DNA from: an uncultured Eubacteriales bacterium
GTDB taxonomy: Bacteria > Bacillota > Clostridia > Lachnospirales > Lachnospiraceae
DNA: 34,549 nt
Direction: 5' to 3'
NCBI GenBank assembly: GCA_900316715.1
Contig: ONEC01000022.1
Span: forward strand, 1-34,549
Shown: positions 1 through 34,549 of the stretch, one piece after another
How positions within the stretch are numbered: position 1 is the first letter of the stretch
Layout of the letters: every line of letters begins with the position of its first letter
Position numbers and translations under genes: made by a program
The notes under the pieces: model-generated
Seen by the model: the letters and a program-made list of their open reading frames with translations, nothing else
The model's database searches: none
What the model was told of the DNA's origin: nothing

Positions 1-470
1 GAGAGTTTGTCTGCCTGTGCGCCATCCGGGGTGTACTTGTAGACGTTTGAAGGCACATTCAGCGTCATCGCCGGTGTTGGTGCTGCAGACGGTGCTGGTT
101 TCGTCGGTGTTGGTGCTGCAGACGGTGCTGGTTTCATCGGTGTCGGTGCTGCAGACGGTGCTGGTTTCATCGGTGTTTGAGCCTGAGGCGGCTCTGTAGG
201 ATTATTTGCAAACGGATTCGGCACAAACGGTTCTGCCGCTTTCCGGACAAACGGCGCTGCCTGACTCTCGAGCTCACGTCTCGCGATATCCAGCTGAGCC
301 TCGAGATAATATAGATTATCCTGAATATTTCTGATTCGATTCTTTATTACAGGATCACTCTGAAGGCCGCCACTACCTGCGTCCTCCCTTATCTTTTTGA
401 TGAGCGCATTCAGCTCCTCTTTATCAAGAGCTACCTGTCGCTCCAATCTATCCAAGTTATCTGTAACCAT
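1..470 (-). CDS. Coiled-coil plus Pro/Ala-repeat protein, C-terminally cut by the window edge
   Basis: I do not recognise this gene. It starts at ATG 470 behind a modest GTGGGG ribosome site and runs off the left edge after 156 codons. Residues 1-75 are charged and heptad-like (opening MVTDNLDRLERQVALDKEEL), suggesting a coiled coil. Residues from about 76 to 133 are rich in Pro and Ala and include three copies of an 11-residue unit, T-P-(M/T)-K-P-A-P-S-A-A-P. After the repeats the chain becomes ordinary again (LNVPSNVYKYTPDG). No signal peptide or membrane segment is visible in the part present. It lies 45 bp downstream of the Nudix gene and may share its transcript. The linker suggests two modules joined by a flexible arm; function is unknown. 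Confidence 0.7.
   Translation of the reverse strand, partial: MVTDNLDRLERQVALDKEELNALIKKIREDAGSGGLQSDPVIKNRIRNIQDNLYYLEAQLDIARRELESQAAPFVRKAAEPFVPNPFANNPTEPPQAQTPMKPAPSAAPTPMKPAPSAAPTPTKPAPSAAPTPAMTLNVPSNVYKYTPDGAQADKL
72..170 (-). repeat. Three tandem 33-bp in-frame repeats
   Basis: Three 33-bp units (72-104, 105-137, 138-170) differ by only a few bases and encode the 11-residue Thr/Lys/Pro/Ala unit of the truncated gene. The opposite strand of the same DNA yields a spurious hydrophobic repeat frame that I do not regard as a gene. Such near-identical coding repeats usually vary in copy number by slippage. Confidence 0.85.
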
Positions 471-515
471 ATAAATACCCCACTTATATAAATACCTGTC
501 AGCGTCCGTTTAGTC

Positions 516-995
516 TTAGTGAACCTCCCACTCGAGAAGAGTCCCTTCAACATCGTACACCAGCTTCAGTGAAAAGAAATCTTTTCTCTCATTCAGAAGC
601 CTGAAGAATATCTTATCACCTTCCCAGATAGGTAGTTCCATAACCTTCTCCTTTGGAACCCATACCAGTTCACCCTCATCACATTCGTGAATCTCACCGG
701 TAAACCCATCCGCCGTATACAGATGCATATATTCTACCACGTTTTCGCCGTATATAAAGGTTATTACGCCCCGGGCAGTATAGGATGTAATGGTAAGTCC
801 GGTCTCTTCATCCACCTCTCTGAGAAGACATTCATCCGGGCTCTCACCATATTCAAAATGCCCTCCGATTCCTATCCACTTATCCTTATTAATATCCTTT
901 TCCTTCTTGGTTCTATGCATCATAAGATAAGAGTCATCATGCTCAATATAACAAAGAGTCGTGAGCTCCGGAACCTTTATATCATTTTCTTCCAA
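516..995 (-). CDS. Nudix hydrolase, MutX-like (8-oxo-dGTP diphosphatase type)
   Basis: Nudix proteins cleave nucleoside diphosphates linked to another group; the MutT/MutX branch clears oxidised dGTP. The full Nudix signature is present at about residues 45-67: G, five residues, E, seven residues, REVDEETGL. It is preceded by KDKWIGIGGHFE, as in Firmicutes MutX proteins. The length of 159 residues fits. The start is TTG at 995, because AAAGGAG lies 8 nt upstream and no in-frame ATG occurs before the core. It follows the DUF4139 gene by 51 bp on the same strand, probably on the same transcript. The class is sure. The exact substrate is inferred from resemblance only. Confidence 0.85.
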   Translation of the reverse strand: MEENDIKVPELTTLCYIEHDDSYLMMHRTKKEKDINKDKWIGIGGHFEYGESPDECLLREVDEETGLTITSYTARGVITFIYGENVVEYMHLYTADGFTGEIHECDEGELVWVPKEKVMELPIWEGDKIFFRLLNERKDFFSLKLVYDVEGTLLEWEVH

Positions 996-1046
996 CTGTC
1001 AATCTCCTTTATTCTCCGGTATTCTCCTGCCTTCACACATAGTCTC

Positions 1047-2666
1047 TTAATTTGCCGGTGCACCACATTCCGGACAGAACTTGCCGCTCATCCTTGCACC
1101 ACAGGTATGGCAGAACTGGCTTCCTGAAGAAACCGTCGCCGTTCTCCGTACAACGTTCTTCCTGTGTTCACCCATTCTCTTGTCCTTAGGCCAGGATACG
1201 TTATACTCCAGTTCATAGACAACTGTCTTACCCGGGTCAGTCAGTAAATTCCATTTAACTTCGCCTGTCTCATCATCAACGATTCCGTCGGAAAGCTGAA
1301 CAGGATCAACTACTATAACCTTATCCGTTGATACAGGAATCTGATCTATAACGAGTGTATTTACAGCTTCAGAAGAATTATTTACCAGCTTTATACTGAT
1401 CTTAGAAGTTGATCTTCTCAGATTCTTTAAGAATACATCCTGCAGCTTCTTAGGTGCTTCTGTACGAACAACCGTAAGCCTCTCGTCCTGTCCGAGAGAC
1501 AGAAGTATCTTCTCTGTATCTGCTGCTGCATCCACATAGACAGTTCCTGCAAATGTATCCCTTATATATACTGATGCATCTGCCGGCGGAAGCGGCCAGT
1601 CAGCAGCCACCACTTCTGCTGTAAGATAACATTTATTATCAACTGATGGTACACTGAGTACGTTATATACCGCATTAACCTTAAAAGACTGAAGGTCTGC
1701 CATATTTCCGTCTGTATCTGTAAGAATATCGCGCAGATTAGGAAGGATAAATGCAGTCATAGTCTCTTCCTCAGAAACCTCTGCAGTATCCATCTTAAGA
1801 GCTGCAACATCCATGGCAGCACCCATCATCATATTTGCTGATGATTCCATAGCTGCCCCTGCAGCTGCTCCCAGCATCATATCCATAGGCATAATGCCCT
1901 TGGCAGCTCTGGCCTTAGGAGGTTCATATATGGAAAGCTCTATAGGTGCTATAACAGGAAGATCCTTTGATATGGATGGGTTGCCTGTATAAAGTGTAAC
2001 CTTGACCTGCTTCCAGTCTTCTCCCGAGTTTTGTCTTATCTGAGCCTTCATGCTTACATCAAGAGGACTTCTGTCGTCTCTGTACTGAATCTCATACTGT
2101 GGTACCCAGCAGCTGTCCTTCTCCTGATACTGAAGAATAAATGGAACTGTTCCGGCTTCTTCACTGCTAAGTTCTGCTATGATAACCGGCTTCTTCTCTT
2201 CCTCTACAGCCTTATTATATTCTTCAGTAAGCTTCGTCTGCTTTTCAACAAGCTCATCTCTCTGTTTATGAAGCATAAGAATCTGCTGTGGAAGAGCGGA
2301 GAGTATCTTCTCCTGCTCCTCTACAGATATATTGGATCTGTTGGCGAAGTCACTGTTTTTCTTTCTCAGCTCTATCATCATATCTGTTGTTTCTATCTGA
2401 TATGCGATCTCATCAAGCTGCTTTGCTATAACCTCTGATTCCTTCTTCTCATCTCCATCAGGAAGAGGATCACTTACTATCTGAATATTGACTGCCCTTA
2501 CCTTCTCCGGGAACTTCAGCTTATAGCTGTCAAAAACAGTACTGTTAGTCATTCCCGATATATAAACAACATTTCTTCCTGCTGTGAGACTTACTTCTCC
2601 GCATCTTGTAACCGTTGCACCGCTGCGGAAAACCTGAACTTCTGTAACCCTTGTTTTTACTGCCAT
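1047..2666 (-). CDS. DUF4139 (MuiA-like) protein with C-terminal zinc ribbon
   Basis: The 539-residue protein has the layout of the mucoidy-inhibitor MuiA/DUF4139 group. An N-terminal beta-rich part opens with VTEVQVFRSGATVTR, a long helical coiled coil covers about 75-160, and a C-terminal DUF4139-type beta region contains the typical SGEDWKQVKVTLYTGNP stretch. No enzyme activity is established for the family. Two additions stand out: a Met/Ala-rich insert around residues 258-296, and a terminal zinc ribbon with Cys519, Cys522, Cys531 and Cys534. No signal peptide is visible, so it is probably cytoplasmic. AAGGGGG precedes the ATG. The HAD gene ends 17 bp upstream, so the two are probably co-transcribed. 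Confidence 0.8.
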   Translation of the reverse strand: MAVKTRVTEVQVFRSGATVTRCGEVSLTAGRNVVYISGMTNSTVFDSYKLKFPEKVRAVNIQIVSDPLPDGDEKKESEVIAKQLDEIAYQIETTDMMIELRKKNSDFANRSNISVEEQEKILSALPQQILMLHKQRDELVEKQTKLTEEYNKAVEEEKKPVIIAELSSEEAGTVPFILQYQEKDSCWVPQYEIQYRDDRSPLDVSMKAQIRQNSGEDWKQVKVTLYTGNPSISKDLPVIAPIELSIYEPPKARAAKGIMPMDMMLGAAAGAAMESSANMMMGAAMDVAALKMDTAEVSEEETMTAFILPNLRDILTDTDGNMADLQSFKVNAVYNVLSVPSVDNKCYLTAEVVAADWPLPPADASVYIRDTFAGTVYVDAAADTEKILLSLGQDERLTVVRTEAPKKLQDVFLKNLRRSTSKISIKLVNNSSEAVNTLVIDQIPVSTDKVIVVDPVQLSDGIVDDETGEVKWNLLTDPGKTVVYELEYNVSWPKDKRMGEHRKNVVRRTATVSSGSQFCHTCGARMSGKFCPECGAPAN

Positions 2667-2683
2667 TTTGAACCCCCTTAAAA

Positions 2684-3355
2684 CTAAATACCTAAAACTA
2701 TATCTCCTACTTCTTTTGTATTTTCTGCTATAAATGTTGCTCCTGCTTCTTCAAGTTCTTCTCTTGAACCATAGCCATAAAGAACACCTATTGATGCAAT
2801 ATTATTCAGTACTGCACCATCTATATCAAAATGTCTGTCCCCTATCATTATGCACTGTGATTTCAGCTCATCTGTGATCTCCCCATCTTCACCACAGATA
2901 TCTTCCATTGCCATTCTTATAAGATCCTTCTTGGATGGATCAGCGTTCTTAAGATCCGGCCCCACAACCTTTTTAAAATACTTCAGAATATCGAAATTCT
3001 CTGTTATCTTTTCAGCAAAGACTGCCGGCTTGGATGTAACCACATAGAGTTCTGCTCCCTCCTGCGTAAGGCGTTTCAGAGTATCATCAATCCCCTCATA
3101 AAGCGGTGCATTGAACATTTCACCTGCATTATAAAACTCTCTGTAATATGCTGTAGCCTGCTTCGCCTCTTCTTCTGACATGTTATAGAATTCCTTAAAT
3201 GATGTCATAAGCGGCGGACCGATAAATCTCTTTACACTTTCCCTGTCCTCTATCTCTACACCCATTTTTTTCATGGCATAGACAACAGAATTAATGATTG
3301 CAAATTCTGACTGCGTAAGTGTGCCGTCAAGATCAAAGAATGCATATTTAAACAT
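2684..3355 (-). CDS. HAD-superfamily phosphatase, phosphoglycolate phosphatase-like
   Basis: A 223-residue HAD hydrolase of the PGP/beta-phosphoglucomutase-like subclass. Motif I is FFDLDGTLT, giving nucleophile Asp8 and acid/base Asp10. Motif II is VVTSKP near residue 107, followed by a motif III Lys in PSKKDLI and motif IV GDRHFDIDGA. An alpha-helical C1 cap lies between motifs I and II. These proteins hydrolyse small phosphate esters; the substrate cannot be read from sequence. It sits 26 bp after the helicase gene and 17 bp before the DUF4139 gene on the same strand, so it looks like one member of a long operon. Confidence 0.85.
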   Translation of the reverse strand: MFKYAFFDLDGTLTQSEFAIINSVVYAMKKMGVEIEDRESVKRFIGPPLMTSFKEFYNMSEEEAKQATAYYREFYNAGEMFNAPLYEGIDDTLKRLTQEGAELYVVTSKPAVFAEKITENFDILKYFKKVVGPDLKNADPSKKDLIRMAMEDICGEDGEITDELKSQCIMIGDRHFDIDGAVLNNIASIGVLYGYGSREELEEAGATFIAENTKEVGDIVLGI

Positions 3356-3381
3356 TTCACGTATAACCTTTCTCTAGTATA

Positions 3382-5973
3382 TCACAAAAGCTCTTTTATA
3401 ACCTTTACTCCTCCGGCAGAAGTATTCATAAGTCTCTGTTTCAGCAGAATCGCCTTACCGGAATCCGTATTTGTCTGGATAAGTTCCTTTGCGCCTTTTA
3501 TATGTCTCATATATTCCCGGGCTGCATCCTGCTTACCTGCAAAGCCATCCGGTACCGGACAGTATCTCTTTCCAAAGAATCCGAAACGCAGCATAAACTT
3601 AGGATATATTATATCATCCATTGCCTGTTTGAGATACTCTGCATAAAGTCTGCTGTCCCTCTCTCCTGCATGTTTCAGATAAAACTCCAGATTACCGGAA
3701 TCATCCTTTGTTCTGAGCTCCGAAGAAGCTGATATGAGGTGCTTCTCTTTCATTAATCTGAATAAACCATCTGCAACGGACAGTATCTCCTTTTTCTTCA
3801 GGCGGGACTTACCGGCACTTACTCCCTTGAAGCGTCTTTCCGCCACATTTACAACATTGCGCACTTCTGTAGAACCGAATACCACCGGCACAGCTTCCCA
3901 TCTGTCTTTTACAAATGCTCTGTCACGGGACTTCTCCAGCATGAACCTGTTCCAGTTATCACTGTCATACATATTGAGTCCGCCCGGATTAAGTCTCTCT
4001 ATTCCATTCTCTATCCTTCGGCCATCCATGCTGAGTCCTACGATCGAGTCAAATCTCTGGCGTATATTCTTCTCTTCTCCTGAAGAATTCAGATTATCTG
4101 AACAGGTCAGAAGATGCCATATGTTAGAGACTTTGTTTTCATCACCGCCCGGAATTCTCAGAGCCCGGCCTCTCATCTGATTGGTCTTTACATAGGTTCC
4201 CGAGTTGCTGCCGATGATAAGTGTATTAACCGCCGGTGCATCCCAGCCCTCACCGAGAAGTGCTGCCGTACCTATAAGAATCTCTATCTTTCCTTTCTGG
4301 AAAAGCTCAGTCACCTTGGATACTATCATGTCGCTGCTGTCTGAACCCGTCTCTATTGTTGAGTAACCTGTAACTCCGAGAGGCTTGACTCTGCAGTTCA
4401 TGCTGTCATCCTGAAGGAGTTCTTCTACTGCACTGTCCGGCAGTATCACAAGACTTCCCGTAAGTACACCCAGTCTCGTTCTATATACTCTTTTTGCTGC
4501 TGGATTAACCTCCGTATCAGCTTCCAGATATTTCTCCAGATTTCCCAGATGCTCCTGTCTTCTCAGTCTTTCAAAAACACTTGAAACTCCAAGGTCTGTA
4601 AGAGACTCAATAGTCTCCACCTTCGATATATCTTCCTTCCTGATATGGTCCATGAGAACCAATGCACGGAGACGGTCTCCGCAGACATGGGACTCAGACT
4701 CAAGTATATCTACGATCGCATTTAACTTAGAGGCTGACCCCTTTAATATCCTGTCTGTATTATCCGTACCAAAGCTCAGCTTAACACGTCCATCCTTCAT
4801 AAGATGATTGTTGGTAAGCTTCTCTTTCAGCCATTTCTTCAGTTCCTCAGGATAGCTTCCCGGATCTGTTTCAAGTATATCCTTCATAAGCGGCAGAAAC
4901 CAGCTTGTATCATAACGCTTTTCCGGTCCTGAAAAAACAGATGCCCCAAGACTTTCCGTCTCTGTCTGCACCATATTTTCTATACGTTTATCCCAAATAC
5001 TGTAAGCCTTTTCAGCCAGTTCCCTGCTTTCCTCCAGCTCCACCTGACAAGTAAGCTTTATATATGCCGCATAACTTATCAGTCTTGATATATAATCAGG
5101 ATTCTTTAATACGATATCCTTATTCTCTTCCGGATTAATGAAGAAGCTAAGATTCTTCACTGCATTATAAAGAGCCCTGCTTCTCAGAATCTCTATTTCA
5201 CATTCCTTATTCCTGTATACTTCCTGCTTAACCTTTGATTCTTCCTCTGCAGTAGGTTTACAGATATATAGATAATCCTGATGCGGGCACAGACACTTCT
5301 TAACTACCATTTCAGGAATGGATATCTCAAAGTCTATATCACCGCAGAGCTGGATATATCTCTTCCACTCTATGTTGGAAGTATCCATCGGAGGCGTGGC
5401 TGTAAGGGCGATAAGAGCCGCATTCATATCTCCCACAAACTCCGTCAGAGCCTTCCACCATTCTCTCTTTAAATGATGGGCTTCATCAAGGCATATAGCC
5501 TGTATCCCCAGAGACTTATACTGCTCTATTATCTGCTTAAACTTCTCACTTCCTGTTTCGGTGCTTGTGCTTTCTTCACCGGTCTCTTCACTGTCTTCAG
5601 AAGTCTCCTCTGTGCTTTTACCATAAAGCTGATACAGTGCCTGATAAGTTGAACAGGTTATGATACCCGGGTTCGACAGATCTGTAGAAAAGTTCTGATT
5701 CCAGTATTCAAGCAGCCCCTCCTTCTTCTCATCCACAAAAAGAGAGAGGAATCTTTCCTTCCATTGATTCCTGAGATTAATTGTAGGCACAAGAATAAGC
5801 GCCTTGCAAGCAAGGCGCCTAATAGCCTCGAGTCCAAGCACAGTCTTTCCCGCTCCGGGAGCGGCAGATACATGAAGGCGTCCGTCCTTCAGCATATACT
5901 GCATCTGTTCCAAAACTCGGTTTTGATAATCCCTCAATGGGTATTTTAATTCTATGTCTTTATATAACTCCAC
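3382..5973 (-). CDS. Superfamily 2 DEAH helicase/ATPase
   Basis: An 863-residue SF2 ATPase. Walker A is APGAGKTVLG at about residues 38-47, DEAH is at 163-166, motif III is LTATPP at 190-195, and the C-terminal RecA domain carries ILIGTAALLGEGWDAPAVN and the motif VI-like NQMRGRALRIPG. An acidic Ser/Thr/Glu-rich insert (about 121-143) sits between motifs Ia and II. The C-terminal 200 residues match nothing I recognise. The start is GTG at 5973, placed by AAGGGG upstream. It lies 10 bp after the second ABC gene. It resembles ResIII-type helicases of DNA repair or restriction, but no nuclease or methylase gene is nearby, so the substrate stays open. Confidence 0.85.
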   Translation of the reverse strand: MELYKDIELKYPLRDYQNRVLEQMQYMLKDGRLHVSAAPGAGKTVLGLEAIRRLACKALILVPTINLRNQWKERFLSLFVDEKKEGLLEYWNQNFSTDLSNPGIITCSTYQALYQLYGKSTEETSEDSEETGEESTSTETGSEKFKQIIEQYKSLGIQAICLDEAHHLKREWWKALTEFVGDMNAALIALTATPPMDTSNIEWKRYIQLCGDIDFEISIPEMVVKKCLCPHQDYLYICKPTAEEESKVKQEVYRNKECEIEILRSRALYNAVKNLSFFINPEENKDIVLKNPDYISRLISYAAYIKLTCQVELEESRELAEKAYSIWDKRIENMVQTETESLGASVFSGPEKRYDTSWFLPLMKDILETDPGSYPEELKKWLKEKLTNNHLMKDGRVKLSFGTDNTDRILKGSASKLNAIVDILESESHVCGDRLRALVLMDHIRKEDISKVETIESLTDLGVSSVFERLRRQEHLGNLEKYLEADTEVNPAAKRVYRTRLGVLTGSLVILPDSAVEELLQDDSMNCRVKPLGVTGYSTIETGSDSSDMIVSKVTELFQKGKIEILIGTAALLGEGWDAPAVNTLIIGSNSGTYVKTNQMRGRALRIPGGDENKVSNIWHLLTCSDNLNSSGEEKNIRQRFDSIVGLSMDGRRIENGIERLNPGGLNMYDSDNWNRFMLEKSRDRAFVKDRWEAVPVVFGSTEVRNVVNVAERRFKGVSAGKSRLKKKEILSVADGLFRLMKEKHLISASSELRTKDDSGNLEFYLKHAGERDSRLYAEYLKQAMDDIIYPKFMLRFGFFGKRYCPVPDGFAGKQDAAREYMRHIKGAKELIQTNTDSGKAILLKQRLMNTSAGGVKVIKELL

Positions 5974-5983
5974 CTGCGTCCCC

Positions 5984-8143
5984 TTATGAAATCTGAGCCG
6001 TGAAAAGGTTGAAGTATATACCTTTTCGAGCCAGAAGTTCTTTATGTGTGCCTATCTCTGCTATATGATGGCCATCTATGACCATTATTCTATCAGCATT
6101 TTTAAGAGTAGACAACCTGTGGGCAATGGCAAATGTTGTTTTTCCGCTGGTCAGTCTTTCAAGTGCCTTCTGGATCATGAATTCACTTTCCGTATCCAGA
6201 CTGGCAGTAGCCTCGTCCAGAATAAGAAGCTTAGGATCCGGAAGTATGGCTCTCGCTATGGCTATACGCTGACGCTCGCCGCCGGAAAGGGTATAGCCCT
6301 TCTCACCTACATAAGTATTGTATCCGTCAGGAAGCTTACTTATGAAGTCATGGGCATTTGCAAGCTTTGCAGCTCTTATAATCTCGTCAATCGTAGCTTC
6401 AGGCTTCGAGAATCTGATGTTGTCGATGACCGTTCCCGAGAACAGGAATGTCTCCTGAAGTACAACACCTATCTGTGAATGATAAGACTTTCTGCTTACT
6501 TCCTTTAGGTCATTTCCATCTATAAGAAGTCTTCCGTCATCAATTTCATATAAGCCCATAAGCAGATTGATGAGCGTAGATTTACCGGTTCCCGATGCAC
6601 CTACGATGCCTATCATTTCACCCGGTTTTATGCAGGCGTTGATATCCTCAAGTACCGGCTGATAGGACTTATAACCAAAGGTTGCATGGTCAAATGTAAC
6701 CTCACCCTTAATATCTATATCCTTAACCTTTTCCGGTTCCTCAGGAACATCCTGAGCAAGTACATCATATATTCTTTCCAGGCAGCTTGTGAGTATTGAA
6801 ACCTCACGCGGTATTCTGTCCATCCATCCGATATACTGGAAAAGAAGTAATGTGTAGGATATAAACTGGTAGAGCTCACCTACTGACATCTCACCCTTAA
6901 ATACATTGCCTCCACCGAAGTAGACAACTATTACAACTCCGGCACCCATAAGGATATTCATGCAGAAATCGAAAAGCGCCCAGAACCTCTCATTTCTTCT
7001 CTGTACAAGAGCAAAACCGTTCGAAACATGCTTGAATCTCTTTGATTCTTCCTTCTCTTTACCGTAGGTCTTTACAACTCGCATACCGGATATAACATCC
7101 TGAAGCTCACTTGCCACGTCATCATTTTTTCTATACTGAAGATGGAATATCCTTTCAATAGTCTTCCTCATACAAAGAATGATCACCACGAGGATCGGCA
7201 CAGTTGAAAATGTCATAAGTGCCAGCTTCCAGTTGAGCATCAGCATAAAGATAACATCCCAGATAAATATGAAGAGTATAGCAAAAAGGTTGCAGAATAC
7301 ATCTTCCATGAATCCTCTTATGGACGTGGTATCCTGAATGATCCTGTTAAGAAGCTCTCCCGGTCTTCTGTCATTTATAAATTCCAGCGGCAGCTTCTGA
7401 TATTTCTCAAAGAGTGCAACCCTGAGATCCGCAGATATCCTCGCACCTATTCTCGCCGTCGCATTACTCTTCATAATATTCAATATTACTATAGTAACAC
7501 TGAGAGAGAACATGATGGAGAGAAATATAAGTGCACTCTTCAGGCTTCCGCCTTCCTTCAGAACGTCGTTGATAAGGTGCTTCTGGATCTCCGGATTAAG
7601 AAGTGTGGTAACTGCTACGAGTACCATGATAAAGAATACTCCCAGAAAATCCTTCTTATATGGCTTCGCCATCTTAAGGAATACGCTTATGAAGCCACCT
7701 TCTTTAGAGCACTTCGGGCACTGCTTTGTACCCGGAATAACCCGTCCGCACTTTGGACATATCTTCTCGTACTCACTGCTTTCAACCTCCTCATATCTTC
7801 CTGATATAAGAATATTCAGGCCTCGTGCTATATAAGCATATCTGCCTCTATGTTTAGCAGAATAATGAACCAGTACCTGATCCGCTCCATCACGTCTTCC
7901 GGTAAGAATACCTCCGCCGACTCCCGGCTCTGCTGTAATCTTCTCGAAATCGTGAATGTCTAATATTCTTTTTTCTTCTCCTCTGAATATATATATCTTC
8001 TTTGTGGTAACCACGAGATAGGAGTTGTCCGACCAATTCCCTTCTTCATCAATATCTACAGGAACCGCATAATATATCCTCTCATCTTCCGAAAGTTCCA
8101 CAGCCTTCTCTATATTATTCGGAAGTATATAACGTAATATCAT
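5984..8143 (-). CDS. ABC exporter half-transporter with N-terminal PH-like region and zinc knuckle
   Basis: A 719-residue fused membrane-ATPase exporter half. Residues 1-115 are beta-rich and resemble a bacterial PH-type domain (YLVVTTKKIYIFRG). A zinc knuckle follows (Cys129, Cys132, Cys142, Cys145), then about six membrane spans (roughly 165-430). The nucleotide-binding domain has Walker A GASGTGKST, signature LSGGERQ, Walker B with catalytic Glu in LLILDEATASLD, and a switch His in AIAHRLSTL. Type IV exporters work as dimers, and the partner is most likely the paralogue at 8739. The DUF1854 gene ends 19 bp upstream and the helicase starts 10 bp downstream. Cargo is unknown; the cytosolic extension and knuckle are unusual for a multidrug exporter. 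Confidence 0.88.
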   Translation of the reverse strand: MILRYILPNNIEKAVELSEDERIYYAVPVDIDEEGNWSDNSYLVVTTKKIYIFRGEEKRILDIHDFEKITAEPGVGGGILTGRRDGADQVLVHYSAKHRGRYAYIARGLNILISGRYEEVESSEYEKICPKCGRVIPGTKQCPKCSKEGGFISVFLKMAKPYKKDFLGVFFIMVLVAVTTLLNPEIQKHLINDVLKEGGSLKSALIFLSIMFSLSVTIVILNIMKSNATARIGARISADLRVALFEKYQKLPLEFINDRRPGELLNRIIQDTTSIRGFMEDVFCNLFAILFIFIWDVIFMLMLNWKLALMTFSTVPILVVIILCMRKTIERIFHLQYRKNDDVASELQDVISGMRVVKTYGKEKEESKRFKHVSNGFALVQRRNERFWALFDFCMNILMGAGVVIVVYFGGGNVFKGEMSVGELYQFISYTLLLFQYIGWMDRIPREVSILTSCLERIYDVLAQDVPEEPEKVKDIDIKGEVTFDHATFGYKSYQPVLEDINACIKPGEMIGIVGASGTGKSTLINLLMGLYEIDDGRLLIDGNDLKEVSRKSYHSQIGVVLQETFLFSGTVIDNIRFSKPEATIDEIIRAAKLANAHDFISKLPDGYNTYVGEKGYTLSGGERQRIAIARAILPDPKLLILDEATASLDTESEFMIQKALERLTSGKTTFAIAHRLSTLKNADRIMVIDGHHIAEIGTHKELLARKGIYFNLFTAQIS

Positions 8144-8162
8144 AACTAGTAATCCTCGCTAT

Positions 8163-8717
8163 TTACAGAAACAGATCCAGCATTCTTCTTTCTTTATGTG
8201 ACAGCTCATCCACATCCTTTATCTCAAAACGGTTCTCATCCACATCACTTATAATAAGTCTTGTATCTGAGAGTTTTGCGACTGCATTTGAGCCCATATT
8301 TATTGAGAACTTACACTCACCCTTATCCGTCAGAACATGGAAATACGCATAACCGTATTCATCCTTTATGCTGTATATCTTCTTAATGACCGGAGTAAAA
8401 TAGCTAAGCCTCAGCTGCTTTTTAAGAATCTTTTTTGTTTCATCACTCATGCTGTCAAGGTCTTCGATTATACCGATCTCACGTTCTCCGTTTCCATGCT
8501 CTCTTATAGATAGAAATCTGTCAGCATCCGTAAACGGAAACAGTCTTACAACCTTGACACGATCATAGTGAATCCCATCATAGTCAAGGCTGACAAAACC
8601 GCCCTCGGTCTCTTCGAACTTATCATTCTTTGTAATTATATGTATCGCCGTCATTTCCTCGGCTTTTTTCTCATAAATGTTTAATGTGTTGTTTTGATTA
8701 TTTGAATTCTCTGCCAT
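8163..8717 (-). CDS. DUF1854 protein linked to ABC exporters
   Basis: A 184-residue soluble protein whose core (about 40-184) fits DUF1854, including the LRLSYFTPVIKKIYSIKDEYG and RLIISDVDENRFEI-type stretches. In other bacteria DUF1854 genes sit next to ABC exporters, and in some proteobacteria that pair is annotated with cyanophycin metabolism. Here the gene lies exactly between two ABC exporter halves (21 and 19 bp gaps, AGGAGGGG ribosome site). No cyanophycin synthetase or cyanophycinase occurs in the window. The tight sandwich suggests a subunit or regulator of the exporter pair. Its biochemical role is unknown. Confidence 0.72.
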   Translation of the reverse strand: MAENSNNQNNTLNIYEKKAEEMTAIHIITKNDKFEETEGGFVSLDYDGIHYDRVKVVRLFPFTDADRFLSIREHGNGEREIGIIEDLDSMSDETKKILKKQLRLSYFTPVIKKIYSIKDEYGYAYFHVLTDKGECKFSINMGSNAVAKLSDTRLIISDVDENRFEIKDVDELSHKERRMLDLFL

Positions 8718-8738
8718 ATCCCCTCCTGTTTAAACAAC

Positions 8739-11021
8739 CTAGAAATTAGTCTGAAGAGCCAGTGCCTTATTCTGAAGTTCAAGAAGACTTCTGTAGATTC
8801 CGTCCGGGATCTTATTCAGTTCATCTTCTGTTCCCTCTTCAACTATTCGGCCACCGTCAATAACTATCAGTCTGTCTGCGTCCCTGAGTGTTGATAATCT
8901 ATGTGCTATGGAAAGCGTTGTTCTTCCCTTCACCAGAAGCTTCAGTGAATTCTGAATAGCTTTCTCAGTCTCTGTATCAACGCTGGCTGTTGCCTCATCC
9001 AGGATCAGTATCTTCGGATCAGCAAGTATCGCTCTCGCTATGGAGATTCTCTGTTTCTCTCCTCCTGATAATTCCTTTCCTGATGCTCCGATTATGGTGT
9101 CATAGCCATCCGGAAGCTTTGATATAAAATCATGAGCGCTGGCCAGCTTGGCAGCTCTGATAATATCAGCTCTCGTTGCATTTTCATTTCCATAAGCGAT
9201 GTTCATCGCGACGGATCCCATGAAGATATAAGTATCCTGTGAGACCATGGCTACATTTCTTCTAAGATCTGCTAAAGCCAGATCCTTAACATCGTTTCCG
9301 TCTATTTTTATAGAACCCTCATTTACGTCATATAATCTGGAAATGAGATTAACAAGGGTGGACTTTCCTGCGCCGGAACGTCCTACTATTCCCAACATTT
9401 CACCTTCCCTGACCTTAAGATTAATGTTCTTAAGTACCGGGCGGCCTGCCTTATATCCAAAGGTTACATCCTTCAGTTCTATCTCACCGCGTGGCTTATC
9501 CAGCTTTATCGGTTCCTTCTTTTCCTGTATCTCAGGAATAGCATCGATTATCTCAAACAGACGCTCAGCTGAGTTGATACTGTCAGACCACATACGGAAT
9601 ACCCATGAGAAGAAGTTCATAGGTCCGTTAAGCTGCATAACATATCCGACGAAGGTTATAAGAACACCGAGGTCTATCTTATCTGTTTTGAGAACTAAAA
9701 ATACACCTGCTATCCATATCCATATGCTGGATATCTCCTGGACCATGTTATACATAATGGCAAAACGGTTTCTGAGGCGGACTATGTTGATCTCCGCTTC
9801 GCAGAGCTTCTCATTCGGATGCATGAACCTTTCTATTTCAGCACCTTCCTGTCCAAAGGCCTTCACTACTCTGGCTCCTGTAAGATTATCGTTGGCCTTG
9901 CTGGTAACCGCCTTCTCGGCACGATGTCTCTTGCCTGAAAGGGTCCAGAGACCAGGACGAAGCTTAACTGTCATAAAGACAAGAAGCGGCAGCAGTATGC
10001 AGGCCAGAAGAGCCATCTGCCAGTTAAGTCTGTACATAACTATAAAGGTTACTATTATGGTCATTCCATGTACGAATATCATAGGAAGACCATCTATAAA
10101 GAACTCTCTTACTCTTTCCGAGTCACTGAGAACTCTTGTCATGAGACCGCCAGTCTGCTTATTTGTAAAGAAGCTGAGAGACAGTCTGCTCATGGAATCA
10201 AATACATCTGTTTTAATGTCTCTTACAGCTGAGCTGGCAACCTTTGCCATAACAAATATCTGCAGCCAGCTTGTAACGGCGGCAATAAGTCTTGCACCTA
10301 TCATCACTAAAACGAGCATAAGGAGGGCCAGCGTATACTTCCCTCCTAATCCGAATCCTGAAAGATATACATCGTCCTTTTCAAGTACGTGGTCAAAAAG
10401 TACCTTACCTATAAGGTATGGCCACGCAATACTTACAACTGCTGTAAGGGTATATGTCAGACAGAGCACTACTATTTCCAGTCTGTATCTCAGGAAGTAC
10501 TTAAGAGTTCTGCCAAAGATGGAACGCTTGTTCTTCTTTTTAGAACTGCTTTCCTCTTCTTCCTCCTCTTCAGCTTCATGAACAGGTGTATCACCGTCCT
10601 TTACGAAGGATTTAAGCTGTCTGTAAAAGACGTTCATTTCCTCCTGAAATCTGTTCGTAAATGCTGCCAGCCTTAAGGCTTTTCCCTCATATTCTGCAGT
10701 CAGAATATTAGTATCTATGAAATGCTCAATATGTATATGTTTCAGCTTATCAATATTAAAGAATTGTATATCAAATGCTCCGCCATCTTCCAGAGACTCG
10801 TCCTCAGCTCTCTCAACACCTCTGAAGTAATAAACATGATCCTTCGGAAGTGCTTTCTGCATTACGCCGACAACCGACTTTGTCAGAATAATGAAACCCG
10901 AAATATATTCACTGTCAAATGAAAGGTCGATAGAGCTTTCAAGAAGAATGTCTTCCCGATCTACCCCATATTCCTTCAGCTGTCTCAGCGCTGCTTTTGA
11001 TAATTTACTGTCCTGCTTCAA
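8739..11021 (-). CDS. ABC exporter half-transporter with N-terminal PH-like region
   Basis: A fused exporter half of 760 residues from the TTG start at 11021. I prefer this start because AAAAGGAG lies 8 nt upstream; an in-frame ATG at 11045 has no ribosome site. Residues 1-145 are a soluble beta-rich region with SGFIILTKSVVGVM. A Glu/Lys-rich linker follows, then about six membrane spans. The ATPase domain has Walker A GRSGAGKST, signature LSGGEKQ, Walker B with Glu in ILILDEATASVD, and a SIAHRLSTL switch His. Both this and the downstream half keep the catalytic Glu, so neither site is visibly degenerate. It follows the XRE gene by 78 bp (54 bp if ATG is used) and precedes DUF1854. Confidence 0.87.
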   Translation of the reverse strand: MKQDSKLSKAALRQLKEYGVDREDILLESSIDLSFDSEYISGFIILTKSVVGVMQKALPKDHVYYFRGVERAEDESLEDGGAFDIQFFNIDKLKHIHIEHFIDTNILTAEYEGKALRLAAFTNRFQEEMNVFYRQLKSFVKDGDTPVHEAEEEEEEESSSKKKNKRSIFGRTLKYFLRYRLEIVVLCLTYTLTAVVSIAWPYLIGKVLFDHVLEKDDVYLSGFGLGGKYTLALLMLVLVMIGARLIAAVTSWLQIFVMAKVASSAVRDIKTDVFDSMSRLSLSFFTNKQTGGLMTRVLSDSERVREFFIDGLPMIFVHGMTIIVTFIVMYRLNWQMALLACILLPLLVFMTVKLRPGLWTLSGKRHRAEKAVTSKANDNLTGARVVKAFGQEGAEIERFMHPNEKLCEAEINIVRLRNRFAIMYNMVQEISSIWIWIAGVFLVLKTDKIDLGVLITFVGYVMQLNGPMNFFSWVFRMWSDSINSAERLFEIIDAIPEIQEKKEPIKLDKPRGEIELKDVTFGYKAGRPVLKNINLKVREGEMLGIVGRSGAGKSTLVNLISRLYDVNEGSIKIDGNDVKDLALADLRRNVAMVSQDTYIFMGSVAMNIAYGNENATRADIIRAAKLASAHDFISKLPDGYDTIIGASGKELSGGEKQRISIARAILADPKILILDEATASVDTETEKAIQNSLKLLVKGRTTLSIAHRLSTLRDADRLIVIDGGRIVEEGTEDELNKIPDGIYRSLLELQNKALALQTNF

Positions 11022-11055
11022 AGTTCTGTCTCCTTTTCTAGTCATTCATAAGATT

Positions 11056-11085
11056 CATCAGGTCCGATTCTGCTCAGACCTGATG
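11056..11085 (-). repeat. Inverted repeat between the XRE and ABC genes
   Basis: Nine-base arms CATCAGGTC and GACCTGATG (11077-11085 and 11056-11064) are separated by 12 nt. No U-tract follows on the minus strand, so it is not a standard terminator. It could be an operator, an mRNA-processing hairpin, or a translational brake just ahead of the ABC gene. Confidence 0.55.
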
Positions 11086-11099
11086 CAGTTCCTATGAGC

Positions 11100-11360
11100 T
11101 TAAGCCGTCCTTCTTGATACATCCGAAGCCTCAAGCACGATTATCTCGTCCATAGATACTCCGAATATGTTTGCTAGTACGACCAGGTTGTCAATTGTTG
11201 GAAGCGCAACACCCCTCTGCCACTTGTAGATAGCCTGTGGTGTTGTGAATCCAAATATGTTCTGCAGATCTGCTACTGACAGACCTGCTGTCTTGCGAAG
11301 TACAGTTATCTTTCTGCCTGTACCCACTGTGTCAATCATTGGCATCATATACTCATGCAT
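11100..11360 (-). CDS. XRE-family helix-turn-helix regulator
   Basis: An 86-residue DNA-binding protein. The single Cro/C1-type HTH covers about residues 14-75: KITVLRKTAGLSVADLQNIF, then FTTPQAIYKWQRG as turn and recognition helix, then LPTIDNLVVLANIFGVSMDEI. A longer reading frame extends upstream, but its extra residues fall on the terminator hairpin. The ATG at 11360 has GGAGGGG 7 nt before it, so I use that start. It is the first full-length gene after the attenuator at 11388-11427 and lies directly ahead of the ABC/DUF1854 genes, which it probably regulates together with its own promoter. No sensor domain is attached. Confidence 0.88.
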   Translation of the reverse strand: MHEYMMPMIDTVGTGRKITVLRKTAGLSVADLQNIFGFTTPQAIYKWQRGVALPTIDNLVVLANIFGVSMDEIIVLEASDVSRRTA

Positions 11361-11387
11361 GGTATGTCCCCTCCAAAATGTAAAACA

Positions 11388-11427
11388 AAATAAAAAACCG
11401 CTCATCTTCGCATGCAAGATAAGCGGT
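11388..11427 (-). terminator. Intrinsic terminator/attenuator ahead of the XRE gene
   Basis: On the minus strand, arms ACCGCTTATCTT (11416-11427) and AAGATGAGCGGT (11397-11408) pair over 12 bp with one G-U around a 7-nt loop. They are followed by TTTTTTATTTTG. The terminator lies between the 45-codon leader ORF and the XRE ribosome site, so it controls read-through into the XRE/ABC genes. Confidence 0.88.
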
Positions 11428-11512
11428 ATACCTTCAAAGTATCATGAGTAATGAGACAACTTTAATTTAGCAGCCGTCCCCCTTTACGCTGAAAACGCTT
11501 ATCTTATATGCA
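11409..11512 (-). promoter_or_regulatory. Predicted antiterminator pairing (attenuation element)
   Basis: The RNA from 11512-11496, inside the leader ORF (third base of codon 31 to first base of codon 37), can pair with the RNA from 11425-11409. That second stretch is most of the terminator 5' arm plus its loop. I count 16 of 17 positions paired, with two G-U pairs, one A-C mismatch and an uninterrupted 10-bp AAGATAAGCG/CGCTTATCTT core. The two structures exclude each other. A ribosome moving freely over codons 31-37 would favour termination, and one stalled upstream would favour read-through. The pairing is read from sequence; the mechanism is inferred. Confidence 0.72.
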
Positions 11513-11604
11513 CACAACAAATCATGGTAATCACCTGTGATAGTTGTAGGTGTCACCTCTGTTCTAATCTTATTAACATTTGTAATTATTGTAGTTGTGA
11601 ACAT
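11467..11604 (-). CDS. 45-codon Thr/Ile-rich leader ORF
   Basis: A short frame at 11604-11467 starts with ATG behind AAAGGAAAAGAT and ends in TAA. The 45-residue product begins MFTTTIITNVNKIRTEVTPT and ends VKGDGC. Nine residues are Thr and five Ile, clustered in codons 3-8 and 18-23, which recalls amino-acid-sensing leader peptides such as ThrL. It is too long for a minimal leader but close to BmrB of Bacillus subtilis, whose translation controls an ABC exporter pair by attenuation. The distal codons overlap the antiterminator strand. It might also be a small functional protein. A dedicated promoter, ribosome site and downstream attenuator make it a credible translated ORF. Confidence 0.7.
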   Translation of the reverse strand: MFTTTIITNVNKIRTEVTPTTITGDYHDLLCAYKISVFSVKGDGC

Positions 11605-11618
11605 ATCTTTTCCTTTCC

Positions 11619-11637
11619 GGGGTTTACTACGCACCCC
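11619..11637 (-). other. Leader hairpin just upstream of the 45-codon ORF
   Basis: Arms GGGGT and ACCCC enclose a 9-nt loop and end immediately before the AAAGG ribosome site. It may tune translation of the leader ORF. Confidence 0.4.
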
Positions 11638-11662
11638 TATATTTTTTCAAAAACTGTAAACT

Positions 11663-11691
11663 AGAATAACATAAGTTTCCTTATTTGTCAT
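11663..11691 (-). promoter_or_regulatory. Sigma-A promoter of the leader ORF-XRE-ABC unit
   Basis: On the minus strand, -35 ATGACA (11686-11691) and -10 TATTCT (11663-11668) are spaced by 17 bp. Transcription would start near 11656, about 50 nt before the leader ORF. Confidence 0.6.
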
Positions 11692-11707
11692 TATACCAGT
11701 GGTATAA
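11691..11707. promoter_or_regulatory. Perfect palindromic operator candidate
   Basis: TTATACCAGTGGTATAA has 8-base arms around a single central base and abuts the -35 hexamer of the promoter at 11663-11691. The encoded XRE protein is the natural candidate to bind it as a dimer. An operator just upstream of -35 suits either activation or repression. Confidence 0.55.
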
Positions 11708-11742
11708 AATTTAAAAAATTTTTTATAATATTTTTACGAATA

Positions 11743-12069
11743 TCAATCCTCTATATCGTCGTAATCATCATCGTCATCGCCAAATCCATAATTCAGCACA
11801 TCATTATATGCCGCATTGGCTGCGAGGCTTTCTTTCCTCGCCTTCCATGTATCGACCACGCTCTTTATCGCCAGCATCTCATCAACCACCAGTTCCGGAG
11901 TTGTAGGCCTGACATTTCTCAGATATGAAGTCATCCTGTCCATAGCTTTAGGGCTTCCAAGATTCTTCGCCACTGCTTCTCCCAGTTCATCAGGAAAACC
12001 AAGGCTTCTCATAGCTGTCATCAGGTTATCCTTGGAGTATGCCCAAATTCTCTTATAATCGTCCATCAT
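11743..12069 (-). CDS. Small uncharacterised protein with acidic C-terminus
   Basis: I do not recognise this protein. The ATG at 12069 follows GGAGAGGTGT and overlaps the end of the upstream gene, whose stop is at 12053-12055. A further upstream extension of the frame lies inside that gene and is not used. The 108 residues are mostly helical and soluble (opening MMDDYKRIWAYSKDN) and end in an acidic tail, DDDDDYDDIED. The overlap of 17 bp suggests translational coupling to the glycosidase-like protein. No signal peptide, membrane span or known motif is seen. Confidence 0.75.
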   Translation of the reverse strand: MMDDYKRIWAYSKDNLMTAMRSLGFPDELGEAVAKNLGSPKAMDRMTSYLRNVRPTTPELVVDEMLAIKSVVDTWKARKESLAANAAYNDVLNYGFGDDDDDYDDIED

Positions 12070-14002
12070 ACACCTCTCCGCAGAGTCCCTCAAGAATTGA
12101 GCCGCAGGCCCATGGCATAAGTGCAAACCAGGTAGACGCCGGTGATCCGTCAGGATAAGTCTCTGTAAGCAGTCCCTCACTGTGACAGAATCTTTCAGAC
12201 ATCCAGCCCTTTCGTCCATAATCAAATTCCTTGTCAAAGCTGTTATGACACTGGCAGCTCCAGAGAATAGTATCCTCCATACGGCTTCTTATATAGCTGT
12301 CATCACGGAATCTCAGATAATATGCCATCTCATCAAGTATAGATGAAGACATTGGATGAATATGAGGATTTGTAACAGAAGTTATGCTTCCTCCACAGCT
12401 TGACCAGCCCACCTTACTGAGTGGTGGAACCTTGATCGGTGAATTATAGCAGAACTTAAAGGTATACTCATAATAGAGGGCATCCTTCATATGATTCAGC
12501 AGTCTTTCCTTATCTTCCGGTGATTCAACTATCTCATGAAGATATCTCACTGCACGTATAAAACTGAGTATTCCCTCGGAATCAATATTCTTATCTATAT
12601 CCAGAGGTCCGCCGTAGCACTCCTCATGTCTGATATATGCATCATGATACCAGGCTTCACTCTGCATCATAGCTTCAACATAGGCTCTCTCTCCTGTGAG
12701 ATATGAGTAATATGCTGCAGCTGCCATACACCAGGCACCTGAGAAGGAATCATATTCCATTCCGGATCCCGTCTTCTCTGAAAATACATAAGGATACTCG
12801 TGATCCTGATTTCTCCCCTGCTCAGTACGGCTTATAACTCTCTTTGCAAATTCCAGCCAGTCCGCATGTTCTGTTCCGTTCTTCTTCTCCCATGCATATG
12901 CACGAAGAATAAGATAAACACTCTGACCTATAAGATAAGCCACGTGTCCCGGAGTATTCTGCTTCTCATACCACCAGCCTGAATTACTCCATACGCCTTC
13001 CTTCTCCACCAGGAATGGCAGATCATTCTTCTCATTTATACTGCAGTGCACTATATGATCTATACAGTCAACAGCCTGACTCCTCATCTTCTCATTTTCC
13101 AGCCTGTGGGCAGAAAAGAGCATAGGTGCTGCCGCAGATAGTCCGTTAGTCCAGGAAATGGATGGCAGGAGTCTGTATTCAAAACAATCTCCTTTATCAA
13201 ATACAAAGCAGGTATAGCTGTGATTCTCCGGAATCCAGGCATTATCCGCTATGGCTTCGGCCATATCACGTACAGTCTCCTGTACAGTACTTCTCTTTCT
13301 CGGACTCTCATGATAATTCTCATATACCCACTTCAGAATATCATGTATGCCCCTCTCATCCTCTGACTGCATATCAAAGAGATGAAGGCTGACTGTAACC
13401 GATTCTCCTTTTTTTATGCTGAAACAGTTTTCCCCCATCTCGGCTCTTGGGTTGATCTTATGAGAATCTATAAACATATAAGGTGCATTCTCATATCCGA
13501 GAGTGTACCATACTTCATTATTTTCCAATGAGCAGCCATAACCGCAGTACTGATCGAACTCTCCTGCCAGTCCCGGCTTCCACTGTTTTCTATCGCCTTC
13601 AGAATAAATATAATAAGGAGATGCTGCAAATCCCGTTATTCTTCCATCTAAATACATAAGTGCTGTAGGATGGGACAATCTGTCGCTTCTCACCATCCAC
13701 CATGGATGTGCCGGAAAATCCGCCTCCATTCTGAGTCTCGGTGCCTTGCTGTCAACAACAAGAGGAGCCTCTCCTCTGTTTGTTCCATACATAAATCCCG
13801 GAAGAAAGAATCTTGCCTCCGGTGAAGGAGTTCTGTCACCTGTCACGGCAAATCTGATAACTCCCGTAAAGTCTTCTTCTGCAGTAATGCTGAATACAGT
13901 ATCTCCCGCATCAGGAATCATAGTAACTGAAAGATTATTCTCTGTCAGTGATGTATATTCTTCCTCTGCTCCCCGTTGTCTGGCTGTCACAATAATACTC
14001 AT
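12053..14002 (-). CDS. Intracellular (alpha/alpha)6-barrel glycosidase-like protein
   Basis: A 649-residue protein. The start at 14002 is chosen because AAGGAGG lies 8 nt upstream; the ATG at 14023 would put that ribosome site inside the gene. The first 240 residues look beta-sandwich-like. From about 250 the chain has repeated helical hairpins rich in Trp, Tyr and His (SYTCFVFDKGDCFEYRLL, GGPLDIDKNIDSEGILSFIR), in the style of six-hairpin glycosidases and hydrolases acting on uronic or rare sugars. No signal peptide is present, so the substrate would be an imported saccharide. I cannot name a GH family or catalytic acids. It lies 35 bp after a sensor kinase gene and overlaps a small acidic protein gene. 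Confidence 0.65.
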   Translation of the reverse strand: MSIIVTARQRGAEEEYTSLTENNLSVTMIPDAGDTVFSITAEEDFTGVIRFAVTGDRTPSPEARFFLPGFMYGTNRGEAPLVVDSKAPRLRMEADFPAHPWWMVRSDRLSHPTALMYLDGRITGFAASPYYIYSEGDRKQWKPGLAGEFDQYCGYGCSLENNEVWYTLGYENAPYMFIDSHKINPRAEMGENCFSIKKGESVTVSLHLFDMQSEDERGIHDILKWVYENYHESPRKRSTVQETVRDMAEAIADNAWIPENHSYTCFVFDKGDCFEYRLLPSISWTNGLSAAAPMLFSAHRLENEKMRSQAVDCIDHIVHCSINEKNDLPFLVEKEGVWSNSGWWYEKQNTPGHVAYLIGQSVYLILRAYAWEKKNGTEHADWLEFAKRVISRTEQGRNQDHEYPYVFSEKTGSGMEYDSFSGAWCMAAAAYYSYLTGERAYVEAMMQSEAWYHDAYIRHEECYGGPLDIDKNIDSEGILSFIRAVRYLHEIVESPEDKERLLNHMKDALYYEYTFKFCYNSPIKVPPLSKVGWSSCGGSITSVTNPHIHPMSSSILDEMAYYLRFRDDSYIRSRMEDTILWSCQCHNSFDKEFDYGRKGWMSERFCHSEGLLTETYPDGSPASTWFALMPWACGSILEGLCGEVYDGRL

Positions 14003-14037
14003 AAATTCTGCCTCCTTAGCCATGTCATATTACAAAC

Positions 14038-16695
14038 CTATTCAGGTAAGAATTCCATTATCTCTTCATCATCTGAAGGATCATCTGAATCTGATATATT
14101 CATGTTCTCTCTTATCACCCCTGCCAGCTCCTCATACTTTGTAAGGGCAGCGTCATGGTGACGTCGTATCTCTTCTATATTCTCTTCCTTTGCTGCTGCC
14201 TCAAGTCCCGCAGCAATATCAGCAAGTTCCGAAGCTCCCAGGGTTCTTGATGAACTCTTCAGAGAATGTACATATACTCCGTAGTTCTTCCAGTCCTCTG
14301 CCATAAAACTTACTCTGATATTCTCTATCTTATTCTTTTCTTCCTTTGCAAAGGTTTCCAGAACAGACTTATACATATCCATATCATATGCACAGAATCT
14401 AAGTCCTTCCTCAGTCTCAACCCCTGCCTCCTTAAGTGCATTTATAAGTTCTTCAGAAGCACTGTCTATCTGCACTTCCTTATTTCCATCATCCCTAACC
14501 GGCTTTATCTTCTCATCCGGAAGATAATTGCTTATCATCTTTTCAAGAAGAGCTCCCTCCACAGGCTTAGTAAGATAATCATCAAATCCCATCTGAAGAT
14601 ATCTGTCCTTAGCTCCTCTTATGACATCTGCAGTAAGACATATGATAGGCGTACTGCAGTTAAGCTTATTCTCAAGTCCTCTTATCAGCCTCATAGCCTC
14701 GGTTCCATCCATATCCGGCATACGCTGATCCATAAGGATAATATCATATCGGTTTTCTTCAGCCAGCTTTACGGCATCCGGTCCATTTAAGGCGGTATCT
14801 ATCTGAATCTCCGTCTTCTTCAGAAGATTGGTTACTACCAGGATATTCATCTCCGTATCATCTACCACGAGTATACGGGCATCCGGTGCACGGAAGGATT
14901 CACTATAGGTTTCATCATTTCCATCGGAAGCAGCAGCCTCTTTATAATCCCCAAGCGGTGTCTCATCTTCTATCTTCTGCCACAGATCAAAGGAGAAGGT
15001 GCTTCCAACATTATATTCACTTTCCACAACCAGCTCACTGCCCATAAGATTCAGCAGCTTCCTTGTAATGGTCATTCCCAGACCTGTTCCTTCTATGTTG
15101 CGGTTTCTTACCACATCCAGTCTCTCAAAGGATTCAAAGAGACGGGCCATATCGCTTTCTTTTATGCCTATACCTGTATCCTTAACTTCAACATGAAGCA
15201 GGATTCCGGTACCCGATTCCTTCTCTGTTTTTTCCTTACCTTCCATCAGAAGAGTTACTGTTCCCTTCTCCGTATATTTCACTGCATTTGTAAGAAGGTT
15301 CATGATTATCTGATTGATGCGGGTATCATCACCATATAACTCCGATGGAAGCTTTGGATCAATATCAAAAACAAGCTCCAGATTCTTTGCTGCAGCTCTT
15401 TCAGCAATTGAATTTCTTAAATATGATATCTGGGAAGACACGTTGTAACGTACCGGAACTATATCCATCTTTCCGTCTTCTATCTTGGAGAAGTCCAGAA
15501 TTCCGTTGATCAGCTGCAGCAGGTTATGTCCTGACTGCTTAATATTGTGGGAATATCCTATAATATCCTTATTATCCGATTCCCGGAGGATCATCTCATT
15601 CATGCCGATGATTGCATTGATAGGAGTTCTTATCTCATGGGACATATCCGCCAGGAAGCGGCTCTTTGCTTCATTTGCCTCATCTGCCGCCTGCTTCTCC
15701 AGCTTCAGCATCTGCTGCTTATATTCCTGTTCCTGCTCACTTACCCTATCCAGAACTCTTGCAAGGAACATGGCTGCCAGAGCACCGATTGCAATAGCCA
15801 CTACTGTTGATATAACAAAGCCTCTCATCATGTTGAAAACATCTCTCGAAAGCACAGCTTTGCTTGTCGCAGTACACACATACCATCCGGTGTTAGACAT
15901 TTTGGAAAATGTTATCCCTCTCATTATTCCGTCATAGTCTCTGATGTATACCATCTCTTCATCACCGGACTGAATATTCTTAATCAGATCAGCATAAGGT
16001 GCATCCGGAACATCCATAACATTAAGAGGCATATCATCATAGCTGTAGGCTTCATTTGGATGAACTATCATTCTCATATTCTGATCGATTAAGAAGGCAT
16101 AGCTATCCTCTGCAACATCAGCCTCTCTTATCATATCCACCAGAACATCAAGAAATATATCGGCCGCCAGAACTCCCAGAAGCTCCCCGTCCTTATAAAC
16201 AGCTTTTGAAATTGTTATAACCGGCTTTTTCGTATCTGAATCCAGATATGGTGTGGAATAAAACAGCTCTCCCGTAAGGGCAGAAGTCGTGTACCACTCT
16301 CTCTCATGTACGAAATCAACCGAGCCGTCTGCCATGAAATCAGACGCACATACCATAAAATTGTTGGGATATGTAAAATAGACATCATAAACATAGCCGT
16401 TCTTGTTAAGCAGTTCGTTGCTATGTCTAAGATATTCATGAAATGCATCGTAGTCCTGATATGATATACCATTGACTGCTATTTCCGCCGCCATGGTATC
16501 TATGATCGTCGCATTGGTATTAACCCAGGCAGTAAGCTCAAGGGCATACTTCTGCGTTGCTACTCCATAGTTATCTTCCAGCTGGTCAGTAAGGCTCGTT
16601 CTGGCTCTCTGATAACTGAAAAACGCCAGTAATACTGTACTGCCAAGCACTGCTAGAACTATTATAACTGTAACCTTAGTCCTAAAACTCTTCAT
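14038..16695 (-). CDS. Hybrid sensor histidine kinase (Cache-HisKA-HATPase-REC-HPt)
   Basis: An 885-residue membrane kinase. A first membrane span lies at about 8-28, an extracytoplasmic double-Cache-like sensor at 40-285 (DVYFTYPNNFMVCASDF, GVLAADIFLDVLVDMI), and a second span at 291-313. A coiled coil (318-345) leads to the H-box MSHEIRTP with His353. N-box (NQIIMNLLTNAVKYTEKG), G1 (VKDTGIGI) and G2 (GTGLGM) follow. The receiver at about 607-725 carries Asp656, and the HPt domain carries His810 in HSLKSS. This is a complete phosphorelay except for an output regulator, which is not encoded next to it. Such Cache domains bind small extracellular ligands. The next genes are a glycosidase-like protein and a small acidic protein, possibly one operon. 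Confidence 0.93.
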   Translation of the reverse strand: MKSFRTKVTVIIVLAVLGSTVLLAFFSYQRARTSLTDQLEDNYGVATQKYALELTAWVNTNATIIDTMAAEIAVNGISYQDYDAFHEYLRHSNELLNKNGYVYDVYFTYPNNFMVCASDFMADGSVDFVHEREWYTTSALTGELFYSTPYLDSDTKKPVITISKAVYKDGELLGVLAADIFLDVLVDMIREADVAEDSYAFLIDQNMRMIVHPNEAYSYDDMPLNVMDVPDAPYADLIKNIQSGDEEMVYIRDYDGIMRGITFSKMSNTGWYVCTATSKAVLSRDVFNMMRGFVISTVVAIAIGALAAMFLARVLDRVSEQEQEYKQQMLKLEKQAADEANEAKSRFLADMSHEIRTPINAIIGMNEMILRESDNKDIIGYSHNIKQSGHNLLQLINGILDFSKIEDGKMDIVPVRYNVSSQISYLRNSIAERAAAKNLELVFDIDPKLPSELYGDDTRINQIIMNLLTNAVKYTEKGTVTLLMEGKEKTEKESGTGILLHVEVKDTGIGIKESDMARLFESFERLDVVRNRNIEGTGLGMTITRKLLNLMGSELVVESEYNVGSTFSFDLWQKIEDETPLGDYKEAAASDGNDETYSESFRAPDARILVVDDTEMNILVVTNLLKKTEIQIDTALNGPDAVKLAEENRYDIILMDQRMPDMDGTEAMRLIRGLENKLNCSTPIICLTADVIRGAKDRYLQMGFDDYLTKPVEGALLEKMISNYLPDEKIKPVRDDGNKEVQIDSASEELINALKEAGVETEEGLRFCAYDMDMYKSVLETFAKEEKNKIENIRVSFMAEDWKNYGVYVHSLKSSSRTLGASELADIAAGLEAAAKEENIEEIRRHHDAALTKYEELAGVIRENMNISDSDDPSDDEEIMEFLPE

Positions 16696-16797
16696 AACTG
16701 TTCCCGCCCCAAAAACACAAAATACTTCCTGCCTAAATATACCATATTCTGCTGTTTTTTAACAGAAGGATTTCCCATGCTCCTGCCACAGATAACC

Positions 16798-16826
16798 AAA
16801 AGAAAATGCTGCCACAAGGGCAGCAT
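16798..16826 (-). terminator. Intrinsic terminator after glnN
   Basis: ATGCTGCC and GGCAGCAT (16819-16826 and 16806-16813) enclose a 5-nt loop and are followed on the minus strand by TTTTCTTTT. This is the only stand-alone terminator in the nitrogen block. The remaining sequence up to the kinase start at 16695 shows a small inverted repeat but no promoter I trust. Confidence 0.85.
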
Positions 16827-16859
16827 CTTCAGGGGATATATTGATATATATATTTGGAG

Positions 16860-18962
16860 CTAGTTTACGCTGAAAAGTAACTGACCATAGCTTGGGAATG
16901 GCCAATCCTTCTGTGATGTAAGCATCTCAGCTTCATCTACATACTTACGAAGCTCATCCATTGCCGGAAGAAGGTCATCTCTTACATATGCTGAAGAATC
17001 AAAGATATCTTCCTTTGTCTTCAGTTCCTTTAATACATCCTCAAGCTTTACAACTGCTGTAAGGATAGCATCTGTAAGTTCTGAGAGTCTCTCCATTGTA
17101 GTTACTTCGTAGTTGCACTTTACATTTGCACTTACTTCTCTCATAAGCTTTGTTGTCTCTGCAAGTCTGTAGAGATATCTTTCGATTGCAGGAAGATAAT
17201 TCTTACGAACCATATCTACCATTGTAAGTCCTTCGATGTTAACCTGCTTTACATAGTTCTCAAGCATGATCTCACATCTTGACTCAAGCTCTGCCTCAGT
17301 AAATACCTTGTGAGCCATAAGCATCTCTTTGTTCTTCTCATCTAAGAGATGTGGCATAGCATCAGCTGTTGTCTTAAGATTTGAAAGGCCTCTTACTTCT
17401 GTAGCTTCCTTTACCCAATCCTCACCATATCCGTTTCCATCGAAGAGAATTCTCTGATGATCTGTGATAACTCTCTTAATAAGCTTATGAAGATCTTCCT
17501 CAAAGTTATCTGACTTCTCAAGCTCATCAGCATACTGACGAAGGCTTTCTGCGACTGCTGCGTTAAGCATGATGTTGCAGCATGCGATACTGTTTGAAGA
17601 ACCGAGTGATCTGAACTCGAACTTATTACCTGTGAAAGCGAATGGTGATGTTCTGTTTCTATCTGTTGTATCACGTCTGAATCTTGGAAGTGAATGAACA
17701 CCAAGCTTCATAACTACATCTTCTGTACCTGCATATGGCTTATCTTCTCTTATAGCATTGAGAATTGCTGTAAGCTCATCTCCAAGGAAGATTGAGATGA
17801 TTGCAGGAGGTGCCTCGTTAGCACCAAGTCTGTGATCATTACCAGCTGTTGCAACAGAAAGACGAAGAAGATCCTGATAATCGTCAACCGCCTGAATAAC
17901 TGCACAGAGGAAAAGAAGGAACTGTGCGTTCTCATAAGGTGTCTTTCCCGGAGAAAGGAGGTTGATTCCTGTATCTGTTCCGATAGACCAGTTATTATGC
18001 TTTCCTGATCCGTTAACACCTGCGAATGGCTTCTCATGAAGGAGACATTCCATTCCGTGACGGGCTGCAACTTTCTTCATAATCTCCATCGTAAGCTGGT
18101 TAGAATCTGTTGCAACATTGGTTGTTGAATATATAGGAGCCAGCTCGTGCTGTGCCGGCGCAACCTCGTTATGCTCTGTCTTAGCAAGAATACCAAGCTT
18201 CCAAAGCTCATTATTAAGGTCTTCCATGAACTCACTTACTCTTGGCTTGATAACACCAAAGTAATGATCATCCATTTCCTGTCCCTTAGGAGGCATTGCT
18301 CCGAAAAGTGTTCTTCCTGTATACTTAAGGTCAGGTCTCTGATTCCAAACTTCTCTGTCTACTAAGAAGTACTCCTGCTCAGGACCAACGCTTGTTCTTA
18401 CGTACTTAACATCATCATTTCCGAAAAGCTTCAGAACTCTCTTTGCCTGCTTATCAATAGCCTGCATAGATCTGAGAAGTGGTGTCTTCTTATCAAGTGC
18501 TTCTCCTGAATAAGAACAGAAAGCTGTTGGAATGCAAAGTGTATGATCTTTTATAAATGCAAAGGATGTAGGATCCCAAGCTGTATATCCTCTTGCTTCA
18601 AATGTTGCTCTAAGTCCGCCTGAAGGGAAAGATGAAGCATCCGGCTCACCCTTGATAAGTTCCTTACCGGAGAAGTCCATCAGTACTCCGCCGTCAGGTG
18701 ATGGTGTAATGAAGCTGTCGTGCTTCTCAGCTGTAACTCCTGTAAGTGGCTGGAACCAATGTGTGAAATGTGTTGCTCCGTTTTCAAGTGCCCAGCTCTT
18801 CATCTCTTCAGCTACAGCATCTGCTACATGCTCATCAAGTCTTACATTCTGATCAATTGTCTTCTTGAGTGATGCATAAACATCATCAGAGAGTCTTGCT
18901 CTCATTACTCTTTCGTCAAATACAAGAGAACCAAACAGTTCAGGTACATTTGTCTTTGCCAT
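16860..18962 (-). CDS. glnN: Type III glutamine synthetase (GSIII)
   Basis: GSIII makes glutamine from glutamate, ammonium and ATP in the cytoplasm. The 700-residue length fits the family, which is far longer than GSI. Visible marks are [14 protein letters not shown], the [12 protein letters not shown] metal-binding strand, [12 protein letters not shown], and [18 protein letters not shown], followed by a Pro-rich substrate region ([13 protein letters not shown]) and [17 protein letters not shown] near 450. The ATG follows TTAAGGAGG. Its own promoter and ANTAR-type leader terminator lie just upstream, and a plain terminator follows. With the intact active-site segments and the GS-like neighbour degenerate, this is probably the working glutamine synthetase encoded here. 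Confidence 0.96.
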
Positions 18963-19003
18963 TTTTTTATATCCTCCTTAATTGTTTCACAATCATTTTG
19001 AAC

Positions 19004-19052
19004 AAAAAAAAGGGCGTCCTAGAGGTAATACCTCTAAGACGCCTTTGTCTTA
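19004..19052 (-). promoter_or_regulatory. ANTAR-type antiterminator hairpin overlapping terminator, glnN leader
   Basis: The small hairpin is TAAGAC-AAAGGC-GTCTTA (19035-19052): six base pairs, with a six-base loop having A at 1 and G at 4. The terminator stem starts exactly at loop base 4 (GGCGTC, 19043) and pairs with GACGCC down to 19013. A run of T follows at 19011-19004. The two folds exclude each other, so a protein holding the small hairpin would allow read-through into glnN. The predicted start of transcription (about 19056) leaves only about 4 nt before the hairpin. Confidence 0.85.
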
Positions 19053-19062
19053 ACTGTGTGTT

Positions 19063-19091
19063 ATATTACTCTTATGTTTTTTCTTTGTCAA
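19063..19091 (-). promoter_or_regulatory. Sigma-A promoter of glnN
   Basis: -35 TTGACA (19086-19091), 17-bp spacer, -10 TAATAT (19063-19068). Near-perfect consensus suggests constitutive initiation with control left to the leader terminator. Confidence 0.85.
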
Positions 19092-19134
19092 TAATTTTTT
19101 TAAATAATTTTTTTGCTTTTTATATCGGCCTTCA

Positions 19135-19710
19135 TCAGCCTATTATATCCTCAGCCACCTGACGCTTTGTAAGGCCGCTGTTCATGGCCTCGCGGATAAT
19201 ATGTTCATGAGCTTCTTCCTCGGACATTCCACGTCCGACCAGAATAATCTTGGCGCGGCTTACCACCTTCAGCTCTTCCATCTTATCCTCGAGAGTTCTC
19301 ATCTGCTTATGCAGAGTCTTAACCCTCTTATTAAGTGCGAGAAGAAGCCTTATGCTTCGATCCAGTTCTCCCCTCTTAACAGGCTTTGGTATCGTAATAA
19401 CACCATAGCTGATAAGGTGATTCATCACGTCACTATGAATCTCACTCGGTACAGCCATAACAACTCCTGAGCTATGCTTATCAACGATATCCTTAACAAA
19501 GTCCGTTCCGAGTCCATCAGAAAGAGGAGCATTGATCAGGATCATATCATAGTCTCTTACAAGGAGTTCGCGTCTCGCACTGGACGCACTCTTCCTGATC
19601 TCGATAACATTAAATGTTCTCTCAGGCAGAGCCTTCTCGACTAGCATATTAAATTGTTCAGATGATGATACTATCAGTATCGAAAATCTATCTGAAGTTC
19701 TGCTATTCAT
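19135..19710 (-). CDS. REC-ANTAR RNA-binding antiterminator (NitR-like) with degenerate receiver
   Basis: ANTAR proteins bind paired hairpins with A1/G4 six-base loops and block overlapping terminators. The 191 residues comprise a receiver-like domain (about 9-122), a coiled-coil linker (125-150), and a C-terminal three-helix ANTAR domain (about 131-190) with VGRGMSEEEAHEHIIREA and SGLTKRQVAEDII. The receiver has ILIVSSSE where ILIVDDE is usual (Ser15-Ser17), and LIN-AP with Asn60 where the phosphorylated Asp belongs; Lys109 remains. Ordinary phosphorylation is therefore unlikely. The gene is 31 bp after the glutamine synthetase-like gene. Clostridial glnA-nitR-gltAB clusters are a known parallel. 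Its targets are very probably the six hairpins in this window. Confidence 0.92.
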   Translation of the reverse strand: MNSRTSDRFSILIVSSSEQFNMLVEKALPERTFNVIEIRKSASSARRELLVRDYDMILINAPLSDGLGTDFVKDIVDKHSSGVVMAVPSEIHSDVMNHLISYGVITIPKPVKRGELDRSIRLLLALNKRVKTLHKQMRTLEDKMEELKVVSRAKIILVGRGMSEEEAHEHIIREAMNSGLTKRQVAEDIIG

Positions 19711-19741
19711 AAAACTCCGGAAGCCTCTCTACACAAAATAA

Positions 19742-20911
19742 TTACAGATACTTATCAACTACCGCCTTCGGCAGGATAGACTTAATAAAGTCACTGGTTT
19801 CTGCGAACTTGATAGCCTCTTTTCTGGACTTTGGCAGATATGCAGTATCACTATCCATCTCCTCAGGCAGAGCAAGTTTTTTCTCAATTCCATAAAGTCC
19901 TGCATAGATAAGAAGTGCATAAGCAAGATATGGGTTGCTGAGTGCATCAGGAGAACGAAGTTCAGCCCTTGGCTGCTTCTCCTTATCGTTTATATGCATA
20001 AGCTCAGAGCCCGCAACATTAGACCAGTTAACCTTAGTAGGCGCAGTTCCGGTACCAAATCTGTTGTAGGATGAATCCGTAGGATTAAGGAATATGGTTA
20101 TATCCCTGATCTTATCAAGTATTCCGGCAGCAACGTACTTAACCACATCATTTCCATCCTTATCCTTTGCAAAGATATTGATGTGATATCCATTACCCGG
20201 CTTATCTGATATAGGCATAGGTGAAAAATCCGCATAGAGACCGTTCCTGTCAGCAACAGTAGCAACAACCATCTTAAATGTGGTCATCTGATCTGCAGCC
20301 TTAAGGGGACTTCCATAATGGAAGTCGATCTCGTTCTGTCCGGGACCTCTCTCATGATGTGATCTTTCCGGAGTAAGGCCCATTTCCTCTATTGTGAGAC
20401 ATATCTCTCGACGGATATTCTCTCCTCTGTCAAGAGGCGCAATATCCATGTATCCTGCCTCATCATAAGGAATCTTTGTCGGATTATTCTCGTCATCGGT
20501 TTTGAAAAGATAGAACTCCATCTCTGAACCGAATCTGAACTCTATTCCGGCTTCCTCTGCGGCCTTTACAGCCTTTTTAAGTATATATCTGGTATCTGCT
20601 TCAAATGGTGTTCCATCTGCCGTACAAACGTCGCAGAACATTCTGAGAACACGTCCTGAATCCGGTCTCCAAGGAAGCACACAAAGTGTATCCGGATCCG
20701 GCTTAAGGTATAATATCTCATCACCACAGCCTTCAAATCCTCTTATGGATTTTGCATTTATCATTATGCCGTCTTTAAATGCTTTGTGTATCTCACTAGG
20801 CATAACTGATATGTTTTTCTGGATTCCATATGCATCACGAAAAGCAAGCCTTATAAACTTGGCATCCTCTTCCTCTATGTATTCCATTATTTCTTTTTCT
20901 GAATATGTCAT
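19742..20911 (-). CDS. Glutamine synthetase type I-like protein, probably catalytically degenerate
   Basis: A 389-residue GSI relative (typical GSI is about 440). It has the beta-grasp N-terminus (AKFIRLAFRDAYGIQKN) and a catalytic domain that keeps the metal ligands: Glu130 and Glu132 (GSEMEFYLF), Glu187 (HHE), Glu194 (GQNE), His243 and Glu317. Compared by eye with Bacillus GlnA, the ammonium-site Asp is Asn52, MPKP is SPMP, the catalytic flap PGYEAP is replaced around 286-291 (no Glu), and NRS..IRIP is NVAGSELMHI, losing two substrate/ATP-binding Arg. The C-terminal helical tail is missing. It may be a sensor or another gamma-glutamyl ligase. It is co-transcribed with pyrG and the ANTAR gene. 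Confidence 0.85.
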   Translation of the reverse strand: MTYSEKEIMEYIEEEDAKFIRLAFRDAYGIQKNISVMPSEIHKAFKDGIMINAKSIRGFEGCGDEILYLKPDPDTLCVLPWRPDSGRVLRMFCDVCTADGTPFEADTRYILKKAVKAAEEAGIEFRFGSEMEFYLFKTDDENNPTKIPYDEAGYMDIAPLDRGENIRREICLTIEEMGLTPERSHHERGPGQNEIDFHYGSPLKAADQMTTFKMVVATVADRNGLYADFSPMPISDKPGNGYHINIFAKDKDGNDVVKYVAAGILDKIRDITIFLNPTDSSYNRFGTGTAPTKVNWSNVAGSELMHINDKEKQPRAELRSPDALSNPYLAYALLIYAGLYGIEKKLALPEEMDSDTAYLPKSRKEAIKFAETSDFIKSILPKAVVDKYL

Positions 20912-20938
20912 AGCAATCCCCTTGTTTTACTCTCAATA

Positions 20939-20970
20939 GTCCGGTTTTTTCCTATAAATATCCACCGGAC
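20939..20970 (-). repeat. Hairpin between pyrG and the GS-like gene
   Basis: GTCCGGT and ACCGGAC arms (7 bp) enclose an 18-nt loop, without a following U-tract. It is not a terminator, so pyrG and the next gene are probably on one mRNA. It may be a processing or stability site within the 83-bp gap. Confidence 0.5.
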
Positions 20971-20994
20971 AGCTACGATTTTACCTTACACTAT

Positions 20995-22614
<1,620 letters not shown>

Positions 22615-22621
22615 TTAAATA

Positions 22622-22643
22622 GTGTGTCGCTCACGGCACACAC
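22622..22643 (-). other. Second hairpin in the pyrG leader
   Basis: GTGTGTGC and GC-ACACAC arms form a hairpin between the leader terminator and the pyrG ribosome site. No U-tract follows. Possible mRNA stabiliser. Confidence 0.35.
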
Positions 22644-22648
22644 CCAAT

Positions 22649-22689
22649 AAAAAAGGCACTTCGAGCTATTGCTCGAAGCGCCTTTGCTT
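22649..22689 (-). promoter_or_regulatory. ANTAR-type antiterminator hairpin overlapping terminator, pyrG leader
   Basis: The small hairpin AAGC-AAAGGC-GCTT (22676-22689) has the A1/G4 loop. The terminator begins at loop base 4: GGCGCTTCGAGC (22682 down) pairs with GCTCGAAGTGCC ending at 22655, followed by TTTTTT. The predicted transcription start (about 22723) lies about 34 nt upstream, and I find no first hairpin there. Confidence 0.8.
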
Positions 22690-22729
22690 TCCCATCAATC
22701 AAATACTATTAATAATCTAAACAATTATT

Positions 22730-22757
22730 AGTATATAACTTTAGAACCAAAAGTCAA
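22730..22757 (-). promoter_or_regulatory. Sigma-A promoter of pyrG unit
   Basis: -35 TTGACT (22752-22757), 16-bp spacer, -10 TATACT (22730-22735). It begins only 34 bp beyond the end of amt, with no terminator between. Confidence 0.75.
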
Positions 22758-22791
22758 CAGGAAAGTTTATTTATTTTTATAATTTTTATTA

Positions 22792-24552
22792 TTACTCTAC
22801 ATCCTGAAGTGCATCGTAATTCTCTTCACCTGTTCTGATCTTTACTACACGGCTTACAGGATATACGAAGATCTTACCATCACCGATCTTACCTGTGTAA
22901 AGAGTCTTCTTTGCTGTTTCGATAACGCTGTCTACAGGGATACCGCTTACTACTACTTCAAGCTTGATCTTTGGAAGGAGTGTCATATCCATTTCAACTC
23001 CACGGTACTTCTCACCGGTACCCTTCTGGATACCACAACCACTAACCTGAGTTACTGTAATACCTGTTACACCAAGATTATTGAGTGCTCTCTTAATCTT
23101 GTCATATCTTGAAAGCTTTGTAATGATAACAACCTTATTGATACCTGTATCAGCTATTCCTGCATTCTTCATATCCTTAGTTGTATCAACTACAGGAACT
23201 GAAGCCTTCTTCTGAGCCTCGCTTGCTTCCTCATAATCAGAAACACCGAGATTTGTATTTTCATTCTCGCTCATCATAGCACTTGACATATCAACGATAC
23301 TGAATCCTGAATAAGCTGATGCAAGACCATGCTCTGTTGAGTCAAGACCTTCGATTTCTTCTTCCTCTGAAACTCTGAGACCGAAGATAGCCTTAATGAT
23401 TGCGAATACAATTATCATTGTTACTACTGTCCATGCTGCAACTGATGCGAAACCAAGTAACTGAAGTCCTAACTGATGGAAACCACCGCCGTAGAAAAGA
23501 CCTACTACTGAATCATTTCCAGGAGCTGTTGTTGTTGCGAAAAGACCTGTTGCAATTGTTCCCCAGATACCGTTCATCATATGAACTGCTACTGCACCAA
23601 CAGGATCGTCGATGTGAAGTTTGAAATCAAGGAACCATACTCCGAATACTACCAGAAGTCCGGCAACTGCACCGATTACTACTGCACCGAATGCATCAGT
23701 TACATCACAAGGAGCTGTGATTGCTACAAGACCTGCAAGTGAAGCATTGAGACACATTGATACATCAGGCTTACCATACTTAACCCATGTAAATACCATA
23801 CATACTACTGTTGCGATTGAAGGTGCAATTGTTGTTGTTAAGAATACTGATGCAAGCTGATCTGTTGATGTACAAGCTGCACCGTTGAATCCGTACCATC
23901 CAAACCAGAGGATGAATACTCCAAGAGCACCGATTACTATATTGTGACCAGGGAAGGCGTTAACCTTAACAACCTTACCGTTCTTATCTTTTTCAAACTT
24001 ACCGATACGAGGACCAACCATCTTAGCACCGATCAGAGCTGAGATACCGCCGACCATGTGGATTGCACATGATCCTGCAAAATCATGGAAGCCTAACTGT
24101 GCTAACCAGCCGCCGCCCCAGATCCAGTGTGCTTCGATCGGATATACAAGTGCTGAGATAATTCCTGAATATACACAGTAGCTGAGGAACTTTGTTCTCT
24201 CTGCCATAGCACCTGAAACGATTGTTGCTGTTGTTGCACAGAACACAAGGTTAAATACGAAATTTGACCAGTCAAAATTCTGATATGATGTCATAATGTC
24301 AAATCCCGGTTTACCTATAAATCCACAAAGGTCTTCACCCAAGAGAAGTCCAAAGCCTATCAGGATGAAAACACAACATCCGATACAGAAATCCATCAGG
24401 TTCTTCATCAAGATATTACCTGCATTCTTTGCTCTCGCAAAACCCGACTCGACCATCGCGAAACCAGCCTGCATCCAGAATACAAGTGCGGCACCGATCA
24501 GAAACCAGACCGCGAAAATATTGTCATTAACTACGCTGAGTATCTCTTCCAT
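22792..24552 (-). CDS. amt: Ammonium transporter fused to a PII signalling domain
   Basis: A 586-residue fusion. Residues 1-400 are an Amt channel with about 11 membrane spans (WMQAGFAMVESGFARAKNAG, IVSGAMAERTKF, FWLDF-like loop regions, HMMNGIWGTIATGLF). A 70-residue acidic linker follows. Residues 471-586 are a complete PII domain: T-loop GEKYRGVEMD with Tyr516, B-loop TGKIGDGKIFVYPV, and KIRTGEENYDAL. PII proteins plug Amt channels according to 2-oxoglutarate and ADP/ATP levels; here the plug is covalently attached. No separate glnK is in the window. The ATG follows AAGGAGG. The leader carries two ANTAR-type terminators. Amt-PII fusions occur in some other bacteria, so the type is not new. 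Confidence 0.95.
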   Translation of the reverse strand: MEEILSVVNDNIFAVWFLIGAALVFWMQAGFAMVESGFARAKNAGNILMKNLMDFCIGCCVFILIGFGLLLGEDLCGFIGKPGFDIMTSYQNFDWSNFVFNLVFCATTATIVSGAMAERTKFLSYCVYSGIISALVYPIEAHWIWGGGWLAQLGFHDFAGSCAIHMVGGISALIGAKMVGPRIGKFEKDKNGKVVKVNAFPGHNIVIGALGVFILWFGWYGFNGAACTSTDQLASVFLTTTIAPSIATVVCMVFTWVKYGKPDVSMCLNASLAGLVAITAPCDVTDAFGAVVIGAVAGLLVVFGVWFLDFKLHIDDPVGAVAVHMMNGIWGTIATGLFATTTAPGNDSVVGLFYGGGFHQLGLQLLGFASVAAWTVVTMIIVFAIIKAIFGLRVSEEEEIEGLDSTEHGLASAYSGFSIVDMSSAMMSENENTNLGVSDYEEASEAQKKASVPVVDTTKDMKNAGIADTGINKVVIITKLSRYDKIKRALNNLGVTGITVTQVSGCGIQKGTGEKYRGVEMDMTLLPKIKLEVVVSGIPVDSVIETAKKTLYTGKIGDGKIFVYPVSRVVKIRTGEENYDALQDVE

Positions 24553-24606
24553 AACTCAAATCCTCCTTAGTTGTTGCATAAGCTAATCCGCTCGCGAGTT
24601 CGGATT

Positions 24607-24654
24607 AAAAAAGGCGCCTCAGACTTTTTATAAAGCCCAAAGCGCCATTGCTTT
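24607..24654 (-). promoter_or_regulatory. ANTAR-type antiterminator hairpin overlapping terminator, amt leader (second, proximal to amt)
   Basis: The small hairpin AAAGC-AATGGC-GCTTT (24639-24654) has A at loop 1 and G at loop 4. The terminator stem starts at loop base 4 and pairs over 15 bp (GGCGCTTTGGGCTTT with AAAGTCTGAGGCGCC, 24646 to 24613), then TTTTTT. It is about 70 nt downstream of the first module in the same leader. Confidence 0.85.
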
Positions 24655-24670
24655 CCGGTAAAATGTTATG

Positions 24671-24684
24671 CTGCCCATTGGCAG
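24671..24684 (-). other. Extra hairpin between the two amt leader modules
   Basis: CTGCC-AATG-GGCAG forms a 5-bp stem 16 nt before the second ANTAR-type hairpin, displaying AATG(G). The placement is that of a first ANTAR hairpin, but its loop does not fit the six-base A1/G4 rule. Its role is uncertain. Confidence 0.45.
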
Positions 24685-24697
24685 TTTTAAAAAACAG

Positions 24698-24737
24698 AAA
24701 AGGCGTTCCGGAATGATCTCCAGAACGCCTTTGTTCT
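24698..24737 (-). promoter_or_regulatory. ANTAR-type antiterminator hairpin overlapping terminator, amt leader (first)
   Basis: The small hairpin AGAAC-AAAGGC-GTTCT (24722-24737) carries the A1/G4 loop. The terminator GGCGTTCTGG...CCGGAACGCC runs from 24729 to 24702 and is followed by TTTTCTGTTTTTT. The predicted transcript start (about 24743) is only about 6 nt before the hairpin. Confidence 0.85.
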
Positions 24738-24749
24738 CTACGAGTAAAG

Positions 24750-24778
24750 ATATTACTCCGATGATTCTTAATTGTCAA
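24750..24778 (-). promoter_or_regulatory. Sigma-A promoter of amt
   Basis: -35 TTGACA (24773-24778), 17-bp spacer, -10 TAATAT (24750-24755). It begins 18 bp after the gltD stop, with no terminator between. Confidence 0.85.
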
Positions 24779-24796
24779 TTACTTTTTTTATTTTTT

Positions 24797-26407
24797 TTAC
24801 AGATTGGTGTAACCCATAAGATCTCTGTCTACTTCACGGGCTGCACTGCGGCCTTCTGATATAGCCCATACAACGAGGGACTGTCCGCGGTGCATATCAC
24901 CTGCAGTATAGATTCTGGCACTTTTCTTTGAACCAGGAGCTGCTGCCTTTACTTCTGCAGCGTATGAACCTGCTGCAGTCTTTACGTTAGTACGTCCGTC
25001 AACTTCAACACCGAAGCCTTCAGTAACATAGCTTTCGCTGCCTAAGAATCCAGCAGCAATAAGAACCAGCTGAGCCGGAACTTTCTTCTCGCTTCCTTCT
25101 ACAGGAACCATCATCATACGGCCGGTCTTCTCATCCTTCTTTGATTCAAGAGAGACAAGGACAACCTCCTTAAGACGCTTCTCTTTCTTTCCATCTGCGG
25201 AGACTGCTTCCTCGGATATAAACTCCTTTACGGTAGTCTGATAAACACGTGGATCCTCTCCAAACTTATATATAGCCTCTTCCTGACCATAGTCTGTCTT
25301 CAGGACTTTAGGCCACTCCGGCCATGGATTTGATGCGAGTCTCTCTGTTGGTGGACATGGCATCATCTCCAGCTGAAGAACGCTCTTCGCTCCAAGTCTT
25401 ATACTTGTACCAACACAGTCATTACCTGTATCACCACCACCTATAACTATAACATCCTTGCCACTTACTTCGGTGAATGGGAATACAGCTTTCTTCTTAT
25501 CGCCAAGTACTTTAAAATCACTATCCAGCAGGCTCTTGGTAACACGTCCTAAAAAGTCTACCGCAAAGTATATACCCTTTGTATCTCTTCCCGGAGCCTT
25601 TATATCTCTTGGATTTGAGGCACCACATGCAAGTATTACTGCATCATATTCCTCTTTCAGTTTATCTGCAGAGATATTCTTCACCTTATCTGCAAACTTA
25701 GCTCCTGAAGAATCTTTGCCCTTACCGCCACAGACATTTACACTGGTCTGAAACTCTATGCCAGCCTCTTCCATAAGCTTTATTCTACGGTCTATAACAG
25801 CCTTATCCAGCTTCATATTAGGAATACCATAGCGAAGAAGACCTCCGACACGGTCACTCCTCTCAAAAACGGTTACAGAGTGTCCACGGCTGTTAAGAAG
25901 CTGTGCTGCTGCAAGTCCGGAAGGACCGCTTCCCACGACAGCAACCTTCTTTCCGGTTCTGTTCTTAGGTGCATGCTCCTTCACCAGACCTTCTTCATAG
26001 GCAAACTCAATTATTGCCTTTTCATTTTCCTTTGTTGATACTGCCTCCTGATGGTATCCACAGGTACATGCCTTCTCACAGAGTGCAGGACACACCCTGG
26101 AGGTAAATTCAGGAAAGCTGTGGGTTATAGAGAGCCTGCGGTATGCAAGCTCCAAATTTCCGCCCTCTACGAGTTCGTTAAGTTCAGGTACGAGATTATG
26201 TAGAGGACAGCCTGCCGCCATTCCCGCTATCATCATACCTGCCTGACAGAAAGGCACACCACAGTTCATACATCTGGCCGCTTGTCGCTGCTGCTCTTCA
26301 GCACTGAGTCTTCCATGGAACTCCTCAAAGCCGCATATTCTTTCCTTCTCAGGAACAACAGGTGCATCTACTCTGTCGTATTCTAAAAATCCTTTTATAT
26401 TTCCCAT
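24797..26407 (-). CDS. gltD: Glutamate synthase small subunit (NADPH)
   Basis: GltD passes electrons from NADPH through FAD and iron-sulfur centres to GltB, which makes two glutamates from glutamine and 2-oxoglutarate. The 536-residue protein has N-terminal cysteines for [4Fe-4S] clusters (CMNCGVPFC, GCPLHN, CPALCEKACTCGYH), an FAD fold (VAVVGSGPSGLAAAQLL at about 150), and a pyridine-nucleotide fold (VIVIGGGDTGNDCVG). A C-terminal GDMHRGQSLVVWAI completes the FAD site. The length is slightly above the usual 480-490 because of a longer middle region. It follows gltB by 20 bp and shares its promoter and ANTAR-type leader. Confidence 0.96.
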   Translation of the reverse strand: MGNIKGFLEYDRVDAPVVPEKERICGFEEFHGRLSAEEQQRQAARCMNCGVPFCQAGMMIAGMAAGCPLHNLVPELNELVEGGNLELAYRRLSITHSFPEFTSRVCPALCEKACTCGYHQEAVSTKENEKAIIEFAYEEGLVKEHAPKNRTGKKVAVVGSGPSGLAAAQLLNSRGHSVTVFERSDRVGGLLRYGIPNMKLDKAVIDRRIKLMEEAGIEFQTSVNVCGGKGKDSSGAKFADKVKNISADKLKEEYDAVILACGASNPRDIKAPGRDTKGIYFAVDFLGRVTKSLLDSDFKVLGDKKKAVFPFTEVSGKDVIVIGGGDTGNDCVGTSIRLGAKSVLQLEMMPCPPTERLASNPWPEWPKVLKTDYGQEEAIYKFGEDPRVYQTTVKEFISEEAVSADGKKEKRLKEVVLVSLESKKDEKTGRMMMVPVEGSEKKVPAQLVLIAAGFLGSESYVTEGFGVEVDGRTNVKTAAGSYAAEVKAAAPGSKKSARIYTAGDMHRGQSLVVWAISEGRSAAREVDRDLMGYTNL

Positions 26408-26427
26408 AGACTAAACCTTTCTATCAT

Positions 26428-29400
26428 TTATCCTACCAGTTCTGTGAAGGCTTCTATCTGAGCCTGTTCATGATCCATGCCCTGTTCTTCGAACTGAGCT
26501 GTGAGATGAAGCATTTCCTTATAATCACTAGGAATGATCTTCTTGAACTTTCCTACGTATTCATCGAACTGATCAAGTATACGCTGTCCCTTTTCAGAAC
26601 CTGTATACTTAACATGCTTTGCGATCATCTCATGTAATTTTTCTTTATCATTCTTTGATTCAATCTTCTCCATAAGTACCAGCTGTTTGTTGAGGTTCTT
26701 ATAGAGGGTGTTCTCCTCATCAAGAACATAAGCAACTCCGCCGCTCATTCCGGCTGCAAAGTTCTTACCGGTAGGTCCAAGGATTACTGCACATCCACCT
26801 GTCATATATTCACATCCATGCTCACCAACGCCTTCTACTACTGCTGAAGCACCTGAATTTCTTACACAGAATCTCTCACCTGCAACACCGGCAATATATG
26901 CCTCGCCGCTGGTTGCACCGTAAAGGGCAACATTTCCGATGATGATATTCTCTTCTGCATTGTAGCCTGCATTTTCCGGAGCATGAACTATAAGCTTACC
27001 ACCTGAAAGTCCCTTTCCGAAGTAGTCGTTACTGTCACCGATAAGGTTGAGAGTCAGACCTGCAGGTATAAATGCACCGAAGCTCTGTCCGCCTGCACCT
27101 GTACAGTTGATAACATATGTATCGGCATCCAGCTCTTCCTGACACTCTCTTGTAATCTCAGCACCCAGAAGTGTTCCGAAGGTTCTGTCTGTATTAGAAA
27201 GTGATATATCAATCTTCTTGCCCTTTGCTCCGGACTTGATATCCTTAATAAGCTTATTTATAAGGACCTTCTCATCCTTTGTCTCTTCAAGTTTGAAGTC
27301 ATAAGCCTTCTCACTGTGGAAGGTCTGAAGATTTCTGTCTACGCCTGACATATCAGCAAGTATTCTGCTGAGATCTATCTCTGCCTCTGCTCCTGTAAGT
27401 CCATCCTTAACCTTGAGAAGATCTGTTCTTCCTACAAGTTCAGCGATAGTTCTTACACCAAGCTTTGCCATGTATTCACGAAGCTCTCTTGCTATGAAAT
27501 ACATGAAGTTTTCAACATACTCAGGCTTACCCTTAAAGCGCTTTCTAAGCTCAGGGTTCTGAGTTGCAACACCCATAGGACAAGTATCATTCTGACAAAC
27601 TCTCATCATTACACATCCCATGGTTACAAGAGGAGCTGTTGCGAAACCATATTCCTCTGCACCGAGAATCATAAGAAGAGTCTGATGTGTTTCTGCAAGT
27701 CCCATTTCCCATGGAAGTCCTGCGTTATGGATAGATGAAAGTGGAGCTGCTCCTGTTCCTCCATCATATCCTGATACAAGTATTACCTGGGCACCGGCCT
27801 TGGCAACACCTGCAGCAACTGTTCCGACACCTGCTTCAGATACCAGCTTTACAGATATTCTTGCCTGCTTGTTAGAGCACTTAAGATCATATATAAGCTG
27901 AGCCAGATCCTCAATTGAATAGATATCATGATGAGGCGGTGGAGATATAAGGCTCACACCAGGTGTTGAGTGACGTGTCTTAGCTATCCATGGATATACT
28001 TTCTTTCCAGGAAGGTGTCCGCCTTCACCCGGCTTAGCGCCCTGTGCCATCTTTATCTGTATCTCTCTTGCACTTACAAGATATTTGCTTGTTACACCAA
28101 ATCGTCCACTTGCTACCTGCTTGATAGCTGAGCTTCTGTCATTATCAGTTCCGGCTGATGCTATTCTCTCATCGCTCTCACCACCCTCACCACTGTTTGA
28201 CTTACCATGGATATGATTCATGGCAATAGCAAGAGTCTGATGTGCTTCTTCTGAGATTGAACCGTAGGACATAGCTCCGGTTTTAAATCTCATCATGATA
28301 GATTCTTCTGATTCAACTTCCTCAAGAGGAATTCCCTCCTTAGGGAAGTTAAACTCCATAAGGCTTCTCAGATAACCGGTCTTCTCTGCATCGACCATCT
28401 CTGTATATTCCTTAAACTTCTCATAATTTCCTTCTCTTGTAGAGAGCTGAAGCATATGTATAGTCTGTGGATTATATCTGTGATTTTCACCCTGTGCACG
28501 GAACTTATGTCTGCCCACTGCAGTAAGCTCAAGGTCTACAGGAAGTCCTAATGGATCAAATGCTTTGCTGTGCTGTTTATCTACTGCCTTCTCTATATCA
28601 TCAAGAGTAATTCCACCTACACGGCTGACCGTTCCTGTGAAATACTCATCTATAACTTCTTCGGATATACCGATTGCTTCGAACATCTTGCTTCCCTGAT
28701 ATGACTTGATGGTTGAGATACCCATCTTGGAAGCGATCTTAACTATTCCGCTGAGTACAGCCTGATCATAATCTTCAACTGCTGCATAATAATCCTTATC
28801 AAGCAGGCCGTCCTCTATAAGCTCCTTAATTGTTGAATGAGCAAGATATGGATTTACTGCTGATGCACCATAACCGAGAAGAGTTGCAAAGTGATGTACT
28901 TCACGAGGCTCTCCGGATTCAAGAATGAGTGACATAGCCGTGCATTTTCTTGTTTCAACAAGATGCTTATGAACAGCTGAAACTGCAAGCAGAGATGGGA
29001 TAGCCACATGGTTCTCATCCACGCCTCTGTCTGACAGGATAAGTATGCTGGCACCCTGACGATAAGCCTTATCTACCTCAACAAAAAGATGAGACAGCAC
29101 ACGCTTCATAGGTGTGCTCTTGTAGTAAAGGATTGATACTGTAGCAGCCTTTATTCCGTCTTTATTCAGATGCTTTATCTTAAGCATATCCAGATCTGTA
29201 AGGATCGGGTTATGTATCTTCAGAACGTGACAGTTTTCAGAACGCTCCTCAAGGAGGTTACCGTTCTTTCCAACGTAAACACTTCTTGAAGTTACGATCT
29301 TCTCTCTCTCTGCATCGATAGGTGGATTTGTAACCTGCGCAAAGAGCTGCTTGAAGTAATAAAACAGTGGCTGGTAGGTATCTGAAAGAGCTGCGATAGG

Positions 29401-30897
29401 TGTATCAACACCCATGGAGCCGATCTGCTCAGTTGCATTAAGAGCCATGTTTCTTATGCCTTCATGATAATTCTCATAAGTATAACCGAAGGCCTTCTGA
29501 AGCTTCTGTCTTGTCTCTCCTGAAATGTCAGGAACCTTCTCGTTAGGGATCTTTATATCTTTAAGTTCAAGGAGGCTCATATCAAGCCACTCACCGAATG
29601 GATTTCTGTGAGCGTACTTCTCTTTGATCTCCTGATCTGTATATACCTTACCTTCTCTTGTATCGATGAGAAGCATCTTTCCAGGATAGAGTCTGTCCTT
29701 CTTTATGATGTGGCTCTCGTCCAGAGGAAGAACTCCGACCTCTGAAGCAAGGATAAGACGACGGTCATCCATTATTACATAACGGGATGGTCTGAGACCG
29801 TTTCTGTCAAGGATAGCTCCCATTACATCACCATCTGAGAAGACGATTGATGCAGGGCCGTCCCATGGCTCCATCATAGTAGCATAGTACTGATAGAAGT
29901 CTCTCTCTTCCTGACTGAGAGTTTCGTTATGCGCCCAAGGCTCAGGGATCAGAACGCTTGCTGCAAGTGGAAGATCCATACCGCTCATCATAAGGAATTC
30001 AAGAGTATTATCCAGCATAGCTGAATCAGATCCGCTTGATGATATAACCGGAAGAACCTTTGTCATATCCTCTTCGCTGAAGGTATCTGTATGCATGGTC
30101 TCTTCACGGGCAAGCATCTTATCTGCATTTCCCTTGATAGTATTTATCTCACCGTTATGTACCATAAGGCGGTTAGGATGAGCTCTGTTCCAGCTTGGAT
30201 TTGTATTGGTTGAGAATCTGCTGTGTACCATAGCTATAGCTGATTCATAATCCTCATCACAAAGATCAAGGAAGAAGGTTCTCAGCTGTCCTACAAGGAA
30301 CATTCCCTTATATACTATGGTTCTGCAGGAAAGTGATGGAACATATGTGCTGATGCTGCACTGTTCAAACTCTCTTCTGATGATGTATAAGCTGCGGTCG
30401 AATTCAAGATCTGTAAGTCCTTCAGGTCTTGCTATAAATACCTGCTGAATAACAGGCATGCATTCACGGGCTTTACTTCCGAGAACTTCAGGACTGATAC
30501 TTACATTTCTCCAGCCGAGGATGGTTGTTCCGCTTTTTGTAGCTATGGTCTCGAACATTTTTCTTGCCTGTCTTCTGTCCAGGTCATCCTGTGGGAAGAA
30601 GAACATACCTACACCGTAGCTTCTCTCTTCTCCGAGATTTACACCCTTTGCGGCCATAACCTTCTTAAAGAACTTATGAGGTATCTGAGTAAGTATTCCG
30701 ACACCATCACCGGTCTTTCCCTCTGCATCCTTACCTGCTCTATGTTCCAGATTTTCTACGATACTGAGTGCATCTGCAACCAGTGCATGGCATGGCTTTC
30801 CATCCATCTGAACTATGGCACCGATTCCACAGTTGTCATGTTCAAATTGAGCATCATATAATCCTTTTTTTCTTAATTCTTCCAATGCTTTATCCAT
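26428..30897 (-). CDS. gltB: Glutamate synthase large subunit
   Basis: The 1489-residue large subunit performs both half-reactions. A 22-residue propeptide precedes the Ntn nucleophile Cys23 (EHDNCGIGAIV), the amidotransferase domain that releases ammonia. The central domain follows, then the FMN-binding synthase domain (GEGGESDERIAS, KPGEGGHLPGKKV, SGYDGGTGAAPL) with the [3Fe-4S] spacing Cys-x5-Cys-x4-Cys in GCVMMRVCQNDTCPMG. The C-terminal GXGXG beta-helix spans about 1230-1430. The length is typical. The ATG follows TTAGGAGG. The promoter and one ANTAR-type leader terminator lie upstream, so GOGAT expression should rise with glnN and amt. Confidence 0.98.
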   Translation of the reverse strand: MDKALEELRKKGLYDAQFEHDNCGIGAIVQMDGKPCHALVADALSIVENLEHRAGKDAEGKTGDGVGILTQIPHKFFKKVMAAKGVNLGEERSYGVGMFFFPQDDLDRRQARKMFETIATKSGTTILGWRNVSISPEVLGSKARECMPVIQQVFIARPEGLTDLEFDRSLYIIRREFEQCSISTYVPSLSCRTIVYKGMFLVGQLRTFFLDLCDEDYESAIAMVHSRFSTNTNPSWNRAHPNRLMVHNGEINTIKGNADKMLAREETMHTDTFSEEDMTKVLPVISSSGSDSAMLDNTLEFLMMSGMDLPLAASVLIPEPWAHNETLSQEERDFYQYYATMMEPWDGPASIVFSDGDVMGAILDRNGLRPSRYVIMDDRRLILASEVGVLPLDESHIIKKDRLYPGKMLLIDTREGKVYTDQEIKEKYAHRNPFGEWLDMSLLELKDIKIPNEKVPDISGETRQKLQKAFGYTYENYHEGIRNMALNATEQIGSMGVDTPIAALSDTYQPLFYYFKQLFAQVTNPPIDAEREKIVTSRSVYVGKNGNLLEERSENCHVLKIHNPILTDLDMLKIKHLNKDGIKAATVSILYYKSTPMKRVLSHLFVEVDKAYRQGASILILSDRGVDENHVAIPSLLAVSAVHKHLVETRKCTAMSLILESGEPREVHHFATLLGYGASAVNPYLAHSTIKELIEDGLLDKDYYAAVEDYDQAVLSGIVKIASKMGISTIKSYQGSKMFEAIGISEEVIDEYFTGTVSRVGGITLDDIEKAVDKQHSKAFDPLGLPVDLELTAVGRHKFRAQGENHRYNPQTIHMLQLSTREGNYEKFKEYTEMVDAEKTGYLRSLMEFNFPKEGIPLEEVESEESIMMRFKTGAMSYGSISEEAHQTLAIAMNHIHGKSNSGEGGESDERIASAGTDNDRSSAIKQVASGRFGVTSKYLVSAREIQIKMAQGAKPGEGGHLPGKKVYPWIAKTRHSTPGVSLISPPPHHDIYSIEDLAQLIYDLKCSNKQARISVKLVSEAGVGTVAAGVAKAGAQVILVSGYDGGTGAAPLSSIHNAGLPWEMGLAETHQTLLMILGAEEYGFATAPLVTMGCVMMRVCQNDTCPMGVATQNPELRKRFKGKPEYVENFMYFIARELREYMAKLGVRTIAELVGRTDLLKVKDGLTGAEAEIDLSRILADMSGVDRNLQTFHSEKAYDFKLEETKDEKVLINKLIKDIKSGAKGKKIDISLSNTDRTFGTLLGAEITRECQEELDADTYVINCTGAGGQSFGAFIPAGLTLNLIGDSNDYFGKGLSGGKLIVHAPENAGYNAEENIIIGNVALYGATSGEAYIAGVAGERFCVRNSGASAVVEGVGEHGCEYMTGGCAVILGPTGKNFAAGMSGGVAYVLDEENTLYKNLNKQLVLMEKIESKNDKEKLHEMIAKHVKYTGSEKGQRILDQFDEYVGKFKKIIPSDYKEMLHLTAQFEEQGMDHEQAQIEAFTELVG

Positions 30898-30919
30898 CAG
30901 AATTTCCTCCTAAATACGC

Positions 30920-30960
30920 AAAAAGGCGCTTTGGGACTAATCCCAAAGCGCCATTGCTTC
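30920..30960 (-). promoter_or_regulatory. ANTAR-type antiterminator hairpin overlapping terminator, gltBD leader
   Basis: The small hairpin GAAGC-AATGGC-GCTTT (30945-30960) has A1/G4 in the loop and one G-U pair. The terminator GGCGCTTTGGG...CCCAAAGCGCC (30952 to 30925) is followed by TTTTT. The predicted start (about 30983) is 23 nt upstream, and I find no first hairpin. Confidence 0.85.
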
Positions 30961-30989
30961 TCTCGTGTATTATTTTCAAAACTATAAAC

Positions 30990-31017
30990 AGTATATTACT
31001 TTATTTTTAAAAGTCAA
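30990..31017 (-). promoter_or_regulatory. Sigma-A promoter of gltBD
   Basis: -35 TTGACT (31012-31017), 16-bp spacer, -10 TATACT (30990-30995). Confidence 0.75.
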
Positions 31018-31050
31018 GCATAAATTTAACTTAAATTTATTTCGGCCAAA

Positions 31051-32439
31051 TCAAACCGGATATTCATTAGTAAAGCAGGCTGTACAAAGCGGCAGATTTC
31101 CGACCATCGAAGAAAAGTCCTCTATGCTGAGATACTCCAGAGAATCCGCTCCGATATTCTTACAAACCTCATCACAGGAATGATGTGAAGCTATAAGCTG
31201 CTTTGCTGTTGGAACATCTGTTCCATAGTAACATGGGTACAGGAATGGAGGTGAACTGATCCTTACATGGACCGCCTTTGCTCCCGCATTACGCAGCATT
31301 TCAATAAGCTGTCTCATGGTAGTTCCACGGACTATAGAGTCATCTATAAGCACTATGCTCTTATCCTTAACCACATTGTTCAGGACGCTGAGCTTCATAT
31401 GTACTGCAGTCTGTCTCTCCTTATCTGTAGGCTTTATAAAGCTTCGGCCTATATAGCTGTTCTTATGAAATGCAAGGGCAAACGGAATACCTGATTCAAG
31501 GGCATAACCCTCTGCTGCCGCAAGTCCCGAATCCGGAACTCCCACAACTATATCCGCTTCCACTTCTCTCTTTCTGGCAAGAGCACGTCCGGCGCAGACT
31601 CTTGCATCATGGATCTCTATACCATCCATAACCGAATCATTTCGTGCAAAATAAATATATTCAAATATACAATGCGCATGCTTCTCCTGACACAGGCTCT
31701 TATCAGAGAAATTGCCTTCCGGAGTGATGGAGATTATCTCACCCGGTTCTATATCTCTTATCACTTCACCGCCTACAGCTGTGACAGCTGCACTTTCCGA
31801 TGCAAGGATATATGACTCACCCTTTTTGCCAAGAATAAGAGGCTTTATTCCGAAAGGATCACGGATACCTACAAGCTTTCTCGGACTCATCACAACAACT
31901 GCATAACCGCCCTTCAGTTTAACAGCAGCAGCTTTAACCGCCTCTTCTATACTTCCGGTCTTTACTCTCTCTCCTATTATCTCATAGGCCAGCACCTCTG
32001 TATCAGAAGTAGTATAATGCGCAAGGCCTCTGAACATCTGTTCTTCTTTAAGCTGCTCAGCATTTACTATATTTCCATTATGAACAAGGGCAAGGCTTCC
32101 CTTGATATAGTTCATTGCGATAGGCTGTGCATTTTCAGGTCTGCTTCCACCTGTGGTAGAATATCTGACATGACCTACACCGATATTACCATTCAGACTC
32201 TGCAGATCTTTCTCACTGAAGACCTCATTTACGAGTCCCATATCCTTCTTCAGTTTGAGATTGCCCATCTCACCGTCGGTATCTGAAACCGCAATTCCGG
32301 CTGACTCCTGACCTCTGTGCTGAAGAGCAATAAGTCCATAGTATATATCACTTGCAACTTCCTGCTTATCCAAAGAATAGATTCCGAAGACACCGCATTC
32401 CTCATGCAGTTTATCAAACAGCATAGTATCCGCTTCCAT
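31051..32439 (-). CDS. purF: Amidophosphoribosyltransferase
   Basis: PurF commits PRPP to purine synthesis using glutamine amide nitrogen. I start at ATG 32439, behind GGAAAGG. An earlier in-frame ATG at 32463 touches the leader terminator's T-run and is implausible. The 462-residue protein has a short propeptide, nucleophile Cys15 (HEECGVFGIYS), and GHVRYSTTGGSRPENAQP. The phosphoribosyltransferase domain carries the PRPP loop IVLIDDSIVRGTTMRQL. Cysteines in CIFEYIYFARNDS, PCYYGTD and LCTACFTNEYP match the [4Fe-4S] Bacillus-type enzyme. It stands alone with its own promoter and ANTAR-type leader instead of in a pur operon. Confidence 0.96.
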   Translation of the reverse strand: MEADTMLFDKLHEECGVFGIYSLDKQEVASDIYYGLIALQHRGQESAGIAVSDTDGEMGNLKLKKDMGLVNEVFSEKDLQSLNGNIGVGHVRYSTTGGSRPENAQPIAMNYIKGSLALVHNGNIVNAEQLKEEQMFRGLAHYTTSDTEVLAYEIIGERVKTGSIEEAVKAAAVKLKGGYAVVVMSPRKLVGIRDPFGIKPLILGKKGESYILASESAAVTAVGGEVIRDIEPGEIISITPEGNFSDKSLCQEKHAHCIFEYIYFARNDSVMDGIEIHDARVCAGRALARKREVEADIVVGVPDSGLAAAEGYALESGIPFALAFHKNSYIGRSFIKPTDKERQTAVHMKLSVLNNVVKDKSIVLIDDSIVRGTTMRQLIEMLRNAGAKAVHVRISSPPFLYPCYYGTDVPTAKQLIASHHSCDEVCKNIGADSLEYLSIEDFSSMVGNLPLCTACFTNEYPV

Positions 32440-32461
32440 GAAATTTTCCTTTCCGTACATC

Positions 32462-32508
32462 AAAAAAAGAAGACACTTTGAGCCGGAAACTCAAAGCGCC
32501 TTTGCTTT
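32462..32508 (-). promoter_or_regulatory. ANTAR-type antiterminator hairpin overlapping terminator, purF leader
   Basis: The small hairpin AAAGC-AAAGGC-GCTTT (32493-32508) has the A1/G4 loop. The terminator GGCGCTTTGAG...CTCAAAGTGTC (32500 to 32472, 11 bp with two G-U) is followed by TTCTTTTTTT. The predicted start (about 32524) is 16 nt upstream. Confidence 0.83.
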
Positions 32509-32530
32509 TTAAAATCATATTAACGAAATT

Positions 32531-32560
32531 ATTCTACTCTCACCATGTGCGAAGTGTCAA
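32531..32560 (-). promoter_or_regulatory. Sigma-A promoter of purF
   Basis: -35 TTGACA (32555-32560), 18-bp spacer, -10 TAGAAT (32531-32536). Confidence 0.7.
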
Positions 32561-32590
32561 TAATTTTTTTCCTGAAGTCAAAACACTTTA

Positions 32591-32893
32591 TTATTTTTCG
32601 AAATCAAGACATACTCTTGTCTTTGTATATGGTCTTACTGCACCGTCAGCAACTGCCACATGTGCCGGATGTACAGCGTAGCCCTTTAATGACTCCTCAT
32701 CTTCGAAAGAAGAATCAAGCATAAGGTCAGCATTGGAAGATGCCAGCCCCTCTGTCTCAACATGGATCTCGATAAGTCCCGGAATCTGTCCTGCCAGCCC
32801 CTCAAGTCCGGCTTTGATGCCCGCCTTAACCTCTATCTTCTGCTCCTCTGATAACTCATCCTTTAACTGCCAAAGTATTATATGCTTTACCAT
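32591..32893 (-). CDS. Dabb-family (stress-responsive alpha/beta barrel) protein
   Basis: A 100-residue Dabb-domain protein, opening MVKHIILWQLKDELSEEQK, with a central IPGLIEIHVETEG strand and a terminal HPAHVAVADGAVRPYTKTR block typical of the family. Dabb proteins form dimeric ferredoxin-like barrels; most bacterial ones have no known reaction. The start at 32893 is set by GAGGAGG. An upstream extension of the frame overlaps the end of rtcB and is not used. The gene lies 22 bp after rtcB, probably as the last gene of that operon, and the purF promoter begins 31 bp beyond its stop. Confidence 0.85.
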   Translation of the reverse strand: MVKHIILWQLKDELSEEQKIEVKAGIKAGLEGLAGQIPGLIEIHVETEGLASSNADLMLDSSFEDEESLKGYAVHPAHVAVADGAVRPYTKTRVCLDFEK

Positions 32894-32915
32894 TTCAAAA
32901 TCCTCCTCATAATAA

Positions 32916-34055
32916 CTAATTATTTCCACCAGCCTTATAATTATACACCGGCTTAATAATCTTATCAATTTTGACTGTGTCCTTAATTACTTCCGCAATA
33001 TCATCAATCTTTCTGTAAGCAAAAGGACTCTCATCCAGCGTATCCTTGTTGATGCAGATAGAATAGATTCCATCCATTGCTTTCTTAAAGTCCGATACTG
33101 TATGATGTTCAGCCACTTCGCTTCGTCTATAGATTCTTCCGGCACCATGTGGCGCTGACTGGTTCCAGTCCGGATTGCCCAGACCTGTTCCGAGAATTAT
33201 TCCGTCTCTCATATTGATCGGGATGATAACCTTCTCTCCTGCCCGTGCACTTATGGCTCCTTTTCTGAGCACCGGACGTGCTGAATCTGTGAAGTCAACG
33301 TAGTTATGAATACAGGTAAAACTATCTTCTATCTTCCACTTCATACCCTTTGTTATGGAATCGATGATTGCTTCTCTGTTAAGGCGGGCAAAATCCTGAA
33401 TAATTTCTATGTCATGCAGATAGTCTTCCATAAGCTGTCCTGTGAGGCATGTCATCTCATAGGATGCATAACCCTGTTTCTTCATCTGCATTTCCTTCTG
33501 GCCGGCTCTGAGATAATAATCAGCCACCTCCATTCCAAGATGTCTGCTTCCGGAATGAATCACCAGGTATACATTTCCATCATCATCCTTATCAACCTCT
33601 ATGAAATGATTGCCGCCGCCAAGGGTACCGATACTTCTGTTAGCTTTACGCGCATCTATTCCCTTATAGCATCTCAGCTGTTCTAAATCTATTCTGTCTG
33701 CATATTTATGCTCCTTCTCTCTGATTCTCGGACCAACAGGAACTTCATTTCTTATCACGCTGTCAAGCTGCTGAAACTGCAGTCCCTTTGTCTTAACCTT
33801 TGCCATGGTCATACCGCATCCGATATCTACTCCTACCAGGCTTGGAAGTATGGAATCACCCACTGTCATTGTGAGGCCGATGGTTCCGACCTTTCCCGGA
33901 TGCACATCCGGCATAACTCTTATAACACTTCCCTCAGAACTCGGGTGATTGCATATCATCTGAAGCTGCTTTCTTGCATAGTCTTCCAATGCATACAATT
34001 CATTTTCAACTGTATATACTATAGCGTTTGTATATTTTCCATATATTGTTATCAT
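32916..34055 (-). CDS. rtcB: RtcB-family 3'-phosphate RNA ligase
   Basis: RtcB joins RNA 2',3'-cyclic phosphate or 3'-phosphate ends to 5'-OH ends with GTP and manganese, repairing cut tRNA or rRNA. From ATG 34055 the protein has 379 residues, somewhat shorter than E. coli RtcB (408). All key positions are visible: Asp77 and Cys80 (GVDIGCGM), Asn149-His150 (GGGNHFIEV), His167 (HSGSRH), His250 (CIHNYVD), and the guanylylated His303 (APHGAGR). GGAGGAA precedes the ATG; a GTG five codons upstream lies on that site. The ATG overlaps the stop of the small Cys-rich gene (ATGA), implying translational coupling. No archease or PrfH gene is nearby. Confidence 0.93.
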   Translation of the reverse strand: MITIYGKYTNAIVYTVENELYALEDYARKQLQMICNHPSSEGSVIRVMPDVHPGKVGTIGLTMTVGDSILPSLVGVDIGCGMTMAKVKTKGLQFQQLDSVIRNEVPVGPRIREKEHKYADRIDLEQLRCYKGIDARKANRSIGTLGGGNHFIEVDKDDDGNVYLVIHSGSRHLGMEVADYYLRAGQKEMQMKKQGYASYEMTCLTGQLMEDYLHDIEIIQDFARLNREAIIDSITKGMKWKIEDSFTCIHNYVDFTDSARPVLRKGAISARAGEKVIIPINMRDGIILGTGLGNPDWNQSAPHGAGRIYRRSEVAEHHTVSDFKKAMDGIYSICINKDTLDESPFAYRKIDDIAEVIKDTVKIDKIIKPVYNYKAGGNN

Positions 34056-34252
34056 ATATAATTCCTCCACTGATCGTGCCTGTCCTTATCCTTCTGTCTC
34101 TTATTCCGTATGGATTCTTTCTTCTCCGAGCTCTTTCTCGGCTGATACTTCGGACAGTTCTTACACTTCTTTAAATCTACTTTTACATATCCCTTTTTAC
34201 AGTCTGCATCTTTACAAACGTAGTAAATGCATGGCGCTGTTCTATCTTTCAT
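34052..34252 (-). CDS. Small Cys-rich basic protein coupled to rtcB
   Basis: I do not recognise a named family. The start at 34252 follows TTAAGGGAG. The 66-residue product has Cys8, Cys13, Cys18, Cys30 and Cys33, the last pair as KKCKNCPKY, which suggests one bound zinc. Residues 39-60 form a strongly charged, mostly basic tail (RKSSEKKESIRNKRQKDK) suited to nucleic acid contact. Its stop overlaps the rtcB start by 4 bp, so equal expression and perhaps joint function with the ligase are likely. The terminator at 34283-34328 lies in its leader, so expression depends on read-through. The RNA-binding role is inference. Confidence 0.75.
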   Translation of the reverse strand: MKDRTAPCIYYVCKDADCKKGYVKVDLKKCKNCPKYQPRKSSEKKESIRNKRQKDKDRHDQWRNYI

Positions 34253-34282
34253 AATTAATTCTCCCTTAATTTCAGGCATAAT

Positions 34283-34328
34283 AAAAACACCCCAGATACT
34301 GCGAAAAGCGCAGCATCAAAAGAGGTGT
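34283..34328 (-). terminator. Intrinsic terminator/attenuator between leader ORF and Cys-rich gene
   Basis: On the minus strand an outer stem ACACCTC/GGGGTGT and an inner 9-bp stem GATGCTGCG/CGCAGTATC (loop CTTTT) form a long hairpin followed by TTTTTATT. It ends about 30 nt before the Cys-rich gene start, so that gene and rtcB lie behind a terminator. A competing antiterminator is not obvious: the best pairing I find is only 6 bp (GCAGCA in the leader ORF with TGCTGC). Confidence 0.8.
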
Positions 34329-34339
34329 CAGTCATCCTA

Positions 34340-34361
34340 ATTATATCCGATTACAGTAATC
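34340..34361 (-). promoter_or_regulatory. Palindrome next to a TATAAT hexamer
   Basis: GATTACTGTAATC (34349-34361) is a perfect 6-base-arm palindrome lying 3 bp from a consensus -10, TATAAT (34340-34345). The corresponding -35 (AGTAAT) is poor, so an activator-dependent internal promoter is possible but weakly supported. Confidence 0.35.
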
Positions 34362-34363
34362 TA

Positions 34364-34438
34364 TTACTTCCGCGACATACGAAGGACAGCTGCTGCCTCT
34401 ATGTTAGTTATTAAATTGATTCTACTAATAGTCTGCAT
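34364..34438 (-). CDS. 24-codon leader ORF upstream of the rtcB operon
   Basis: The ATG at 34438 has a near-ideal GGAAGGAGG site 6 nt upstream. The 24-residue peptide runs MQTISRINLITNIEA, then AAVLRMSRK, and ends in TAA. It sits between a consensus promoter and the terminator at 34283-34328. The strong ribosome site suggests real translation. It may be a regulatory leader peptide for the Cys-rich/rtcB genes or a tiny protein in its own right. Confidence 0.6.
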   Translation of the reverse strand: MQTISRINLITNIEAAAVLRMSRK

Positions 34439-34475
34439 ATTGTCCTCCTTCCGGTGCATGGGTTTAATAGTTACT

Positions 34476-34509
34476 GAAGTTCTTCACTTCGGGAGATTCG
34501 TGCGTCTCC
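34476..34509 (-). other. Two adjacent hairpins at the 5' end of the rtcB-operon leader
   Basis: GGAGA/TCTCC (34492-34509, 8-nt loop) and GAAGT/ACTTC (34476-34490, 5-nt loop) are separated by one base and begin next to the predicted transcript start (about 34511). Neither loop matches the ANTAR A1/G4 rule or a riboswitch I know. Confidence 0.5.
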
Positions 34510-34517
34510 ATTTACGC

Positions 34518-34546
34518 AGTATATATTTCAATTTAAATAAAGTCAA
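34518..34546 (-). promoter_or_regulatory. Sigma-A promoter of the leader ORF-Cys-rich-rtcB-Dabb unit
   Basis: -35 TTGACT (34541-34546), 17-bp spacer, -10 TATACT (34518-34523). The stretch 34253-34549 is otherwise occupied by the leader elements listed here. Confidence 0.8.
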
Positions 34547-34549
34547 GCT

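Follow-up and report, generated by a model that had tools for sequence, protein, structure and literature searches.

Which signal could be read by a short, threonine-rich reading frame that stands, together with a terminator hairpin, ahead of a small XRE regulator gene and an ABC exporter operon? The question is raised by the window, i.e., the whole stretch of 34,549 nucleotides from an uncultured Lachnospiraceae bacterium that was analysed, for which a preliminary description had proposed a leader ORF controlling the downstream genes by mutually exclusive RNA helices, with ThrL and BmrB as possible parallels. The answer given below is built on the leader region itself, on its counterparts in related genomes and on the tRNA genes that accompany many of these counterparts.

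The leader region of the window and its alternative helices

In the order of the minus strand, the region is composed of the following elements, from the putative promoter to the last exporter gene:

11691..11707, minus strand: palindrome TTATACCAcTGGTATAA, the probable operator of the XRE protein (presumed binding), with 0 mismatches to the searched pattern
11663..11691, minus strand: promoter-like hexamers ATGACA / TATTCT, spacing 17, with TG before the second hexamer
11619..11637, minus strand: 5' UTR hairpin GGGG...CCCC, immediately upstream of the Shine-Dalgarno sequence
11611..11618, minus strand: Shine-Dalgarno sequence GGAAAGGA, read directly before the leader ORF
11467..11604, minus strand: leader ORF of 45 codons plus stop, with its ATG at 11604 and its stop ending at 11467
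11581..11607, minus strand: strand 1, the start-codon region, which pairs with strand 2 in the anti-antiterminator helix 1:2
11536..11598, minus strand: putative sensor codons 3-23, Thr-rich (7 ACA, 2 ACT), with Ile second
11505..11535, minus strand: part of strand 2 that pairs with strand 1, codons 24-33
11496..11512, minus strand: antiterminator part of strand 2, TGCATATAAGATAAGCG, codons 31-37, which pairs with the terminator 5' arm
11397..11427, minus strand: intrinsic terminator hairpin of 12 pairs with a loop of 7, followed by a T tract
11100..11360, minus strand: XRE/HTH_3 regulator of 86 aa (Pfam HTH_3)
8739..11045, minus strand: ABC exporter half 1 (ABC_membrane and ABC_tran)
8163..8717, minus strand: DUF1854 protein (Pfam PF08909, 126 bits)
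5984..8143, minus strand: ABC exporter half 2 (profile matches)

The leader ORF would encode the peptide MFTTTIITNVNKIRTEVTPTTITGDYHDLLCAYKISVFSVKGDGC, which has no Pfam or NCBIfam match. Both the 45-codon ORF and the 12-bp terminator of the preliminary description are borne out on the minus strand, and so is the pairing it had claimed for codons 31-37 with the terminator 5' arm: positions 11512-11496 face positions 11425-11409 over 17 positions with one mismatch, a length reached by only 3 of 5000 dinucleotide-shuffled ORFs. The gapped duplex energy of this antiterminator, -19.2 kcal/mol, is less extreme, being equalled by 41 of 5000 shuffles. Taken alone, the terminator hairpin is unremarkable, since terminator-like sites number 2 per 3 kb against 1.4 expected in shuffles. 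The whole leader RNA is more stably folded than its shuffles (z -2.45). The richness in Thr and Ile noted earlier at codons 3-8 and 18-23 is likewise correct, Thr accounting for 9 of the 26 residues of the front part, all encoded by the ACA and ACT codons listed above. This is the strongest single-residue bias among 63 related leaders, with p = 2.9e-5 for one test, which becomes p ~0.04 once corrected for 63 leaders and 20 residues; the second-strongest is a Met bias in a leader (L227) sited before tRNA-Met.

Not noticed in the preliminary description were helix 1:2, the hairpin of the 5' UTR, the palindrome (11707-11691) as a probable operator overlapping the promoter, and the occurrence of rtcB and tRNA genes behind related leaders. 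In the minimum-energy fold, the start-codon region is paired with codons 29-33, a helix which the duplex prediction widens to codons 24-33. With this helix, the classical 1:2 / 2:3 / 3:4 set of an attenuator is complete. In 52 of 60 units, the Shine-Dalgarno sequence is preceded by a 5' hairpin with 4 pairs or more (mean 4.67 versus 3.04 in shuffles), and a Shine-Dalgarno sequence identical to or resembling GGAAAGGA occurs before many related leaders. The promoter hexamers show 9 of 12 matches, and sites this good are common by chance. The palindrome touches the hexamer pair, precedes rtcB, tRNA and XRE units in relatives as well, and ATGACAAAT is found again beside it there. The downstream regulator matches HTH_3 and other Cro/C1-type models, and it probably acts on the promoter palindrome as a second control, at initiation, in a probably negative manner.

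A leader family in Lachnospiraceae

The leader peptide is a poor guide to relatives. When searched against 299 family genomes, it gave a good match only in its own genome; of the other 11 matches, spread over ten genomes with E 0.011-0.094, seven fall within long frames and four contain stops, and they look like chance. The family was reached through its DNA architecture instead of the peptide search. Relatives of the XRE protein occur in 111 of 250 family genomes (E <= 1e-8), and among 30 of these loci that were read, the ORF list gives an rtcB frame upstream in 16 and downstream in one. The operator pattern, with up to 2 mismatches, was found at 102 places in 79 of the 299 genomes, as compared with about 50 matches of the reversed pattern used as a control. 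Because the reversed pattern also matches, the analysis rests on operators with at most one mismatch and on their context. Sixty places were fetched, 50 with at most one mismatch (the window's own apart) and 10 with two. Within 2.5 kb of the 50, rtcB is present at 21, an XRE gene at 37 and tRNA genes at 20; at least one of the three occurs at 40 places and none at 10. A leader with a good Shine-Dalgarno sequence is present at 34 of the 50 and absent at 16. The layout of the family is thus a palindromic operator, a promoter, a leader ORF and a terminator, followed by rtcB, tRNA genes and/or a small XRE gene.

Further fetching brought the collection to 63 leader units, three of which (L207m, L329m and L330p) were judged false and dropped; a later rule-based scan of more loci listed 70 distinct leaders, and in 21 cases tRNA genes came immediately after the leader. 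Clustering at a pairwise score above 40% of the self score, with one representative retained per cluster, divided the 63 leaders into 46 clusters, the peptides being widely different and varied in residue composition. At the class level, the operator with at most one mismatch was found in 4 of 293 genomes, namely the window's own and three others with one mismatch each, so that the family seems to be centred on Lachnospiraceae.

In spite of this diversity of the peptides, the two alternative helices are retained. The absence of covariation in relatives had been named beforehand as a possible refutation of the attenuator; covariation was examined and is present, cognate leader-terminator pairs surpass mixed ones and the upstream helix covaries, so that ribosome-mediated attenuation is well supported by comparison. 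For helix 2:3, the ORF ends of the 44 representatives bind their own terminator arm at a mean of -15.16 kcal/mol, versus -12.71 +/- 0.36 when the partners are permuted (0 of 20000 permutations), and the control pairing of the ORF front with the terminator gives a weak effect (415 of 20000). Compared with dinucleotide shuffles at the 5% level, the ORF end is significant in 23 of the 44 representatives, 21 missing the level, and the ORF front in 3 of 40. Four units (L272m, L156m, L256m and L198m), for which the scan had chosen a wrong hairpin, were left out of the terminator test. For helix 1:2, from which leaders below 120 nt were excluded (41 of 44 kept), the values are -15.05 versus -11.86 +/- 0.42 (0 of 20000), with a weaker effect for the control pairing of the ORF middle with strand 2 (184 of 20000). 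Among 14 leaders of the genus alone, helix 1:2 is equalled in 1 of 20000 permutations and the ORF-middle control in 868 of 20000.

A fixed-register test was restricted to the 8 genus leaders possessing an AYK-type anchor, seven of which are independent since the window and genome G306 are nearly identical. In columns 4-14, 69 of 88 cells pair, against a permuted mean of 57 (0 of 5000), and sliding the register by one base reduces the number to 24 of 88, by two bases to 52 and 48 of 88. Changes on both sides are seen in column 7 (A-U/G-C), column 9 (A-U/G-C), column 10 (A-U/U-A/U-G) and column 11 (C-G/A-U), and in none of these is more than one leader unpaired. No pairing is seen in column 5, column 12 pairs in 4 of 8 leaders, and helix 1:2 is weak in some leaders, e.g., L239 (-5.9).

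Several variations of the family organization deserve mention. Successive tRNA arrays with XRE genes between them occur at L192, L243 and L326 (G260:C175, G234:C50), the G260:C175 stretch listing 16 tRNA genes in 4.9 kb behind one operator. At L194 (1987-3096 of the oriented stretch), a second RtcB-family gene follows rtcB-XRE. A related form of the operator, such as TTATACTACAAGTTCAATGACA, is grouped in G290:C6, G288:C36, G450:C1 and G004:C44; where read, such operators mostly lack a leader and several lie near other small XRE genes, and they possibly belong to a sister regulator family.

Leader residues, downstream tRNAs and a proposed reading of the switch

The relationship between a leader and the genes behind it becomes apparent when tRNA genes are involved. 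A strict set comprises 13 representatives with tRNAs chained directly behind the leader and with a Shine-Dalgarno score of 4 or more, a rule that omits L192, and the null distribution was obtained by dealing out the tRNA sets among the leaders. Residues corresponding to the encoded tRNAs show an excess of 32.2 versus 7.4 +/- 5.7 (0 of 50000 permutations) within the first 62% of the leader; within the last 38%, where the antiterminator strand lies, the excess is 2.2 versus 0.4 +/- 2.8 (12849 of 50000). All 26 of the 26 encoded amino acids are present in the first part; as 21 of 26 are also present in the last part, presence by itself is weak evidence and the argument depends on the excess. A less strict set (16 representatives), in which five units (L193, L198, L217, L227 and L230) were restored or corrected with their tRNAs, gives 61.0 versus 8.8 +/- 8.7 (0 of 20000) in the first part and 6058 of 20000 in the last; the tRNA sets of the corrected units extend past the XRE gene there, and those of L192 and L243 even beyond a possible following unit.

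Individual leaders illustrate this correspondence. The Met/Arg-rich leader of L227, with MRSTMMMREMNMRRLTAYARSM, precedes tRNAs Met and Met, an XRE gene, and tRNAs Arg and Arg; that of L233, with NYCFNQISQQSALFCKSQQGFKF (Phe/Ile/Ser/Lys/Cys/Gln), precedes tRNAs Phe, Ile, Ser, Lys and Cys, an XRE gene, and tRNAs Gln and Gln; and that of L239, with SASLYSKEWSL, precedes tRNAs Ser, Lys, Trp and Leu. Outside the strict set, the leader of L192, with VLSSSYVLYLSLLLYGS, precedes one Tyr, four Leu and two Ser tRNAs, and the Leu/Ser/Tyr leaders of L192, L243 and L355, though placed in separate clusters, probably form one lineage. The codon boxes used for Ser and Leu agree with the encoded anticodons in 22 cases and disagree in 18, hence no signal, and no Arg case qualified.

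Since the front codons of relatives match their downstream tRNAs, the Thr-rich front of the window leader should report Thr-tRNA. The likeness to ThrL drawn in the preliminary description is upheld indirectly in this way, but no thr biosynthetic genes lie downstream. The window sensor has no encoded tRNA for comparison because the window contains no tRNA genes, and no Thr-linked gene was recognised in it either. We consider it likely that the leader is a ribosome-mediated transcription attenuator of the trp/thr type, belonging to a Lachnospiraceae family whose codons report the supply of particular aminoacyl-tRNAs. As the codons in front of the antiterminator strand over-represent the amino acids carried by the downstream tRNAs, the family would most likely sense the loss or uncharging of particular tRNAs, and the window copy would probably be a Thr-tRNA reporter rewired to an exporter.

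According to this proposal, helix 1:2 would form in an untranslated RNA and the terminator would halt transcription. A smoothly running ribosome would mask strand 2 during synthesis of the terminator, and again transcription would stop. A ribosome waiting on the Thr codons within codons 3-23 would be 8 or more codons short of codon 31, block or disturb strand 1 and leave codons 31-37 free to capture the terminator 5' arm, with read-through into the XRE, ABC, DUF1854 and ABC genes as the predicted outcome, and the XRE protein on the promoter palindrome would add a second control at initiation. The weak point of this mechanism lies at the stop codon: the antiterminator strand is located about 9 codons ahead of it, a ribosome at the stop leaves codons 31-37 uncovered and would not mask strand 2, and the burden therefore falls on timing or on helix 1:2. 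Relatives would use this switch ahead of rtcB and spare tRNA genes, which is why the family most likely responds to tRNAs that are damaged or lost (or uncharged), and in the window the output would have turned into an exporter. A more extended proposal, to which we give slightly more belief than doubt, is that the leader peptide spells out the amino acids served by those tRNAs that its operon can replace, so that destruction of one of these tRNAs by nucleases or toxins would halt the ribosome at the corresponding codons and call up spare tRNAs and the RtcB ligase; the sensor would be re-addressed by codon change, and the window copy would have been re-addressed to Thr and rewired to an exporter removing the damaging agent.

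Other readings of the same elements have to be weighed against the tRNA-reporting attenuator. In a general sensor of translation stress or drugs, of the BmrB kind, any slowed ribosome would lead to read-through, the exporter would expel a ribosome-targeting compound and the Thr codons would be incidental. As the preliminary description had stated, a leader and a terminator are present ahead of the ABC exporter genes as they are ahead of bmrCD, with an XRE gene in between. According to PMC4191407, the signal for bmrBCD of Bacillus subtilis consists of ribosome-targeting drugs, and a leader peptide and a terminator stand before its ABC exporter genes in the arrangement found here with two ABC halves. 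The varied composition of the family leaders is also in keeping with such a sensor, as is an rtcB/tRNA regulon which elsewhere answers translation inhibitors (PMC10272220). The window differs from bmrBCD by its Thr-rich leader, which belongs to a tRNA-matched family, and by an XRE gene coming first in the operon; a strong match of front residues to tRNAs, limited to one part of the leader, is not expected of a non-specific sensor, and this reading appears unlikely.

The control could also reside mainly in the XRE protein bound to the promoter palindrome, the leader ORF being a relic or a minor fine-tuner. The operator does lie beside an XRE gene at 37 of the 50 places, and some operators stand directly before an XRE gene with no leader (L223, L285), but a relic would not keep two alternative helices that have co-evolved across highly divergent leaders, which renders such a view quite improbable. 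Still more improbable, to the point of being hardly credible, is an ORF encoding a functional small protein or peptide signal, with RNA structures arising as a by-product of conserved codons: the motif [R/C][A/S][Y/F/W]K[I/V/M][S/R] near the end of many leaders would suit it, but this motif coincides with the antiterminator strand and changes in step with the terminator, the peptides being otherwise as diverse as their clustering indicates and that of the window matching no Pfam or NCBIfam model. As for other RNA devices, no T-box, riboswitch or other Rfam family reaches its gathering score in the window, where four permissive hits correspond to eukaryotic families below their gathering scores, and the Rfam scan of 15 related loci gave only tRNA.

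The exporter, its relatives and known systems

With respect to its identity, the exporter is not the cyanophycin-associated ABC/DUF1854 system, as its ABC halves score 545.5 and 521.8 against a cut-off of 880 (NF052233) and its DUF1854 protein 83.7 against 150 (NF052234). Among the best 80 of 120 genome loci with relatives of ABC half 1, both the XRE gene and the operator (at most one mismatch) occur at a single locus, L014, from Lachnospiraceae bacterium UBA2864; 9 of the 80 loci have less than 700 bases upstream, so that about 71 could show either element. The attenuator as a general trait of the ABC operon is thus unsupported. The leader of this only close relative (L014/G306) is in frame and differs from that of the window by 15 bases; codons 24-36 are unchanged, 9 of the 13 changed codons are nonsynonymous, and 2 of the 9 window Thr codons read Ser. 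A search of 61 genomes of the genus yielded the G306 copy and several two-part matches covering the promoter and the terminator only, which, when read further, proved to be leaders of the same design before other genes, i.e., an XRE gene and then a protein of about 681 aa (G350, G327 and G322), or rtcB-XRE (G302 and G326).

The 681-aa protein recurs in the genus behind XRE or rtcB-XRE, with copies at L154 (3938-5983), L155, L158, L284, L296, L297 and L299, the L154 copy being the one scanned. It is weakly MXAN_6230/SCO0854 RING-like; in G350 it has no Pfam match and a sub-threshold match to the MXAN_6230/SCO0854 family. The window's own genome contains two RtcB-family genes, neither of them behind the window leader. 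The rtcB gene on contig C184 has no operator in the 4.1 kb read around it, and the second gene, located in the window at 32916-34070 on the minus strand, is not behind the operator either. The product of the latter shares 42% identity with the rtcB product of the leader family, its nearest NCBIfam models PRK09588 and TIGR03073 stay under their cut-offs, and we label it RtcB2-like.

Attenuators of the thr and trp operons of E. coli (thrL, trpL) carry codons for the sensed residue in a leader ORF followed by an intrinsic terminator. The present family resembles them in its sensed-residue codons, its 1:2, 2:3 and 3:4 alternatives and its intrinsic terminator, and differs from them in that the leaders often carry codons for several encoded tRNAs and that biosynthetic genes are replaced downstream by XRE and ABC-DUF1854-ABC in the window and by rtcB and tRNA genes in relatives. 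The trp attenuator is also described in PMC4191407. The TrcR regulon of Anabaena, as presented in PMC10272220, brings rtcB together with an exporter operon and an array of spare tRNAs, all relieved under translation stress, which suggests by analogy that the export of a damaging compound may be a natural third arm of a response to tRNA damage. TrcR is a ribbon-helix-helix repressor, whereas the window regulator belongs to HTH_3, and the main text of PMC10272220 is devoid of the words "attenuat-" and "leader". In Salmonella, according to PMC7790460, rsr-yrlBA-rtcBA is governed by RtcR, a CARF-domain activator that binds tRNA fragments; RtcB expression answers tRNA damage there, as it probably would in the present family, whereas here a leader ribosome would sense the missing tRNA. 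Among the titles and abstract openings listed by searches of the PMC literature, which mostly excludes subscription papers and bioRxiv preprints, there was no attenuator controlling tRNA genes or rtcB. The attenuator device is known, and its targets and the codon-list logic are absent from the literature searched.

If the tRNA-reporting attenuator is the right reading, bacteria would detect when an individual tRNA is lost, a condition different from amino-acid starvation, through a list of leader codons, and would answer with the matching spare tRNAs and a repair ligase. Such a device would be a modular sensor that registers the action of anticodon nucleases and of toxins related to them, and the leaders would be readable records of the tRNAs under attack in each species. 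The uncharacterised ABC-DUF1854-ABC exporter would, in turn, be predicted to protect against an agent depleting Thr-tRNA. In a separate observation, the L298 / L279 leader (G341) contains an Ile-Asp-Arg repeat, IDGIDRIDRIERL, which suggests that the sensor codons of a leader can expand by short repeats.
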